Of a stretch of DNA of 64,000 nt, positions 1-64,000 are shown in pieces. The translations under genes were made by a program, and so were the position numbers. Under the pieces are notes generated by a model. That model saw nothing but the letters and a program-made list of their open reading frames with translations, was not told the DNA's origin and did not search any database. Location: the NCBI GenBank assembly GCA_020721005.1, contig DYNP01000013.1:1-64000 (forward strand), in the 5' to 3' direction. How positions within the stretch are numbered: the first letter of the stretch is position 1; the number at the start of each line of letters is the position of its first letter. Origin of the DNA: Thiomargarita sp. Its GTDB lineage: Bacteria; Pseudomonadota; Gammaproteobacteria; Beggiatoales; Beggiatoaceae.

Positions 1-238
1 AGTGGGGCTCTAAAAGGCACGTTGGAGTGGAGGCTTTAGCCGGAGTGGGGCTCTAAAAGGCACGTTGGAGTGGAGGCTTTAGCCGGAGTGGGGCTCTAAA
101 AGGTACGTTGGAGTAGAGGCTTTAGCCGGTCAGCCGTAGGCATTACTCCGTATACACAAATTGCAAGAGCCTACCGCCGTCCGGCTAAAGCCTCCACTCC
201 AACCTACCTTATCGCATATCTTTGCAAGAGGTCTAATG
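1..238. repeat. MITE-like repeat element, family A, copy 1 (left end outside window)
   Basis: Three tandem 43-bp units (1-43, 44-86, 87-129) each end in GGAGTGGAGGCTTTAGCCGG (third copy with one change). After a loop of about 50 bp the same arm returns inverted at 181-203. The right terminus, about 209-238, reads as the complement of TTAGACCTCTTGCAAAG followed by an ATGCGATAA-type sequence. The same ends and arms recur near 3.2, 40.8, 52.2 and 61.5 kb. No credible coding sequence lies inside. The left end lies outside the window. Confidence 0.85.
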
Positions 239-271
239 CTTCCTTGAGAGGAAAAATGGAATTGTTTATAG

Positions 272-868
272 CTAATGATGAAGCAACAGCGTTTTTAAGG
301 CCCGCAACGCCTGTCCCCGATGGCTCAACTCATTTTTTACCTGCGGTGACAACTGCGCTGAGGAACAATGGTGAGTGGGCACATAAAATAGAGGATCGTA
401 GCCAAAACCATGTTCGCCCACTGGTGCTGTAAGAATGCGCCCTTCCCAAGTTCCTTGACAAATCAATGGCATAGCATCTTGTGCATGACGCAAATACACA
501 ATTACACAATGATAACGAGCAGTACGTTGTGCCTCTGCGATTCCCTGTAATTGGGTCAACAACAATTGATTATTCTCCTCATCACTGGCGCCCACCCTGG
601 CAAATCGAGCCGAATAAATCCCGGGTGCACCGCCCAAAGCATCCACTTCTATTCCCGAATCGTCCGATAAAGCAGGTAATCCGGTTAAAACTGCGGCATG
701 GCGAGCTTTGATCAAAGCATTCTCTACGAAACTCAAACCCGTTTCTGCCACTTCTGGCACCGCAAATTGTCCCTGGGGGACCACTTCCCGATCACAATCG
801 GCTAATATTTCTGCAAATTCCCGTAACTTGCCAGGATTGTTACTGGCCAACACTATTGTTTGTTTCAT
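272..868 (-). CDS. rdgB: XTP/dITP pyrophosphatase (RdgB/HAM1 family)
   Basis: House-cleaning enzyme that hydrolyses non-canonical purine nucleoside triphosphates (XTP, dITP, ITP) to monophosphates in the cytoplasm, keeping them out of DNA and RNA. The 198-residue protein has the normal family length. It starts with the substrate loop SNNPGKLREF, has the catalytic SDDSGIEVDALGG motif and GIYSARFA, then GFGYDPLFYVP and SHRGQALR near the C-terminus. Its ATG overlaps the stop of pbpC by four bases (ATGA), so it is translationally coupled as second gene of a pbpC-rdgB unit. The 3' end is followed directly by repeat element copy 1. Confidence 0.96.
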   Translation of the reverse strand: MKQTIVLASNNPGKLREFAEILADCDREVVPQGQFAVPEVAETGLSFVENALIKARHAAVLTGLPALSDDSGIEVDALGGAPGIYSARFARVGASDEENNQLLLTQLQGIAEAQRTARYHCVIVYLRHAQDAMPLICQGTWEGRILTAPVGEHGFGYDPLFYVPTHHCSSAQLSPQVKNELSHRGQALRALKTLLLHH

Positions 869-3135
869 TTGACGTAAAATGTAATTTTAGGAGTGAGTAG
901 AGAACCATAACGGACCTGTGCAGAATGAGTACCTTTCTGTACTGGCCAGAGAATTTGTTGAGTGTCAGCCCCAGTTTCAGCCAGCACCTGCCCATCAATC
1001 AACCATTCCAGAAAAGTGCTGGACTGTGGACTGGGAACTTGATGCAAGCGCAAGGCAAAGGCTTCATACTCATCAGGGATGCGAGGATCCAAAGCCAATT
1101 GTAAACCTTCGGTGGGCTGTTGTAAATAAAATGCGCTGAAACCGTCTTTTTCTATGGGCTCATATTCAGTTAATCGGGGGGTGGAAGTTGGGGAATTGGG
1201 CAGAGATTCTGGAATAAACCATTCATAGCGACCTGGGCAATCGGCGCTGGCCAACTCTCCAGTGGTTGGGCAAATTGCCAATTTAGCCAATTTGGGACTC
1301 AGGTATAAGGGTTGAGTATTGGCAAAACGGGTTAATTCTGCAAATATCGCCCGCAATATCAGGGCGGCACCTGAGGAACCAGAGACTTCTGACATGGGGC
1401 GTTGACTTAAATTCCCCAACCACACGCCTACGGTGTAACGATAATTAAAACCCAGGGCCCAAGCATCTCGGTAATCAGTGGAAGTGCCGGTTTTTACTGC
1501 AGTTTGGACTGGAAACTGCAGCAAACTGCTGCCCCCAAATTCCAAGTGGCGAGCTTCGGGATCGGATAAAATATTGGCGATTAAGGAAGTTATTTCGGGA
1601 CTGAAAATCTGTCCTTTGCAGCCTGTGGGGGGAAGGGAAATTGGGTTTATGGGGAATTGTGAAGCGTGCAATGCAGTTAAAGGTCGACAGTGTCCCTGCC
1701 GAGCCAGTACTGTGTAGGCTTGCACCAGTTCAAATAAACTGATTCCCCCATTCCCCAAGGCCAAACCTTCGCCATAATGTTGAGCTGAGGCAGTTAAATT
1801 GGACATGCCCAGGCGGTGTAAAGTGTCTAGGAATAATTGAGTTCCCACAAATTGTACAGTTCGAATGGCTGGAGTGTTGAGGGAATTGCCCAAAGTTTCT
1901 CGTAGGGTTAGGGGACCATAATAGTGTCGACTGTAATTGCGATAAGCATGGAGACCGCTGCCCACTGCAGTGGTTAGCGGCGCATCTTCCAGTATGGTGG
2001 CTGCAGTCCAGCCTTTTTCCAAAGCCAAGGCATACAAGAAAGGTTTGAGAGTGGAGCCCGGTTGGCGTGGCGTGAGAATGGCTTCCAATTGTCCACCGGG
2101 CACTTGGGAATTATCTGCACCACCGTTGACCCAGGCCACAATGTGATTGTGTTGATGATCCACCACCAATACAGCGCCATTGTACACTTTTTTGGACTGT
2201 AATTGCTTCAATCGTTTGTCGAGAATGTCTTGGACTGCAGTCTGCAATTGCCCATTTAGCGTGGTTTTAACTTGAGGAGGAGTAGAGCGTTGTGGGGACA
2301 GTTGTGCATTCGGCAGTTGTTCCAGTTGGGTGCGGATGTAGTTTACAAAATGGCTGGCTCGAATTGGCAGTTGGGAATTGTGCAGTTGTAGGGAATCGGT
2401 GCCGAGAGCTTCATAATCTTCAGCGCTGAGATAGCCGCTGGCGAGCAGGCGTTGGGCCAGAATCTGTAAAGGGGCTTCGATACTGTTGGGATTGCGACGC
2501 AAATCCAGGCGACTGGGTGCTCTGACCAGCACGACAAGAGCCAACATTTCTTTGCGGCTTAAGGTTTCTAAATCTCGGTCGAAGTAATAACGGGCCGCTT
2601 GGACCACCCCTCTGCGATTGCTGGTATAGGGAATTTGATTCAGATAAAATTCTAAAATAGTGGTTTTAGAAAATTGTTGTTCCAAGCGACTCGCTTCAAA
2701 ACCCTCCAGCCAGCGGGACCAGAGAGTGCGGGGGCGAGGATGTAAGAGTCGCACCACCTGTTCAGTCACCGTGCTGGCACCTCGTACTGTTTTCAGTGAG
2801 ATAAGATTTTGATACAAGGCTTGGAAACGGGCCAAGCAGTCCACGCCATTGTGTTGGAAGAATCGTTGATCCTCGGCTTGGATAAAAATATGTTGTAGGG
2901 GCTCTGGAATTTGATGCAGTGGAATATTGTCTTGGCGATTCCAAGAATCTTGATAAGTGAAAGTCAAAGAGTGATTACTGCGATCTAGGATTTGTATTTT
3001 GTCTAAGGGACCGTTTTCCAAAGTTAAGGTGGTGGGCAGTGGCAGCAATTGGCGATGAGTTTGCCAAGCGAGAATTGTCAACATGAGAGTGCTGAGCAGC
3101 AAGAGGACAGATAGGAATGAGCGACGATTGATCAT
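865..3135 (-). CDS. pbpC: Penicillin-binding protein 1C (bifunctional transglycosylase/transpeptidase)
   Basis: Class A penicillin-binding protein that polymerises glycan strands and cross-links peptides in the periplasm. Residues 6-23 form the single N-terminal membrane anchor. The GT51 domain is marked by QAEDQRFFQHNGVD (catalytic Glu near residue 88) and GASTVTEQVVRLL. The transpeptidase domain has all three motifs: S361-T-L-K364, S418-L-N420 and K548-T-G550. A C-terminal beta domain of about 90 residues matches the BiPBP_C extension of PbpC. The length of 756 residues is usual. Start is the ATG at 3135; no strong ribosome binding site is visible. It is followed by rdgB with an ATGA overlap. 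Confidence 0.95.
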   Translation of the reverse strand: MINRRSFLSVLLLLSTLMLTILAWQTHRQLLPLPTTLTLENGPLDKIQILDRSNHSLTFTYQDSWNRQDNIPLHQIPEPLQHIFIQAEDQRFFQHNGVDCLARFQALYQNLISLKTVRGASTVTEQVVRLLHPRPRTLWSRWLEGFEASRLEQQFSKTTILEFYLNQIPYTSNRRGVVQAARYYFDRDLETLSRKEMLALVVLVRAPSRLDLRRNPNSIEAPLQILAQRLLASGYLSAEDYEALGTDSLQLHNSQLPIRASHFVNYIRTQLEQLPNAQLSPQRSTPPQVKTTLNGQLQTAVQDILDKRLKQLQSKKVYNGAVLVVDHQHNHIVAWVNGGADNSQVPGGQLEAILTPRQPGSTLKPFLYALALEKGWTAATILEDAPLTTAVGSGLHAYRNYSRHYYGPLTLRETLGNSLNTPAIRTVQFVGTQLFLDTLHRLGMSNLTASAQHYGEGLALGNGGISLFELVQAYTVLARQGHCRPLTALHASQFPINPISLPPTGCKGQIFSPEITSLIANILSDPEARHLEFGGSSLLQFPVQTAVKTGTSTDYRDAWALGFNYRYTVGVWLGNLSQRPMSEVSGSSGAALILRAIFAELTRFANTQPLYLSPKLAKLAICPTTGELASADCPGRYEWFIPESLPNSPTSTPRLTEYEPIEKDGFSAFYLQQPTEGLQLALDPRIPDEYEAFALRLHQVPSPQSSTFLEWLIDGQVLAETGADTQQILWPVQKGTHSAQVRYGSLLTPKITFYVK

Positions 3136-3179
3136 GGCGGAATACTTGAGTTTAATAAAAAATGAGAACAGCCCTTACT

Positions 3180-3392
3180 TTTTGCTTGGAATGGAGGCTT
3201 TAGCCGGTCCTTTTGCTTGGAATAGAGGCTTTAGCCGGTCAGTGGTAGGAATCACAAATTACAAGGGTTTACCGCCGGCCGGCTAAAGCCTCCATTCCAA
3301 TGGCCGGCTAAAGCCTCCACTCTAACGGGGATTTCCCCTTTATTTTTTCATATTTTATCCTTATTGCATCATTTACTTTTGCAAGAGGTGTA
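3180..3392. repeat. MITE-like repeat element, family A, copy 2
   Basis: Two left arms containing GAGGCTTTAGCCGG (about 3190-3240) face two inverted arms (about 3280-3325). The right terminus at about 3340-3390 is the complement of CCTCTTGCAAAAGTAAATGA and matches the left ends of the copies at 52 and 61 kb. The left terminus is not recognisable, so the element looks eroded on that side. It lies upstream of pbpC. Confidence 0.8.
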
Positions 3393-3414
3393 TTATGCCT
3401 TACGTGTTGAAACA

Positions 3415-3672
3415 TTATAAAGATACCGGTGGAATCTGCGGCAACGCCCCGTGAACGTTCATTTGAATGTTCTGCAAATCTTGATTTGCATTTGAATGAG
3501 AATGTGCAAACCATTTGAATAAATGTGCAAACCAAGGTTTGTACTCCATTTGAATGAAGTATTCAAAATAGGGATAAGCACGTGACATATTTTTGCCACC
3601 AGTAAAATAATCAAGAGTTACATTAGTTTCACCTAATTGTGAACTAAAAGTTTCAAATTCATTTGATATAGT
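3415..3672 (-). pseudogene. Open frame without an early start, downstream of the adenine methylase
   Basis: Reading the minus strand, 85 codons run without a stop from just after a TAG at 3675-3673 to a TAA at 3417-3415, overlapping the methylase 3' end in another frame. The first ATG is at 3588 and would give 57 residues beginning MSRAYPYFEYFIQ. The translation is aromatic and protein-like, but there is no start codon near the overlap and I do not recognise it. It may be a remnant of a gene that once followed the methylase, or chance. The nonamer CATTTGAAT occurs four times on the plus strand within 3460-3556. Confidence 0.25.
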
Positions 3673-4573
3673 CTAATTCCCCAGATATTTGGTTAGTGAT
3701 TAATAATTCTGTTAGTTCTCCCCGTTTTTCCGCATTTACATTTACCATCCTTGTTGCATAGACTCGCTTGATAGTAAACTGCTTATACAAATCATCAAAA
3801 AAGTTATCGTCCAAACTTATTCCTTTTACATCAGAATTGCTTAGAATGAAGTTGTGGCCAAGAAGATCAACCTTTTTGCAAAAATCTCCCAACCGAATTT
3901 GTTCATAATCATTGAAATCTTCTTTTGCATAAGAATTGAAACTTGATGTTTCGCTTAACGGCTTATATGGTGGATCAAAATAAAAAAAACTATTATTCAT
4001 GGCATATTTTAATGTTTCTGCAAAATCGCCTGTCAATACCTCAACTTTTTGTAGAAGTTCGCTGTCTGCAAAAATTGTTTGCCTATCGCAAATTTTAGGA
4101 TTGGCATATCGTCCAAATGGCACATTAAAAAATCCTTTACCATTTACCCTATACAAACCATTGAAACAGGTACGATTCAGATAAATAAAAAGAGCTGTAT
4201 TTTCAACAGGATCAAGCGATTTTGTGTTGAATTTTTCTCTTTTACTCAAATAATATTCTTTTCGTTTTCCTTCATTCAAGGGTAAATATTCATCTTGAAT
4301 CATTTGCAGAAACTTAACTAATTCAGAGGGTGTTTCTTTAACCGTTTTATAAGCGGTCGTTAAATCAGGATTGATGTCGTTTATAACAGCTTTTATAATA
4401 TTTGGATATTGTTGCAAAATCCAAAATAACACAGCCCCGCCCCCAACAAATGGTTCGATGTAGGTAACATTTTTTAAATCCATGAAGTTTTTAGGCAAAA
4501 CCTTTTCAATACTTTCAATAAGTTGAGTTTTCCCTCCAACCCATTTTACAAATGGTTTTGCTTTTATAGTCAT
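3659..4573 (-). CDS. DNA adenine methylase (D12 / Dam-type class)
   Basis: N6-adenine DNA methyltransferase using S-adenosylmethionine. It has the D12-class layout: FVKWVGGKTQLI near the N-terminus, the SAM-binding YIEPFVGGGAVLF at about residues 38-50, and the catalytic DPPY at about 200-203 within SFFYFDPPYKPLSE. I chose the ATG at 4573 (304 residues), close to GTGGGAAG; a GTG at 4591 would add six residues. The gene is visibly more A+T-rich than its neighbours and stands alone between a repeat element and an operon of different composition, which suggests transfer. No recognisable restriction endonuclease is beside it. Target specificity cannot be read from sequence; GATC is the common Dam-type target. 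Confidence 0.9.
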   Translation of the reverse strand: MTIKAKPFVKWVGGKTQLIESIEKVLPKNFMDLKNVTYIEPFVGGGAVLFWILQQYPNIIKAVINDINPDLTTAYKTVKETPSELVKFLQMIQDEYLPLNEGKRKEYYLSKREKFNTKSLDPVENTALFIYLNRTCFNGLYRVNGKGFFNVPFGRYANPKICDRQTIFADSELLQKVEVLTGDFAETLKYAMNNSFFYFDPPYKPLSETSSFNSYAKEDFNDYEQIRLGDFCKKVDLLGHNFILSNSDVKGISLDDNFFDDLYKQFTIKRVYATRMVNVNAEKRGELTELLITNQISGELDYIK

Positions 4574-4703
4574 ATCTATTGCACTTCCCACATAATCATA
4601 TATTTTTCTATTTGTAAGCAGTAGTCTATGTTGGTTTTCTTAACTGCCCATCAATTGTAACTCAAATTAACCTAGGAAGTCAAACTCTTTTCGGTCTCCC
4701 TCC

Positions 4704-4743
4704 CAAAAAAATAACCTGCTCAATCCTCAAAATTAAGCAGGTT
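4704..4743 (-). terminator. Rho-independent terminator after the moxR-like gene
   Basis: AACCTGCT (4713-4720) pairs with AGCAGGTT (4736-4743) around a 15-base loop. Read on the minus strand the hairpin is followed by a T-rich run (complement of 4704-4711). It lies about 80 bases past the stop of the MoxR-type gene and fits termination of that unit. Confidence 0.65.
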
Positions 4744-4821
4744 AAAAACGAGGTGCTTCACTGATGAAACAACAACACCCCGGCTAGAATCTTTACACTT
4801 TACAAAACTGTAAAACCACTT

Positions 4822-5865
4822 TTACTCATACAACATAATATCTCCAAAATTCCTAGCCCAGTGGGCAAATTCAGGCACTTCAAACACTCCTTGCCCAATA
4901 GCTCGCAGCAGATCGGAAACCAGCATGACTCCCAATTCCCGATGGTGAAAACAGTGGGCAAATTGCAAAATGTGCCCATAAGTCGATTTAGCCTGAGGAG
5001 AATTGCGCACCCGAATCGCCCTGCCTACTAAAGCTGCTGCCACTGCATACTGCAAATCAACCTCTTTGGGAATAGATACAGTTTCCCCACGCAAAATAGC
5101 TTCCAAATCGGGCATAAATTCTAAATTTTGAATAAACGCATGCACTTCAAGTCCCGCAGCGGGACCCACACAAGCCTGTAAACAACCTAGCAACAAATGA
5201 GGTTGTTGATCAAACTTTTGCAAGGCTCGGTGTGCAAATTCCCAAGTCCTTGGCGATGGAAAAGCAATTGGATTGTGGGCCGGATCAAAGTCAAATAAGC
5301 GCTCTGGCCGAAAGCGCAAAAAGGCAATAATGCGCTCATCAATTTCATGTTGGTAAGCCCAAGCGACCCAATCATCCAGATACACTTCCACCTCAAAATG
5401 AGAAAACCGATTGGCCAACGGGGCCGGCATGGTATAAGTGACTCCTCGATCTCCTTGTCGATTCCCAGCTGCCACAATGGCCCATCCTTCTGGCACTGCA
5501 TATTCTCCTAAACGACGGTCTAAAATCAATTGGTAAGCGGCCGCTGACACACTGGGCGGAGCGGAAGTGATTTCATCCAGGAATAAAATGCCTTGTGGAC
5601 CATGACGTTGCCTTTGTGGTAACAGGGCGGGAATTGCCCATTCCACATGGTTGTCGACTCGAAAAGGAATGCCTCTCAAATCACTGGGTTCCATTTGTGA
5701 CAACCGAATGTCAATGATGGGGGACTGATGTTTTTGGGCAATTTGTGCAACAATCTGAGATTTGCCCACCCCAGGTGGTCCCCATAACATGACCGGGGTA
5801 TGATATCTGCCCCGGGCACTGAAAAATTCTTGTTCTAAAACTAGGCTAAGTTGAGCTGGACGCAT
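4822..5865 (-). CDS. MoxR-type AAA+ ATPase (AAA_5, dynein-related)
   Basis: Cytoplasmic AAA+ chaperone-like ATPase of 347 residues. Walker A is GPPGVGKSQ at about residues 30-37, Walker B is GILFLDEITSAPP near residue 96, and the sensor-1 strand is WAIVAAGNR. ATPases of this type usually work with a von Willebrand A protein encoded next door, remodelling a partner or inserting a cofactor. Here the adjacent gene is a PAS protein (13 bases upstream), and the only VWA partner in view, a DUF2201-like zincin/VWA protein, lies 27 kb away at 32.6-33.8 kb. The separation is unusual. The biological substrate is unknown. Confidence 0.85.
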   Translation of the reverse strand: MRPAQLSLVLEQEFFSARGRYHTPVMLWGPPGVGKSQIVAQIAQKHQSPIIDIRLSQMEPSDLRGIPFRVDNHVEWAIPALLPQRQRHGPQGILFLDEITSAPPSVSAAAYQLILDRRLGEYAVPEGWAIVAAGNRQGDRGVTYTMPAPLANRFSHFEVEVYLDDWVAWAYQHEIDERIIAFLRFRPERLFDFDPAHNPIAFPSPRTWEFAHRALQKFDQQPHLLLGCLQACVGPAAGLEVHAFIQNLEFMPDLEAILRGETVSIPKEVDLQYAVAAALVGRAIRVRNSPQAKSTYGHILQFAHCFHHRELGVMLVSDLLRAIGQGVFEVPEFAHWARNFGDIMLYE

Positions 5866-5878
5866 GATAAATTCAGGA

Positions 5879-6364
5879 TCAGTTTAATCGTAAGGCTGCA
5901 TAATGGTCCTCAAATTCTCTAATTTCCTCGCGAGACAATTCATGTCGCACAGAAATATAGCCCAATAATTTACCTTTACGAGTATTGGGAGTGACTGTCA
6001 CATCACACCAAAAGAATCCCCCATCTTTACGCAAACATTTGACAGGTCCCTGCCAAATATGCCCTCCCAAAATGGTTTTCCACAGGTCCTTAAAGACCGA
6101 AGCTGGCATGTCAGGATGACGAAAAACATAATGCGGATTGCCGATCAATTCCGCTTCCTTATATCCGGAAACGTGAGCCAGCAATGGATTCACATAAGTC
6201 AATTTCCCCTCTGTATCTGTATGAGAAATCAGCAATTTTCCCTTTGGAAATGGAGTTTCCCTATCAGTAACAGTGACGATCCGTTGTGTGCCATCATGAT
6301 GAGTCAAGGTAACTTTACGCACCTTATGTTTTGAAACTGTATTTGAAACCGCAATTGTTGTCAT
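5879..6364 (-). CDS. PAS-domain protein, Aer-like sensor fragment
   Basis: A 161-residue soluble protein built around one PAS domain. After a 50-residue N-terminal region rich in basic and Thr residues come LLISHTDTEGKLTYVNP, VSGYKEAELIG, HPDMPASVFKDLW and FFWCDVTVTP, the order seen in PAS domains of aerotaxis receptors (Aer), which bind FAD. No transmembrane, HAMP or methyl-accepting domain follows, so it would be a stand-alone sensor or adaptor. I chose the ATG at 6364 because AGGAG precedes it by nine bases; an upstream ATG at 6415 lacks such a site. The moxR-like gene follows after 13 bases, probably as an operon. Confidence 0.8.
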   Translation of the reverse strand: MTTIAVSNTVSKHKVRKVTLTHHDGTQRIVTVTDRETPFPKGKLLISHTDTEGKLTYVNPLLAHVSGYKEAELIGNPHYVFRHPDMPASVFKDLWKTILGGHIWQGPVKCLRKDGGFFWCDVTVTPNTRKGKLLGYISVRHELSREEIREFEDHYAALRLN

Positions 6365-6778
6365 ATCTGCCCACTCCTTAGTTAAACACAATTTATTATC
6401 ACAACTTGTTATCATGGTTTGTTCCTAATAAGCTATCCCACTCAGTTTCCCTCAAAGAAACTCAATTTAGGAGTGTTACCATCTCTTGAATTATAGTAAC
6501 TCACGTCTGAAGCCAGCGCGATTACCTAATTATGTAGATAACCATTCCGATTTTGTCAAGTTGGAAGGATAATTTCTACCATTTTATTTTATTTTACCCT
6601 TAAAAAGGGTACGATACTACTTCAAATTACTCATATTAAATTTAATGACTTCCCAAATTTGTCGTATGCTCCTATCACTGCCAAGTTCCTAATTTAGATT
6701 AGGAAAAACTCAAGGAATTTTTATCCTGCATATGTAGATACGGTCAATTCAGTGACTCGGCTCGATAAACCTGTTTGT
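6365..6778. other. Intergenic stretch between the PAS gene and the helicase gene
   Basis: No gene is visible on either strand. It contains one small perfect hairpin, TACCCTT (6595-6601) with AAGGGTA (6605-6611), and A+T-rich sequence from 6560 to 6660. The promoter of the PAS-moxR unit probably lies here on the minus strand, but I see no clear -35/-10 pair. Confidence 0.4.
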
Positions 6779-9700
6779 TCAATCCAACGATTTGACCCGG
6801 TCCCCAGCTTTTAATGATTCTCCCCGTTGATTTGGACTCCACACAATATCCACACTGGATTCCGCATGACTGATCTGATAATTTCCAAGGGAAGCTGCAT
6901 ACACATTGATAGACTGATGAGACTCCAAATGACAATGCTCCTTCAAATACTGCTCCTGCTCAAACAAGCGATGCTCCATTTTCCTGGCACTCACCCATTG
7001 ACAATGCGGTACAACCTCAGGATGTCGACAAATAGCCTTGATTCTCTGTAACACTGGGAATTCATTGGAATCTGGCAATACCAATATCAAATAATCCTGA
7101 GCCCGACTGATGGCCACATTGAGCACACTCTGCTGATTCAACAAACTGTTGGGATGCGAATGGACAGGAGGATTCAACACCGTGATGATCATCGGACATT
7201 CATAACCCTGAAAACTGTGTACAGTCCCTACCAATGGAGCTGGCAATCCCAACAAACGAGCTTTTAACAACTTATCCAACACATGAGCCTGAGCACTGTA
7301 AGGGCACACCACTCCCAACTGATCAGGTTTAGCCAACTCGGGATTGGCCGCCAACAAATGCACAATCAACTCCACAGTCAATAACGCCGAGTACAAATGA
7401 TAGGGACTGCTGTGAGCCAAACGTAAAGGTTGATACAATGCCTCCTCAACCAACACCGGAAACTCTATCACTGTGATTGGCGCCACCCTTTCTCCTCGCA
7501 ACCAAACCGGCGCCAACACAGGCATCGTGCGAGCATGTTGCAAACGCCCCTGATAACTTAAATGGCTATACACATGACCAATGGGCGGCAAACTTCGATA
7601 TTGCGTACCCAAAAACACAGTTTTCAAAGCCGTTGAAGTTGAAAATGGATCAAATTGCACAAAAGTATATACAGTCTCCACCTGCCATTCCCGACTCATT
7701 GCAATCGGGGCAATCTGCTCTGGATCTCCACTGAGAATAAATTGGGCTTCAGAATAACGACAAAATACATAAGCCACCCCAGCCAATAACAACATAGAAG
7801 CCTCATCAAACACAATCACATCCCAAGGCAACTCATGTAACTTCTCTTTGGAGAATACATTAAAGCCCTCATAAGTCAACCGAGCCAAAGTCGTGATCAA
7901 CGTATAACTCTGCCAATGAGACAAAGAGCCCACTGTAGTCTCCACAGTTTTCGGATTGTTCCAAGCCACCACAGTATTTTTTCCAAACCGAATCAAAGGC
8001 ACTTGCCAAACCTGAGCAATTGGAGACAACTTTTTAAACAACACATCAGCTGCCTGATTGGTCGGCGTCAACACCAAAATTTTCAACCGTTTTTTCAACA
8101 AAGGCTGAATCTTCTCCTGAACCAAATAAGTCGTTTTACCAGTGCCTGGGGGACCGATCACAAAATCCAGAGACTTGGGCAAATGAGCTGGCAATAAATA
8201 CTCATCAGGCAAACTCAAAGCGTCAAAAGCCCGTGCCAAAGCCTCCAAAATAAGCACCGGATTATGAGTCGTTAACACAACCCGTTGAACCTTGCTCAAA
8301 TCCACTGCTGGCACTGCCGACTTCAACTGCACATGGACCGTTAAACCCTTCACATACAAACTGTGCACCCCCCATTGCAAACGTTGCTGCCCCACTCCCA
8401 ATTGCAACGATAAATTAGGAGAATCCTCTATCAAATTCGGAATAGTTTGAGCAGGCAATCTGAGAATAAGTGCATAATCATTCTCTTTCTCCACAGCCCC
8501 AAAAGACAAATGAAACTGCGACCCTAGACGTTGAGTTTGTAAAGACTCATAACTCAACAATTGTTCCAACTGTAACAACAACTTAAACCACAAAAAACTG
8601 TATTTTTCCGTTGTTTGCAACTGCACCTGCAAAACCTGAATATCATTTAACCTATCCAACTGATAAGCCAACTGAGACTGCTGATCTTGCAAAACCTGAC
8701 GCCTTTTATCCAACACTTGCAAGGCAGTGCTCGTGTTAGAATTTAAAACACTTTCCCCCTTAGCCTGCTGCTGCACCAAAAACGACTGCCACTGCGTCAA
8801 CAAACTCATCGGCGCCTGCCCCTGATGCACCGCCAACTGCCACATCTGTTCCCCTAACTCATATTTATCTCGCTGTTCCTGAGTAAATTCAGGCAGATAC
8901 TGACTGACCACCCCCAACTTATCCAACAAAACCTTAGCTGCATAACTCTGGACCTCATAATGCACCGCCAACTCTGACACCACCAATTCTGCCGGTTTCA
9001 CACAATTTAATGCTGCATTGTATAACCATGCAGTTTCCTTTAATTGAGTTAAAAACTGCGATTCAAAACGATAAGTATGCAACTTACGATAAAACCACTG
9101 ATATTGCCCCTGAAACACCTCTTCTTTGGCAGTCAACGGCTGCAATAACTCCCACAATAACCTAGAATTTTCCAAACCAGGATGGGCTAAAAAGGCAGCT
9201 AAACCCTCCAAATCATAATCATAACTGAAGCCCAACTCATGAAAATGATCACGGGTACACTTATAACGACAAATTCGTTGTCTATCCTCCTTAGAAAATG
9301 GCGGTGGAATCTTAAGCAATCGAGGCTGATCAGCCACCCCCAAAGCCTGTAAAAATTCCAACCACTTGGCCTCTTCCACTTCCTCTGCAATATCCTGATA
9401 AAACTCCCGATCTAACCACTGAATACCCGTATGAAATTTAAAGTAATGAACCAAAGTCGGAGTACGTAAATACAGCTGAGCAGGTGCTTGGCGTCCCGGT
9501 TGCCGATCGGGATGAGACACACTGCGACAAAATGGCAACTGACTTAACAAATTAAGATAAGCTGTTCGTTTTTGCCAAGGACAGACCAGAAAGTAATGGA
9601 AAAACTTTTTGAAATCAGCGTGTAACGTGGAATCTGGAACAACCATTGTTTCAGAATATCGAGGAATTAGATAATAAATAATCTCTTCATATTCAGTAGG

Positions 9701-11377
9701 TTGAGTAATACCCAACGCCTGTAAAAATTGCAAAGAACGTTCATTTCCTACAAAACAGAGTTTTACCGTGGGATATTCAGAATTTTGTTCAGTGGGCAAA
9801 TACACTTGAGGATGATAACTGCCTATTGTATAAGGTGCTAGCATACGATTGTCTGCAAGACGAATGATGGGCTGGTAACGAAGTAAACTGTGTGGAGATT
9901 GCCATAAAGTTGATGCTTTTTCCAACAAATAACTGTAAAACTGGATCAGCCATTCATCCGTTTGAGCAGTAATGAAACTGATCGGAATTTTTTTGAACAG
10001 ATCGCTGGTGGTTAGCACTGTTTTGGTGGCAGTCAAGTGATCACGGACATATTTCCATAATTTGGATTGAGGAGCAAGAGTTGGAAAAACCCAGGCTGCC
10101 CCGGGAATATCCAATAATTGAGCCAATTGCTGACTGCTAACTAATTGGCTAAGCTCATGATTTTCTGCCAAATAAGCTTGTTGGGAATGTACAAAACTGC
10201 CAGTTTCGGTGGGCAATAAAGCTTGAGTTTGTAGAGTGTGTAGGACCGCTTCATAAATCGGTCTTAAACGGCTTTCTGGAGAAAAATCAGCCTCATAAGT
10301 GGGTAAGGTTTTAAAAAAAGCTTCAGTTAATAACTTGAGTTTTTTCAGCAAAGGCAGGCTGTGAGCGATCAAAGTGGCCAATTTGGCAATTAACTGTTGA
10401 TTCCAAGGGTCGTTAATTTGAATGTTTTCCCGACTGTTGGTCAATAGAAAAGGTGCTTGGAGAATAAATCCCAGATGGCTGGGGCGCTCTGTGGGAAAAA
10501 AGCAGTAAATGGGAAATTTGCGTGGTTTTTCGGTGATCAAGGGGTAGGCCACACACAATTCATAATGCAGATCGTGTAAAGCATTTTTGGGAATGTGTTG
10601 TATGAAAGCCCAAAAGTACTCTGTTTGAGTGTTATGATTGATCAATTGTTGTAAACGAATGCGTTTTGTGGTTAAATTGGGAATGGTGTGAGCCAATAAT
10701 ATGGGTTTGACATATTTGGTATAATTCCCTTCATCTCCTTGATCGGTTTGCCATTTAATTTCTGTCAAGTGGCGCAGGAATAACAAGGGATGGGTGAGGG
10801 TTTTGAGTTTTTCTAAAATAATGGCATAAGTTTCTCTGGCAGGCAATTGGCTGGAAAATGGTAATTTAAAGAGAGTTTCTCCAATTTTGCGGGCCGGGTG
10901 GTCGTTGTCTAAGCGCACGGGAACGATGAAACGTTCGATCTTAAAACAAAAAGGGGGATCGTAGATTTCTGGGGTTTCCATGTATTGAAAAATGGCTTTA
11001 AAACCAATGCCAAACTTGCCAATTTGGGCTTGGTGTTTGTTGGAGTGACCAATGGAGGTGATGGCATTGATATGACCGAGACGTTGTTGTTGGTGATCGA
11101 GGTGTTCGGTGTTTGGATCGGTGAGGGAAAAATGAATTTTGCCATTGTGAGCAAACAGTAATTCTTGGGAAGTTAAGATAAAACGGGCTTTGCTGGCTTT
11201 GGCATCGTCGGCATTTTGTAATAATTCATAGAGAAAATGAGCTTGTTCGGAATAACGTTCGATAACATGATTTTTGATGCCTTGTAGGTAAGGTTGTTCA
11301 AGCAATTGTGCCCCTTGTTGTCTGGCTAGGGAAAGTTGAGCAAATAACTGGGCTTGGGTAGGGGTTAAAGTGAGCAT
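6779..11377 (-). CDS. Fusion of HSP90/sacsin-type ATPase domain with SF1 (Upf1/DNA2-like) helicase
   Basis: A 1,532-residue cytoplasmic protein with two nucleotide-binding modules. The N-terminal GHKL domain has the N-box FLYELLQNADDAK (about 48-60), a weak G1 box FAHNG and the G2 box GKFGIGFKAIF (120-130), as in sacsin and HSP90. A middle region of about 900 residues is mostly unassigned, with a Gln-rich, coiled-coil-like part. The C-terminal SF1 helicase has GPPGTGKT (1075-1082), FDEAS (about 1190), SGDPEQIAP, QYRSLPPIG, TVHSFQGYE (about 1388) and NVAISRAQDYLILV. Proteins combining such domains are poorly characterised; a role in defence or nucleic-acid surveillance is inference. The 5' third is A+C-rich and the rest G+T-rich on its coding strand. 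It is monocistronic and divergent from the GH3 gene. Confidence 0.85.
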   Translation of the reverse strand: MLTLTPTQAQLFAQLSLARQQGAQLLEQPYLQGIKNHVIERYSEQAHFLYELLQNADDAKASKARFILTSQELLFAHNGKIHFSLTDPNTEHLDHQQQRLGHINAITSIGHSNKHQAQIGKFGIGFKAIFQYMETPEIYDPPFCFKIERFIVPVRLDNDHPARKIGETLFKLPFSSQLPARETYAIILEKLKTLTHPLLFLRHLTEIKWQTDQGDEGNYTKYVKPILLAHTIPNLTTKRIRLQQLINHNTQTEYFWAFIQHIPKNALHDLHYELCVAYPLITEKPRKFPIYCFFPTERPSHLGFILQAPFLLTNSRENIQINDPWNQQLIAKLATLIAHSLPLLKKLKLLTEAFFKTLPTYEADFSPESRLRPIYEAVLHTLQTQALLPTETGSFVHSQQAYLAENHELSQLVSSQQLAQLLDIPGAAWVFPTLAPQSKLWKYVRDHLTATKTVLTTSDLFKKIPISFITAQTDEWLIQFYSYLLEKASTLWQSPHSLLRYQPIIRLADNRMLAPYTIGSYHPQVYLPTEQNSEYPTVKLCFVGNERSLQFLQALGITQPTEYEEIIYYLIPRYSETMVVPDSTLHADFKKFFHYFLVCPWQKRTAYLNLLSQLPFCRSVSHPDRQPGRQAPAQLYLRTPTLVHYFKFHTGIQWLDREFYQDIAEEVEEAKWLEFLQALGVADQPRLLKIPPPFSKEDRQRICRYKCTRDHFHELGFSYDYDLEGLAAFLAHPGLENSRLLWELLQPLTAKEEVFQGQYQWFYRKLHTYRFESQFLTQLKETAWLYNAALNCVKPAELVVSELAVHYEVQSYAAKVLLDKLGVVSQYLPEFTQEQRDKYELGEQMWQLAVHQGQAPMSLLTQWQSFLVQQQAKGESVLNSNTSTALQVLDKRRQVLQDQQSQLAYQLDRLNDIQVLQVQLQTTEKYSFLWFKLLLQLEQLLSYESLQTQRLGSQFHLSFGAVEKENDYALILRLPAQTIPNLIEDSPNLSLQLGVGQQRLQWGVHSLYVKGLTVHVQLKSAVPAVDLSKVQRVVLTTHNPVLILEALARAFDALSLPDEYLLPAHLPKSLDFVIGPPGTGKTTYLVQEKIQPLLKKRLKILVLTPTNQAADVLFKKLSPIAQVWQVPLIRFGKNTVVAWNNPKTVETTVGSLSHWQSYTLITTLARLTYEGFNVFSKEKLHELPWDVIVFDEASMLLLAGVAYVFCRYSEAQFILSGDPEQIAPIAMSREWQVETVYTFVQFDPFSTSTALKTVFLGTQYRSLPPIGHVYSHLSYQGRLQHARTMPVLAPVWLRGERVAPITVIEFPVLVEEALYQPLRLAHSSPYHLYSALLTVELIVHLLAANPELAKPDQLGVVCPYSAQAHVLDKLLKARLLGLPAPLVGTVHSFQGYECPMIITVLNPPVHSHPNSLLNQQSVLNVAISRAQDYLILVLPDSNEFPVLQRIKAICRHPEVVPHCQWVSARKMEHRLFEQEQYLKEHCHLESHQSINVYAASLGNYQISHAESSVDIVWSPNQRGESLKAGDRVKSLD

Positions 11378-11410
11378 GGGGGACTGTGGTCAGTGGTTTT
11401 CCCAAATACA

Positions 11411-11439
11411 TTGTGAATTGGGGGGGGCTGGGCTATAAT
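11411..11439 (+). promoter_or_regulatory. Sigma-70 promoter of the GH3 gene
   Basis: TTGTGA (11411-11416) and TATAAT (11434-11439) are separated by 17 bases. Transcription would begin near 11446, which rules out an in-frame ATG further upstream as start and supports the ATG at 11476. Confidence 0.7.
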
Positions 11440-11475
11440 GAGGGGAAAATATGTGCACATGCTGAGGATAAATTG

Positions 11476-12693
11476 ATGAAAAATGAGTTGAGTAGACGAT
11501 TGTTTTTGCAGCGATTGGCTTATTATACGGGCACCGTTCCTTGTTTGGCAAGTTGTGTCTTGCAGCAGGATACAGCCAATGCCACCGGTGTTCCTATTAC
11601 CACTGGGGAATTTCCGGCGGAGAAGTTGGCTCAATTGTTGTTGGTGGGGTTTCGGGGAGTGACGATGGCGACTGCTTCTGATTTTGTCACGGAGTTGCAT
11701 ACTTATCCTTTTGGGGGAATTATTTTGTTTGATGAGGATGTGGAGCAGTCGGGTCCCCGCAATATTCAAAGTGCTGCTCAAGTACAGAATTTGGTGGGAG
11801 GGTTGCAGGCGATCAGTGCAGTCCCATTGTTGGTGGCTATTGATTGTGAGGGGGGCAATGTTAACCGGTTTTCGAGAATTAAGAGGTTTCCCAATATGCC
11901 TTCTCATCAGGAATTGGGACGGCGTGACGACAGTGTAGCAACTTATAATTATGCCACAGCAATGGCTAAGTCTTTGGTTAGTTTGGGGATTAATTGGAAT
12001 TTGGCGCCGGTGGTGGATGTGAATGTTAATCCACGCAATCCGATTATTGGTGCCCGGCAAAGAAGTTTTTCTGCCGATCCCAGAGTGATCGCGCGACAAG
12101 CTGAGGCATTTATTCGGGCTCATCGGGCTCAGGGGGTGTTGACTGCGTTGAAACATTTTCCTGGACATGGCAGTACAAAGGTTGATTCTCATTTGGAATT
12201 GCCCGAAGTGACTCATACTTGGAGTGCGAAGGAATTGCAGCCGTATCGGGATTTGTTGGGAACGGTGCCAATTGATGCGATTATGACAGCGCATTTGTAT
12301 AATCGGGTTTTGGATGCGGAGTTTCCAGCCACTTTGTCCCCACGTACTATTGGTGGTTTGTTGCGAGGAAAATCGGTAGAGTTGGCAAAGTTTGGTCAGT
12401 CCCAATTGAGTGGCATGGCTTTGAATTATAATGGATTGGTTATTTCAGATGATTTGCAGATGCATGCTATTACCCGGCATTTTTCTTTAAAGATGGCTTT
12501 GTATAAGGCGATGATGGCTGGGGTGGATATGATGATTTTGGGGAATAATACGGGTCGGTATGTGGAGCGCTTGGGTAGTCGGGCAGTGCAGGCTTTGCAG
12601 GAGTTGGTGCGGGAGGGAAAATTGAGTGTTGTTCAATTGGAGCAGGCATATCAACGAGTGCAAGTTTTGAAGCGGGCAGTTGGTATTTTATAA
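11476..12693 (+). CDS. Family 3 glycoside hydrolase (beta-N-acetylhexosaminidase), Tat-exported lipoprotein
   Basis: Relative of NagZ, which removes N-acetylglucosamine from peptidoglycan fragments. The family signature KHFPGHGSTKVDSH gives the His/Asp catalytic pair, and GLVISDDLQM carries the Asp nucleophile region. The start at 11476 has GAGGA seven bases upstream and lies 37 bases after a TATAAT box. The N-terminus reads SRRLFLQRL, a twin-arginine motif, followed by LASC, a lipobox. The mature enzyme is therefore predicted to be a lipid-anchored protein exported by Tat, unlike the cytoplasmic NagZ of most gammaproteobacteria. Length is 405 residues. ruvA follows after 17 bases in the same unit. 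Confidence 0.88.
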   Translation: MKNELSRRLFLQRLAYYTGTVPCLASCVLQQDTANATGVPITTGEFPAEKLAQLLLVGFRGVTMATASDFVTELHTYPFGGIILFDEDVEQSGPRNIQSAAQVQNLVGGLQAISAVPLLVAIDCEGGNVNRFSRIKRFPNMPSHQELGRRDDSVATYNYATAMAKSLVSLGINWNLAPVVDVNVNPRNPIIGARQRSFSADPRVIARQAEAFIRAHRAQGVLTALKHFPGHGSTKVDSHLELPEVTHTWSAKELQPYRDLLGTVPIDAIMTAHLYNRVLDAEFPATLSPRTIGGLLRGKSVELAKFGQSQLSGMALNYNGLVISDDLQMHAITRHFSLKMALYKAMMAGVDMMILGNNTGRYVERLGSRAVQALQELVREGKLSVVQLEQAYQRVQVLKRAVGIL

Positions 12694-12710
12694 GGAGAGA
12701 ATAGACAGTT

Positions 12711-13307
12711 ATGTTTGATTATGTGCAAGGTATTGTGGTGGAAAAACAGGCGCCGTTGGTGGTGGTGGAGGTGCAGGGGATTGGTTATGAGTTGTTGGCG
12801 CCAATGTCCACTTGTTATCAGTTGTCGATTGGACAGGGACCGGTAAAGTTGTTTACTCATTGGATCTTGCGTGATGGATGTTGCAGTTTGTATGGGTTTT
12901 TGAGTTTGGCTGAGCGGCATTTATTTCGAGAGTTGTTGCGGGTGAATGGGGTGGGACCAAAATTGGCTTTGAGTATTTTGTCGACTATGGAATTGTCGGT
13001 TTTTGTGCAGTGTATAGAGTTGAATGAGACTGCTCGATTGTTGAAGGTTCCCGGGGTGGGTAAGAAGACTGCAGAGCGCTTGGTATTGGAGTTGCGAGAT
13101 CGTTTGAAAACGGTGCAGATTCCCAAAGTTGGATCAGGGCAACGTTTGGGGGTGCAATTGGTTTCATCGGCTTTTGAAGAGGCAGTGGGAGGGTTGGTCG
13201 CTTTGGGTTTTAAGTCGTCTGAAGCGGAACGTTTGGTGACAAAAGTATTTCAAGAGGGAATGAGCAGTGAGGAGTTGATTCGATTGGCTTTGCGAGCCAG
13301 TTTGTGA
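12711..13307 (+). CDS. ruvA: Holliday junction branch-migration protein RuvA
   Basis: DNA-binding subunit of the RuvAB branch-migration complex. The 198-residue length is normal. Domain I (OB fold, about 1-62) starts MFDYVQGIVVEK and ends near LYGFL. Domain II has two helix-hairpin-helix motifs, LLRVNGVGPKLALSIL and LLKVPGVGKKTAERLV, which hold the four-way junction. Domain III (about 150-198) is the RuvB-contacting C-terminus. AGGAGAG lies upstream of the ATG. ruvB and ruvC, usually adjacent, are absent; here ruvA is cotranscribed with the GH3 gene. Codon choice is strongly TTG-rich for leucine, like the preceding gene. Confidence 0.96.
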   Translation: MFDYVQGIVVEKQAPLVVVEVQGIGYELLAPMSTCYQLSIGQGPVKLFTHWILRDGCCSLYGFLSLAERHLFRELLRVNGVGPKLALSILSTMELSVFVQCIELNETARLLKVPGVGKKTAERLVLELRDRLKTVQIPKVGSGQRLGVQLVSSAFEEAVGGLVALGFKSSEAERLVTKVFQEGMSSEELIRLALRASL

Positions 13308-13333
13308 GCAGATGCACAGGATAAGAAGTCCGT

Positions 13334-13368
13334 GTAGGATGTGCTGAGCGTTGTTTGCGAAGTGCATC
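13334..13368 (-). repeat. Short interspersed palindrome, family B, copy 1
   Basis: A 35-bp sequence whose complement begins GATGCACTTCGCAAACAACG and ends CTCAGCACATCCTAC. It faces the inverted copy at 13453-13487, so together they can form a long hairpin after ruvA. Six copies occur in the window. Confidence 0.8.
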
Positions 13369-13452
13369 TGTCGCGTTTATGTCCATTCCCAATCTGCCTA
13401 ATAAATGTCAAGCACTACAAAATTATGAAAATTTGAATATTGTTCCCCGATT

Positions 13453-13487
13453 GATGCGCTTCGCAGACAACGCTCAGCACATCCTAC
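13453..13487 (+). repeat. Short interspersed palindrome, family B, copy 2
   Basis: Starts GATGCGCTTCGCAGACAACG and ends CTCAGCACATCCTAC; inverted relative to copy 1, 84 bases away. It is placed between the ruvA unit and the promoter of the kinase gene and may act as a boundary. Confidence 0.8.
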
Positions 13488-13520
13488 ACAGGATACTTTA
13501 TTATGGCGCGTAAGCCACAG

Positions 13521-13550
13521 TTGACAGTAGGAATAAATGAGCAGTAAAAT
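13521..13550 (+). promoter_or_regulatory. Sigma-70 promoter of the kinase/FGE gene
   Basis: TTGACA (13521-13526) and TAAAAT (13545-13550) with an 18-base spacer. GAGGAGAAG follows about 10 bases before the ATG at 13587, giving a short leader. Confidence 0.6.
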
Positions 13551-13586
13551 AGCGGAAGTGAATTTGTGGATGAGGAGAAGTAAAGT

Positions 13587-15791
13587 ATGTCTCAATCGTT
13601 AGATAAACCCTTAGACAGGGGTAAATTATTGCACCGACGTTTGATTTGTCTGTTGCTTGCTTCAATGCGGCAAGTACCTGGTTTGGGGGCAGTGGTGGAG
13701 TTGGCTATGGGATGGCAGCAGGCGGCTATGGAGTTACGTCAACAACAGGATAAGCAAAGTTTGGAGGAGCGAGTCAGTCAGTTAGAGGAGGCTATGCGTA
13801 TTCCGCCTGGGGAAATCAAGTCATTGGCGGTGGAAGTGATTGACCAGCAACGTCGCCAAGGATTGGCGATTTCTGCAGATCGTGCAAAAGCCATTGTCGA
13901 GATTGCCGGTTATTTGCCAGCCACAATTCGGGAGCGGGTGCAATCAACCTTGCATCAGGCCAGACATTATGGCACAGCACTGCAGACCGTGTTGCCCCTG
14001 GATGACAGTGCCTCTGAAATGGAGAAAAATGAGTTTGACCGCGCCTTGCTTCCCCGTCGTCGTCCCCGATTTCAAAGTGGCGACAAAGTATTGGAAGGAC
14101 CTCCTCAATGGCGACTGACTGAATTGATAGGGACCGGCAGTTTTGGAGAGGTGTGGCAGGCTTATCATCGGCAGATGAGACGTTATTTTGCAGTGAAGTT
14201 TTGTCATGATGAGGTCAGTGCTAAAATTTTGGTGCGTGAGGCTGAGACTCTGATCACATTGCATGAGCGATTGCCTGATCATCCGCAGGTGGTAAAGTTG
14301 GTGGAATTGCAATTGGAGGTCGAGCCTTATTGGTTGGCATTTGAATATGTGCAAGGTGGGACTTTGGAATCTCTGATGCGGGCTAAGCAGTTTGGTTGGC
14401 AGGAGGCAGTGCAATTGGTGGCCTCATTGTGTCGGGGGATGGCGGCTGTGCATGACATTGGGATCGTGCATCGGGATTTGAAGCCAGAGAATATTTTATT
14501 GACCGCAGAGGGAGTGCCAAGAATTACCGATTTTGGGATCGGGAAGATTATTGTAGAACAGGAGTCTAAGACACGCTTGCAAGAAGGTACTATTTTAGCT
14601 GGGGCAGGGACGCCAGTGTATGCTTCAAGCGAGCAATTAAGAGGGTTGGCAGCTGAGCCAACGGACGATGTGTATTCGTTGGGGGTGATACTGTGGCAAT
14701 TGTTGGTGCACAGTTTGGAGGTACCGCGGTATGTGAAAGTGAGTTTGCAAGAGGCATCCGCACCGATTCCAGAGGCAGTGCAGCAAATAGTCTTGTCCTG
14801 TATAGATTGTCCTCGAAAACATCGTCCTGCAAATGCAAAGGTGCTGTTGCAACAATTGGAGACCGTATTGGGAAATTCCCCGGTGCAGGCGCAACAATCC
14901 CAGCCTCAATCCCCACCTTCTAAATCCCCGCCAGTTTCAAGTCCTCAATCTGTTTCTGGCTTGGAGAGATTGCCAATTGCTCAATCGGATCCAGTGCAGA
15001 TAGAGGAATTTGAGTTTGAAGTGGTGACGGTGCAAATTGGCAAGGATGGACAGCTTAATAAGCAAACTCGTCGAGCCAAGAATACTCAATATGTTTATGA
15101 GTTGGGAAAGGGGGTGCGTTTGGAATTGGTGCATATTCCAGCCGGGGAATTTATGATGGGCTCTCCAGCAACTGAGAAAGGGCGTTACGATGATGAAGGA
15201 CCCCAACACAAGGTGAAGATAGCTCGTCCTTTTGCCATGGGTAAATACCCTATCACTCAGGCACAATATGAGGCGATTATGGGAAAGAATCCTTCCCATT
15301 TTAAGGGTGCCCAGCGTCCAGTCGAGACTGTAAGTTGGGACGAGTGCAATGAATTTCGCAAGCGCTTGTCGGAGCGTTTGGGAGTGGAATTTAAGCTGCC
15401 GAGTGAAGCGCAATGGGAATATGCATGTCGGGCCGGAACAACGACGGCTTACTCATTTGGGGATGAGGCAAGCCAATTGGGAAACTATGCGTGGTACACA
15501 GAAAATTCTGGGGAAAAAACTCACCCTGTTGGCGAAAAGAAGCCCAATGCGTGGGGTTTGTATGACATGCACGGGAATGTATGGGAATGGTGTGAGGACC
15601 TGTGGCACTCAAACTATGAAGGAGCACCCACTGATGGAAGTGCGTGGATGAGTGGAGGTACTTCTGATGAGCGTCCCCTTCGTGGGGGTTCTTGGGGCGA
15701 CTATGGCGATTGGTTGCGTTGTGCCACCCGTTATGGGGACGATTCAACTAACGGGCTCAGCAGCAGGGGTTTGCGTCTTTCCAGGATGTAA
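13587..15791 (+). CDS. Ser/Thr protein kinase fused to FGE/sulfatase-modifying-factor domain; candidate DGR target
   Basis: A 734-residue protein. Residues 1-170 are an unassigned helical region. A Hanks-type kinase follows: glycine loop GTGSFGEVW, ATP lysine in FAVKF, catalytic HRDLKPEN near 294 and DFGIG near 314. A Pro/Ser/Gln linker (about 430-480) leads to an FGE-type domain (about 505-734: IPAGEFMMGSP, LPSEAQWEYACRAGTT, GLYDMHGNVWEWCED). The last residues, 699-734, begin RGGSW and end GLRLSRM, with variable positions spaced as in C-type-lectin/FGE targets of diversity-generating retroelements. No reverse transcriptase or template repeat is in the window. The kinase probably signals from the ligand-binding FGE fold; partners are unknown. 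Confidence 0.9.
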   Translation: MSQSLDKPLDRGKLLHRRLICLLLASMRQVPGLGAVVELAMGWQQAAMELRQQQDKQSLEERVSQLEEAMRIPPGEIKSLAVEVIDQQRRQGLAISADRAKAIVEIAGYLPATIRERVQSTLHQARHYGTALQTVLPLDDSASEMEKNEFDRALLPRRRPRFQSGDKVLEGPPQWRLTELIGTGSFGEVWQAYHRQMRRYFAVKFCHDEVSAKILVREAETLITLHERLPDHPQVVKLVELQLEVEPYWLAFEYVQGGTLESLMRAKQFGWQEAVQLVASLCRGMAAVHDIGIVHRDLKPENILLTAEGVPRITDFGIGKIIVEQESKTRLQEGTILAGAGTPVYASSEQLRGLAAEPTDDVYSLGVILWQLLVHSLEVPRYVKVSLQEASAPIPEAVQQIVLSCIDCPRKHRPANAKVLLQQLETVLGNSPVQAQQSQPQSPPSKSPPVSSPQSVSGLERLPIAQSDPVQIEEFEFEVVTVQIGKDGQLNKQTRRAKNTQYVYELGKGVRLELVHIPAGEFMMGSPATEKGRYDDEGPQHKVKIARPFAMGKYPITQAQYEAIMGKNPSHFKGAQRPVETVSWDECNEFRKRLSERLGVEFKLPSEAQWEYACRAGTTTAYSFGDEASQLGNYAWYTENSGEKTHPVGEKKPNAWGLYDMHGNVWEWCEDLWHSNYEGAPTDGSAWMSGGTSDERPLRGGSWGDYGDWLRCATRYGDDSTNGLSSRGLRLSRM
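15681..15788 (+). other. Candidate DGR variable region at the 3' end of the kinase/FGE gene
   Basis: The last 36 codons encode RGGSW, LRCATR and GLRLSRM as fixed anchors around positions reading GDYGD, YGDDSTNG and SS. In known FGE-type targets those positions correspond to AAC/AAT codons in the template repeat, changed at adenines. Codons here such as GGC-GAC-TAT-GGC-GAT and AGC-AGC fit such changes. The call rests on family resemblance, because the template is not in the window. Confidence 0.55.
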
Positions 15792-15984
15792 ATCTCGGCA
15801 CTGTGTGCTTTTAACCTTTTATATCTTTTGTTTTTTGAATCTTTGTCCTTACGGACTCAAAATCTAGTAGGAAGTTGGGGGCTGGCCGGCGCGGAATTTT
15901 TATTCTACCTTAAATAGGTATAGACGCGATTAATCGCGTCTCTCGAGGCTTTAGCCGGCTAGCAGTCGGCCCTTGCCATTTTCT
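15792..15984. other. Intergenic sequence after the kinase/FGE gene, with palindrome
   Basis: No gene is visible. A perfect 20-base palindrome AGACGCGATTAATCGCGTCT lies at 15922-15941 and recurs at 16622-16641, bracketing the two transposable units. A fragment of family A arm (GAGGCTTTAGCCGG) is at about 15946-15959. The sequence just after the stop codon is where a DGR initiation sequence would be expected. Confidence 0.6.
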
Positions 15985-16258
15985 CTCGTTCCCAAGTGCC
16001 ACTTGGGAATGCAGTCTTGACCGCGTCGCGGTCAATCACTCATCAATCTACCCTCTCGTATAAACAGGATCCGCCCCAGTTGTCCCACATGATCACGCCC
16101 ACTGGAATAGTGCCAATGTTCACTCAACCCCACATAACTCCTCATTTCACCAGGCTTTGATGGAGATATTCCAGTTTCTGTAATAGCATTCCATTACCTT
16201 ATTTGTACAGGCCGCGACGCGGTCAAGACTGCATTCCCAAGTGGCACTTGGGAACGAG
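15985..16258. mobile_element. 274-bp MITE-like element with 49-bp terminal inverted repeats, copy 1
   Basis: The left end 15985-16033 (starts CTCGTTCCCAAGTGCCACTT) and right end 16210-16258 are inverted repeats matching at 48 of 49 positions. Each end contains two internal palindromes, CCAAGTGCCACTTGG and GACCGCGTCGCGGTC, like paired REP sequences. The core carries a decayed transposase fragment. Copy 2 lies 345 bases further on. Confidence 0.88.
16032..16190 (-). pseudogene. Remnant of REP-associated tyrosine transposase (RAYT), C-terminal part, copy 1
   Basis: Minus-strand translation gives LQKLEYLHQSLVK in one frame and then, after a one-base shift, MRSYVGLSEHWHYSSGRDH to a TGA at 16034-16032. 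These match in order the conserved C-terminal segments of Y1-type REP-associated transposases (YIHxNPVKxGxVxxPExWxxSSxRxY). The catalytic N-terminal half is gone and the frame is broken, so the fragment is inactive. Confidence 0.7.
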
Positions 16259-16329
16259 GCAAAGTCTTCATTCCAATTGACCGGCTAAAGCCTCCATTCC
16301 AACTGCTTACCGGCTAAAGCCTCCATTCT
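16259..16329. repeat. Family A arm fragments between the two MITE copies
   Basis: Two arms reading CCGGCTAAAGCCTCCATTC lie in the 71-base spacer between the 274-bp elements. They are partial family A sequences, as at 15946-15959. Confidence 0.7.
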
Positions 16330-16603
16330 CTCGTTCCCAAGTGCCACTTGGGAATGCAGTCTTGACCGCGTCGCGGTCAATCACTCATCAATCTACCCTC
16401 TCGTATAAACAGGATCCGCCCCAGTTGTCCCACATGATCACGCCCACTGGAATAGTGCCAATGTTCACTCAACCCCACATAACTCCTCATTTCACCAGGC
16501 TTTGATGGAGATATTCCAGTTTCTGTAATAGCATTCCATTACCTTACTTGTACAGACCGCGACGCGGTCAAGACTGCATTCCCAAGTGGCACTTGGGGAC
16601 GAG
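16330..16603. mobile_element. 274-bp MITE-like element with 49-bp terminal inverted repeats, copy 2
   Basis: Near-identical direct copy of 15985-16258; I see three base differences (in the TTACTTGTACAGACC segment and near the right end). The near identity indicates recent duplication or two recent insertions. Confidence 0.88.
16377..16535 (-). pseudogene. Remnant of REP-associated tyrosine transposase (RAYT), copy 2
   Basis: Identical in layout to the fragment in copy 1, with the same frame break after SLVK. Both copies therefore derive from one already decayed ancestor and must have moved or been duplicated with help from outside. Confidence 0.65.
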
Positions 16604-16642
16604 GCAAAGTTTAAATCCCACAGACGCGATTAATCGCGTCTA

Positions 16643-18208
16643 TTATTCCTTAATTGAAGAAATTGAACCATTCTCAACACAGGACTCTATTTCAGCACAA
16701 AATTCCTGTTCCCCCCCTGAGTCCTCTTTTACACCACAATCCTCACTGTCTGGGCACGATTCTCGGTTAGTAGGGAGGGTCTGAACATTCTCTAAAAGTT
16801 TGGGTAGAGCATTACTGTTCCCATGAAATAACTTCTTGATTCGATAACGCAATGCCCCCGGTTGAATACCCAACAACTTAGCCGCTTGCACTCTATTCCC
16901 CTTCGCTTTTTTCAACGCCTCCAAAATAGCTTCTTCCTCTAAAGCACCCAACAAAGGATCCAACCCCCCTTTCGTAGGCTTCACCCTTTCCAAGGCTTTG
17001 GAATTTAACAGTATTGGGGAATCTTTATCTAGTAAATACAAATCTTTAGCCTCGATTTTCAAATTATCACAAAGCGCAGCTGCTCGTTCTAAAATGTTCT
17101 CCAACTCCCGGACATTCCCAGGAAAATCATGTTTTTTCAAACTGTCAATGGACTCCGCTGACATCGTCGGACACAGGTATCCAGGATCAAATGCCGCTCT
17201 CATTTTCTGAGCATAACCGTCCAGAATCTTTTTAGATAACAAAGGGATGTCTTCAACTCGTTCTCTTAATGGGGGAGAACGCAATTTAATCACATTGATC
17301 CGGAAAAATAGGTCTTCCCGAAACTTCTTTTCCTCAACTAATCTGGCTAAGTCCCGATTGGTCGCACTGAGAATTCTCACATCAACCGGTATTTCTTTTT
17401 GAGACCCAACCGGTCGCACCTGTCTTTCTTGAATCGCTCGCAACAATTTGACTTGCATAGACAAGGGTAGATCCCCAATTTCATCTAAAAATAAAGTACC
17501 CCCTTGCGCGGCTTGAAACAGTCCCCCTTTATCAACATGAGCCCCCGTAAAACTGCCCTTAACATGGCCAAAAAATTCACTTTCCATCAATTCACTGGCA
17601 ATAGCTCCACAATTGACTGGCACAAAAGGTCTATCAGCGCGTGGACTTAACGCATGAATCATGCGAGCAATAATTTCTTTACCTGTCCCTGATTCTCCAT
17701 GAATATAAACCGGAGACTGAGTATGAGCTAATTTTCCAATTTGCGCCCGTAAATTTTTCATTGCCTCCGTTTCTCCAAGCAAGCGAGTTTGCAGAAATTG
17801 CTCCCGGTCCTCAAATAAATGAGGTAACAAATGAGGCTTTTGGGAACTTAAAGCATTGGCAACTAAATTACGAAATTGTTGCAAATCAACCGGTTTGGTA
17901 AGAAAATCAAATGCCCCTCTTTTAAAGGCAGTTACCGCAGCTTCTACATCACCGTAGCCAGTAACAACCGCTATTGTGGTCCTGGGCGCATACTGTTTTG
18001 CCACCAATTCGACCAGATCGAGTCCATTGCCATCGGGTAAACGTATATCGGTAAAGCACAGATCAATGATTTCTTTGGAAAGTATGTCCTTCGCTGCGCT
18101 GAGAGTGGCTGCCTCCCGACATTCAATATTAAGAGGCTCTAAGGTCATGACCCATAACTGCCGAATATCATCCTCATCTTCCACAATTAAACAAACTGGT
18201 TTTGACAT
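16643..18208 (-). CDS. pilR: Sigma-54-dependent response regulator, PilR/NtrC family
   Basis: DNA-binding activator that drives sigma-54 promoters, classically pilA for type IV pili, after phosphorylation by PilS. The receiver domain has VEDEDD and the phospho-acceptor in CFTDIRLPDGNG. The AAA+ domain has GESGTGKE, GSFTGAH (sigma-54 contact loop, Ser in place of Ala) and TLFLDEIGDLP. The Fis-type helix-turn-helix is NRVQAAKLLGIQPGALRYRI. About 60 acidic/Cys-containing residues extend beyond it, which is longer than usual PilR. I chose the ATG at 18208 (521 residues), seven bases after AGGAG; in-frame starts further upstream overlap pilS. A perfect palindrome (16622-16641) directly follows the stop. 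Confidence 0.9.
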   Translation of the reverse strand: MSKPVCLIVEDEDDIRQLWVMTLEPLNIECREAATLSAAKDILSKEIIDLCFTDIRLPDGNGLDLVELVAKQYAPRTTIAVVTGYGDVEAAVTAFKRGAFDFLTKPVDLQQFRNLVANALSSQKPHLLPHLFEDREQFLQTRLLGETEAMKNLRAQIGKLAHTQSPVYIHGESGTGKEIIARMIHALSPRADRPFVPVNCGAIASELMESEFFGHVKGSFTGAHVDKGGLFQAAQGGTLFLDEIGDLPLSMQVKLLRAIQERQVRPVGSQKEIPVDVRILSATNRDLARLVEEKKFREDLFFRINVIKLRSPPLRERVEDIPLLSKKILDGYAQKMRAAFDPGYLCPTMSAESIDSLKKHDFPGNVRELENILERAAALCDNLKIEAKDLYLLDKDSPILLNSKALERVKPTKGGLDPLLGALEEEAILEALKKAKGNRVQAAKLLGIQPGALRYRIKKLFHGNSNALPKLLENVQTLPTNRESCPDSEDCGVKEDSGGEQEFCAEIESCVENGSISSIKE

Positions 18209-18224
18209 CATCAATCTCCTTAAG

Positions 18225-19883
18225 TCAATTAGAGAAATCCGGGTTGGCTTCGGCACTGCTAAAATGAATTCGGAAGCAACAACCTTCAGAAGTATTTGAA
18301 AATAGGTGTAAAGAGGCTTGATTAGCGGTACAAATTTCTTTTGAAATGTAAAGACCTAATCCAGTCCCACCACTCTCTGTAGTAAAAAAGGGTTCAAAAA
18401 TTTGCCCTTTTATGGTCTCATTGATACCTCGTCCATGATCCAGCACATCCAAATAAGGTTTTTCACAATGCGCTACTGTCAATTCCAAGAAAGGAGGCAG
18501 TTGAACCCGTTGACCTTGGCGCCGACTGTGACGCAATCCATTTTCACACAGGTTATTGACAACCTGCGCAAGTTGCATCGGATCAAAGCAAATGAGGGTT
18601 GGAACGTTGGGCACATGGATCAAAATGTCTTCGGAATTTAAGGCGTGTTGAGGTATGAAATCTTCGAGAAAAGTAGTTAACCACATTCTCAAATCAAACA
18701 ACTGAGTTTGAGCAGGTCCACGCCTACTCAGTTGTAAAATGTTCTTGACAATGGTGTCAATTCTTTGGGAATGATCGATGATAATTTTAGTCAAGCGTTG
18801 TTGAGAAGTGGAAAGTTGGGGCAATTCCGACAACAGTTGGGCGGCATGACTGACTGCGCCTAAGGGATTGCGAATTTCATGAGCAATGCTGGCGGTCAAG
18901 CGTCCCAAAGAAGCTAATTTGAGTTGTTCAGCTCGACGGTGCATCAGGGTGGCATCTTCCAAGACGATGAGCACACTGCGGTCTCTGCCTTGATGCAAGG
19001 CGGTAAAAGTCAAGATTAATTCCACTTCACCTTGGGTAGGTTTGAATGGAATGGGAGTTTTAATCTGCGCAATTTGCCAATTTCTCAATTGTTCGGCCAA
19101 ATCAGGCAAGATACTTTTCAGGGTTCGACCATTGGGTTGCTCTTTCAATCCCACAAGACGTTTTGCCGCCTCATTAAACAGGCGAATGTGTCCCATGGCA
19201 TCCATGACCACGATGCCCGATTCAATTTGTTGTACGATTTGGGCATTGAGTTGAGCTAAATATCGTAAGTGTTCCCCGCGCTGTTTGGCTAAAGTTTCAT
19301 TGATTCTAACGCGTTTGGCTAAGGAGAAGGCAAGAAAAGCGGTGGCGAAAAAGGTGACTCCCAACATGCCAGCATGAGTGTAACTGGTTTGCCCAAACCA
19401 AGTGTAAATGTCGGCAAGAGTGACTTGAATCAGGACACAGAGACTGGCTACTGCGGCAAAGAAAAATGCGGTTCGACCTTCGGTCAATAAACTGCCTCCA
19501 GCCACAGTGATCACTAATAGCATTCCCAAGCCACTGTTGACACCGCCACTGGCATGCATTAATAGGGTCAGGGCGAAGAGGTCGATGATCACTTGTCCCA
19601 AGACTTGAGTGTCGAATTGGAACCAACGGTGTCGAATTAGGTATTCGCACAATATGGCAAATCCACTGTAAAACCAGCTGACAATGACAAATAATCGCCC
19701 ATCAAATCCCCCCAAAAAGCTGGGCGCTATATCGGCTAGAAACAGTCCCAAAAAGACACTGGACACGGTTAATCGATAGAGATTGAAGAGGTAAAGGGGT
19801 TGCCAATCGGCTTCAGTTTGAGCAGTGTCCAGTTTGATGAGGGGGGAAATGGTGGCCGGGTCATGAAGATTGACGAGATTCAT
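18225..19883 (-). CDS. pilS: Sensor histidine kinase PilS
   Basis: Inner-membrane kinase partner of PilR. Residues 25-185 hold six hydrophobic segments, the PilS-type membrane domain. A PAS region follows (IVVMDAMGHIRLFNEAAKRLVG). The HisKA box is SIAHEIRNPLGAVSHAAQLL. The ATPase has NNLCENGLRHS (N box), DVLDHGRGIN (G1) and GGTGLGLYISKEI (G2). The 552-residue length fits. The ATG at 19883 lies inside the 3' end of the PP0621-like gene (23-base overlap), and pilR starts 16 bases after the stop, so the three genes form one unit. The retraction ATPases at 56-60 kb belong to the same cell function. Confidence 0.93.
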   Translation of the reverse strand: MNLVNLHDPATISPLIKLDTAQTEADWQPLYLFNLYRLTVSSVFLGLFLADIAPSFLGGFDGRLFVIVSWFYSGFAILCEYLIRHRWFQFDTQVLGQVIIDLFALTLLMHASGGVNSGLGMLLVITVAGGSLLTEGRTAFFFAAVASLCVLIQVTLADIYTWFGQTSYTHAGMLGVTFFATAFLAFSLAKRVRINETLAKQRGEHLRYLAQLNAQIVQQIESGIVVMDAMGHIRLFNEAAKRLVGLKEQPNGRTLKSILPDLAEQLRNWQIAQIKTPIPFKPTQGEVELILTFTALHQGRDRSVLIVLEDATLMHRRAEQLKLASLGRLTASIAHEIRNPLGAVSHAAQLLSELPQLSTSQQRLTKIIIDHSQRIDTIVKNILQLSRRGPAQTQLFDLRMWLTTFLEDFIPQHALNSEDILIHVPNVPTLICFDPMQLAQVVNNLCENGLRHSRRQGQRVQLPPFLELTVAHCEKPYLDVLDHGRGINETIKGQIFEPFFTTESGGTGLGLYISKEICTANQASLHLFSNTSEGCCFRIHFSSAEANPDFSN

Positions 19884-20139
19884 CAGGTAACCCTAATTGT
19901 TGATGTTCTCGACAACAGTAAAAGCCATGGGGACTTGAGATAGCTTCAACTTCTGGTAAATGGAGTCCACAGTGGACGCATTGTACAGTTTTCACTGTGG
20001 GAACAATTCGGTGATGAGTGGAATCAGATTTTTCGCTTGGGTCCATGGAGTGTTCCTTTCTACAGAGGTTGAGAAAATGTCTTCTGGCAAGAATCCAGGC
20101 AATCCACAGTATAATCAATACAATAAGTATTCTGAACAT
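19861..20139 (-). CDS. PP0621-family small membrane protein with zinc-ribbon-like Cys motif
   Basis: A 92-residue protein with one N-terminal transmembrane helix (FRILIVLIILWIAWILARR) and a C-terminal motif VQCVHCGLHLPE...GFYCCREH, a CxxC/CxxxH pattern that could bind a metal. The family is commonly encoded directly before pilS in gammaproteobacteria, as here, but its role is unknown. The start is the ATG at 20139, six bases after GAGG; an upstream TTG would add four residues. It overlaps pilS by 23 bases. Confidence 0.8.
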   Translation of the reverse strand: MFRILIVLIILWIAWILARRHFLNLCRKEHSMDPSEKSDSTHHRIVPTVKTVQCVHCGLHLPEVEAISSPHGFYCCREHQQLGLPDESRQSS

Positions 20140-20183
20140 AAATGTCCTCAATTAGGATGGGTAAAGGACGGTGAGTTGGTTTT

Positions 20184-20783
20184 TTAAGGGGGTGACGAGA
20201 GTAATTGAGCAATGTCTTGGGTTTCATAAATGACAATCCAACTGCAGTCATTGTCTAATAGTTTTTTATACCCACATCCGTTTAATTCAGTCAATTTCCA
20301 ATGTGATCGATGATTTTCATAAGGGTTAGCCGGCACTTCCTGAGGAATAAATTCTTTGGGAGTGCTGATCAAAGCGGCTTTGCTGGCCACTCGTTGTAAT
20401 TGAGCTAAAAACAGTTTTCCTCGCTCTGGATCAAAATGTTCTAAGATATCAATTGCCAACACCAATTCATAACTTCCAGTAGGCAAGGTGGCTAACAGTT
20501 CCAAAGCTTCTCCAACGAGCAGACGATTGTAGCTGTATTCATGGACTGGGGTAAAATAGCCGCCACATCCTTCAATGCCATCAATTTGAATTTGCCATTC
20601 TTCTTTAAAGCTTTGTCTGCCGACACCATTCTCAATTCGGAATAAATTGCTGCCTTCCAAATTGGTCCTGAGTAAAAAACCATATTGTCCCATGCCTACC
20701 CCAACGTCTAAAATGGTGTGCGGGAACAGTCGTTCAATATAGTTGAGAATGGTGGAGATTTGGGAGGTTTGACTGAATGGCAT
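20184..20783 (-). CDS. Class I SAM-dependent methyltransferase, substrate unknown
   Basis: A 199-residue Rossmann-fold methyltransferase. Motif I is TILDVGVGMGQYGFLLR and the motif IV region is YELVLAIDILEHFDPERGKLF, followed by ISTPKEFIPQE and NPYENHRSHW. The ATG at 20783 starts the conserved fold; an earlier in-frame start would translate a family B palindrome (20894-20928) and is rejected. Nothing in the neighbourhood indicates the substrate. It is 32 bases upstream of the PP0621-like gene start and could be cotranscribed with pilSR. Confidence 0.8.
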   Translation of the reverse strand: MPFSQTSQISTILNYIERLFPHTILDVGVGMGQYGFLLRTNLEGSNLFRIENGVGRQSFKEEWQIQIDGIEGCGGYFTPVHEYSYNRLLVGEALELLATLPTGSYELVLAIDILEHFDPERGKLFLAQLQRVASKAALISTPKEFIPQEVPANPYENHRSHWKLTELNGCGYKKLLDNDCSWIVIYETQDIAQLLSSPP

Positions 20784-20893
20784 AATCACAGTTACCCGAT
20801 AGGTAAAATTTATAAGGTTGAAACGATTGAGCTGGGAGGCAGGAAAAGCAGAAGTTTTTGTTTTAGATAGATTTTTGTTGCCTTCTCTTGATC

Positions 20894-20928
20894 GATGCGC
20901 TTCGCAAAAAACGCTCAGCACATCCTAC
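20894..20928 (+). repeat. Short interspersed palindrome, family B, copy 3
   Basis: Exact family B sequence starting GATGCGCTTCGCAAAAAACG and ending CTCAGCACATCCTAC. It lies between the ABC permease and methyltransferase genes. Confidence 0.8.
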
Positions 20929-20953
20929 TTTAAGTGTGCAACAGCAGGCTACA

Positions 20954-21745
20954 TCAGTCTTTAACATCCAGTTTGTCTCGTATTCTATCTCCTAGGATAT
21001 TGACTGCCAAGACAATAAGCAATAAACTGACCCCGGGCATGATCACCACGTGGGGCGCTACCAGTAGGTATTGAGTTCCGTCGCGAATCATGTTGCCCCA
21101 TGAGGCGGTTGGGGGTTGCACGCCCAAGCCCAGAAAAGAGAGACCGGCTTCTGCAATGACTACCCCGGCAATGCCAAAGGTGGCTTCAATGGTCAAAGGG
21201 GCCATGAGCAGGGGTAAGATATGATATCTTAGAATTCTTGGAGTTTGAGCGCCCAAAGCGCGGGCCGCCAACACATGTTCTCGATTCTTTAGGGAAAGTG
21301 TTTGGGCCCGAGCCAGGCGTGCAAATCCGACCCATCCCACTACGGAAAGGGCAAAGATCACATTGCTTAATCCGGGACCAAGTAATCCCGAGAGGGCAAT
21401 GGCTAATAAAATGCCTGGAAAGGCTAGAAAGATGTCCATGATGCGCACAATGACCAGGTCCACATATCCTCCCCACCAAGCGCTGATCATGCCAATTAGG
21501 GTGCCAATGGTTAGGGAGAGGGAGATGACCCAGAATGCGACTAAAAAAGAGGTGTGAGCGCCCATAATCAGACGGTCAGCAATGGATCGTCCCAGGTCAT
21601 CATAGCCTAACCAAGCGGAACTGGAAGGGGGGTTGAGAATGTGAGGTAAGGTGATGAGATCGGGGCTTAAGGGAAGTACTTGACTGAGTAAGGCGGTGAG
21701 CAACCAGCTGATCAAAATGATGGAAGGGAATAGGAGTTTAAACAT
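20954..21745 (-). CDS. Peptide/nickel-type ABC transporter permease (DppC/OppC family)
   Basis: Inner-membrane permease of 263 residues with about six membrane helices. The permease-ATPase contact (EAA) motif is AARALGAQTPRILRYHILP at about residues 163-181. GYDDLGRSIADRLIMGA near residue 47 is the usual DppC N-terminal signature. It overlaps the DppB-type gene by 8 bases and is translated after it. No substrate-binding protein or ATPase is beside the pair, so the substrate (oligopeptide, dipeptide or nickel) is undecided. Confidence 0.9.
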   Translation of the reverse strand: MFKLLFPSIILISWLLTALLSQVLPLSPDLITLPHILNPPSSSAWLGYDDLGRSIADRLIMGAHTSFLVAFWVISLSLTIGTLIGMISAWWGGYVDLVIVRIMDIFLAFPGILLAIALSGLLGPGLSNVIFALSVVGWVGFARLARAQTLSLKNREHVLAARALGAQTPRILRYHILPLLMAPLTIEATFGIAGVVIAEAGLSFLGLGVQPPTASWGNMIRDGTQYLLVAPHVVIMPGVSLLLIVLAVNILGDRIRDKLDVKD

Positions 21746-22661
21746 GATAGCGCACTCGTGGGTCTAGCCAGGCGTAGAGCAGGTCGGTTAGGGTATTGAT
21801 CACCACGTAAGTTAGGCTGATCAGGAGCACACAGGCTTGTACCACTGGGTAATCGCGTTTCTGAATGGCTTCTACAGTGAGTTGTCCAATACCTGGCCAA
21901 GCAAATACAGTTTCGGTGATCACAGCGCCTCCTAAAAGGGTACCCAATTGTAGGCCCAATAGGGTGATAATGGGCAGGGCAGCATTGCGCAAGGCATGGT
22001 GGATAATGATGGCGGGATCACTGAGTCCCTTGGCTTTGGCAGTGCGTATGTATTCTTCATTGAGTACTTCTAACAGGGTGGCTCGAGTCATCCGGGCTAA
22101 GATGGCAGCCAGTGCCGTTCCCAAAGTGAGTGCGGGTAAAATCAGGGAGCTGAATTCGGTGCGACCACTGACTGGCAACCATCCTAAGTTTAGGGAGAAT
22201 AATAGGATGAGTAGAGGTCCCATCCAAAAGTTGGGAATGGAGACTCCCAGTAGGGAAAAGGTCATGGCGCCATAGTCCCAGGCAGTGTCTTTGAAAACCG
22301 CCGCCAGGCAGCCCAAGGGTAAGGCAATTAGGAGGGCGACAAAGAGTCCAGCGAAGGTTAATTCTAGGGTGGCGGGCAGTCTTTCTAACAGCATTTCATG
22401 AATGGGGGCTTTGCTGTGTAGGGAATGGCCTAAGTCGCCTTGGAGCAGGTGACTGAAGTAAGTCCACCATTGGGTGAATAGAGGTTGATCAAGTCCCAAT
22501 TGAATTCGCAACTCCTCTTGAGCAGCTGGAGTGGCGGTTTCGCCCAGCATGACTTGTACCGGGTCTCCCGGAACTAAGTGGATGAGTAGGAAGACTAGGG
22601 TGATGACCCCTAAGACTACGATGAGTAGGCTGGAAAGTCGTGAGATGAGGAGTGTTAACAT
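21738..22661 (-). CDS. Peptide/nickel-type ABC transporter permease (DppB/OppB family)
   Basis: A 307-residue inner-membrane permease. It opens with the typical first helix and periplasmic loop (LLIHLVPGDPVQVMLGE) and has the EAA-like motif EEYIRTAKAKGLSDPAIIIHHALRN before TLLGGAVITETVFAWPG, a DppB/GsiC hallmark. First gene of a two-permease unit with the DppC-type gene; the ATP-binding and solute-binding subunits must be encoded elsewhere. lgt lies 186 bases upstream on the same strand. Confidence 0.9.
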   Translation of the reverse strand: MLTLLISRLSSLLIVVLGVITLVFLLIHLVPGDPVQVMLGETATPAAQEELRIQLGLDQPLFTQWWTYFSHLLQGDLGHSLHSKAPIHEMLLERLPATLELTFAGLFVALLIALPLGCLAAVFKDTAWDYGAMTFSLLGVSIPNFWMGPLLILLFSLNLGWLPVSGRTEFSSLILPALTLGTALAAILARMTRATLLEVLNEEYIRTAKAKGLSDPAIIIHHALRNAALPIITLLGLQLGTLLGGAVITETVFAWPGIGQLTVEAIQKRDYPVVQACVLLISLTYVVINTLTDLLYAWLDPRVRYHV

Positions 22662-22847
22662 AGAGAGGGTTTAATGGTGAGTTACAAGTTATGAAAGGTC
22701 ATGACGCTTCGTTTATGCACTCTACGTATTGATAACCACGACTGATGAGCTTGCTGTCGTCAGCCCATTCTAGCTGTGCTAATCACTTAAGATCTGAGGG
22801 GTAACATTCTTTATCCAATCATTACAAGATGTTGTAGGATGGGTTTT

Positions 22848-23633
22848 CTATTTAGCTGATTTTCGATAGGCCAGACCCAATAACAGGCCACCGGCAAGCA
22901 ACATGGGCAGGGTTAACAGTTGTCCCATGGTTAGCCAGTCGAAGGCGATAAATCCCAATTGAGGGTCAGGGGTGCGGACAAATTCTACCAGGAAACGGAT
23001 CAGTCCATAGCCTATCAAAAACAGCCCAGAGATTGCCATAGTGGGGCGGGGTCGGCGCGAAAATAGCCACAGTAGTGTGAACAGCACGAGTCCTTCCAAC
23101 AAGGCTTGATAGAGTTGGGAGGGGTGGCGCGGTAGGTTGTCAACGTGTGGAAAAACCATGCCCCAAGGCAGGGTTGTCACTCGTCCCCACAGTTCACCAT
23201 TGATGAAATTCCCAATGCGACCTGCCCCAAGTCCCAGTGGGACTAAAGGAGCGATGAAGTCAGTGAGTTCAAAAAAGCCTTTTTTCAATTGTCGAGCATA
23301 CCAAGCCATGGCGATGAGAACACCTACTAATCCGCCGTGGAAAGACATACCGCCTGTCCATATTTTGAGTATGGCGCTTGGTTGAGCCCAATAAGTCGAC
23401 GGATCATAAAATAGTACATAGCCCAATCGTCCCCCCAGTATGACTCCTAAAGCAGCGTAAAAAATGAGGTCACTTATTTGTTCGGGACGCAAGGGAGAAT
23501 GGGAAGTTTGACTGCGTTGTAGTCCGAGTCGCCAAGCAGCCATGAATCCTACAAGGTACATCAACCCGTACCAGTGAACTTTAAAAGGTCCCAGAGTCAG
23601 TAGGACGGGGTCAATATTAGGAAAGGTGAGCAT
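22848..23633 (-). CDS. lgt: Prolipoprotein diacylglyceryl transferase
   Basis: First enzyme of lipoprotein maturation; it moves diacylglycerol from phosphatidylglycerol to the lipobox Cys in the inner membrane. The 261-residue protein has seven hydrophobic segments, [11 protein letters not shown] near the N-terminus, [21 protein letters not shown] and the signature [16 protein letters not shown]. Its products in this window would include LptM and the predicted GH3 lipoprotein. The hypothetical Pro/Glu-rich secreted protein is upstream by 26 bases and may be cotranscribed. Confidence 0.96.
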
Positions 23634-23659
23634 AGCCTTGATTTCTCGTTAGCGGAGGG

Positions 23660-24883
23660 TCATTGGTCATCTCCAAGTGGAGGACAAGCACCGGCCAAAT
23701 TTTTTTCTTCTTTGACCAGGCGCTCATTTTTGAAGTGGTAAACATTGCACTTCTCAGTATCTACCAATTCATACTGCCAGATGGAAGCTTTTTGGTAATC
23801 ATAATCCTCGTCATCGACAAAGTCAGGCAATCGTCCTTCTCGTTTGAGAATTTTGATTCGATCCCCTTTTGATGTGGATAATAGAATTTGATATTGACGC
23901 AAGTCCTCATCTTCCCCAGCCACTTCTTCGGTGGTTTCTGTTTCGACAGTTTCTTCTGTCTCTGCGATAGCCGCTTCCCCATTTTCCTTTTGATCTAAGG
24001 GGGTTGGAGGTGAGTTGGCAGTCTCATCTACGAATTGAGGACCCTCCTCTAAATCAGTCTCGGCGTTTTGAGAAGGGGGCGCATTCCCCTCTTCTGGCTT
24101 CTCTTTTGGGGTAGTTACAGGTAACGCAGGACCTTCTGTAGGTAACATAGGTCCTTCTTGACTACCGGCATCTTCTGCAGGATTGGGTGAAGTGTGTGCA
24201 GGTGTGGGATTTTGAAAGGCACGATCGCAATGTTCAAACCAAGCCGCAATAGGCCAGTTAAATGAGTGCTGTTTGCCAGTGGCAGTTTCAACCAAGGAAG
24301 CAATGTGATATTGTTGAGCAACATTTGGATAAAGTTCCAAGGCTTTTTGTCTGGCTTGTTGATAACTGGGATAAAGAGGTGAAGAGGGACCTATTGGATC
24401 GGCAAGGTATTTGAGACAGAGATCATTGATAGCCAGCAATGCTTGTTTTTTAGCTTGGGCATTCTTTTGAATAGCTTCTTTAAAATCGCCCATTTGCTGT
24501 TTTTGAGCCAATTGCCTCTCCTTCAATTCTTCCACGATTTGAATTTCTGCCTGAGTCACTTTATCTGTGAACTCCTGCTCACAAATGGCATAAGCTTCCG
24601 CAAAAGTTTTGCCTGCTAAAATAGCTTCACTTTGATACTGGTGAGTCGAAGTGTGCAAATCATCTTGCCTTTTCAAGGCACTTTCCATCTTGCGTCGATA
24701 TTTTTTGAGTAGGTTCTGCAAAACCTTCAGTGAACTACGGCTTTTAGGTGTATTCATAACCAAACCTCGCTCACAGGCACTGAGGGCAAGTTCAAAATTA
24801 TTGACAGCAAATCCGTCATTTGCCAGTGCGTTAGTATAGAATATCCATAAGCTTAGGATGGTAATGCACCATTTCAAATACAT
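23660..24883 (-). CDS. Hypothetical secreted protein with coiled coil and Pro/Glu-rich linker
   Basis: I do not recognise this 407-residue protein. A signal peptide (YLKWCITILSLWIFYTNALA, about 2-21) suggests export. Residues 30-160 are highly charged and helical, probably coiled coil, and include ACERGLVM, AYAICEQEF and LAINDLCLKY with regularly placed Cys. Residues 220-315 are a low-complexity Pro/Glu/Thr linker. The C-terminal 90 residues hold YDYQKASIWQYELVDTEKCNVYHFKNERLV and end in ACPPLGDDQ. It lies 26 bases before lgt. No enzymatic motif is visible. Confidence 0.65.
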   Translation of the reverse strand: MYLKWCITILSLWIFYTNALANDGFAVNNFELALSACERGLVMNTPKSRSSLKVLQNLLKKYRRKMESALKRQDDLHTSTHQYQSEAILAGKTFAEAYAICEQEFTDKVTQAEIQIVEELKERQLAQKQQMGDFKEAIQKNAQAKKQALLAINDLCLKYLADPIGPSSPLYPSYQQARQKALELYPNVAQQYHIASLVETATGKQHSFNWPIAAWFEHCDRAFQNPTPAHTSPNPAEDAGSQEGPMLPTEGPALPVTTPKEKPEEGNAPPSQNAETDLEEGPQFVDETANSPPTPLDQKENGEAAIAETEETVETETTEEVAGEDEDLRQYQILLSTSKGDRIKILKREGRLPDFVDDEDYDYQKASIWQYELVDTEKCNVYHFKNERLVKEEKNLAGACPPLGDDQ

Positions 24884-25216
24884 TGTGAACTCCCCAAGGT
24901 CTCGGTATAATGTAGAATGTGTTATGATTCCTACCAGTTGGTAGTTTGTGAAGTGACAGGACTCTGAAAATCACCACTTCTTTAGCGTGAATCTTAAAAT
25001 AGGTACTCATCATAGAATGTAATCTGTCAAGAGGATAAGCAATATTATGTGGGCTGTCAATATTCATTTTGAGAGAATTTTTTCAAACCAGCTTGACTGA
25101 GGATCGTTAAATTGTGCATACTAGCGTAGCTTAACTTAACCCAACCATTGCTTAAGACTGTTGTTGGGTTATAGAGCAAAAAAAATGCGCCACAACCCAA
25201 CCTACTCGGGTCCCTA
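24884..25216. other. Intergenic stretch between the hypothetical secreted protein and yrfG
   Basis: No gene is visible. It contains a 14-base palindrome CTACCAGTTGGTAG at 24931-24944 and, at about 25130-25200, degenerate inverted copies of the family C motif (TTAACCCAACC, CAACCCAACCTAC) also found near 55.8 and 60.1 kb. The promoter of the 23660-24883 gene should lie here. Confidence 0.4.
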
Positions 25217-25248
25217 GAAAAGAAAGGACTGGGAAAATCACAGTCCTT
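25217..25248 (-). terminator. Rho-independent terminator of yrfG
   Basis: AAGGACTG (25224-25231) pairs perfectly with CAGTCCTT (25241-25248) around nine bases, beginning three bases after the yrfG stop. On the minus strand the stem is followed by TCTTTTCT. Confidence 0.65.
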
Positions 25249-25250
25249 GT

Positions 25251-25925
25251 TCAGGGTAAAATCTCGGAAAAACAAGCAATCGTCTTAAATTCCGTAATCA
25301 TACGGGGAGGTTGCTGTCGATCAGGTTGTTGCACCGCCAACAAATGAGCAATACCATACTGTTGGGCAGAATACAGAATGGGCAAGCTGTCCTCAATCAA
25401 CAAAGTATTTTGCGGGTTAAAGGGCTCAACAATTTGCAACTTAGCCCAAAATGTTTCCTGTTCCTTGGGGATCCCAAGATCATGAGCCGTGACCATTTGA
25501 TTGAAATAACAAGCCAGTTGCGTTCTTTGCATCTTTAATGATAAACTCTTTGGGTGAGCATTAGTCACCAAGATAATCCTTTTTTGACGGATTTGTAAAG
25601 CCTGCAAAAATGGGATTACATAAGGTTGAATAGCAATCAAATCAGCAATTTCCTCCTTAAGCGCTGCCACATCTAATCCGGTCTCTTGGCTCCAAAAATC
25701 CACACAATACCATTCCAATTGTCCCAAGCGAGTCGCATAACGACTCAACAGAGAATGGCGGGCTACCTCCACACTCAAACCTTCCTTCTCAGCATACCGT
25801 TTGGGCAAATGATGTAACCAAAATTGATTATCATAATGCAAATCTAATAAGGTCCCATCCATATCCAATAACACTGTGTCAATACTTGACCAATCCACCC
25901 CATTCTTTTGTAACATATTGATCAT
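25251..25925 (-). CDS. yrfG: GMP/IMP nucleotidase (YrfG-type HAD hydrolase)
   Basis: HAD-superfamily phosphatase that dephosphorylates purine nucleoside monophosphates in the family. Motif I is VLLDMDGTLLDL, motif II ILVTNAHPKS, the motif III Lys lies near DLGIPKEQETFW, and motif IV is TLLIEDSLPIL. FWLHHLPKRYAEKEGLS is typical of the YrfG group. I chose the ATG at 25925 (224 residues), ten bases after AGGAG; the longer in-frame start would run through the opposing lptM gene. Its ATG shares the tetranucleotide CATG with the divergent lptM start, so the two genes leave no intergenic space. Confidence 0.85.
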   Translation of the reverse strand: MINMLQKNGVDWSSIDTVLLDMDGTLLDLHYDNQFWLHHLPKRYAEKEGLSVEVARHSLLSRYATRLGQLEWYCVDFWSQETGLDVAALKEEIADLIAIQPYVIPFLQALQIRQKRIILVTNAHPKSLSLKMQRTQLACYFNQMVTAHDLGIPKEQETFWAKLQIVEPFNPQNTLLIEDSLPILYSAQQYGIAHLLAVQQPDRQQPPRMITEFKTIACFSEILP

Positions 25926-26043
25926 GAAACTATTTCTCCTGCTTTTAATAAGCACCCTATTGATTGGCTGTGGACAAAAAGGAGAATTAATTCGTCCCTT
26001 ACCCACTGACACTGCCTCAACCACTCCCCAAAAACAGCAATGA
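25924..26043 (+). CDS. lptM: LptM (YifL)-like small lipoprotein
   Basis: A 39-residue lipoprotein too short for usual gene calls. MKLFLLLLISTLLIGCGQKG is a signal peptide with lipobox LIGC, followed by GELIRPLP, the conserved core of LptM/YifL, and a short Thr/Gln tail. LptM assists maturation of the LptD outer-membrane LPS translocon. It lies directly before lysA (16 bases), the conserved order in gammaproteobacteria, which supports the call. The ATG overlaps the divergent yrfG ATG in the sequence CATG, so its ribosome binding site and any promoter lie inside yrfG coding sequence. Confidence 0.85.
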   Translation: MKLFLLLLISTLLIGCGQKGELIRPLPTDTASTTPQKQQ

Positions 26044-26059
26044 ACTGACTGTCTAATTT

Positions 26060-27304
26060 ATGGATTATTTCACCTATCGTCACAATATTCTTCACATTGA
26101 AGATGTTCCCTTAACTGACATCGCCCAATCCTATGGTACCCCCGCCTACATTTACTCTAAAACAGCCCTGGAAAGATATTGGCAAGCCTTTGACCAAGCC
26201 TTAAAAGACCACTTGCACCTCATATGCTATGCCGTTAAAGCCAACTCCAACTTAGCAATACTTTCGACATTAGCCCGCCTCGGCGCTGGATTTGACATCG
26301 TATCCGGAGGAGAATTGGAACGCGTCTTACGAGCCGGCGGTGCCCCACAAAAAATCGTATTCTCTGGAGTGGGTAAAACTGAAGCAGAATTACGCAAAGC
26401 CTTACAAGTCGGCATTCTCTGTTTCAACATAGAATCAGCTGCCGAATTAACCCGTCTCAACCAACTGGCTGCTGCCACCCGACAAATTGCCCCTATCGCC
26501 ATTCGAGTCAATCCAGACATTGACGCCAAAACCCATCCTTACATCTCCACTGGACTAAAAGAAAACAAATTTGGTCTCAGCGTGGAACAAGCCTTCTGTC
26601 TCTATTTAACTGCCGCCCAACTGCCCAACATTCGAATCATAGGTATCGACTGTCACATTGGATCCCAACTCACCCATCTGGACCCTTTCATCGAAGCCTT
26701 GGAAAAAGTAATGCTGCTGGTTGAAAAACTACACCTGAAAGGCATCCACCTGCGCCATATTGATGTCGGCGGCGGCTTAGGCATTCGTTACCAAACCGAA
26801 AGCCCTCCTTCTCCCAAAGAATATGGATATGCCCTAAGCCAAGTATTGGGCAACGAACCTTATGAAATCATCTTAGAGCCCGGTCGAGCCCTAGTTGGCA
26901 ATGCCGGTCTCTTACTCACCAAAGTCGATTACCTTAAACACACTGAGCACAAACACTTTGCCATTGTGGACGCTGCACTTAACGATCTGATTCGACCCGC
27001 TTTATATCAAGCCTGGCATGACATCTTACCCGTACAACCTCATTTTCACGAAACCACCTACCCCTATGACATTGTCGGTCCCATCTGTGAAACCGGTGAC
27101 TTTTTAGGCAAACAACGTTCCCTGGCCCTACAAGAAGGCGACCTGTTAGCCATAGCCAGCGCCGGCGCCTATGGATTTGTCATGAGCTCCAATTACAACA
27201 GCCGGGGTCGCGCTCCAGAATTATTAGTGACCGGGAATCAAGTCAAATTGATTAGACGCAGGGAAACAATTGAAGACTTACTGGCATTAGAAATCGGTCT
27301 TTAA
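26060..27304 (+). CDS. lysA: Diaminopimelate decarboxylase
   Basis: Last step of lysine synthesis: PLP-dependent decarboxylation of meso-diaminopimelate. The PLP lysine is in LICYAVKANSN, with FDIVSGGELERVLRAG, the HIGSQL motif, DVGGGLGI, EPGRALVGNAG and PICETGDFLG, whose Cys-Glu-x-x-Asp completes the second active site of the dimer. Length is 414 residues. lptM precedes it; dapF, often next, is absent, and a conserved hairpin (27331-27361) follows. The coding strand is A+C-rich, in contrast to other plus-strand genes such as pyrD. Confidence 0.97.
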   Translation: MDYFTYRHNILHIEDVPLTDIAQSYGTPAYIYSKTALERYWQAFDQALKDHLHLICYAVKANSNLAILSTLARLGAGFDIVSGGELERVLRAGGAPQKIVFSGVGKTEAELRKALQVGILCFNIESAAELTRLNQLAAATRQIAPIAIRVNPDIDAKTHPYISTGLKENKFGLSVEQAFCLYLTAAQLPNIRIIGIDCHIGSQLTHLDPFIEALEKVMLLVEKLHLKGIHLRHIDVGGGLGIRYQTESPPSPKEYGYALSQVLGNEPYEIILEPGRALVGNAGLLLTKVDYLKHTEHKHFAIVDAALNDLIRPALYQAWHDILPVQPHFHETTYPYDIVGPICETGDFLGKQRSLALQEGDLLAIASAGAYGFVMSSNYNSRGRAPELLVTGNQVKLIRRRETIEDLLALEIGL

Positions 27305-27330
27305 CCCTCGAAAAACAAACAATTAGACAA

Positions 27331-27361
27331 GGGATAACATCCCTCAAAAGAATGTTATCCC
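27331..27361. repeat. Conserved hairpin after lysA (family D)
   Basis: GGGATAACAT (27331-27340) pairs with ATGTTATCCC (27352-27361), a perfect 10-base stem with 11-base loop. The same stem and nearly the same loop recur at 48744-48774. No T-run follows, so it may be a 3'-end stabilising hairpin or a REP-like repeat rather than a classical terminator. Confidence 0.7.
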
Positions 27362-27402
27362 TCAGATCCTAACCCCTCTTGTCCTTCCTAAAGCCATTCC
27401 CC

Positions 27403-28491
27403 TTAAGCCAATTGCTTCAAAGACTTAAGCACCGCCTCTCCCATCTCAGAAGTACTTACTAAAGTATAATTCCCACTCCCCAAAATATCTCGAGTTCGCA
27501 ACCCCTCTCGCAACACCTGTTGCACCGCTCGCTCCACCGCATCAGCCAAAGCAGCCTCACGGAGACTATAACGCAACATCATCGCCACCGAAAGAATAGT
27601 TGCCAAAGGATTCGCCACATTTTGCCCCGCAATATCTGGAGCAGACCCATGAATAGGCTCATACATTCCCTTCTGATTCGCATCCAACGAAGCTGAAGGC
27701 AACATCCCAATAGACCCAGTCAACATAGAAGCCAAATCGGACAAAATATCACCAAACATATTAGTCGTCACCATCACATCAAACTGCTTCGGATAACGCA
27801 CCAATTGCATAGCCGCATTGTCCACATACAAATGACTCAACTCCACATCTGGATATTCCTGACCTACCTTAATCACCACCTGCCGCCAAAACTCCGTGGC
27901 TTCCAAAACATTAGCTTTATCCACAGAGCACACTCGTTTTTGCCGTTGACGAGCCGCCTCAAAAGCCACCCGTGCAATGCGAACAATTTCCGATTCCCGA
28001 TACACTAAAGTATTAAACCCTTCCTTTTCCCCATTCTCTAAAGTACGAATTCCCCGCGGCTTTCCAAAATAAATCCCCCCGGTCAACTCTCGAACAATCA
28101 AAATATCCAACCCTGCCACCACTTCGGGCTTTAAAGTGGAAGCATCTACCAATTCTGGGAACAACAAGGCTGGCCGCAAATTGGCAAACAGTCCCAACTC
28201 AGAGCGCAGTCCCAACAAACCTTTTTCTGGGCGCATGCTGATATCCAAAGACTCCCATTTGGGACCGCCCACAGCCCCCAACAACACCGCATCAGCTCGT
28301 TTTGCCAAGTCCAAAGTTTCCTTGGGCAAAGGTTGACCCGTGGCATCAATAGCGGCTCCTCCAACCAAAGCCTCTTGCAACTCTAAATCCAAACCAAAAT
28401 GCTGTTGCAAAGCATTGAGAACTTTCACCGCCTCAGCAACGATCTCTGGCCCAATACCGTCTCCGGGTAATATGGCAATCATTTTGCTCAC
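27403..28491 (-). CDS. leuB: 3-isopropylmalate dehydrogenase
   Basis: Third leucine-specific enzyme: NAD-dependent oxidative decarboxylation of 3-isopropylmalate. [13 protein letters not shown] opens the fold. [24 protein letters not shown], and [25 protein letters not shown] (metal and substrate site) identify it, with [12 protein letters not shown] for NAD binding. The start is GTG at 28491 with AGGAG six bases upstream; an ATG three codons in is less well placed. Length is 362 residues. leuD lies upstream with dgkA between them; leuC is not in the window. Confidence 0.97.
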
Positions 28492-28569
28492 ATTGGCTCC
28501 TTAAAATTTATTTTGAACAAGTGGGAAAAGGATACATCTAATTTTTAAAAAAGGGTCAATTAAGCCCAG

Positions 28570-28941
28570 TCAATAGAAAAACACAAATAAACCAATAACA
28601 CAGGCGCCCACCGCGGCAATTAATACCGCCCCAGCCGCTATATCTTTAGCCAAGCCAATCAAGGGATGATGCTCCAAAGAAACTGCATTTGCCAACACTT
28701 CCAAGGCTGTGTTAAAAACTTCAGCCACCCATACCAAGATGATCGCGATGAAAATAAATATCCATTCCAAACGCGTCAGCCCCCTGCCAATTCCCGCCAA
28801 AATGACCACCACTGTAGCCAAACTGTGTAACCAAGCATTGGGTTGGGAACTGAGCATATAATGGAGACCCTTCACTGCTACCTTTACACTATTAAGTCGA
28901 CCTGACCAAAAAGAAGTTTGCGGGAGATGAAATTGTGACAT
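28570..28941 (-). CDS. dgkA: Diacylglycerol kinase (DgkA family)
   Basis: Small integral-membrane lipid kinase of 123 residues, recycling diacylglycerol to phosphatidic acid (or phosphorylating undecaprenol in related members). The signature VWVAEVFNTALEVLANAV followed by HPLIGLAKDIAAGAVLIAA carries the catalytic Glu and the conserved Lys-Asp pair. Three hydrophobic segments are visible. The N-terminus FWSGRLNSVKVAVKGLHYML is the usual amphipathic part. It sits between leuD and leuB on the same strand. Confidence 0.92.
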   Translation of the reverse strand: MSQFHLPQTSFWSGRLNSVKVAVKGLHYMLSSQPNAWLHSLATVVVILAGIGRGLTRLEWIFIFIAIILVWVAEVFNTALEVLANAVSLEHHPLIGLAKDIAAGAVLIAAVGACVIGLFVFFY

Positions 28942-28995
28942 GATGTCTTATTGCAAGCCAAAACTTGCACTTTATCGAAATTGAATTTACCAAGG

Positions 28996-29631
28996 TTAGA
29001 ATAGCCAGGGAACTTGTTGGCGCCGTCGTTGCTCATAATCCTTAACCAACTGGCTCTGTTCCAATGTGAGACCAATATCATCTAACCCATTCAGTAAACA
29101 GTGCTTTTGAAAAGCATCCACATTGAAAGTTAGAGTCTCATGATCGGGAGTAATAATAGTTTGAGTTGCCAACTCAATAGTCAACTGATAACCGGGCAAA
29201 CGATTGACAGCCTTGAACAAATCATCCACCTGTTGTTCCGACAAAACAATGGGCAATATGCCATTTTTAAAACAATTATTATAAAAAATGTCGGCAAAAC
29301 TGGGGGCAATCAGAGCCCGAAAACCATAATCGACCAGGGACCAAGGAGCATGTTCCCGACTGGATCCACAGCCGAAATTGCGACGAGCCAATAAGATTTT
29401 CGCTCCCTGATAACGAGGCTGATTGAGAACAAAATCTGGATTTAGAGGACGATTTTGACAATCTTGTCCGGGCTCACCCTGATCCAAATAACGCCACTCG
29501 TCAAACAAATTGGGCCCAAATCCAGTGCGATGAATGGACTTAAGAAATTGTTTGGGAATGATTGCATCGGTGTCCACGTTGGCCCGATCCAAGGGAGCTA
29601 CTAAAGCAGTAAGGGTAGTAAATGCGAGCAT
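28996..29631 (-). CDS. leuD: 3-isopropylmalate dehydratase small subunit
   Basis: Swivel-domain subunit of isopropylmalate isomerase, which pairs with the Fe-S subunit LeuC. Recognised by [43 protein letters not shown] and [10 protein letters not shown]. Length of 211 residues is normal. leuC, usually directly upstream, is missing; tyrS takes that place 24 bases away, so LeuC must be encoded elsewhere. Confidence 0.97.
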
Positions 29632-29655
29632 GAATTTCCTTTATAAATTAAAAAG

Positions 29656-30864
29656 TTAGGATTGTTTGAGCAAAGTTACTTTGGCAAAACGTCGTTTACC
29701 CACTTGATAAACATGAGTGCAGTCAGGTGCAATCTGTAACGCCTTATCGCTGACCTTTTCACTGTCAATTTTTACCCCACCTTGAGCAATCATGCGCAAT
29801 GACTCTGAAGTGCTGGCAGTCAGTCCCGCTTCTTTGAGCAATTGACCAAGGGACATGGTTGAAGTTGTGGACAAAGTGATTTCTGGAATATTGTCTGGAA
29901 TTTCTTTTTGTTGAAATTGGAGCACAAATTGTTGATAAGCTTGCTCTGCAGCCACCGCATTGTGAAACCGAGCGATGATCTCCTGAGCAAAGGCGACTTT
30001 GATATCACGAGGATTGATATTCTCCTCAAGTGCTGAACGTTTCCAGTGGTGAATTTCGTCCGGAGTTTTGAAACTGAGCAGGTCAATATAACGCCACATT
30101 AAGGTGTCGGAAATAGACATGATTTTGCCAAACATATCTTGGGGACCGTCATTGATACCGATGTAATTGTGCAGGGACTTAGACATTTTTTGGACTCCAT
30201 CTAATCCTTCCAAAATCGGCAAAGTGATGACCACCTGTGGCGATTGTTGATAATGTTTTTGCAATTCTCTGCCCACCAGTAGATTGAATTTCTGATCGGT
30301 GCCGCCCAATTCAACATCGGCTCGTAAGGCCACAGAATCATAGCCTTGGATCAGAGGATATAAAAATTCATGGATGGCAATGGGCTGACCCTGATGATAG
30401 CGTTTGTGAAAGTCATCTCGCTCCAACATTCTGGCTACCGTGTGTTGGGCAGCCAGTTGAATGAGACCAGCAGCGTCCATGCTATTCATCCACGTTGAAT
30501 TGAAACAAATTTCAGTGGCGTTGGGATCTAAAATTTTAAAAATCTGTTCCTGATAAGTGCGAGCATTGTCTGCCACTTGTTCCCGTGACAAAGGTTGACG
30601 AGTGACATTTTTGCCAGTGGGATCGCCTATCATACCAGTAAAATCACCAATCAAGAACAAAATGTGGTGTCCCAGCATTTGAAATTGGCGAAGTTTATTG
30701 ATGAGAACCGTATGTCCAAGATGTAAATCCGGCGCAGTGGGATCAAAACCGGCCTTGATTCGCAACGGCTTTCCAGTTTGTAATTTGGCACGCAACTCTT
30801 CTTCCAGTAAAATTTCCTCAACTCCATGTTTGATAATGAGGAGGGACTGCGTGATGTCTGACAT
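29656..30864 (-). CDS. tyrS: Tyrosyl-tRNA synthetase
   Basis: Class I aminoacyl-tRNA synthetase. The HIGH-type motif is LHLGHTVLI and the KMSKS motif is [25 protein letters not shown] and the C-terminal S4-like RNA-binding domain ([16 protein letters not shown]) match the longer TyrRS type with Ala/His-rich catalytic core. I chose the ATG at 30864 (402 residues), six bases after AAGGAAG; the first in-frame start lies outside the ribosome binding site. leuD follows after 24 bases. Confidence 0.97.
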
Positions 30865-30962
30865 AGTTATCTTCCTTAACAAGTGATATGGATGAAGAAA
30901 AACGGCTGATATATCATGCTGTTATTACGGTGAGCATCGTGGAGCCCATGGTATGGAAATCA

Positions 30963-31967
30963 TTAAACTTGTTGTTGGCAACGCTTATAATTTTCCTGTA
31001 TTCTTTGAGTGGTTGGATGGCGTTTTCCCCAAACTTGATGCATGATGTGCAAAGCTTCCTGATATAAAGGCAGTGCTTGGGCACATTGACCTTGGGCTCT
31101 ATATACTTCGGCGAGGTTATTCAAACTGCTGGCATAGTCTGGATGCTGTTTACCCAAAACCCGCTCCCGAATTGCCAAAGCCTGTTGATACAAGGGCAAG
31201 GCTTTGTCAAGTTCTCGTTGGGAATAGTACAGGCCTGCAAGGTTATTGAGACTGGTGGCATAAGCTGGGTGTTGAGTGCCCCAATTTTTTTGCAAGATGT
31301 TTAAGGCAGTTTGAGAAAGGGGTAAAGCTTGCGCATAATTTCCTTGAGAATCATAAAGTACGGCTAAGTTGTTGAGAGTGGTGGCATAGTCTGGATGTTG
31401 CTTGCCCAGTGTTTGCTCTTGAATTGCCAGGACTTTTTTATATAAAGATTGGGCAGTTTCATACTCACCCTTAATATAGTGAATACCGGCCAGATTATTG
31501 GTAGCCGTGGCTACATCAGGATGATTGTGACCCAATTCCTTCTCGAGAATGCTTAGGGATTGTTTGTATAAGGGTAAGGCTTTGTCATACTTGCCAGATT
31601 TTTTATATCCTTCAGCCAATGTATTCAGCGTAATGCCTTTAATAACTTTTTCGGATTTTGGAGAATTTTGGACTGCAGTTGTTGAGTAAGAGTGTACAAA
31701 GTATTTGAGCGAGGACATGATTCCCACAAAGCCAACGAGACTGAAAGCCAATGACCAGATCAAACTTTCTAGAAAAAAGTGCTCTATGAATTTGAAATAA
31801 GCAGTAGCCAGGGCGGTTGATTCGTTAAAAACCAGGCTTAGGCTCGATAGAAAGAAATTGAGAATAGCAAGTCCCAATAAGGTGGTTGAGGTCCAAATTA
31901 TGGAATGGCTGTGTTTTTCCAGAATTTGGTTCAAAGTAAATAGGGGATGTCTTAGGGAAGTCATCAT
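30963..31967 (-). CDS. Membrane-anchored tetratricopeptide (kinesin-light-chain type) repeat protein
   Basis: A 334-residue protein. Two hydrophobic segments (about 25-47 and 70-92) anchor it in the membrane. Residues 105-330 hold five 42-residue TPR units with the pattern ALPLYxxALxIxExxLGxxHPDYAxSLNNLAxLYxxQG, a kinesin-light-chain type that mediates protein-protein contacts. The ATG overlaps the stop of the preceding membrane-protein gene by four bases (ATGA), so it is the last gene of the 35.9-31.0 kb operon. Its partner is unknown. Confidence 0.85.
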   Translation of the reverse strand: MMTSLRHPLFTLNQILEKHSHSIIWTSTTLLGLAILNFFLSSLSLVFNESTALATAYFKFIEHFFLESLIWSLAFSLVGFVGIMSSLKYFVHSYSTTAVQNSPKSEKVIKGITLNTLAEGYKKSGKYDKALPLYKQSLSILEKELGHNHPDVATATNNLAGIHYIKGEYETAQSLYKKVLAIQEQTLGKQHPDYATTLNNLAVLYDSQGNYAQALPLSQTALNILQKNWGTQHPAYATSLNNLAGLYYSQRELDKALPLYQQALAIRERVLGKQHPDYASSLNNLAEVYRAQGQCAQALPLYQEALHIMHQVWGKRHPTTQRIQENYKRCQQQV

Positions 31968-32554
31968 GATTGTGCTCCTAATAACTTACTGAATTGACCG
32001 GGTGGAAGTGGGACATCACATCTGGTATAGAATTGGATGATGAGTTTACGATGATCGTCTTCTGAGATTTGGGTACTGTTAATCAATTCCATGGCTATTG
32101 TGCCACAGTCTTGTTTTATTTCAAGGGATTGTTTTTCTAACTTGGCCTCCACAATTTCATTTTCTTTGTATTCAGATAAGGCAATGCAACCGGTGCTGAG
32201 TACGATGGAAATTCCAAATAACACGAGGCTTGCATAGGTCATGAAGTCGTTGTTGGAAGAGGGTTTTAGAGAGATGCCGGCATACAGTAAGGTTGCAAAA
32301 ATAACGACAAAAATCGAGCCCCCCATTAGGGCATTCGTGAATGTTTTGGGCATGGTGATGTTGGAAGTGGCTGATTCCAGCAGTTCCCCTATACCAACTA
32401 CACAAAAAGTGACGCCCATGAATAAAATGTCAGCGTCCTTGCTGCTGATGAATTTCCAAAGATCATCATTATTCCCAAAGTGATAGCTGAAGATCAGTGG
32501 TAACGGTGGGACTAATATGGTGAATAGGAACCATCGCAGTGATTTGGTGCCCAT
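31964..32554 (-). CDS. Hypothetical membrane protein with cytosolic helical tail
   Basis: I do not recognise this 196-residue protein. Four hydrophobic stretches are visible (about 9-23, 43-58, 75-93, 107-125). They are followed by a charged region with a predicted helix (EYKENEIVEAKLEKQSLEIK) and a C-terminal part ending PGQFSKLLGAQS. It is translationally coupled (ATGA) to the TPR protein, suggesting the two interact. No enzymatic motif is visible. Confidence 0.65.
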   Translation of the reverse strand: MGTKSLRWFLFTILVPPLPLIFSYHFGNNDDLWKFISSKDADILFMGVTFCVVGIGELLESATSNITMPKTFTNALMGGSIFVVIFATLLYAGISLKPSSNNDFMTYASLVLFGISIVLSTGCIALSEYKENEIVEAKLEKQSLEIKQDCGTIAMELINSTQISEDDHRKLIIQFYTRCDVPLPPGQFSKLLGAQS

Positions 32555-32603
32555 TTAGTATTCCCTTAATTTATGTTGAGATCAATTTCATTAAAAATTG
32601 TTG

Positions 32604-33755
32604 TTAATTCAATTGAATACGTTCCCCCCAAGGAACTGGGGCTCGACCTTTGACCAACCAGATAACTGGATAATGGGGTCTTAGATGGGGAAATTCGCCT
32701 TTGGCATCGGTAAAATAGATCAATAGATCTGGGGTTTCACCTTGTTTTTGCAAGTGCTCAAATACGGGTTTGAAAGAAGTGCCGCCGCCACCGCTCAGTT
32801 GATCAGGCATGGAGAATTCTTCCCAAGGTTCATAATGTTCAATTCCCGTTAATTGAGCATCACAAATCAACAGTAAAATTCTGGCTCGCAATTGTCCCTT
32901 GAGGGCTTGCACTTCGGATAAAAATTCTTGAATTTCAGGGTCTTTTAGGGAGCCACTGACATCAAGTCCCACTGCAATATTGAGTTGAGCACTGCGCAGA
33001 CTTGGAAAAATAGCAGTCCCTTCTCGTCTGGAAGGTCGCATGTAGCTGTAATCTTCTCGGGCAGTGAGGGTCATATAGCGGGCTAACAGCATGCGCCAAG
33101 GTATGGACGGTTGAGACAGATGATGGATCATTCTAGCCAAGGGACCGGTTAATTTTCCAGCTTGCAAGGCGTGTTGAGCTGCGCTGATAAGGCGTTGTTG
33201 CCATTGGGTTTCTAGGTTTTGGCGTTCCGTCTCAGTTAATGGAGGGGGCTGAGCTGTGCCAGATTCAGAGGAGGGTGAGTTATGCTCTGGGGAATGTGTG
33301 GTTTCTGAGTCATACAGGTGTTGGTCCAACGGTTCGTCTTGAGAATCTTCGGACAGTAATGGGTAAATTTCTTCAGCCACCATGCCTAAATATTGGGGCA
33401 GAATGGTGATTTCTGGAGGGGGAACGAGTCCATCCGCTGTCAAAAGGGGATTGATCGCATGGTCACAGGCACAGTCCCAACGTTTTTTTTGACGATGATG
33501 ACGTCTGGCAAAGTGAGAAAAGGCGCAGTGTAAGGCTTCATGAGCGAGGACAAATTGCAATTGGTCTACGGGTAATTTTTGCACGTAGTCAGGATTATAG
33601 TAGAGACAACGGGCATCGGTGGCCACGGTTGGACACCATTGAGGAGGAGCTACTTGAAAGGGCAGCCTCAGGACTAAAGCGCCTAAAAAGGGTTTGTCCA
33701 TGATGAGTTGGGTGCGGGCTTTGGTGAGCTTGTGTTCTAATTCGGGAGGGGTCAT
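32604..33755 (-). CDS. Putative zincin metallopeptidase with C-terminal VWA-like domain (DUF2201/COG3864 type)
   Basis: A 383-residue cytoplasmic protein. The N-terminal domain has a zinc-protease motif HEALHCAFSHFARR at about residues 90-103. An acidic, Pro/Ser-rich linker (about 140-175) leads to a VWA-like domain with the metal site LDVSGS (DxSxS) near residue 268 and GGGGTSFKPVF. Proteins of this architecture are normally encoded beside a MoxR-type ATPase. Here the MoxR candidate is 27 kb away, and this gene instead lies six bases after the DUF4276-like gene. The natural substrate of the predicted protease is unknown. Confidence 0.85.
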   Translation of the reverse strand: MTPPELEHKLTKARTQLIMDKPFLGALVLRLPFQVAPPQWCPTVATDARCLYYNPDYVQKLPVDQLQFVLAHEALHCAFSHFARRHHRQKKRWDCACDHAINPLLTADGLVPPPEITILPQYLGMVAEEIYPLLSEDSQDEPLDQHLYDSETTHSPEHNSPSSESGTAQPPPLTETERQNLETQWQQRLISAAQHALQAGKLTGPLARMIHHLSQPSIPWRMLLARYMTLTAREDYSYMRPSRREGTAIFPSLRSAQLNIAVGLDVSGSLKDPEIQEFLSEVQALKGQLRARILLLICDAQLTGIEHYEPWEEFSMPDQLSGGGGTSFKPVFEHLQKQGETPDLLIYFTDAKGEFPHLRPHYPVIWLVKGRAPVPWGERIQLN

Positions 33756-33761
33756 GGTATT

Positions 33762-34499
33762 TCAAAACTGGGATTGGTTTGGAAGATTGTCAGTGAGGAT
33801 TTGAGCAAGGACTGTTGCAAACTCTTCCTTAAATTTTTGATAAGAAGGAAGTTTATTTAATTCTTCCAGGTTGAGTTGTTGGCTGAAAATTGAATATAAG
33901 TCAGCAACTTGTAGATTTTTGCCACGTTGTCGTTTGGTCTTGTTTTTTTCAACAAGTTGGATGGCCTCTTCGATGGCTTTTTTAGGATCAGAAATTTGTT
34001 CTAGTTTTCTGAGATTTTGTTCTATGAATTGGTTTAATTTCAAGTTTGAATCTTTGGGGCCCAACAGTTGTCTCTTCAGTAGTTCTAAATCTGCCAACAT
34101 CCATGATTCCGTCATATAAACAGGTATAATAGGTGTTAATAATATGCAGTGATGTTGGGCATTTTGTTGATGCAAGTGGCGCTTTGCTGGGTTTATTTTG
34201 TTGTTGAGAACGTTTTGAGGGGTCTTGTCATCGGCATCAGTATGTACACAAATAACATCGCAACCGCTTTCCTTTGCTTTCTTGGAGACTTCAAGCACTT
34301 GTTCAGTAAAGCCCAATCCGGTTTTTTTAATTTCAAGTAGTATTACTTTGTATTGCATCGATATTTGCGGGTCAAAATAGGATGAGTTAGGGTCAAGCAA
34401 CCATTGATCAAGTGTTCTCTCGACGATACCTGGTAAAAAACGTTCATCAGTCTTTCCTTCTGTAAACAGTCCAATGAGCAGTAGGTATTCTTTCATCAT
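33762..34499 (-). CDS. DUF4276/Toprim-like partner of the AAA ATPase
   Basis: A 245-residue cytoplasmic protein. The first strand carries LIGLFTEGKTDERFL (conserved Glu), followed by DVICVHTDADD (Asp-x-Asp) and PVYMTESWMLAD, the arrangement of Toprim-like folds in the DUF4276/RloB group. Such proteins are typically encoded next to an OLD/AAA_21 ATPase and the pairs are often found in phage-defence islands. Its start overlaps the ATPase stop by four bases (ATGA). It could act as a nuclease or RNase toxin switched by the ATPase; that is inference from related pairs. Confidence 0.75.
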   Translation of the reverse strand: MMKEYLLLIGLFTEGKTDERFLPGIVERTLDQWLLDPNSSYFDPQISMQYKVILLEIKKTGLGFTEQVLEVSKKAKESGCDVICVHTDADDKTPQNVLNNKINPAKRHLHQQNAQHHCILLTPIIPVYMTESWMLADLELLKRQLLGPKDSNLKLNQFIEQNLRKLEQISDPKKAIEEAIQLVEKNKTKRQRGKNLQVADLYSIFSQQLNLEELNKLPSYQKFKEEFATVLAQILTDNLPNQSQF

Positions 34500-35896
34500 T
34501 CTTGATGCTCAGTTTGGAAGTTACTTTCCATATCGAGTGTTCGCAGGTATTTTTCCACTTCGATCGATGTCAGTTTTCGTTGTCGTTCCGAGAGTTCCAG
34601 TTGTGAGGTTGGATCTGGGCTGACCGGACTGATTTCCGTGGTACGTAATTTCATCCTTTTTCCATGCAGGTTGGTAATGGAGGTTTTAATTTCGGCATAC
34701 CAAATGTTGATGTTTTTTGAGTCAATTCCTGATTTTAGGTTACCGACCAACACTGGGGAATGGGTGTTGACGATGATTTGACGCAAGGGCATGTCAGGGT
34801 CTGTAAAGTCAGAGGCAAGAGCCTTGAGCAATTGAAGCAGGGTGTCGATACGGAACGGATGGACGCCGTTTTCTGGTTCCTCAAAGCACAGCAGTCCGCT
34901 GTGTTTAGGGTCTTGTTCTAAAATGCAAAGGGCCAGAATTCGTAAAGTTCCTTCGGAAAGGACTCTTGAGGAAAATTCTCGATGTTCTGCATCCTTTACT
35001 TTAATAAGGTATTGTTTGTTCTCATTGTCCTCGATGACTGCAACTTCGGTAAAACCAGGCAGAAATTGGTTCAGTCTTCTGGAGATTTCTACTAAGGCAT
35101 AGGAATCAGTTTGGGAAATGCGATATAGGGTCGCGGCCAAATTTTTTCCAGTGGGGCTAAGGGTGTCTTCACCGGTGTGCTTACTGGTGGGTTGACGCAG
35201 ATCTTCAGGATTGAGTTGTAAAAATTGCCAATTTTTCATTTCTTCTTTGGCAGCCAATAGGTGCGGAAAATCGATGCTGTCAAAACTGCTGAGCACTGTG
35301 CGAGTGGCATTGTTGAGGGTAAATTTTTTGGTCCCGACTGTGTTGCCATCTTGAAGCGCACATATAGTAGGCACACCGTTTTCCTCTGTAGTTTGCAGAT
35401 AGGGAACAGCTCTCTTACCAGTTACTTTGAGTTTCCAAAGTTTACGATCTTGTTCCGGAATTCGTTGTATCCATTTGTCTTTGGCAGGGTTTAATTTGTC
35501 CAGGTGTTCATGGATGACTTTTAGGTCTTCCAGCCCCGAGTCTTTACGGTATCGTTCAATTTTTAATTCATATCTTAAGCGAGTGTACTTTAAATCAGAT
35601 TCCCCACCCCAAGCATCCTTGATCCTGCGATTGACCAACATTTCAATTGTAAATTCCATGAGGGTGGCGTAATTATTATCCTCGTATTGGGTAAATAACT
35701 CAATGAATCCACCCCGCTGTTCTGTAAATGCTTTTTTCAGGTTATCAGTTTGGGCAATGCGAGATAACAGTTGCAGTGCGTCAAATAAATTACTTTTCCC
35801 AGCGGCATTGACTCCGGCAATCACCGTAAAAGGTGTAAACTCCATTTCAAAGTGGTGAAAGGATTTAAAGCCATGGATTCTGATGTAAGTTATCAT
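34496..35896 (-). CDS. AAA_21/OLD-like ABC-type ATPase
   Basis: A 466-residue SMC/ABC-like ATPase. Walker A is GVNAAGKSNLFDALQLL at about residues 28-44. The mid-part (90-250) is an unassigned insertion. The signature is LSEGTLRILALCILEQ, Walker B is LLCFEEPENGVHP and the switch is IIVNTHSPVLV. The set is characteristic of OLD/RloA/AriA-type ATPases paired with Toprim-like effectors. First gene of a five-gene unit with the DUF4276-like, zincin/VWA, membrane and TPR genes. No clear promoter is visible in the 250 bases upstream. Confidence 0.85.
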   Translation of the reverse strand: MITYIRIHGFKSFHHFEMEFTPFTVIAGVNAAGKSNLFDALQLLSRIAQTDNLKKAFTEQRGGFIELFTQYEDNNYATLMEFTIEMLVNRRIKDAWGGESDLKYTRLRYELKIERYRKDSGLEDLKVIHEHLDKLNPAKDKWIQRIPEQDRKLWKLKVTGKRAVPYLQTTEENGVPTICALQDGNTVGTKKFTLNNATRTVLSSFDSIDFPHLLAAKEEMKNWQFLQLNPEDLRQPTSKHTGEDTLSPTGKNLAATLYRISQTDSYALVEISRRLNQFLPGFTEVAVIEDNENKQYLIKVKDAEHREFSSRVLSEGTLRILALCILEQDPKHSGLLCFEEPENGVHPFRIDTLLQLLKALASDFTDPDMPLRQIIVNTHSPVLVGNLKSGIDSKNINIWYAEIKTSITNLHGKRMKLRTTEISPVSPDPTSQLELSERQRKLTSIEVEKYLRTLDMESNFQTEHQE

Positions 35897-36076
35897 AAGT
35901 TTTATTTATAAAGCATTTCCATCCAGTCGTTATGAGAGTGAATACTCCGATAAATTTAGGGTAATTAAAGTAGACGAAGTTTCACGGGGGCACGTAACTT
36001 GCTACCAAAAAACTGAATTTAAGGAGTGCAATTTTCCGTTACTGAAGGTAATCTAAATTTTTCTTGTGCAAAGCGC

Positions 36077-36104
36077 TTGCACTTTCACAAGAGTAGTGCA
36101 TAAT
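36077..36104 (+). promoter_or_regulatory. Sigma-70 promoter of infA
   Basis: TTGCAC (36077-36082) and CATAAT (36099-36104) are 16 bases apart; AAGGTG lies upstream of the ATG at 36157. Confidence 0.6.
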
Positions 36105-36156
36105 GGGCCTTCTTGTTTTTATAGTTTAGTTCAATTGAGAAGGTGTGTAATTGGGT

Positions 36157-36375
36157 ATGTCAAAAGAAGATAGTATTGAGATGGAAGGCACGGTAATTGA
36201 GACATTGCCTAACACGATGTTTAGAGTGAAGTTAGACAATGGTCATGTGGTCACAGCCCATATTTCCGGCAAAATGCGTAAGAATTATATCCGTATTTTA
36301 ACGGGTGATAAGGTGACCGTACAGTTGACGCCTTATGATCTGACTAAAGGTCGTATCACTTACCGAGCCCGTTAG
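36157..36375 (+). CDS. infA: Translation initiation factor IF-1
   Basis: 72-residue S1-type OB-fold protein that binds the ribosomal A site during initiation. [19 protein letters not shown] and [20 protein letters not shown] are nearly invariant in gammaproteobacteria, as is the end GRITYRAR. The start is the ATG at 36157; a TTG two codons upstream is in frame but less likely. Monocistronic, convergent with the ycaR-lpxK-exbD-exbB unit. Confidence 0.97.
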
Positions 36376-36484
36376 TTATTATGGCTCAAGGACAGTGTAA
36401 ACTTGGAATTTTGACGGACTATCGGCTTAAATAGCGAGTCATTATGAGGAGATGGGTTGCCCAATTGTGGGGCGCCCACCTTAT

Positions 36485-36673
36485 CTAGGTTAGGGTTTCC
36501 AATTCCTCTAGCGGTAAATGACGGGCTTTTTCTGGAAGCATGACGGGTAATCCGTCCTGAATAGGATAGGCTAGACGTGCGCTTTTGGAAAGGAGTTCTT
36601 GAGTCGATTTGTGGTAGATCAAACGTCCCTTAGTTACGGGACAGACTAGGATGTCGAGTAGTTTTTCGTCCAT
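36485..36673 (-). CDS. ycaR: Trm112/UPF0434 (YcaR) family protein
   Basis: A 62-residue zinc-ribbon-like protein. [38 protein letters not shown] and the acidic end match YcaR-type Trm112 homologues, commonly encoded between lpxK and kdsB. One of the usual Cys residues of the CPxC motif is Thr here, so metal binding may be lost. It starts 44 bases inside the lpxK 3' end. kdsB, usually next, is not present. Confidence 0.88.
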
Positions 36674-37649
36674 GGTCGGATACCTTGATGAGTTTTTCAA
36701 GTAGGCGTTTGCCAAAAAGATCTGGCAAACGGGCTTTGATGGGCAAGTACCAATGTTGAGGACCTGCCCAGGGGAGACATTTGACCGCATCTTTTTCGGT
36801 CATGATCACGGATAGGTTGTCGGCAAAAGTGATGTCCTTGGCTTGATAGTGATGATGATCAGGGTATTCATGGCAATGTAATTTGAGTCCATGATCCCGT
36901 AACCGACTGAAAAAACGGGCTGGATGTCCAATTCCTGCCACTGCATGGACAGTTTGGCCGCGCCAAGCTTCAAGGGGTTTGCTCACGGAGTCTTTAAGCA
37001 GGGAATGCAGTTCTTGACCTTCATACTGCATGGAATGTTCTCCCTGTAAAGCTGCACCTTTGGTGACTAAAAAGTCTAAGTCTTTCAAGCGATTCAAAGG
37101 TTCTCGTAAAGGTCCCGCAGGTAGACAACGTCGATTTCCATAACGCTGAATGTCATCTAAAACTGCAATTTCAAGGTCTCGCTTTAAGGCATAGTGTTGA
37201 AGACCGTCATCACTGATAATTACATCACAGTCGTAATGTTCCAACAAATGGTGCACGGCTTTAATGCGACGGGGTGATACTGCGACTGGGCAGCCACTTT
37301 GACGCGCCAATAGCACAGGTTCATCTCCCAATAAGTTGGGATCACTGTTGGGGTAAACCAGTTGTGGCCAGTGGGTGGTTTTGCCGCGATAACCACGACT
37401 GATGATGCCCGGTTTATAGCCTTGTTGTTTCAGAAATTGGCTTAACCAGATGACCAGCGGTGTTTTGCCAGTGCCCCCCACTGTTAAGTTACCTACGATG
37501 ATCACAGGCACTGAGACCGCATGGCGTCGCAGAATGCCGTGTTGATAAAGTTGTTTGCGCACTCTGATTCCGGCACAGTACATCCAAGACAGGGGCGCTA
37601 ACAGATAACCCAGTGGATGATTGGTGTACCAAATGGTTTGTATTTTCAT
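36630..37649 (-). CDS. lpxK: Tetraacyldisaccharide 4'-kinase (lipid A synthesis)
   Basis: Inner-membrane kinase that phosphorylates the lipid A disaccharide precursor at the 4' position. [21 protein letters not shown] is the P-loop, followed by [26 protein letters not shown] and [25 protein letters not shown]. Length of 339 residues is normal. The ATG lies one base after the exbD stop, so it is coupled. Its 3' end overlaps ycaR by 44 bases. Gene order exbB-exbD-lpxK-ycaR is conserved in many gammaproteobacteria. Confidence 0.96.
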
Positions 37650-37650
37650 A

Positions 37651-38073
37651 TTATTCTGGCACGTGCTGAGCTTCAAAACTGAGTTGTTCCAGTCCCAAAT
37701 CCCTGGCTGCCTGCATAGCTTTCATAACAGCTTGATGGGGGGCTTGAGCATCGGCACTGATCAGCAAGGGCAGCGTTGTTTTTCCTACCATTTCTTTCTC
37801 CAAAGCTCGTTTTAGGGTTTCTAATTTAGAGTCGATTAAACTGTGATCACTGTCATTGATCGAGTATCGACCTCTGGCATCGATAATGATGCGCACCACT
37901 TCCGGTTTAGTGACAATTTCCCCCTTGGCTTCGGGCAAGCTGATATTTAATTGTGATTGCCGATCAAAGGTGGTCGTCATCATGAAGAATATCAGGAGTA
38001 AAAATACCGTGTCAATCAGGGGCGCCAAATTAATGCGTAAATTGTCTTGACGGTGATATTGCCGAAATTTCAC
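37651..38073 (-). CDS. exbD: Biopolymer transport protein ExbD/TolR family
   Basis: A 140-residue single-span inner-membrane protein. The helix INLAPLIDTVFLLLIFFMM carries the conserved Asp that handles protons with ExbB. The periplasmic part is the usual TolR/ExbD fold. I chose the GTG at 38073, nine bases after GGAGG and overlapping the exbB stop as GTGA. The longer in-frame start would add 33 unrelated residues. It powers TonB-type transport or, in this gene order, possibly MsbA/LpxK-linked envelope transport. Confidence 0.93.
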   Translation of the reverse strand: MKFRQYHRQDNLRINLAPLIDTVFLLLIFFMMTTTFDRQSQLNISLPEAKGEIVTKPEVVRIIIDARGRYSINDSDHSLIDSKLETLKRALEKEMVGKTTLPLLISADAQAPHQAVMKAMQAARDLGLEQLSFEAQHVPE

Positions 38074-38681
38074 AATTCCCGTCCTCCGTACACTATTTCC
38101 ACCAGTTTGAGAGATTCTTGTTCCATGATCAGGATCAATTCCTCGACCACGCCTCGAAAATAACGATAGCAAATAAAGGTGGGAATGGCGACGATTAAAC
38201 CTGCAGCTGTGGTGATCAAGGCTTCTGACAGGCCACTGGACAGGACCATGGGATTTCCCAGTCCCACTTCTCCTATGGCAGCAAACATACGAATAATGCC
38301 GGTCACAGTTCCCAATAGCCCAAGCAGGGGGGTAATTTCAGCAATGGTAGCCAAAGTGTTTAAATAGCGCTCCAGATCATGAATAACTTGACCACTGGCT
38401 TCTTGAATGCTGGCTTTCATCATTTCCCGATCAGAATGCTTGCTTAACAAACCAGCTGCCAGTATTTTCCCCAGAGGGGAATTGTTACGTAAAGAGTTCA
38501 GTCGTTGTTTGTCAAGACGATTGTCTTTAATCCAATGGTAAATCTGTGACACCAATCCCCGAGGTGCCACCCTTTGCCTTTGCAAACTCCAAAAACGTTC
38601 TCCAATAATGCCCATGGATAAAATTGAGCATATCAGAATGGGTATCATGACCCAACCACCGGCTTGTATAATTTCAAACAC
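38070..38681 (-). CDS. exbB: Biopolymer transport protein ExbB/TolQ/MotA family
   Basis: A 203-residue inner-membrane proton-channel subunit. Three membrane helices: about 9-27, 115-140 (ITPLLGLLGTVTGIIRMF, the family signature) and 155-175 (EALITTAAGLIVAIPTFICY). First gene of the exbB-exbD-lpxK-ycaR unit; exbD starts within its stop codon. Confidence 0.95.
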   Translation of the reverse strand: MFEIIQAGGWVMIPILICSILSMGIIGERFWSLQRQRVAPRGLVSQIYHWIKDNRLDKQRLNSLRNNSPLGKILAAGLLSKHSDREMMKASIQEASGQVIHDLERYLNTLATIAEITPLLGLLGTVTGIIRMFAAIGEVGLGNPMVLSSGLSEALITTAAGLIVAIPTFICYRYFRGVVEELILIMEQESLKLVEIVYGGREL

Positions 38682-38986
38682 GGTCTCTACCTTTATTTAA
38701 CAGTTAGGTTTGAATGATGATGAGTTCGATTTTAAGGATCATGCCCCTCATCAATACAGCCTTGGGCAATGATGGTTATACAACCAATAAATTATCTCAT
38801 GTAGGATGTGCTGAGCGTTTTTTGCGAAGCGCATCGATCGAGAGAAGGCAACATTTGAGTTTCCATAATTTTGTGGCGCAAGTAGTACAGAAAGGTGCGT
38901 TACGACGCAAAAGACGCGCCTAACACACCCTACGCTTTCTACACCCAGCAGGTCCACAAAACAATTTCAATCAATGGGCGGGATGA
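38682..38986. other. Intergenic stretch between exbB and the L,D-transpeptidase gene
   Basis: No gene is visible. A family B palindrome lies at 38801-38834, followed by GCGTTACGACGCAAAAGACG-type short repeats at about 38896-38935. Confidence 0.6.
38801..38834 (-). repeat. Short interspersed palindrome, family B, copy 4
   Basis: Complement of GATGCGCTTCGCAAAAACGC followed by TCAGCACATCCTAC, 34 bp (one A fewer than other copies). Confidence 0.8.
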
Positions 38987-39535
38987 TTATAATTGTAAAT
39001 TAACCGTGGTGCCCACCTTAACCCGATCAAATAAATGAATGACATGATCATTGATCATACGAATGCACCCATGGGAAGCCGGTCGACCAATCAGATTTTC
39101 AGCGGAAGTGCCGTGAATGTAGATCAACCGTTTCTCAGTGTGACGATTGCGGCTCTCAACTCCTCGTAAACGTAGTAAACGAGAAGTCATCAATGCGCCC
39201 CCATTCTTCAAATTTTGCTTAATGCGCCCCGTATTCCGTTGACCCATAAATACCGTTCCCTTTGGAGCTCCCGCCCCAATTTTTTGCAAAATCACATGTC
39301 TTCCCAGCGGCGTCTTCTCACTGCCCGACTGATTCCCCGCCCCATTTTTGGCAGTGGAAACGGGGTAACTGCGCAACAATTTACTGCCGTCATAAAGATA
39401 TAGTCGTTGCTGAGAAATATCAATGGTGATATGAGTACCTGCCCAAACAACTGCACTGAAACTGCTGATTAGGAGTAATAATCCCCAGCATACTCTTAAA
39501 ATAAATCGATGCATTGGATGATGAATGTGCCGCAT
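38987..39535 (-). CDS. L,D-transpeptidase (YkuD family)
   Basis: Periplasmic enzyme that forms 3-3 peptidoglycan cross-links or attaches proteins to the wall. A membrane/signal segment (about 10-32) ends in VVWAG. THITIDISQQRLYLYDG is the typical start of the YkuD fold, and the catalytic motif is HGTSAENLIGRPASHGCIRM, with Cys nucleophile and both His. The ATG at 39535 has GAGG six bases upstream and gives 182 residues. Monocistronic. Confidence 0.93.
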   Translation of the reverse strand: MRHIHHPMHRFILRVCWGLLLLISSFSAVVWAGTHITIDISQQRLYLYDGSKLLRSYPVSTAKNGAGNQSGSEKTPLGRHVILQKIGAGAPKGTVFMGQRNTGRIKQNLKNGGALMTSRLLRLRGVESRNRHTEKRLIYIHGTSAENLIGRPASHGCIRMINDHVIHLFDRVKVGTTVNLQL

Positions 39536-39604
39536 ATTTTCCTCTCTTTTGGTAAGTGGTATCAGACAACGGCTGAGAATATGTCCTGGCATGTTAGCCC
39601 TAAA

Positions 39605-40477
39605 CTACTGCCAATTGTAGCTGATCTCCGCATATCCCTCTTGATAGCCGTATAATTTCATACGCAAAGTATTGCGAGTCAACCCCGTGATTTTAATATA
39701 TTCGTGACCTCTTTTAAAACCCGTACCATTATACCCAGAATACTCAATATTGACACCATTATAATCCTTATTCTTCACATTCTTACTGTCGATCACCGCC
39801 CCAATTTTCCAACCCACCAAAGCCTTATCTGCATCCACGTCAAACAGCTGAATGTCCACGTCAACATCTGATTTTAAAGCAATATACAAATCCTTTATCC
39901 CTGGAGGAATATCTCCAGGTACTTCAACCACAGCCTTTTTATCCACGCGTTGCTCAAATTGACCACTGCCCGGCGGTAAACTGCGAGTTCCATTACCTTC
40001 ATAAGAGTAAGTTACTGTGGCTGATCCCTCCTTGTATCCATATATCTTCATCAGCAGATCATTTTGCGTAGTTCCAGTCACTTGGATAGACTCATGGCCA
40101 CGATCCCCACAAATGATACCATTATAACCAGAATATTCAATAGTAACCCCCTGATAATCCACGGACTTACGACTGCCACTGTCAATCAAAGCTCCGATTT
40201 TCCAACCCACCAGTGGCTTATTGTTGGCACTGGCATCAAACAACTGAATATCCACATCTTCTGCGGAATTCAACTCCACATACAAATTTTTAACCCCGGC
40301 GGGAATAACTCCTGGCACCTCGATCACAGCCTTGGCCGAAACCTCCTGCTCAAAACTGCCTCCACCCAATGCCTCCAAATTTTCCGGAAAACAAAAACCT
40401 TCGCAAGCCGTTTGTGCAAACCCAGCTTGCCCAACTATACTCATCAAAATCGTCATTGAATAAAGGGCGAACTTCAT
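39605..40477 (-). CDS. Secreted protein with two copies of an unassigned ~120-residue domain
   Basis: A 290-residue protein with signal peptide (FALYSMTILMSIVGQAGFAQ). Residues 40-160 and 172-290 are duplicates sharing EVPGxIPxGxKxLY, DVDIQLFD, LVGWKIGAxIDS, GVxIEYSGYNG, RGHExIxITG and MKxYGYxEG. The pattern suggests a beta-sandwich, possibly carbohydrate- or ligand-binding, in tandem. I do not recognise the family with certainty. The first copy has Cys residues (CEGFCF, IICGDRGH). It is divergent from no neighbour and probably monocistronic. Confidence 0.7.
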   Translation of the reverse strand: MKFALYSMTILMSIVGQAGFAQTACEGFCFPENLEALGGGSFEQEVSAKAVIEVPGVIPAGVKNLYVELNSAEDVDIQLFDASANNKPLVGWKIGALIDSGSRKSVDYQGVTIEYSGYNGIICGDRGHESIQVTGTTQNDLLMKIYGYKEGSATVTYSYEGNGTRSLPPGSGQFEQRVDKKAVVEVPGDIPPGIKDLYIALKSDVDVDIQLFDVDADKALVGWKIGAVIDSKNVKNKDYNGVNIEYSGYNGTGFKRGHEYIKITGLTRNTLRMKLYGYQEGYAEISYNWQ

Positions 40478-40640
40478 AACAAACTCCCAATTTGATTGAA
40501 TTTAAATAAGAAATGCAACCGCTCTGTAGTCGAGCAGATTGTGAGAATAAAACAATTATGGCGTAATTTTTCACTCTCTGCAAGTCTTAAACCAAAAAAT
40601 CGAAAGTCATGTAGCCAACGCATAAGGCATAATACAGCAT

Positions 40641-40675
40641 GTAGGATATGCTGAGCGTTTGTTGCGAAGCGCATC
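40641..40675 (-). repeat. Short interspersed palindrome, family B, copy 5
   Basis: Complement of GATGCGCTTCGCAACAAACG then CTCAGCATATCCTAC, in the intergenic region upstream of the duplicated-domain protein. Confidence 0.8.
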
Positions 40676-40763
40676 AATCGAGGTGCATTCAAGTATAATA
40701 TAGGGCGTAATAGCGTTAGCCTATTGCGCCGCATGTTATCCCCAAATTTATGGTCATTCTCTA

Positions 40764-41262
40764 AACCTCTTGCAAAATTAAATGATGCGATACGAAAAAA
40801 TAAAAGGGAAATTCTCCATTGGAGTGGAAGCTCTAGAAGATACGTTGGAGTAGAGGCTTTAGCCAGAGTGGAGGCTCTAGAAGATACGTTGGAGTGGAGG
40901 CTTTAGCCGGAGTGGAAGCTCTGGAAGATACGTTGGAGTGGAGGCTTTAGCCGGAGTGGAGGCTCTAGAAGATACGTTGGAGTGGAGGCTTTAGCCGGAG
41001 TGGAAGCTCTGGAAGATACGTTGGAGTAGAGGCTTTAGCCGGAGTGGAGGCTCTAGAAGATACGTTGGAGTAGAGGCTTTAGCCGGAGTGGAGGCTCTGG
41101 AAGATACGTTGGAGTGGAGGCTTTAGCCGGCCGGCCGTAGACATTACCCCACATACACAAATTACAAGGGCCTACCGCTGGCCGGCTAAAGCCTCCACTC
41201 CAACGTATCTTAACTGAGGGGCAACTCTTATTTTTTCATTATCGCATACTCTCGAAAGAGGA
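40764..41262. repeat. MITE-like repeat element, family A, copy 3, with seven tandem 44-bp units
   Basis: Left terminus CCTCTTGCAAAATTAAATGA begins at about 40766. Seven head-to-tail 44-bp units run from 40823 to 41130 and differ only at a few positions (CTAGAAG/CTGGAAG, GGAGTGG/GGAGTAG). An inverted arm CCGGCTAAAGCCTCCACTCC follows near 41180-41203, and the right terminus near 41240-41262 mirrors the left end. The element separates the duplicated-domain protein from the giant protein. No real gene lies inside. Confidence 0.88.
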
Positions 41263-41431
41263 GAAGTCTTCTTAATTTCGTTCACCCATAACAAAATCAA
41301 AAATTGGAGAGATTGCTTTGTCTATCGTGTTTTCATGCGGCGCAATATGCTAACACTATTGCGCCCCATATTACTAACAAATCAGGGCTCCTTTTATAGC
41401 CCATCGCTGATGATCAAGACGATTCAATTTC
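41263..41431. other. Intergenic sequence downstream of the giant protein
   Basis: No gene is visible between the repeat element and the giant gene stop. Confidence 0.4.
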
Positions 41432-44400
41432 CTAATCCGGCTTCACCGTCAACAACACGGGATCTAAGCCATTGAAAATAATATCTCCCTCTTCCAACTG
41501 GTAACCCACAAACACAATAAATTCCCCTGGCATATTTCCTAAACTGCCCTTATAAATGGGAATTTCCAAAGTTTCTGGCAACTCGTGATAATGCTGCACC
41601 GCTTGTAATTCATTCAATTCACCAAACCATTGAGACCAGTTGAAGGCATCACGATAATAACTACTGCTACCCTTGGGATCACCCAAATAGGTCGCTGCGA
41701 TGAGAATATCGGCCGACTTACCCACATGTCGACTGTCCACGCGCAAGAAGTTACTCACCAAAATATTTTCCCAATCCATAAACTCCAAATTATTTCCCCA
41801 TTTGCCTCCTTGACCCTTCAACATATTATGGGTATAAGGTTCAAAATAACTGCGGCTGTCATACACCAACTCTGGAGACTGCTCTACTTTTTTCACCGTG
41901 GAAACTGCCGAATCTGGGAATAGATCCAAACGAATCGCATTCCCCACGTAAAAATTCAGCGGATCGAGACCATTATGAATAACAGTCCCATTTTTCAATC
42001 GATAACCCACAAACACCGTAAATTCTCCAGGTGCAAAACTCAGATCACCTTTATAAATAGGCACTTCCACCACCTCTGGCAATCGATAATAACGTTGCAC
42101 CGTGGGTAACTGACTCAACTCATCATTCCAAATTACCCATTGCCCAGCATCTTGGGTATAACGAAATTCATGGGTTAATTTAGTGTGCACCCCAATCAAC
42201 ACAATCTCAGCCTCTTCCCCCACATGCTTGGGATCGATGAGAACCGCAGTCGCCACCTCAACTTCTTTCGCTTCCTCATGAGAAGTCATCCGATGATTCG
42301 GCTGACGACCTTGGCGCAGGCGCAATTTTCCAATAAAGCATGCCTGGCTCTTGATCGTTTCCCCTTGTGCGGTGATGCCTGCGGAACCCTCTCCACAGTA
42401 TTCTTCCTGTATGGGTTCACCATTCTCATCTAAGATACGATCATCTTCGGTCAAAATGGGAATGCCTCCTATAATCAAATTCCCATCAGGATCCAAGGTA
42501 AGCGATCCAGAAGTGTAGGGATTGCCCCATTCTTCTTGCAAGCCAGACTGAGCACCCGCTTGCTCATCACTTCCATCACCGGCATGACTCAAACTGCCCT
42601 TCTCAACCACCTTCACATTGACCACCACTTTTTCAGGCGGATTGCCCTGATCCAAAATCACCGCCTTGGCTGTGCCCACCTGTAAACCAGTCACAGTCAA
42701 CTCACCACTGCCTGTAGACCCTTGTGGAATCCAGGAGTCAACGGCCACCCATTGACTTGCCGGCAATTCACTCAAAGCCAATTCCCCTTGACCTCCTGCC
42801 ACCGCAACTGTGGTAGTTTGACCCACCTCTATGGTCACGAGAATCGAGCGAATTTTAAATTGCCCAGCATTCCCATCTTCCCCATTGCCTGCCGATCCAG
42901 CCGTGTCTTTTGGAATCACAATGATATGGAGACTGGCCATCTTAGAAGTGGCGGCACTGTCCACCAATAACAATTTAGTCGTGCCCACTTTCACTCCCTT
43001 GATCAATAGACGGCCGGCGCCCTTGCCAATCGGAATCCATTCCTCCAAACTCGCAATTTGGCTGTCTGGCAATTCTTTTAATAACAAATCTCCTTTGCCA
43101 TCTGCCAACGTGATGGACAAAGTATCTCCTTCTTCAATAGTCGCAATCAACGTTTTAAAATGCACTTCGGAGTCATCTCCTGAGGAATCAGTGGCTTGAC
43201 AACCCGTACAACACATCTGACAAGGTGCTAAGTTATAACAATTTTGACCCGTATTTGTACTCGGTGCATCATCATCGGTAATGGTCAACGTGGCCTCACC
43301 GACAGCGCCCACAGTGGCACCACCAGTTGGGTTACTGAGTTTAAGTTGCACGGTCTCATTGCCTTCCACCAATTTATCATCTTTGATGGGAATTAAAAAA
43401 GTCTTGTCACTGCAATCTCCATCTTCCCAGCTCAAAGTGCCCGTAGTGATCGCATAATCATCAGGATGGCTGGCAGTCCCAGATTCCGTGGCATAATCCA
43501 CAGTGATGGGACCGTCGCAACCTCCCACTCGAGATACTGTAATTGCAGTTGATGGATTGCCAAATTCATCCACCACATAAGTTTGGGAACTGAATTGCAC
43601 TGTCCCCGGATTTAAATCTTCAAACACCGCCAGGCAGTAAATTCCCTGAGTAATCGTCACCTCTCCATCCTTACAATCCTCATCTCCCACCCAACCTGCA
43701 AAACGACCTCCGGGCTCTGGCAGAGCCTGCAGTTTGACCACGGTCCCAATTGGATAGTTGGCTGATGATTTGGCCCCATAAGAGCTGGTGGGCATGACCT
43801 CAACACCTGCAGGCTCACTGCGTAAAGTGGCCTTGAAACGACTCAAATTTTGAACCGTCAACGTTTCGGTCCCAGGTTCTGCAGGAGGCATGGCTTCTGC
43901 TTGATCAAAAAGGGCGGTACAACTTTTAGCCGTGTCCACAGTCACAGTGATCGTGAGACTTGTTCCCGAACAATTGCCTCCCCAGCCCATAAAACGACTG
44001 CCGGGGTCTGGAGTTGCAGTTAGAGTAACGGCCTGACCGGTTGGATAATGATGGTTACAAGTGGGACCACATTCCAATTCAAGTCCAGTCACCGTACCAT
44101 TCCCGGAGCCTGTTTTGGTAACACTGAGAGGTTGAGTACCCTCGGGACCTGTTGACAAAGGTTTAAAATTGGCAACGCAAGTTTTACCTTGAGTGAGCGT
44201 AACCACCGCCTGAGCAGAGAGACCGTTGCAGTCCCCGCTCCAACCTGTGAATTCATGACCAGGTTGGGGAACTGCAGTCAGAGTAATCAAGGTATTGGCT
44301 GGCAACGCATGCTCACATTGGTCGCCACAATCAATGCCCAAAGGTTGACTGAGCACATTGCCCTCACCCAATATTCCCACTCTAAGCGGAAATTTGGGAC

Positions 44401-47400
44401 TGTCCAAAGGTTGAAAATAAGCCACGCACTTTATATCAGCATTGAGGGTAATTTTGCCATCTATGCAATCCGAATCGCCACCCCAACCGATAAATTCATA
44501 ACCAGCTGCTGGAGTTGCTGTCAGGGTGATTTCAGTATTGGCAGCCAAACTGGCTTGACAATCGGGGGTATCTTGATCACAGTCCAAATTGCCCACACTG
44601 CTGCTCACTTGACCTTCTCCAGTCCCCGCAAAGTCAACAGACAATTGAGGAACGGTGGGCTCTGTGACACTCACGGTCACTGTGCCCGTGACGCATTGCC
44701 CCCCCTGTCCACACACTTGATAGACAAAGGTATCGGTGCCCACAAATCCTGGATTGGGAGTATAACTGACTGTACCATCTGGATTAATGATGACAGTCCC
44801 ATTGGCTGGAGCGGTGTCAATGATCAAATTGCCAGGATCGACATGATTGTCATTGGCAAGAATGGAAATAGTTACCGGTGTATCAACTTTGGTACTGGCC
44901 ACATCATCATTGGTAGAAGGGACTGGAAAAACGGTAGGATCGGTGGGTTCAGTGGGACCAGTTGGAGGTGGCGGTGTTGAAGTGCCATCAGCTGGAGGTG
45001 CCGCCTTGATGGTCAATGTGGCTGTGGCTGGCGCACTTTCAGCCCCTTCTTCATCAATGGCAGTGTAAGTAAATGTTGCAGTACCCACATAACCCTCGGC
45101 GGGTTTAAAGTACAATTTTGCCACATCTTCTGGAGTAAGAGTTTGTCCAGGTGTGATGGGAACTCCCCCAGCATTGGGATCGCCAAGATAGAGAACACCT
45201 TCTGTATCAAGGGGCAGAGTTTTGATCGTGTAACCAGTAATACTGTCATCCCCATTCGGATCTTTGGCAGTGGGTAACGACAATTGAATGGGTTGATCGT
45301 TGGTCAGTTCAGTTGTCAAAGGGTCAACGGTTGGAGGGGAATTGGGGGTGGTGGTGATGGTGATGAGAATATCAGCGGGTTGACTGATCAATCCCTTTTC
45401 ATCAGTGGCAGTGTAACTTAAAAAAACATCTGAAGGTGATTTTGCCGTGGGCTCAGGCTCATAATAGAGGTAGGCTACCTCTGCAAGGGTCAGTGTTTTA
45501 ACATCGGTGATTGGGGTTCCTCCAGATTTAGGATCGCCTAAGTAAAGTTTACCTTCCCCATCATTGGGAGGAGTGATGGTGAATGAAGCGATAGGTTTTT
45601 CTTCTGGATCAGTGGCTGTCAGTGGAGGTAATTTCACTGCAGTCTTTGGCTGAGTGCTAACTGATAGAGGAGTTGCCACAGGCGGTTTATTGGTGGTTTT
45701 AGTCACCGGAATAGTAACTGTGGCCTCGGCACTGGTGGCCCCAGGTGTATCAGTGGCAGTGTAAGAAAAGGTGGCATTTCCTACAAAATCAGGGTGGGGC
45801 TCAAAATAAAGTTCATCGATTTTATCAAGTTTAATTTCAGTTCCCGGGACGATAACAGTTCCTTTGGGATCTCCTTCGGGATCTCCCAAATACAAAGTGC
45901 CTTGGCTGGCTAAGGGAACTTCAGTAATAGTGATATGGTCCAAATCCCCATTACCATCAGCAGCACCCAAAGCAGGCAATAGAACTGTAGTATCATTGGG
46001 AGTGGAAGGCACGGTAGGGGGAGTCACTGTGGGCACCTGATTCTCAGAGGGAGTCAGTGTCAGTATATCTGTAAAAGATTCTGTTTTGGCGTTTTTAACA
46101 GTGGGACTGGGATTTGTTACATCATCAGGACGAGTAACTGTGGCTGTATTTTCAATTTCAATTCCAGCAGCCAACCCGGCATTGATGGTTGCAAAAATGC
46201 TCAAAGTAGCCTTGGCATCTTTTTCCAAATCAACGGTGAGATCAATATTACCCGTTCCGCTTGCTGTATTGCATTTGTTAAAAGCGCTGCTCGGACTGAC
46301 AGTACAGGTCCAAGCAGCCCCAGCAGCAATCGTACCGGGAAAAGTGTCAGTTATTCCGATACCTGCGGCTTTGGTAGGTCCATAATTGGTAACTTCAATG
46401 GTATAGGTAACTGAACTGCCTGCCTGATAGTTACCAGCAGGATGACTTTTTTTGATCACCAAATCAGCTTCCCGAATGGTCAAGCCCTCTGCCAATTTCG
46501 CCTCCAGTGAGGAAACTGAAGTCCATAAATCTAACCAATTTTTGTTTCCTATACTGCCATTATTCACGTGGGTGTAAGTGGTCCCAAAATTCTTTGCAGG
46601 AACACCGGTAAATTTTTGAGCTGGATTTGTACGGCTACTGACACCATCCAATTGAGTTGCTGGAGAAGGATTGACAGCTCCAAGGGCGGTGTCTCCACTT
46701 AAGTTTCCATTGTCATAGTAAACGATATCACTGGCAACAGTACATCCCGAATTATTACAGTCCAACCGTTCCACAATCCATCCTTTGGGATTGTCTTCTA
46801 TGTCAAAAACTGGAAAATGCACATCGTCAACCGTAATCTTCAAACCAACTTCATAGGGAATATCACTGGGGGGAATGGGATTTCCCAACGCATCAAGACC
46901 GTTCCAAACAAGAGTATTTACTCCGGCTGTAGCAGTCCCGGTCAACAGCAATTCTTTATTGCCTGCCATTTTGATGGTGAGTACATAAGTACCGGCAACA
47001 TCAGTCTCAAAAGAAAATTCTCCTCCCAATGGGTTTGTGCCAGCATTTCCAGGCGTAGTTTCGTCCCCCACAAATGCAAAATTTGTTATTTCAGGGACTT
47101 TGGGACTCGAGGTCCTTAGCCAAGTGGTGCGATTGCTTGCAAGACTGCTGTCTGGCAGAGGTAACCAGTTTGCTGAATTATCCGTAACTGGTAGATCGAG
47201 AGCCGGGGGATTAAAAAACATTTTGTGAGTGTAATTGTCAGTGGCAGGATCATCATCAAATTTGGGACTGTGAAAAAACGCTGTTTTACCAAATTCCCCA
47301 ATACCAGCCACCGACCTCAATAAGGGTTTTCCAGTCCCTTTATCCCCACTGGTAAAACCCTTATTGTTGGCAAAAAAAGAAAATTCTTGAGGATCAGTCC

Positions 47401-48169
47401 CATTTAAATCCATGCGATAGGTATATCCTCGATTGGTCAAAAAATACAATTGGGAATATAACTCTGAATTAACTCCCCCCATGTGGGCAACTAAATAATT
47501 GGTGAAGACTCGTCCTTTTTTTTCCAGGTTATCGGTACCAAAAACCGTCACATCCCAGGCTGCGACCACTTCTTTTTGTCGACCCAATACAAACTGTTCA
47601 GCAACTCCTTTGGCCTGATGAGATTTTTCATCAGGATTATTGGGTTGTGAGTTAAACTCGATCTCATAAATGCCGTCCTTATCCGCTGTGATTGTGCAAG
47701 GAGTGTATCCCCCCGTATTGGGTAAAGCTCCCGCCAATTCTTTGGCTAAAGTATTAATATGTCCGAAACCCCCATTTAACACATCACAAAAGCCATTTAT
47801 TAAACTGCTTCCCTTGGGACCTCGATAAACGATATCGTTTCCCAAATCAGCAGCATAGACACTGCTTCCCAAATTGATTGTTTCGCCTACTTTCGCAAAT
47901 ACCTTGATAATGGTTTTGGCAGGTACGCCCTTCATCTCCTCAACCGCTAATGTAGAATATATAGACTGCATAAAAGGACGCTGCCCTTGACCACCGGCTG
48001 AAGTGATCAATTCCCGACTTCCCTCGGCATATACCGGGCTCATGGCCCCCACTGTCAATCCCCCAATGAGCAATAAAACTCCATAATACAGTCCTTGGAG
48101 ACTGAATACCTTCCTACTTATCAATTCTTTCAATGGCTTTCGCCTTATCAACTCAACAACACATAACAT
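41432..48169 (-). CDS. Giant secreted multidomain protein (DUF11, Ig/cadherin-like, InlB-type repeats, Calx-beta)
   Basis: A 2,245-residue exported protein from the ATG at 48169, which follows GGAG; the signal region runs to about GLTVGAMSPVYAEG. The order is: an unassigned N-terminal part with secreted-enzyme-like segments, a DUF11 domain (ADLVIKKSHPAGNYQAGSSVTYTIEVTNYG), three Ig/cadherin-like units each with LYLGDP, a fourth Ig-like unit, four GYEFxGWxGDxxC repeats (InlB_B_2 type), one Calx-beta domain ending LTITDDDAP, a Cys-rich spot CYNLAPCQMCCTGCQ, a pair of ~85-residue domains, and a C-terminal pair of ~100-residue domains with VPIYKGDL and EFxVFVGYxL. There is no autotransporter or LPXTG end. 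Likely an adhesin or sheath protein. Confidence 0.85.
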   Translation of the reverse strand: MLCVVELIRRKPLKELISRKVFSLQGLYYGVLLLIGGLTVGAMSPVYAEGSRELITSAGGQGQRPFMQSIYSTLAVEEMKGVPAKTIIKVFAKVGETINLGSSVYAADLGNDIVYRGPKGSSLINGFCDVLNGGFGHINTLAKELAGALPNTGGYTPCTITADKDGIYEIEFNSQPNNPDEKSHQAKGVAEQFVLGRQKEVVAAWDVTVFGTDNLEKKGRVFTNYLVAHMGGVNSELYSQLYFLTNRGYTYRMDLNGTDPQEFSFFANNKGFTSGDKGTGKPLLRSVAGIGEFGKTAFFHSPKFDDDPATDNYTHKMFFNPPALDLPVTDNSANWLPLPDSSLASNRTTWLRTSSPKVPEITNFAFVGDETTPGNAGTNPLGGEFSFETDVAGTYVLTIKMAGNKELLLTGTATAGVNTLVWNGLDALGNPIPPSDIPYEVGLKITVDDVHFPVFDIEDNPKGWIVERLDCNNSGCTVASDIVYYDNGNLSGDTALGAVNPSPATQLDGVSSRTNPAQKFTGVPAKNFGTTYTHVNNGSIGNKNWLDLWTSVSSLEAKLAEGLTIREADLVIKKSHPAGNYQAGSSVTYTIEVTNYGPTKAAGIGITDTFPGTIAAGAAWTCTVSPSSAFNKCNTASGTGNIDLTVDLEKDAKATLSIFATINAGLAAGIEIENTATVTRPDDVTNPSPTVKNAKTESFTDILTLTPSENQVPTVTPPTVPSTPNDTTVLLPALGAADGNGDLDHITITEVPLASQGTLYLGDPEGDPKGTVIVPGTEIKLDKIDELYFEPHPDFVGNATFSYTATDTPGATSAEATVTIPVTKTTNKPPVATPLSVSTQPKTAVKLPPLTATDPEEKPIASFTITPPNDGEGKLYLGDPKSGGTPITDVKTLTLAEVAYLYYEPEPTAKSPSDVFLSYTATDEKGLISQPADILITITTTPNSPPTVDPLTTELTNDQPIQLSLPTAKDPNGDDSITGYTIKTLPLDTEGVLYLGDPNAGGVPITPGQTLTPEDVAKLYFKPAEGYVGTATFTYTAIDEEGAESAPATATLTIKAAPPADGTSTPPPPTGPTEPTDPTVFPVPSTNDDVASTKVDTPVTISILANDNHVDPGNLIIDTAPANGTVIINPDGTVSYTPNPGFVGTDTFVYQVCGQGGQCVTGTVTVSVTEPTVPQLSVDFAGTGEGQVSSSVGNLDCDQDTPDCQASLAANTEITLTATPAAGYEFIGWGGDSDCIDGKITLNADIKCVAYFQPLDSPKFPLRVGILGEGNVLSQPLGIDCGDQCEHALPANTLITLTAVPQPGHEFTGWSGDCNGLSAQAVVTLTQGKTCVANFKPLSTGPEGTQPLSVTKTGSGNGTVTGLELECGPTCNHHYPTGQAVTLTATPDPGSRFMGWGGNCSGTSLTITVTVDTAKSCTALFDQAEAMPPAEPGTETLTVQNLSRFKATLRSEPAGVEVMPTSSYGAKSSANYPIGTVVKLQALPEPGGRFAGWVGDEDCKDGEVTITQGIYCLAVFEDLNPGTVQFSSQTYVVDEFGNPSTAITVSRVGGCDGPITVDYATESGTASHPDDYAITTGTLSWEDGDCSDKTFLIPIKDDKLVEGNETVQLKLSNPTGGATVGAVGEATLTITDDDAPSTNTGQNCYNLAPCQMCCTGCQATDSSGDDSEVHFKTLIATIEEGDTLSITLADGKGDLLLKELPDSQIASLEEWIPIGKGAGRLLIKGVKVGTTKLLLVDSAATSKMASLHIIVIPKDTAGSAGNGEDGNAGQFKIRSILVTIEVGQTTTVAVAGGQGELALSELPASQWVAVDSWIPQGSTGSGELTVTGLQVGTAKAVILDQGNPPEKVVVNVKVVEKGSLSHAGDGSDEQAGAQSGLQEEWGNPYTSGSLTLDPDGNLIIGGIPILTEDDRILDENGEPIQEEYCGEGSAGITAQGETIKSQACFIGKLRLRQGRQPNHRMTSHEEAKEVEVATAVLIDPKHVGEEAEIVLIGVHTKLTHEFRYTQDAGQWVIWNDELSQLPTVQRYYRLPEVVEVPIYKGDLSFAPGEFTVFVGYRLKNGTVIHNGLDPLNFYVGNAIRLDLFPDSAVSTVKKVEQSPELVYDSRSYFEPYTHNMLKGQGGKWGNNLEFMDWENILVSNFLRVDSRHVGKSADILIAATYLGDPKGSSSYYRDAFNWSQWFGELNELQAVQHYHELPETLEIPIYKGSLGNMPGEFIVFVGYQLEEGDIIFNGLDPVLLTVKPD

Positions 48170-48419
48170 GGATATTCTCCCAAAAAAACGATTTTTTACG
48201 CAATCCCTATTCACTTGTTTACCCAATTTTAATCTTCCTAAACCACAATAGGGCTATACTGTTTTTCTCAATGGCTGATTTTTAAGAATACTAAGTAGAA
48301 ATATTGTGTTCAAAACACTGCAGTTACTACTTAACAATGAATTTTAATTGTCAAAATCAAATCTATCTGTGAGATAATAGCAATAAATCCACAATAATCA
48401 ACCCAGCCCTAAAACCAGT
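48170..48419. other. Divergent intergenic region between the giant gene and a zinc-ribbon gene
   Basis: A+T-rich, no gene visible. Promoters for both divergent genes must lie here, but I see no convincing -35/-10 pair. Confidence 0.35.
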
Positions 48420-48689
48420 ATGAACATATTCTCTTCTTTTGAGTTTATCCAACTCTCTTCACGTCCCCGGCTCGCCAAATCCCTTCCTACCTACCATAAG
48501 ACCAGTTGCCAAACCTGTGACAAGGTCATCCGCCTCGACTGGCAACGACAGTATCGAGGACCCACCTCCAATATTCCCTCTTTCCCTCCCCTTGAAAATT
48601 GTCCCGCATGTGGCAGTGCGCGACTGCAAACAGTCCCCATCCATAAAAATGAATTTGATCACATTAAAGAAATATGGGACTTTAGGTAA
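48420..48689 (+). CDS. Small protein with two CxxC motifs (zinc-ribbon-like)
   Basis: An 89-residue protein with SCQTCDKVIRLDW and ENCPACGSARLQTV, two CxxC pairs spaced 27 residues apart, typical of a treble-clef or zinc-ribbon fold. I do not recognise the family. No clear ribosome binding site is visible. Overlapping open frames on both strands lack such a motif and are rejected. A family D hairpin (48744-48774) follows 55 bases after the stop. Confidence 0.55.
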   Translation: MNIFSSFEFIQLSSRPRLAKSLPTYHKTSCQTCDKVIRLDWQRQYRGPTSNIPSFPPLENCPACGSARLQTVPIHKNEFDHIKEIWDFR

Positions 48690-48743
48690 AACTCATAACA
48701 AAATTTTATCTGAATCAGAATTCCAGAATTCGCAAAATAAAAA

Positions 48744-48774
48744 GGGATAACATCCCTTAGAAGAATGTTATCCC
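48744..48774. repeat. Conserved hairpin (family D), copy 2
   Basis: GGGATAACAT pairs with ATGTTATCCC across an 11-base loop, the same stem as at 27331-27361. The site is downstream of the zinc-ribbon gene, as the first copy is downstream of lysA. Confidence 0.7.
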
Positions 48775-48851
48775 TAAAATTTTGGAATAAAATAAGAAAT
48801 TCCATTCCCACACTGATGCGTGGGAATAAAAAAACTGTCAATTACTCTAAT

Positions 48852-49289
48852 TTAACGTATTGGAATATGACCGACCTCGGTTATGATTGAAGGCAGTACC
48901 CAAACTGAAACAATTCCCAACAAGATAATAACAATTGAGAACACGATAAACCAATACACCAAAGTGAAAAATTTTCTCAGCTCAGCCAAAGCGTGCATCA
49001 GGTTGTCAATATCATTGCCCTTGGTATCCACAATCAATTGGAAAAACACGGAGGAACGTTTCATCCAAAAACCCACCGCAAAAATGATCAAGGCTATCAA
49101 TGAATCCTCAGCCAAAATATACATCGCCCCCGCAGAAATTGCCTCTTGGGTGGAAAAAAAGATCGAAACCACCCGCAAGACACTGAGCAAACCCGCTAAC
49201 ATCAAAAAGATACCAACACCTCGTAACTTATAGGACAAGCCTTGAATAACACTGTTTTGCCCTTCGTTAAACTCATATTGTGCAGACAT
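48852..49289 (-). CDS. Hypothetical membrane protein, three predicted helices
   Basis: A 145-residue protein. Hydrophobic segments are at about 26-45, 55-75 and 110-135. The loop VDTKGNDIDNLMHALAELRKFF is amphipathic. The ATG is five bases after AGGAGA, so translation is supported. I do not recognise the family. Monocistronic, on the same strand as mnmA but separated from it by a family B palindrome. Confidence 0.65.
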   Translation of the reverse strand: MSAQYEFNEGQNSVIQGLSYKLRGVGIFLMLAGLLSVLRVVSIFFSTQEAISAGAMYILAEDSLIALIIFAVGFWMKRSSVFFQLIVDTKGNDIDNLMHALAELRKFFTLVYWFIVFSIVIILLGIVSVWVLPSIITEVGHIPIR

Positions 49290-49381
49290 ATTTTCTCCTG
49301 ATAGAAATGATTCTCAATTGATTTTTCAATTAAGACTTGATTGATAACAAACTGTTAACTGTCCACAAAAACACCTCGATT

Positions 49382-49416
49382 GATGCGCTTCGCAAAAAAC
49401 GCTCAGCACATCCTAC
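49382..49416 (+). repeat. Short interspersed palindrome, family B, copy 6
   Basis: Exact family B sequence GATGCGCTTCGCAAAAAACG followed by CTCAGCACATCCTAC, in the 291-base gap between the membrane-protein gene and mnmA. No gene is visible in the rest of that gap. Confidence 0.8.
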
Positions 49417-49580
49417 GTGTTGCCCATAAAAACAGTAATGTTAAGATGCAGAATGACAAAACACCCAACTGAGCATTGCTTTGGACCGTGCAATTTTTGT
49501 TCACAATTTCAAAATCCACAACTCCACTCTTATTTTACCATTAATGCTCATCAATGGATCATAAAAACACTGATTTATCA

Positions 49581-50657
49581 TTAAATTGTTTCCTCAATAA
49601 TCCCCCCTCCCAAACAAATTTCCCCTTGATACAAGACCAGAGACTGTCCTGGAGTGACTGCAAATTGTGGATCAACAAATTCAATCAATCCCCGTTGTGA
49701 CGTCAACTCCAGCAATACACAAGGCTGATCAGGTTGACGATAACGAGTTTTTGCATGACAGGAAAATGGACAAGTGGGAGGATGATTGCTGATCCAATGC
49801 AATTGCGTCACTCGCACTTGCCGCTTAAACAAAGCCGGATGATGACGTCCTTGAACCACGATTAAACAATTGCGTTCCCTATCTTTAGTTGCCACATACC
49901 AAGGCTGCTCTAAACTTCCTGCCCGTCCCCCAATATTCAGTCCCTGCCGTTGTCCCAAAGTATAATACATCAAACCTTGATGTTCCCCCAAATATTTTCC
50001 CTTCTCATCTTCAATCGGTCCCGGCTGCATGGGCAAGAATTGTTGTAGAAAAGTCTTAAATGGACGTTCTCCAATAAAACAAAGGCCAGTACTGTCCTTT
50101 TTGGCAAAATTGGCCAGTCCCACTTGACGTGCCAAATTTCGTACTTGTGGTTTGGTCAAATAGCCCAATGGGAATTGACTTAAAGCCAGTTGGGACTGAT
50201 TTAACAAATGTAAAAAATAACTTTGATCCTTTTCCAAATCAAGGGCTTTTAAGAGTTGATATCCTTCGGGGCCTGCTTGAATTCTGGCATAATGGCCAGT
50301 GGCAATACCCTCGCCTCCCAATCGTAACGCATGTTCCAAAAAGACTTTGAATTTGATTTCCCGATTGCACAATACATCTGGATTGGGCGTGCGGCCAGCT
50401 TCATATTCTTGTAAACACTGAGAAAACACTGTTTCCCAATATTCAGTGGCAAAATTCACTCTGTGCAACAGTATGCCCAACTGCTCACAAACCGCTTGGG
50501 CATCTTGGACATCTTGAGCGGCACTGCAATAATCCGCAGTGTCATCCTCTTCCCAATTTTTCATGAATAATCCTTGCACTTCATACCCTTGCTGTTGCAA
50601 GAGTAAAGCAGCCACTGAGGAATCTACCCCTCCCGATAAACCGACGATAATACGCAT
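49581..50657 (-). CDS. mnmA: tRNA-specific 2-thiouridylase MnmA
   Basis: Transfers sulfur to U34 of Lys, Glu and Gln tRNAs, with the TusE relay. The PP-loop motif is VGLSGGVDSSVAALLL at residues 4-19. NPDVLCNREIKFKVFL and DSTGLCFIGERPFKTFL carry the two catalytic Cys. LYYTLGQRQGL-like and the C-terminal beta domain (LVLYQGEICLGGGII) complete the 358-residue protein. argE lies 31 bases upstream on the same strand. Confidence 0.96.
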   Translation of the reverse strand: MRIIVGLSGGVDSSVAALLLQQQGYEVQGLFMKNWEEDDTADYCSAAQDVQDAQAVCEQLGILLHRVNFATEYWETVFSQCLQEYEAGRTPNPDVLCNREIKFKVFLEHALRLGGEGIATGHYARIQAGPEGYQLLKALDLEKDQSYFLHLLNQSQLALSQFPLGYLTKPQVRNLARQVGLANFAKKDSTGLCFIGERPFKTFLQQFLPMQPGPIEDEKGKYLGEHQGLMYYTLGQRQGLNIGGRAGSLEQPWYVATKDRERNCLIVVQGRHHPALFKRQVRVTQLHWISNHPPTCPFSCHAKTRYRQPDQPCVLLELTSQRGLIEFVDPQFAVTPGQSLVLYQGEICLGGGIIEETI

Positions 50658-50688
50658 AGCATGTAAATTGAGGCTCAGCGCCTAAAAG

Positions 50689-51840
50689 TTAAGTTAAACA
50701 AAAATGACGAATGAGTTGAGTCAATATCGTAATGGTCGGTTGCAACTGATTTAAGGCAACAAATTCATTGGGTTGATGAGCCTGAGCAATATCCCCAGGT
50801 CCCAAAATCACAGTCTCCATTCCCAAGGATTTTAAGTAAGGTGCTTCGGTGCCAAATGCCACAGCCTGGGCAGACTGTTGTGTCAATCGTTCGGTAACCT
50901 GCACAATTTCGGTTTGAGCTGATGTTTCCATGGCTGCAATACCTTCAAACAGAGGTTGCAAGGTCAATTTTAAATTTCGATCTTTCAAAACTTGATTGAG
51001 ACGTTGCTGTAATTCCCGACGCGACTCCTCGAGTCCCATGCCTGGCAACAGTCGAAGATCAATTTGCAATTCACAGTCCCCGCAAATTCGATTGGGATTA
51101 TCGCCTCCTTGAATCACTCCCAAGTTCAACGTGGGAATTGGAACATCAAACAGGGGATTGAAATGGGCAGCTTGTAACTCTGAGCGCCAGTTTAATAGTT
51201 CAGTCATCACGGTGAGCATGCCTTCTAAAGCACTGTTGCCCAAGGCAGGTTGACTGGAGTGTCCTGACAGTCCCGTCAAACGAATGGATTCCATGAGAAT
51301 GCCTTTGTGCATGCGCACCGGTCGCAAACTGGTGGGTTCCCCAATAATGGCGTGACGAGCCTGGGGGCGACCGCTTTTAACCAATGCTTGAGCCCCACAC
51401 ATGCTGCTTTCTTCATCAGCAGTGGCAATGAGGGTCAAGGGGTGTTGAAAGGAACGGGTCTCCAGTTGAGCAACGGCAGTTAGGACGAGGGCAAAAAAGG
51501 ACTTCATATCCGCAGTGCCCAAGCCATAGAGTCGATTATCCGCTTCTAAAAGTTGGAAGGGATCGGAGCGCCACTGTTGTTCATCATAGGGCACGGTGTC
51601 TGTGTGGCCGGCAAGGACCAGACCATCGGTCCCTGAGCCTAGAGTGGCCAGCAGGTTGAATTTACCTGGATGGTTGGGAATTGGTAAAATTTCGCAGTGG
51701 AAACCGAGGCTATCGCACCAATTGGCCAGTTGTTCAATAACAGTTTGATTGCTGTGGTCCCATTTGGGATTAACACAGCTTACTGAGGGAATGGCAATCA
51801 ATTCCCGAATGAGGGTTAGAGTTGGAGGAAGAATGGGCAT
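50689..51840 (-). CDS. argE: Acetylornithine deacetylase (M20 family)
   Basis: Removes acetate from N-acetylornithine in the linear arginine pathway, with two metal ions. LVLAGHTDTVPYD holds a metal His and Asp, LYGLGTADMKSFFAL the bridging Asp, and TLIATADEESSMCGAQAL the catalytic Glu pair. HARIGEPT-like IIGEPTSLRPV follows. The 383-residue length fits ArgE rather than DapE by general look; DapE cannot be fully excluded. mnmA follows after 31 bases. Confidence 0.88.
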   Translation of the reverse strand: MPILPPTLTLIRELIAIPSVSCVNPKWDHSNQTVIEQLANWCDSLGFHCEILPIPNHPGKFNLLATLGSGTDGLVLAGHTDTVPYDEQQWRSDPFQLLEADNRLYGLGTADMKSFFALVLTAVAQLETRSFQHPLTLIATADEESSMCGAQALVKSGRPQARHAIIGEPTSLRPVRMHKGILMESIRLTGLSGHSSQPALGNSALEGMLTVMTELLNWRSELQAAHFNPLFDVPIPTLNLGVIQGGDNPNRICGDCELQIDLRLLPGMGLEESRRELQQRLNQVLKDRNLKLTLQPLFEGIAAMETSAQTEIVQVTERLTQQSAQAVAFGTEAPYLKSLGMETVILGPGDIAQAHQPNEFVALNQLQPTITILTQLIRHFCLT

Positions 51841-51888
51841 GGGTTGATATTGAGTTGATTATTTATGAAACTTATTGGAGTTCGTCAA

Positions 51889-51917
51889 CTTGGCAGGTTA
51901 ATTAGCCAAGTTTTTTT
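51889..51917 (+). terminator. Hairpin with T-run, plus-strand orientation
   Basis: CTTGGC (51889-51894) pairs with GCCAAG (51905-51910), followed by TTTTTTT. No plus-strand gene ends here, so it may be a barrier between argE and the small gene, or a remnant. Confidence 0.4.
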
Positions 51918-51932
51918 GTTTAAGGGTATTGT

Positions 51933-52112
51933 TCAGTAGAATGCGGCTTCCAATCGATCTTCCCAATTTTCCGGAGTATCTGCAAAATTGGGACGCACAT
52001 CCATTCTAAAAAATCGTTCTCTAGTTTTTTTATGTTCTTGAATTAAATGGATTAATTCTTCAAAGGAGGTGAGTTCGTGGTGTTCAATGAGTAGTTCACT
52101 TAAATATAACAT
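51933..52112 (-). CDS. Small acidic hypothetical protein, 59 residues
   Basis: A short open frame with AAGGA eight bases before the ATG. It begins MLYLSELLIEHHELTSFEEL and ends NWEDRLEAAFY. The charged, helical and tidy sequence and good ribosome binding site argue for a real gene. I do not recognise it. It lies upstream of argE and could be cotranscribed, though a hairpin stands between. Confidence 0.5.
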   Translation of the reverse strand: MLYLSELLIEHHELTSFEELIHLIQEHKKTRERFFRMDVRPNFADTPENWEDRLEAAFY

Positions 52113-52139
52113 AGGTTGGGTCCTTGGGTATTGTTGAGT

Positions 52140-52860
52140 TGGTTTTGTAAATTAGACTTCTTGCAAAAGTAGATGATGCGATAAAGATGAGATATGAAAA
52201 AATAAAATTGCTAAAAGTCTAATGGTAAGGTGGGTAATAGCTTCATCGTTGTTCAGTCAATTTCTGCCATTCAGCAAAGAAAATCTCCTTGGAGTGGAGG
52301 CTTTAGCCGGTCAGCCGTGGGCATTACCCTACACAAACAAATTACAAGGGCCTACCGCTGGCCGGCTAAAGCCTCCACTCCAAAAGGCTTCCACTCCAAC
52401 GTACCTTAACTGAATGGCAGATGATGGTAGGGTGGGTAATAGCTTCATCGTTGTTCAGTCAATTTCTGCCATTCAGCAAAGAAAATCTCCTTGGAGTGGA
52501 GGCTTTAGCCGGTCAGCCGTGGGCATTACCCTACACAAACAAATTACAAGGGCCTACCGCTGGCCGGCTAAAGCCTCCACTCCAAAAAGCTTCCACTCCA
52601 ACGTACCTTAACTGAATGGCAGATGATGGTAGGGTGGGCAATAGTTTCATCGTTGTTCAGTCGATTCCTGCCATTCAGCAAAGAAAGTTCCCTTGGAGTG
52701 GAGGCTTTAGCCGGTTAGCCGTAGGCATCACCCTACACAAACAAATTACAAGGGCCTACCGCTGGCCGGCTAAAGCCTCCACTCCAAAAAGCTTCCACTC
52801 CAACGTACCTTAACTGAATGGCAGATGATGGTAGGGTGGGCAATTTTCATCTTTCATCTT
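52140..52860. repeat. MITE-like repeat element, family A, copy 4: three tandem 202-bp units
   Basis: Left terminus TTAGACTTCTTGCAAAAGTA lies at about 52152-52171. Three near-identical 202-bp units follow: 52229-52430, 52431-52632, 52633-52834, with a partial fourth start at 52835. Each unit contains its own hairpin: CTGCCATTCAG, a family A arm, a loop with a GCCTACCGCTGGCCGGC-like stretch, an inverted arm, and CTGAATGGCAG. Open frames of about 65 codons in each unit are repeat artefacts. The element separates a small acidic gene from dnr. Confidence 0.88.
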
Positions 52861-52874
52861 TCAATTCTTTTTTT

Positions 52875-53582
52875 CTAGGAGGAGGAATTGGTTAATGAGC
52901 GTAATTTTTCCAAATGGTGAATGGTCAGTGATTTGCCTTCCACACTGATAACACCTTGTTCAATCAAGTTTTTCAAGATTCGGGACAGGGTTTCGGGTTG
53001 AATGGACAGCAGGGAAGCGAGGATATGTTTGGGGGTGTCCAGTTGGAGAGTGATTGGAGAATGGGTATTGGGGGGTATTTGTTGATAAAGAAAGGCCATA
53101 AGTCGACAGGTAGCATTTTGTAAGGTCAAACGATCTATTTCGTTGAGCCAATGGTGTAAACGCATGCTCATACTGGCCATAAGTTTAAAGCAGGTGTCCA
53201 TGGAGTCTTTAAGTACTTCTAAAAATGTAAGGTTGTAAAAACTGATGACTTTAGTGGCAGTCAGTGCTTCTGCGGTAACCGGGTAATGTTGACCTTGCAT
53301 AAACATGACTGCTTCGGCAAACAGTTGGCCGGGTTGGATGACTTCAATGACTTTTTCTTGACCTTCAGGGGATAGGCGAAATAGTTTGATTTGCCCGGTG
53401 TAAGTCAGGTAAAAATGATGGGCAGTTTGTCCATGTTCAAACAAGGTTTCGTGAGCACTTAAGGATAGACAACGGCTGGTTTTTAGGATATCATAAAGTT
53501 GTTCATCAGTAAGATGAGTAAACAGGTATATTTTTTTCAAATGCTCTTGAGAGATGGGCAGGGATAATTCATTGTGTATCAT
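52875..53582 (-). CDS. dnr: Crp/Fnr-family regulator, DNR-like (nitric-oxide responsive type)
   Basis: A 235-residue transcription regulator: N-terminal cyclic-nucleotide-type fold (about 15-125), dimer helix, C-terminal winged helix (KHILASLLSIQPETLSRILKNLIEQGVISV). VMFMQGQHYPVTAEAL, LHHWLNEIDRLTLQNATCRLM and LSIQPETLSRI are close to Pseudomonas Dnr, which senses NO through haem and controls denitrification. The N-terminal Fe-S Cys cluster of Fnr is absent. Its start at 53582 overlaps the divergent pyrD start by nine bases, so both promoters lie in the opposite coding sequence. No nitrite or NO reductase gene is nearby. Confidence 0.82.
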   Translation of the reverse strand: MIHNELSLPISQEHLKKIYLFTHLTDEQLYDILKTSRCLSLSAHETLFEHGQTAHHFYLTYTGQIKLFRLSPEGQEKVIEVIQPGQLFAEAVMFMQGQHYPVTAEALTATKVISFYNLTFLEVLKDSMDTCFKLMASMSMRLHHWLNEIDRLTLQNATCRLMAFLYQQIPPNTHSPITLQLDTPKHILASLLSIQPETLSRILKNLIEQGVISVEGKSLTIHHLEKLRSLTNSSS

Positions 53583-54587
53583 TTAATTAAACCTTTCTTG
53601 TTCATGTTGCCTCCAGAAACTGCTCATACATTGACCTTATCTTCTTTGCAAAAAGTGTATCAGTGGAAATTAAGCCCGTGGTTATTTGGGAAACCAGTTT
53701 CTGTTCCTCGAACCGTGATGGGTTTGCATTTTCCTAATCCAGTGGGACTGGCGGCTGGTTTGGATAAGAATGCTGATTATATTGACTGTTTGGCAAGCTT
53801 GGGATTTGGCTTTATCGAGGTAGGTACAGTCACCCCTCAGCCTCAAGGGGGTCATCCCAAGCCTCGTTTATTTCGTTTGCCCCAAGCAGAGGCTTTGATC
53901 AATCGAATGGGATTTAATAACTTGGGGGTGGATCATTTGGTCAATCAGGTGAAAAAACGGCATTTTCCCGGGATTTTGGGAATTAATATTGGTAAAAATG
54001 CCAGCACTCCCCCAGAATTGACGGTCAGCGATTATTTGATCAGTTTTTTTAAGGTGTATCCCTATGCCGATTATGTGACTTTGAACATTTCTTCTCCCAA
54101 CACGGAAAAACTTCGACAATGGCAGCAGGGTCAGTATTTAACCAATTTGTTAAGTGCTTTGAAACAGGCTCAGGAGCAGTTGCATGAGCAATATCGAAGG
54201 TATGTGCCCATTGCTGTGAAAATTGCGCCAGATTTGACTGAGGAGGAAATTGCCGTCATGGTGGACAAGTTGTTAGAATATCAGTTGGATGGAGTGATTG
54301 CAACTAATACTACTCTTTCTAGGATATCCGTGCAACATTTGCGGCATGGGCAGGAGGCAGGCGGGTTAAGTGGGGCGCCTTTATTTCCGGCTTCTACGCA
54401 GATTATTAAGCGTTTGCATGAATTGTTACAGGGTCGATTGCCGATCATCGCATCGGGAGGCATCATGAGTGTTCAAGATGCACAAAAAAAACTGGCTGCA
54501 GGGGCCAGTTTGGTACAATTGTATTCGGGATTGATTTATCGTGGACCTTTTCTGGTCAGGGAAATTGCGCGATCCCTATCCTCATGA
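53574..54587 (+). CDS. pyrD: Dihydroorotate dehydrogenase (quinone, class 2)
   Basis: FMN enzyme on the inner membrane that oxidises dihydroorotate to orotate with quinone. It opens with the amphipathic quinone helix (LIKPFLFMLPPETAHTLTLSSL). GLAAGLDKNADYIDCLASLGFGFIEVGTVTPQPQ, LINRMGFNN, LNISSPNTEKLRQWQ, SGAPLFPAS and IIASGGIMS follow. Start is GTG at 53574 with AGGGAT upstream, overlapping dnr by nine bases. Length is 337 residues. The coding strand is very G+T-rich with TTG for leucine. Confidence 0.96.
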   Translation: MYHLIKPFLFMLPPETAHTLTLSSLQKVYQWKLSPWLFGKPVSVPRTVMGLHFPNPVGLAAGLDKNADYIDCLASLGFGFIEVGTVTPQPQGGHPKPRLFRLPQAEALINRMGFNNLGVDHLVNQVKKRHFPGILGINIGKNASTPPELTVSDYLISFFKVYPYADYVTLNISSPNTEKLRQWQQGQYLTNLLSALKQAQEQLHEQYRRYVPIAVKIAPDLTEEEIAVMVDKLLEYQLDGVIATNTTLSRISVQHLRHGQEAGGLSGAPLFPASTQIIKRLHELLQGRLPIIASGGIMSVQDAQKKLAAGASLVQLYSGLIYRGPFLVREIARSLSS

Positions 54588-54856
54588 ATTTATTGAAAAA
54601 TATAATTTTAAACATAACAGAGCACCTGTAGAATAGGCTGACGATAGAAAGCCTATTCTACCATACTGTCCTTATCCCACCCTTGAAAAGAAAGGGGGAA
54701 CTGTTTACTTTCCTCTCCTTACAAAAGGGGGGTTAGGGGTGGTTATCTTGAATCAACGCGATGGATAGACTCCCCATGGGTCAGCTCCTCCTACAATGTG
54801 CTTTGCAAGAGCTCTGCTCTATCATAGGGACATTTGGACAGAATGGATCCCTCCCC
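54588..54856. other. Intergenic sequence between pyrD and ccmA with perfect hairpin
   Basis: GTAGAATAGGCT (54628-54639) pairs perfectly with AGCCTATTCTAC (54650-54661), a 12-base stem without a T-run, between convergent genes. The stretch GGAACTGTTTACTTTCCTCTC-like and GGGGGGTTAGGGGTGG at about 54690-54740 looks like a common short intergenic repeat. No gene is visible. Confidence 0.55.
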
Positions 54857-55492
54857 TCAATTCAAGTGCAGTATCTTAGTATGACTGGCTACCGTGTGAT
54901 GGGAAGTCAATACTGCCATTCCCCCCCGTTGAGCATGACTTTCCAATAAGTTCTCAACCCACTGAATAGCGGATTTATCCAAAGCGGTAAATGGCTCATC
55001 CAAAATCCACAGTTGCGCCTGTTGAATCAGCAAACGAGCCAAAGCCACTCGTCTCTGTTGACCTGCGGATAGAGTGCGAGTGGGCACATCTTCAAAACCA
55101 TACAGTCCCACTTGCTCTAACGCATGATTTAAACTGAAGTCACTGGGATTGACTGTCAAAGTACGAGCGACAGTCAAATTTTCCAAAGGAGTCAATTCCC
55201 CTTTGATACCTGGTAAATGACCTATGTAGGCTAAATTTGACCAATAACTTTCCCTAACTCTTTGAATATCCTGCTCATTCCAGTAAACTGTGCCTTCAAT
55301 TGGTAAAGTCAGTCCACATAAAATGCGCAATAAACTGGTTTTGCCACTGCCATTGCGCCCCTCAACCTGTAGAATTTCCCCATTTGAGAGTGTAAAGTGC
55401 AAATTCTCAAACAAAATCCTGTCATCACGAATGCACTGTAAATTGTCCACTTTTAATTCTGCCACTTGCAGTTGATGGGTGACTACCTTCAC
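54857..55492 (-). CDS. ccmA: Haem exporter ATP-binding protein CcmA
   Basis: ABC ATPase of the CcmABCD complex, which releases holo-CcmE in cytochrome c maturation. Walker A is EGRNGSGKTSLLRILCGL, the signature is LSAGQQRRVALARLL and Walker B is QLWILDEPFTALDK; the VLTSHH switch and the phrase TRTLSAGQQRRVALARL are diagnostic of CcmA. Length 211 residues. The start is taken as GTG at 55492, which is not firmly supported by a ribosome binding site. ccmB, usually next, is absent; the 3' end faces pyrD. Confidence 0.9.
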   Translation of the reverse strand: MKVVTHQLQVAELKVDNLQCIRDDRILFENLHFTLSNGEILQVEGRNGSGKTSLLRILCGLTLPIEGTVYWNEQDIQRVRESYWSNLAYIGHLPGIKGELTPLENLTVARTLTVNPSDFSLNHALEQVGLYGFEDVPTRTLSAGQQRRVALARLLIQQAQLWILDEPFTALDKSAIQWVENLLESHAQRGGMAVLTSHHTVASHTKILHLN

Positions 55493-55978
55493 CTATTGAC
55501 TCCTTACAAATCAGGTTGAAAATTGTTAAATTTAAACCGTTCCCTAAGAATGCAGTCACTTAACCAGTCCCATGAAAAAATTAAAGAGTTGCGATGTGAC
55601 TGCTTCAGTTTAGCGACATGGAATCGACGGTTTGACCGACCTATTATTTTTATCTCAAGCCCACATTTTATCAACCTATAATAACATATTTACTTAAACG
55701 AGGAAGAGCCAATTTATTAACAGGGTGACTTTACCTTTTTAAAGAATTGTGGTTAAATAAGAAAGAGTTGGTTTGTACCTAACCTTGACAAGTATTAGTT
55801 TACCCCTCCTGACCAACAAGTGGAAAGGTAAGTTGGGTTGACGCAGCGTAACCCAACAACTTGTCTACGCTAAACTGTTCCACATCGACATCAAGAGGGT
55901 TACCGTAAATTTGGGGTAAACATACAGCGCACTGTGCTGATGCGCTCTGTGGTTTTACTTCATTAAAGAAAATTATTT
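55493..55978. other. Long intergenic region upstream of the pilT cluster, with family C inverted repeat
   Basis: No gene is visible apart from a possible small frame at the end. An inverted repeat, GTTGGGTT (55832-55839) and AACCCAAC (55850-55857), is set in GGAAAGGTAAGTTGGG...GCAGCGTAACCC and has a near copy at 60132-60157 on the other side of the pilT cluster. Promoter signals for the downstream genes are not clear. Confidence 0.55.
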
Positions 55979-56182
55979 ATGCTCTGGCAATCCATAGAAG
56001 ATTTACCTAGTGATGAAGTGGAAGAAGGAAAACGTGGCAATCTCAGTGATATTCAAACCTTGACCGTTTCGCCCTTCCAATTTTCTTACGCTGATGATGC
56101 CGACCAGTTAAAGAAACGTTTTCAGCAATGGTTAGAAGAAGTTGTGCTGACAGGCTTGGAGTATTGGAATAAAAGTCTCTAA
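55979..56182 (+). CDS. Small acidic hypothetical protein, 67 residues
   Basis: Begins MLWQSIEDLPSDEVEEGKRG and ends TGLEYWNKSL; mostly charged and helical. Codon use resembles the pilT genes that follow 76 bases later, and it may be part of that unit. No strong ribosome binding site. Not recognised. Confidence 0.45.
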   Translation: MLWQSIEDLPSDEVEEGKRGNLSDIQTLTVSPFQFSYADDADQLKKRFQQWLEEVVLTGLEYWNKSL

Positions 56183-56258
56183 AAAATTTCTCGGTCACCT
56201 CTTTTGGTAACCGGATGAATTACCCCTAATTTAGACTGCTGATAAATAAGGAAATAGT

Positions 56259-57296
56259 ATGAATATTACTGACCTATTAACATTTGGTGCTGCAAATGGA
56301 GTATCTGACTTTCATATTTCCGCTGGAGTACAACCCATGGTTCGAGTCAGTGGTGATATGCGTCGAATAGACGTGCCAGCACTCGATCATACTCAAGTAA
56401 GAGACATGATTTACGACGTTATGAATGATAAGCAACGTAAAGAATATGAAAAATACCTGGAATGTGACTTTTCTTTCTCTATCCCTGGCGTAGCCAGATT
56501 TCGAGTCAATGCCTACATACAACACCGGGGCGCAGGAGCAGTTATTCGAACCATTCCCTCTAAAATCTTGAGCTTAGAACAACTCAGGGCTCCAGCGATC
56601 TTCAAAAAATTTGCCATGACTCATAAAGGAATTTGTACAGTGACCGGAGGAACAGGCTCTGGAAAATCAACCACCTTGGCCGCCATGATGAACTATCGCA
56701 ATGAGACAGAGTACGGTCATATTCTCACCATTGAAGACCCCATCGAGTTTGTACACGACTGTAAACGCTGTTTAATCACTCAAAGAGAAGTAAAACGAGA
56801 CACCCTCAGTTTCGACAATGCTCTTAAATCAGCCTTACGCCAAGACCCCAATGTCATTCTGGTTGGAGAATTGCGAGATTTAGAAACCATTCGTCTGGCT
56901 CTATCTGCTTCTGAAACTGGACACGTAGTTTTTGGGACTCTACACACCAATTCCGCAGCCAAAACCATTGACCGTATTGTCGAAGTGTTCCCAACTGCTG
57001 AAAAACCCACTGTGAGAACCATGTTATCCGAATCCATCCAATCGGTAGTTTCCCAATCTTTACTAAAAAAAGTTGGAGGGGGTCGTGTTGCCGTCCATGA
57101 AATTCTAGTCGGTACTCCTGCAATTCGGAACTTGATTCGCGAAAATAAAGTAGCACAAATGTATTCTGCCATGCAAACCGGTCAAAAATTTGGCATGCAA
57201 ACCTTAGATCAACAATTGGAGCAATTGGTGCTGAAAAAGATTGTAACCAAAGATCACGCTAGAGAATATGCCTTGAATAAGGAAAAGTTTGAATAA
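56259..57296 (+). CDS. pilT: Type IV pilus retraction ATPase PilT
   Basis: Hexameric ATPase that powers pilus disassembly and twitching. The N-terminal PAS-like domain (1-100) leads to Walker A GGTGSGKST (130-138), Asp box ILTIEDPIEFVH, Walker B VILVGELRDLETIRLAL and the His box HVVFGTLHTNSAAKTIDRI, then the C-terminal motif. Length 345 residues is normal for PilT. First of three consecutive PilT/PilU paralogues; pilU-like genes follow at 57333 and 58630. Regulation by PilS/PilR 37 kb away is plausible. Confidence 0.93.
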   Translation: MNITDLLTFGAANGVSDFHISAGVQPMVRVSGDMRRIDVPALDHTQVRDMIYDVMNDKQRKEYEKYLECDFSFSIPGVARFRVNAYIQHRGAGAVIRTIPSKILSLEQLRAPAIFKKFAMTHKGICTVTGGTGSGKSTTLAAMMNYRNETEYGHILTIEDPIEFVHDCKRCLITQREVKRDTLSFDNALKSALRQDPNVILVGELRDLETIRLALSASETGHVVFGTLHTNSAAKTIDRIVEVFPTAEKPTVRTMLSESIQSVVSQSLLKKVGGGRVAVHEILVGTPAIRNLIRENKVAQMYSAMQTGQKFGMQTLDQQLEQLVLKKIVTKDHAREYALNKEKFE

Positions 57297-57332
57297 GGAA
57301 AAGTTTTCCTAAACTGACAAGAGGAATAATAA

Positions 57333-58487
57333 ATGGAAAGAGATGAAGCCATGGGGCTCATGATAAAACTGCTTAAACTGATGACCAAAGAAGGGGGCTC
57401 AGACCTGTTCATCACGGCCGGATTTCCACCTGCCATGAAGTTAAAAGGAAAGATGACCCCCATGCTGAAAAAGCCATTAACTCCCACCGAATCAATGGCT
57501 TTAACTCAGTGCATCATGAATGACAAGCAATTGAAGGAATATGAAGAAACCAAAGAATGTAACTTTGCGATTCATCCACCTGGACTCAGTCGTTTTCGAG
57601 TAAATGCCTTTGTCCAACAAGGGTGTCAAGGTGTGATCATGCGGATTATTACCGCAGAAGTGCCTAATTTTGATAAAATGAAATTGCCGGTAGTATTAAA
57701 AGAAGTGATCACTGCCAAAAATGGGCTCGTCGTCATGGTGGGGGGAACTGGCTCGGGTAAATCCACCACCATGGCCGCTTTGATTGACCATCGCAATAGC
57801 ACTTCATACGGGCATATTATCACCTTAGAAGACCCGATTGAATACGTGCACCCTCATAAAAATTGCGTCATCATGCAAAGAGAAATTGGAGTGGATGCCA
57901 AATCTTGGGAAGCTGCCCTACACAATACCTTGCGGCAAGCCCCAGACGTCATTCTCCTAGGAGAAATTCGAGATGCAGAAATCATGAACTTTGGACTTGA
58001 ATTTGCTCAAACGGGTCACTTGGCAATGGGTACCTTGCATGCTAACAATGCCAACCAAGCCATTGACCGTATTTTGGGATTCTTCTCCACTGAAAAACAA
58101 AAGAAACTGATGCAAGACATCTCCTTGAATTTGCGAGCTATTATTTCCCAACGTCTCATCAAAACCGTGGATGGAGGACGGGCAGCCGCCATTGAAATTC
58201 TTCGCAATTCCCCCCTGATTCAAGAATTAATCGCCAATGGAGACGTGGGCGGAATTAAACCCATCATGGCCAAATCTTCTGATTTGGGAATGCAGACTTT
58301 CGATCAGGCCTTATTCAAACTCTATGAAGAAGACCGAATTTCCTATGAAGAAGCCATTGCCAATGCCGATTCTCCCAATGAATTGAGACTGAAAATCAAA
58401 TTGGAAAGTAAAAATTCAAGTGGTGGACTTGGGTCTTCCAGTCTCACTTTAGTCGAAATACCAGTTGAAGAAAAAGGCGGACACTGA
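57333..58487 (+). CDS. pilU: PilT-dependent retraction ATPase PilU-like
   Basis: A 384-residue paralogue of PilT. GGTGSGKST (137-145), IITLEDPIEYVHPHKN, VILLGEIRDAEIMNFGLEFAQTGHLAMGTLHANNANQAIDRI and the C-terminal tail with a Gly/Ser-rich segment match PilU, which assists PilT-driven retraction. MERDEAMGLM is the start, with GAGG upstream. It lies 36 bases after pilT. Confidence 0.85.
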   Translation: MERDEAMGLMIKLLKLMTKEGGSDLFITAGFPPAMKLKGKMTPMLKKPLTPTESMALTQCIMNDKQLKEYEETKECNFAIHPPGLSRFRVNAFVQQGCQGVIMRIITAEVPNFDKMKLPVVLKEVITAKNGLVVMVGGTGSGKSTTMAALIDHRNSTSYGHIITLEDPIEYVHPHKNCVIMQREIGVDAKSWEAALHNTLRQAPDVILLGEIRDAEIMNFGLEFAQTGHLAMGTLHANNANQAIDRILGFFSTEKQKKLMQDISLNLRAIISQRLIKTVDGGRAAAIEILRNSPLIQELIANGDVGGIKPIMAKSSDLGMQTFDQALFKLYEEDRISYEEAIANADSPNELRLKIKLESKNSSGGLGSSSLTLVEIPVEEKGGH

Positions 58488-58629
58488 TTTTTTTCTGCCA
58501 AATTTTCACCGTTTGGGGACTGGTTACCTTCTCAAAAGACTGCCAGTCCTGTCCCATTCCCTTTTATGAACCAATTATCCCCCCAAAATCAAACAATAAT
58601 TACTATTTGCTGGTAGAGAGAACATAATT

Positions 58630-60069
58630 ATGGACTTGTCACCTTACTTAAAATTGATGGCAGAAAAAAATGCAACCGATCTATTGGTAACTGTCGGAGC
58701 ACCCGTTGCTCTGAAACTGAATGGCAAAGAAAAACCAGTCGGAAAAACTGCGGTGACCGCAGAAATGGCCAAAGCCGCTGCCTTTAAATTGATGTCTAAG
58801 GAACAAGTAAAGGAATTTCAAAACAGTAAGGGACTGGAATTTAAATATCAACATGAAAGCGGAGAATTTTTAGTCAGTGCCTCGATACAAAACAAAGTCA
58901 TTAACCTATTGATTCAACCTGCAGTTGCTGAAGAAAAAAAACCAGAAGAGCCCAAACAAGAAGCGCCCCCTAAAGTTGAAGATAACAGCGGAATTCCCTT
59001 GATTGACAGCACCGATGTGATCGATTATTTGAAGTTGATGTTTCAAAGTGGAGGCTCAGACCTATTTGTTACCGTGGGTTCCCAAATTAAGGCCAAAATA
59101 TATGGCAAGGCTATTCCCCTTAGCACCTTTGTAGCCACTCCAGAAATTTCCAAAAAATGCGCCTATTCAGTTCTAACTGATGAACAAATTGCCCAATTTG
59201 AACAAGTCAAAGACCTGGATTTTGCCATCACCTTACCTGATGGCAGCGCCCGATTTCGTGGCAATGCCTTCTTCCAACGCAAAACCATGGGCCTGGTCAT
59301 GCGCTTCATTCCAGCTACAATTCCCACTGCCAAAGATTTGGGCACCCCAGAAGTTTTATTGGAACTGATCATGTCCAAGCGTGGTCTCCTATTAATGGTG
59401 GGAGGCACAGGATCTGGAAAATCCACCACCTTAGCGGCCATGATTGACCATCGCAATGCCAATTCCCCAGGACACATTTTAACCATTGAAGACCCCGTAG
59501 AATTTTCCCATCCCAACAAAATGTCCATTCTCAATCAGCGAGAAGTGGGCGTTGACACCGCTTCCTATGCTGCAGCCATTAAAGCCTCATTGCGGGAAGC
59601 TCCAGACGTCATCCTAATTGGGGAAATTAGAGCTATGGAGACCATGGAAGCTGCTTTAGAATTGGCTAACACTGGACACTTATGCGTTTCTACCATGCAC
59701 GCCAACAATGCCAACCAAGCCCTAGATCGGATTGTCAACATGTTTCCCACTGAAAAGCATAAGGCCTTGTTTATGGACATGTCTTCAAACATTCGCGCCA
59801 TTATTTCCCAACGTCTCATTCCCGATGTGCGTGGAAAACGGGCACCCGCCATTGAAATCATGATCAACACTCCTAACATCGCCAACTTGATTCTCAAGGG
59901 GCAGTTACATGAAATCAAAGATGCCATGAAAAACAGTGGAGCTAAAGGTATGCAAACCTTTGATACTGCTTTATTTCATCTGTACAAAGAAGGTAAAATC
60001 AGCATGGAAGAAGCTCTGAAAAATGCAGATTCTCGCAACGATTTAGAGGGACGTATTAATTTTGGTTAA
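58630..60069 (+). CDS. PilU/PilT-like ATPase with duplicated N-terminal domain
   Basis: A 479-residue paralogue of PilU. Residues 1-97 (MDLSPYLKLMAEKNATDLLV) and 127-226 (VIDYLKLMFQSGGSDLFVTV) are two copies of the PilT N-terminal PAS-like domain joined by an Ala/Pro/Glu linker (98-118). The ATPase core has GGTGSGKST (258-266), ILTIEDPVEFSHPNK, VILIGEIRAMETMEAAL and the His box HLCVSTMHANNANQALDRI. The first N-domain lacks some conserved residues, so it is likely regulatory. I do not know another protein of this shape. It is the third gene of the unit, 142 bases after the PilU-like gene. Confidence 0.88.
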   Translation: MDLSPYLKLMAEKNATDLLVTVGAPVALKLNGKEKPVGKTAVTAEMAKAAAFKLMSKEQVKEFQNSKGLEFKYQHESGEFLVSASIQNKVINLLIQPAVAEEKKPEEPKQEAPPKVEDNSGIPLIDSTDVIDYLKLMFQSGGSDLFVTVGSQIKAKIYGKAIPLSTFVATPEISKKCAYSVLTDEQIAQFEQVKDLDFAITLPDGSARFRGNAFFQRKTMGLVMRFIPATIPTAKDLGTPEVLLELIMSKRGLLLMVGGTGSGKSTTLAAMIDHRNANSPGHILTIEDPVEFSHPNKMSILNQREVGVDTASYAAAIKASLREAPDVILIGEIRAMETMEAALELANTGHLCVSTMHANNANQALDRIVNMFPTEKHKALFMDMSSNIRAIISQRLIPDVRGKRAPAIEIMINTPNIANLILKGQLHEIKDAMKNSGAKGMQTFDTALFHLYKEGKISMEEALKNADSRNDLEGRINFG

Positions 60070-60121
60070 TCCATGCCCTAAAACTGCAAATCTGCCTGAT
60101 TTTAAAAAGGTAGAAAGTAGT

Positions 60122-60162
60122 ATAAAGGTAGGTTGGGTTAGCGCAGCGTAACCCAACAATTT
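60122..60162. repeat. Family C inverted repeat after the pilT cluster
   Basis: GTTGGGTTA (60132-60140) pairs with TAACCCAAC (60149-60157) in the context AAAGGTAGG...CAGCGTAACCC. The copy at 55822-55862 flanks the cluster on the other side. Confidence 0.7.
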
Positions 60163-60205
60163 ATCTCCACAGTACCAACTTTAATCTGAAGAGTGCACTG
60201 TTCCC

Positions 60206-60736
60206 ATGTCTAAGTTAACGCAATGGCGACAAATTCGAACTCGCTGGTGGTTCCGATGGCCAGTCGATTTAACCGTAATGCTGGCTATCTTCTGGTTGGT
60301 TTCTGCCTGGCAAACCCGAGATCTGCTGCCCACCACTGGCCAAACTTTGGCCCCCGATTTTGAGTTACCTGCCTTGGACGGTCAAATTTACAGTCTGCCC
60401 AAATTACAAGCCAAAACCACCGTTTTATATTTTTTTGCCCCTTGGTGTACAGTTTGCAAATTAAGCATTGGGAATCTTCAGAAATTACGCCAATTTGTGA
60501 CTGCCGAAGAATTGTCCATCGTAATTATTGCCCTCAATTGGCGTTCAGTTCAAGAAGTTCAAACTTTTATTGCTGAACATGAATTGACAGTCCCAGTTCT
60601 ATTGGGCACAGCTCATACGGCTGAGACCTATCATATCAAGGGATTCCCAACCTATTATGTCCTAAATCATACTGGGCATGTCATCGAACGTTCATTAGGT
60701 TACAGCACAGAACTGGGTCTAAGATGGCGCACTTGA
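60206..60736 (+). CDS. Membrane-anchored thioredoxin-like protein (TlpA/ResA type)
   Basis: A 176-residue protein with one N-terminal membrane helix (about 20-35) and a thioredoxin-fold domain outside the cytoplasm. The active-site motif is FFAPWCTVCKLSIGNL (CxxC), with the cis-Pro loop near KGFPTYYVLNHTG. APDFELPALDG is the typical start of a TlpA/ResA/AhpC-like domain. Likely a thiol-disulfide oxidoreductase, possibly in cytochrome c maturation. It precedes the Cys-repeat secreted protein by 27 bases, and may be its redox partner; that link is inference. Confidence 0.82.
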   Translation: MSKLTQWRQIRTRWWFRWPVDLTVMLAIFWLVSAWQTRDLLPTTGQTLAPDFELPALDGQIYSLPKLQAKTTVLYFFAPWCTVCKLSIGNLQKLRQFVTAEELSIVIIALNWRSVQEVQTFIAEHELTVPVLLGTAHTAETYHIKGFPTYYVLNHTGHVIERSLGYSTELGLRWRT

Positions 60737-60763
60737 GCTCATCAACCGTTTCCAACCATTCCC

Positions 60764-61462
60764 ATGAGAACTCTTCTACTTAGCTTACTCCTGTTAAATT
60801 CCCAACTGTCACAGTCTCAAACTGTTACAGAGCCCACCGATCTGCCTAACTTATTGTACAGCAATCCAATTTATCTCAATGGTTATGCAGAAGGTGTGGT
60901 GGCTGGCATGAACCAATGTCGTCGCTTTCCTGCTTCCTGTGGGCTGGATGGGCACGCAGATTTTTCTACCCTTCCCCTCACAGATGCCGAGGAGAATATC
61001 ACTATTCAAGTGATCAATGGGTTAACCCATTGTCAACAGAATCCCAGTAGTTGTGGGATTACTGTAGATTATAATACTGACGGTTCAACGGAAACAGGCA
61101 TTGAGCAGTGTCAAAGAGACCCAGTTTCTTGTGGGATTGAGACTCAAGGCAGCAAGCAAGAGGGAATAAGTCAATGTCGCTTGGATCCAATGTCTTGTGG
61201 AATCAATTTGGATCGCGACAGTTTGTTAGAGGAAGGGAAAAATATTTGTCGAATCAATCCATTAGAATGTGGAATTATTTCTACTTCCACACCTTTACAT
61301 GGCCATTTTGATATTGAAACCGGTTGGTTGCATCTGCCTGCGGTGGATGTTTCCAACCTCATTGATAAGGATGGGACGGTGACTTATACAGTCGGCATGC
61401 AACTTATTGTGGGTCGGGAACCCTTATCATTCTCGCTGGTGGAAGCGGTGCCAATAAAATAG
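60764..61462 (+). CDS. Secreted protein with five C-x6-C-G repeats
   Basis: A 232-residue exported protein; signal peptide RTLLLSLLLLNSQLSQSQ. Residues 50-175 hold five repeats of Gly-x-x-x-Cys-x-x-x-Pro-x-x-Cys-Gly (GMNQCRRFPASCGL, GLTHCQQNPSSCGI, GIEQCQRDPVSCGI, GISQCRLDPMSCGI, GKNICRINPLECGI). The C-terminal part (180-232) is a beta-rich domain. I do not know the function. The gene follows a thioredoxin-like gene, which fits disulfide-rich secretion. Its stop codon TAG is also the first bases of family A copy 5, so the element may have changed the 3' end. Confidence 0.75.
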   Translation: MRTLLLSLLLLNSQLSQSQTVTEPTDLPNLLYSNPIYLNGYAEGVVAGMNQCRRFPASCGLDGHADFSTLPLTDAEENITIQVINGLTHCQQNPSSCGITVDYNTDGSTETGIEQCQRDPVSCGIETQGSKQEGISQCRLDPMSCGINLDRDSLLEEGKNICRINPLECGIISTSTPLHGHFDIETGWLHLPAVDVSNLIDKDGTVTYTVGMQLIVGREPLSFSLVEAVPIK

Positions 61463-61850
61463 ACCTTTTGTAAAAGTAAATGATGCGATAAAGATGAGAT
61501 ACGAAAAAATAAAAAGGAAATCCCCGTTGGAGTGGAGGCTTTAGCCGGTAGGTTGGAGCGGAGGCTTTAGCCGGTAGGTTGGAGTGGAGGCTTTAGCCGG
61601 TCAGCCGTAGGCATCCCCAAATTGCAAGGACCTACCGCTTGCCGGCTAAAGCCTCCACTCCAAGAACCCGCCGCTGACCGGCTAAAGCCTCCATTCCAAG
61701 AACCCGCCGCTGACCGGCTAAAGCCTCCACTCCAAGGGCCTACGGCTAGCCGGCTAAAGCCTCCACTCCAACGCCTCCACTCCAACATATTTTAAATTGA
61801 GGAGCAACTCTCATTTTTTCATGATCGCATATTTTTGCAAGAGATCTAAT
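61460..61850. repeat. MITE-like repeat element, family A, copy 5
   Basis: The left terminus TAGACCTTTTGTAAAAGTAA begins in the stop codon of the Cys-repeat gene. Three family A arms (about 61529-61600) face four inverted arms (about 61651-61770), and the right terminus ends at about 61847 (GCAAGAGATCT). TIRs are about 30 bp and imperfect. No coding sequence lies inside. Confidence 0.88.
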
Positions 61851-61934
61851 GAATATTTCCTTCAGATTTTACTCAGTTAAGGAACGAGATTAGAATTTGA
61901 TGAACTGGATACGGTAATGTGGGATAATGAGGAA

Positions 61935-61967
61935 AGATCTGCCAGGTTTTTAAAACTTGGCAGATCT
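61935..61967. repeat. Perfect-stem inverted repeat downstream of the 61988 gene
   Basis: AGATCTGCCAGGTTTT (61935-61950) is followed directly by AAAACTTGGCAGATCT-type sequence (to 61967), a stem of about 16 bases with one mismatch. It is 20 bases past the stop of the secreted protein gene and may act as its terminator. Confidence 0.6.
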
Positions 61968-61987
61968 GCAAGCTTTAGGTTAATTGT

Positions 61988-62407
61988 TTAATTATCAGGC
62001 AGTTGGATATTGGTAACGACCAAAAATTCACACGTTACTGGATTGACCAGATGTTGGGAAGGTTGATCGGGATGACTTCTGTCCGAGGGATTGACAGTTT
62101 CCAATGTGACATAACCGTTGATGATCACAGTTTGATCAACAAATGGAGTAAATGCAATGGTTTTGTCCGAAGCAGGTTTTAATAAAGTTTCTTCTTCATC
62201 TTGTTGTAATACAAAGTAATCACTGCCCCCGGCACAATAACTGTCTACATTTTTAGCCCAAGTTTTTTTGAGCACAGTGCCAGTAAAAATTTTGGTTTCC
62301 GAAAACACTGTGGAAGACATCGTTTCACTTTGTTGTTGAGACATAGAGTCATCGGCCAAGCTGAGTGAACTTAACAATATTCCAAGTAAGCAGATGAGAA
62401 AGCGCAT
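61988..62407 (-). CDS. Hypothetical secreted protein
   Basis: A 139-residue protein from the ATG at 62407, with GGAG about eight bases upstream and a clear signal peptide (MRFLICLLGILLSSLSLA). The mature part has YCAGGSDYFVLQQDEEETLLK, VDQTVIINGYVTLETV and ends LVVTNIQLPDN; it looks like a small beta-domain, not recognised. The longer in-frame start is in the YdbH-like gene's other reading frame and is rejected. It lies 31 bases downstream of the YdbH-like gene and is probably its second gene. Confidence 0.7.
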   Translation of the reverse strand: MRFLICLLGILLSSLSLADDSMSQQQSETMSSTVFSETKIFTGTVLKKTWAKNVDSYCAGGSDYFVLQQDEEETLLKPASDKTIAFTPFVDQTVIINGYVTLETVNPSDRSHPDQPSQHLVNPVTCEFLVVTNIQLPDN

Positions 62408-62438
62408 GTTGGATCTCCAGTTTGTGGGTAAATGCAAT

Positions 62439-64000
62439 TTAATGTTCGACAATCGGCTCTTGGACGTGAGAAATGCGTTGTAAACGTCGCCATAATTCTG
62501 CCCAATCGACTTGGGTATTGTAGCCAATAACGTCAATTTTAGGAAGTCCTTCTCCTCCCTTGACAATATAATACCCTCCACGTGCAGAGCCCACTCCCCG
62601 CATTTCGCAAATGCCCTGGTATAAACGACATCCCCAGCCCAGTTTTTCATAAGAAAAATTTTCAAATATTTGTAAAATTTGGCGAGAAACTGCACCAATG
62701 GCATCACTGCCTCCCAAACTGGAGAGATTGTTGATGGCTCGTTGGCTGATTTGTCGAGGGAATCGACTGTGTTTGGGAGTGGAAAAGTAGGCGTCAAAAG
62801 CCACCGGACGCCAATTTATAAGTTGTAAGTCTCGCACATAACCTGACAGGTCTCCTCGAATTTCTCCAAATTCTGTAACTTGGGTCAGGGCTTCTAAATT
62901 GAGAGTCTCCACTTGTAAATCTGCAGTTAATTCAGGCACTTCTTCCCAAAGAATTTTCAAATTTTCCAAATTGACTTGTCCATCCCAAAGATTTAACTTG
63001 ATCGGCTTTGATGCTGTGAGTTGAGAAGCCTGGTAACTTAATTCTGGCAGAATACCAGATAAATTCCCATTCAATTTTGGTCCCCCCAAAATTTGTCCCA
63101 AAGCGGCTAAGGAAAGCGAAGTGAGACTGCCATTGGCCAGTTGCCAAGACCATTGACTGTGTCCCAACTCTTGGAGTTTTAGAGTTTGAATCTGGACTTC
63201 TCCTCCCAACAGAGATTGGCGCCAAGGTTGAAGCAGGTGCAATTGGCGAGCAAACCAATGGAAATGCAGTTCACTGGGACCAAGTTGTAATTGTGGGTTG
63301 CCCAAATAACCATTTTTCCAGTACAGGTGGGAAGACAATGGATCTTGATAATCACTGTGCCATTGCAGTTGACCATTGAGATTTTGGAGACTTAAGGCCT
63401 GTTTTTCGTCAACAATATTGACTTGAGACAAATAACCTTTTACCTGTTGTTGATCGGGGGTCCAAGTCCAATATCCTTCCAATTGTCCAGAAATTTGATA
63501 TTGACTGCCCAACCAAGAAGATAAATAAAGATCGTAAAAAGGTTTGAGCTGACCTTGGGTTAAATGGAGATTAAGTTGTTGGATAAATTGGGATTTTTCC
63601 ACTGTAATTTGAGTGGTCCCTTGCAGATTAAACAGGGAATCTTGAGCCAGTTGGAGAGAATAAAGTTGTAGGTTAGGGGATGTCCAAGCAAAACGAGTGG
63701 TCAATTGCAGTTTGGGTTGAGTTTGTAAGTTAAAATAAATGGGATCGGCGTAAACTTCACCTCCTTCCAAGGATATTTCAAGATCACCCTGCCATTGTTG
63801 AGACCATTGTTGAGCTTGCAAATTGAGTTCAAGATTGAGATTTTCACCAGCTTGATCGCCCAAGGCATTGCTATAACTGAGCATTTGTACCTGTCCAGCC
63901 AAGGTGACTTGAGTTATTCCCTTTTGACGTGAAATCTGCACATCCAAAGATGCTCGTCCCTTGATTTGCCAAGGGGTGAAAAGGCGATAAAAGGGATTGA
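62439..64000 (-). CDS. YdbH-like/AsmA-TamB-type envelope protein, 3' part (5' end outside window)
   Basis: The frame is open from the window edge (first codons read NPFYRLFTPWQIKGRASL) to the stop at 62439, at least 520 residues, so the gene is truncated by the window and its start is not visible. The repetitive beta-strand pattern with Gln/Leu/Asn (ELNLQAQQWSQQWQGDLEI) and the C-terminal segment SQRAINNLSSLGG, CRLYQGICEMRGVG and GEGLPKIDVIGYN match the YdbH family of inter-membrane phospholipid transport proteins. The family bridges inner and outer membrane. A small secreted protein follows after 31 bases. Confidence 0.8.
   Translation of the reverse strand, partial: NPFYRLFTPWQIKGRASLDVQISRQKGITQVTLAGQVQMLSYSNALGDQAGENLNLELNLQAQQWSQQWQGDLEISLEGGEVYADPIYFNLQTQPKLQLTTRFAWTSPNLQLYSLQLAQDSLFNLQGTTQITVEKSQFIQQLNLHLTQGQLKPFYDLYLSSWLGSQYQISGQLEGYWTWTPDQQQVKGYLSQVNIVDEKQALSLQNLNGQLQWHSDYQDPLSSHLYWKNGYLGNPQLQLGPSELHFHWFARQLHLLQPWRQSLLGGEVQIQTLKLQELGHSQWSWQLANGSLTSLSLAALGQILGGPKLNGNLSGILPELSYQASQLTASKPIKLNLWDGQVNLENLKILWEEVPELTADLQVETLNLEALTQVTEFGEIRGDLSGYVRDLQLINWRPVAFDAYFSTPKHSRFPRQISQRAINNLSSLGGSDAIGAVSRQILQIFENFSYEKLGWGCRLYQGICEMRGVGSARGGYYIVKGGEGLPKIDVIGYNTQVDWAELWRRLQRISHVQEPIVEH

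Follow-up and report, generated by a model that had tools for sequence, protein, structure and literature searches.

A kinase/FGE fusion gene of Thiomargarita sp. as a probable remote target of a diversity-generating retroelement

Can the 3' end of a bacterial kinase gene be rewritten by a retroelement that lies elsewhere in the genome? This question is raised by a kinase/FGE fusion gene located in the stretch of 64,000 nucleotides analysed here (the window, G000:C77:1-64000), which belongs to an assembly of 4.05 Mb in 133 pieces (99.7% complete, 0.5% contamination). Diversity-generating retroelements (DGRs) act by mutagenic reverse transcription at adenines, followed by retrohoming of the cDNA. 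The original prediction, made from a single variable region (VR), was that the end of this gene is diversified by a trans-acting DGR. Here, we describe the gene, the template repeat (TR) and reverse transcriptase (RT) that match it, and the other genes that share this template. The positions of all features are collected in Table 1.

The kinase/FGE gene and its variable region

In the 734-aa protein, the Pfam Pkinase model covers aa 177-380 (E 5e-39) and a broader model extends the kinase domain to aa 415. The motifs GTGSFGEVW at 182, FAVKFC at 201 (Lys), HRDLKPEN at 295 and DFG at 315 are all intact, and by these motifs the protein is a Hanks-type Ser/Thr kinase with putative phosphotransfer activity. 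The FGE-sulfatase match occupies aa 513-731 (E 9e-48, Pfam). PADLOC also reported matches to mad6 and PD-T4-6; in both cases it was the kinase domain that was matched, and we did not accept membership of those systems.

Just 3' of the gene, at 15981-16620, there are two direct repeats of 295 bp (98% identical) that are themselves made of inverted repeats with arms of about 50 bp, and just 5' of it, at 13323-13498, there is a 51-bp inverted repeat; the kinase/FGE target is flanked on both sides by MITE-like elements. About 2 kb away, a 1532-aa ATPase/helicase-like protein is encoded on the reverse strand (6779-11377) and matches the PADLOC TmtA models (E 2e-56), which makes this TmtA-like gene a candidate defence gene.

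Table 1. Features of the kinase/FGE gene, of its template and of the two retroelements (window positions unless a contig, C, or locus, L, is named)
Feature	Position	Strand	Remark
Sigma-70-like promoter match, 5' of kinase gene	13521..13550	+	11/12 positions; pattern match only
Kinase/FGE fusion gene, very probable remote DGR target	13587..15791	+	ORF of 734 aa; Pfam domains
Protein kinase domain, aa 177-415	14115..14831	+	Pfam Pkinase and PK_Tyr_Ser-Thr; motif positions
FGE-sulfatase / C-type-lectin-fold domain, aa 513-731	15123..15779	+	Pfam PF03781; model pLDDT 96.4; structural match TvpA
VR, counterpart of TR C133:52415-52528	15671..15784	+	19/34 adenine sites changed, 0 other bases
First block, changed codons 704-709	15696..15713	+	template AAC AAC AAT GAC AAT AGG
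Second block, variable codons 714 and 716-727	15726..15767	+	TR/VR codon comparison
Invariant VR 3' end GGTTTGCGTCTTTCCAG	15768..15784	+	same in TR and 7/7 VRs; candidate initiation-of-mutagenic-homing site
3' flank GATGTAAATCTC.GCACTGTGTGC	15785..15813	+	common to VR genes; not found after TR
Caspase/FGE target gene	L023:3255-4856		5' of avd
avd gene, intact ORF	L023:4996-5334		NCBIfam NF033474; Pfam bAvd
RT gene, intact, 354 aa	L023:5346-6410		motifs IPIGNLTSQ and YVDD
TR, 114 bp, adenine-rich, non-coding	C133:52415-52528		starts 4 bases after RT stop codon
Second DGR core, complete-looking (avd, RT, TR)	G000:C40:13599-15148 = L024:4600-6148

When the 3'-terminal sequence of the kinase gene was searched against the assembly, seven further matches were returned, one of which is non-coding and lies on contig C133. 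The prediction had placed an AAC-rich template of about 100 bp beside an RT gene somewhere outside the window; both template and RT are present in the genome, side by side on this contig. Over the 114-bp core, in which one terminal alignment column is a gap, 19 of the 34 template adenines are replaced in the window VR, while the 79 other positions counted are identical throughout (hypergeometric P 1.1e-12); the differences are thus confined to template adenines, just as had been anticipated. The replaced adenines became G in 12 cases, T in five and C in two, and by the codon table 12 changes fall on codon position 1 and seven on position 2. In the reading frame of the targets 33 of the 34 template adenines occupy codon positions 1 or 2. 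Computed from the template, 20 codons are variable, none of them is able to become a stop, and about 10^18 protein variants are possible; the window kinase has 17 of the 20 variable codons changed.

The motifs that frame the variable positions lie where they had been placed from the window alone (RGGSW at aa 699, i.e. from 15681, LRCATR at aa 710 and GLRLSRM at aa 728), and the codons named as products of adenine replacement (GGC, GAC, GGC, GAT, AGC and AGC) stand opposite AAC, AAT or GAC in the template. The variable run after RGGSW is also confirmed, with its length corrected from five residues to six consecutive codons, encoding GDYGDW, in which W709 results from a change of AGG to TGG. Similarly, the region given as 15681-15788 was the right one with the wrong start, the TR-matched core beginning 10 bp earlier; a mutated adenine at 15673 converts codon 696 from CAT to CGT. 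By analogy with other DGRs, the invariant sequence GGTTTGCGTCTTTCCAG may serve as the initiation-of-mutagenic-homing (IMH) site, and the 3' flank GATGTAAATCTC.GCACTGTGTGC could distinguish targets from template. A hairpin predicted 3' of the VR is weak.

The retroelement on contig C133, its probable targets and its relatives

The cassette on C133 has the order caspase/FGE target, avd, RT, TR. The RT carries the DGR-type GxxxSQ motif (IPIGNLTSQ) and not QGxxxSP, which is the form found in other RTs, and its YxDD motif reads YVDD. By sequence, its closest solved relative is 8ub7 (E 2e-49), which we take to be probably the Bordetella phage BPP-1 DGR enzyme. Avd scores 104 bits against a cut-off of 80 (NCBIfam NF033474), and a single-sequence search of Avd against the PDB gave no significant match. 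Judged by its avd gene, DGR-type RT and TR, the C133 element is a complete DGR. Since the TR and the window kinase lie on different contigs of the 133, the co-residence of C77 and C133 in one genome rests on binning and on the sequence match. At L023:2630-3050, 5' of the caspase/FGE target that adjoins the DGR, a unit like GGCTAAAGCCTCCATTCCAACC is repeated in tandem many times, and units similar to GGCTAAAGCCTCCATTCCAACC were found 3' of the window kinase too.

One TR matches seven targets, namely the window kinase, a caspase (Peptidase_C14) fusion, a TPR fusion and four others with N-termini that had no Pfam match. In the six other VRs 15-24 adenines are changed, again with full agreement with the TR at the 79 other sites; the adenine restriction has a P of 1e-9 to 6e-17 per gene. 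In the 102 columns 5' of the VR, the window gene differs from its paralogues at 10-24 sites (VR versus flank, Fisher P 0.005 to 5e-7). Because these 5' flanks have diverged, the absence of non-adenine changes in the VRs is not simply a matter of recent duplication, and the two observations together point to recent overwriting. It appears that in seven or more proteins encoded at scattered places, among them the window kinase, the sensor tip is rewritten by one mutation-making DGR.

In a related genome, G023, the TR is distinguished from that of G000 by six non-adenine sites and one adenine. Of the 82 non-adenine sites of this TR, 81-82 are identical in each of four G023 VRs, one of which closes a kinase/FGE fusion (718 aa); at the six non-adenine sites that separate the two TRs, all four bear the G023 bases. 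In each genome the VRs follow the TR of that genome, as expected of repeated TR-to-VR copying. That TR and VRs are homogenised in a lineage-specific way, as seen in these two genomes, is strong sequence evidence for rewriting in trans, whereby the templates would overwrite the VRs within each lineage.

The VR of the window kinase might be a frozen relic, in other words a sequence that a DGR formerly diversified and that has merely been inherited since the DGR became inactive on it. We consider this unlikely. In its favour, each target is represented by one allele, decayed RTs are found beside targets in relatives (contig C47 of G007, described below), and a published trans target of Thiohalocapsa DGR 1 has no diversity in the population (PMC10907252). 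However, a relic would hardly account for seven VRs free of non-adenine changes in genes whose flanks have diverged, or for the concerted change of TR and VRs between G023 and G000, and the RT and Avd are intact ORFs. Very improbable, and already refuted in practice by the TR comparison, is a reading without any retroelement, in which mutual gene conversion keeps the VRs similar as C-termini of FGE paralogues and ordinary positive selection diversifies them: the genes are indeed paralogous 5' of the VR as well (56-82% protein identity to the window domain), but the same conserved frame recurs in a non-coding copy next to an RT, every change falls at the adenines of this copy, and conversion among VRs leaves both this restriction and the agreement with the own-lineage TR unexplained.

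A more distant genus, represented by G007, also has a kinase/FGE fusion, which shares 53% identity with the window protein. Its VR matches a different TR, which is located on a separate contig: 13 of 24 adenines are changed, and the 101 other bases agree throughout. The combination of a kinase with a diversified FGE domain is therefore present in several genera of the family, via different DGRs. The kinase tree did not settle the orthology of the window kinase with the G007 and G047 kinases. The assembly of the window also contains a second DGR, on contig C40, for which no matching target was found anywhere in the assembly; it is either an orphan or its target falls in an assembly gap. Its RT (RT2) is 78% identical to, and an orthologue of, the RTs of G007 and G047, and the TR of those genomes matches kinase/FGE genes there (L096, L097, L109). 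RT2 orthology and these kinase/FGE targets are hints that targets may change DGR, and one idea is that the window kinase passed from the C40 DGR to the C133 DGR. In G007, the RT next to one kinase/FGE target is decayed and interrupted by several in-frame stops (L109, G007:C47:13125-13844), while an intact RT is on contig C67; the C47 target has outlived its local DGR.

Fold of the FGE domain and the proposed mechanism

A first model of the FGE domain, built from a shallow alignment, had a mean pLDDT of 64.5 and a poor VR, and was superseded by a model built with 50 family homologues (mean pLDDT 96.4). In the VIA-align list, the best solved match of the latter is TvpA of Treponema denticola (PDB 2y3c; Z 33.9, rmsd 1.7, 227 residues), with PvdO tied (Z 33.5), while catalytic FGEs reach Z 26-28 and the DGR proteins TaqVP and Mtd about 14. 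TvpA is likewise an FGE-like DGR variable protein with a C-type-lectin fold and a C-terminal VR, and in a profile alignment the window VR falls on its C-terminal segment; TvpA differs in that the solved chain is without a kinase, and the sequences match at only 29-36% identity.

A profile alignment with human FGE found no counterpart in RGGSWGDYGDWLRCATR of the catalytic cysteine pair Cys336/Cys341 that follows GGSY, and this stretch is filled by template-variable codons. Because the cysteine pair is missing and the best structural match, TvpA, is itself a DGR variable protein, the function of the modelled domain is more likely to be binding than enzymatic. That it is instead a working formylglycine-generating or related enzyme, with incidental variation, seems to us barely credible in view of these same two observations, although the Pfam FGE-sulfatase match is far over its cut-off and PvdO and the true FGEs are structurally close.

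We are thus left with the kinase/FGE gene as, very probably, a remote (trans) target of the DGR on C133. TR RNA would be copied by the RT together with Avd, with errors at template adenines, and the cDNA would take the place of the 3'-terminal part in the kinase gene and in no fewer than six further genes with an FGE domain, altering up to 20 codons of the C-type-lectin-fold domain without introducing stops. The trans process may still be running today. The variable face may bind a ligand (phages or neighbouring cells are conceivable sources), and this binding may alter the activity or substrate choice of the fused kinase, for which the diversified domain would act as the sensor, as originally proposed. 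A single retroelement would thereby tune a set of sensors with different outputs.

Comparison with known DGRs and meaning for the family

The closest parallels come from cyanobacteria, in which kinase-CLec and caspase-CLec proteins are remote DGR targets (PMC7517822). As in our case, a Hanks-type Ser/Thr kinase is joined to a C-terminal C-type-lectin domain with the VR at the 3' end of the gene, there are several remote targets per DGR, and orthocaspase and TPR fusions occur among them. Vallota-Eastman et al. (2020) proposed that ligand binding by kinase-CLec proteins changes kinase activity or substrate choice (PMC7517822). The cyanobacterial systems belong to another phylum, and remote targets were assigned there at >=50% TR or VR identity, whereas here no counted non-adenine site separates any of the seven VRs from the TR, and TR and VRs co-evolve between two genomes.

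Thiohalocapsa PB-PSB1 (PMC10907252) is also a sulfur bacterium of the Gammaproteobacteria and has several DGRs, FGE/CLec domains and effector-type fusions, and its trans targets were likewise inferred from a perfect non-adenine match. It differs in that population diversity was measured there, while the present case is known from one allele per target, and in that here one TR serves seven dispersed targets. DGR proteins were regarded by Dore et al. (2024) as putative antigen sensors in multicellular bacteria (PMC10907252). The prototype, the DGR of Bordetella phage BPP-1, shares the cassette of avd, RT and TR, but acts in cis on a phage tail protein, whereas the window target is remote and cellular.

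In the open-access main texts covered, DGRs in Thiomargarita or its family appear as passing mentions, apart from the Beggiatoa VMAP conflict systems (PMC7159879); a DGR link is reported there for about 80% of the VMAP systems in Gammaproteobacteria. A large metagenome survey would, by its own statement, miss remote targets (PMC8144416), so their number is probably underestimated.

A wider reading, which we offer tentatively and regard as possible rather than probable, is that one DGR gives at least seven proteins (kinase, caspase, TPR and others) one continually rewritten recognition module, i.e. a pooled, immune-like sensor repertoire. Targets may also switch retroelement over time, since the kinase/FGE genes of related genera use different DGRs. 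The design itself is already known in cyanobacteria and other multicellular bacteria, and the present locus is a clear new example of it. What had been expected from a single VR was borne out in the rest of the genome, by a trans-acting DGR with a template matching the kinase and six further genes, and the kinase-lectin design is extended from cyanobacteria to the family of sulfur bacteria that contains Thiomargarita.
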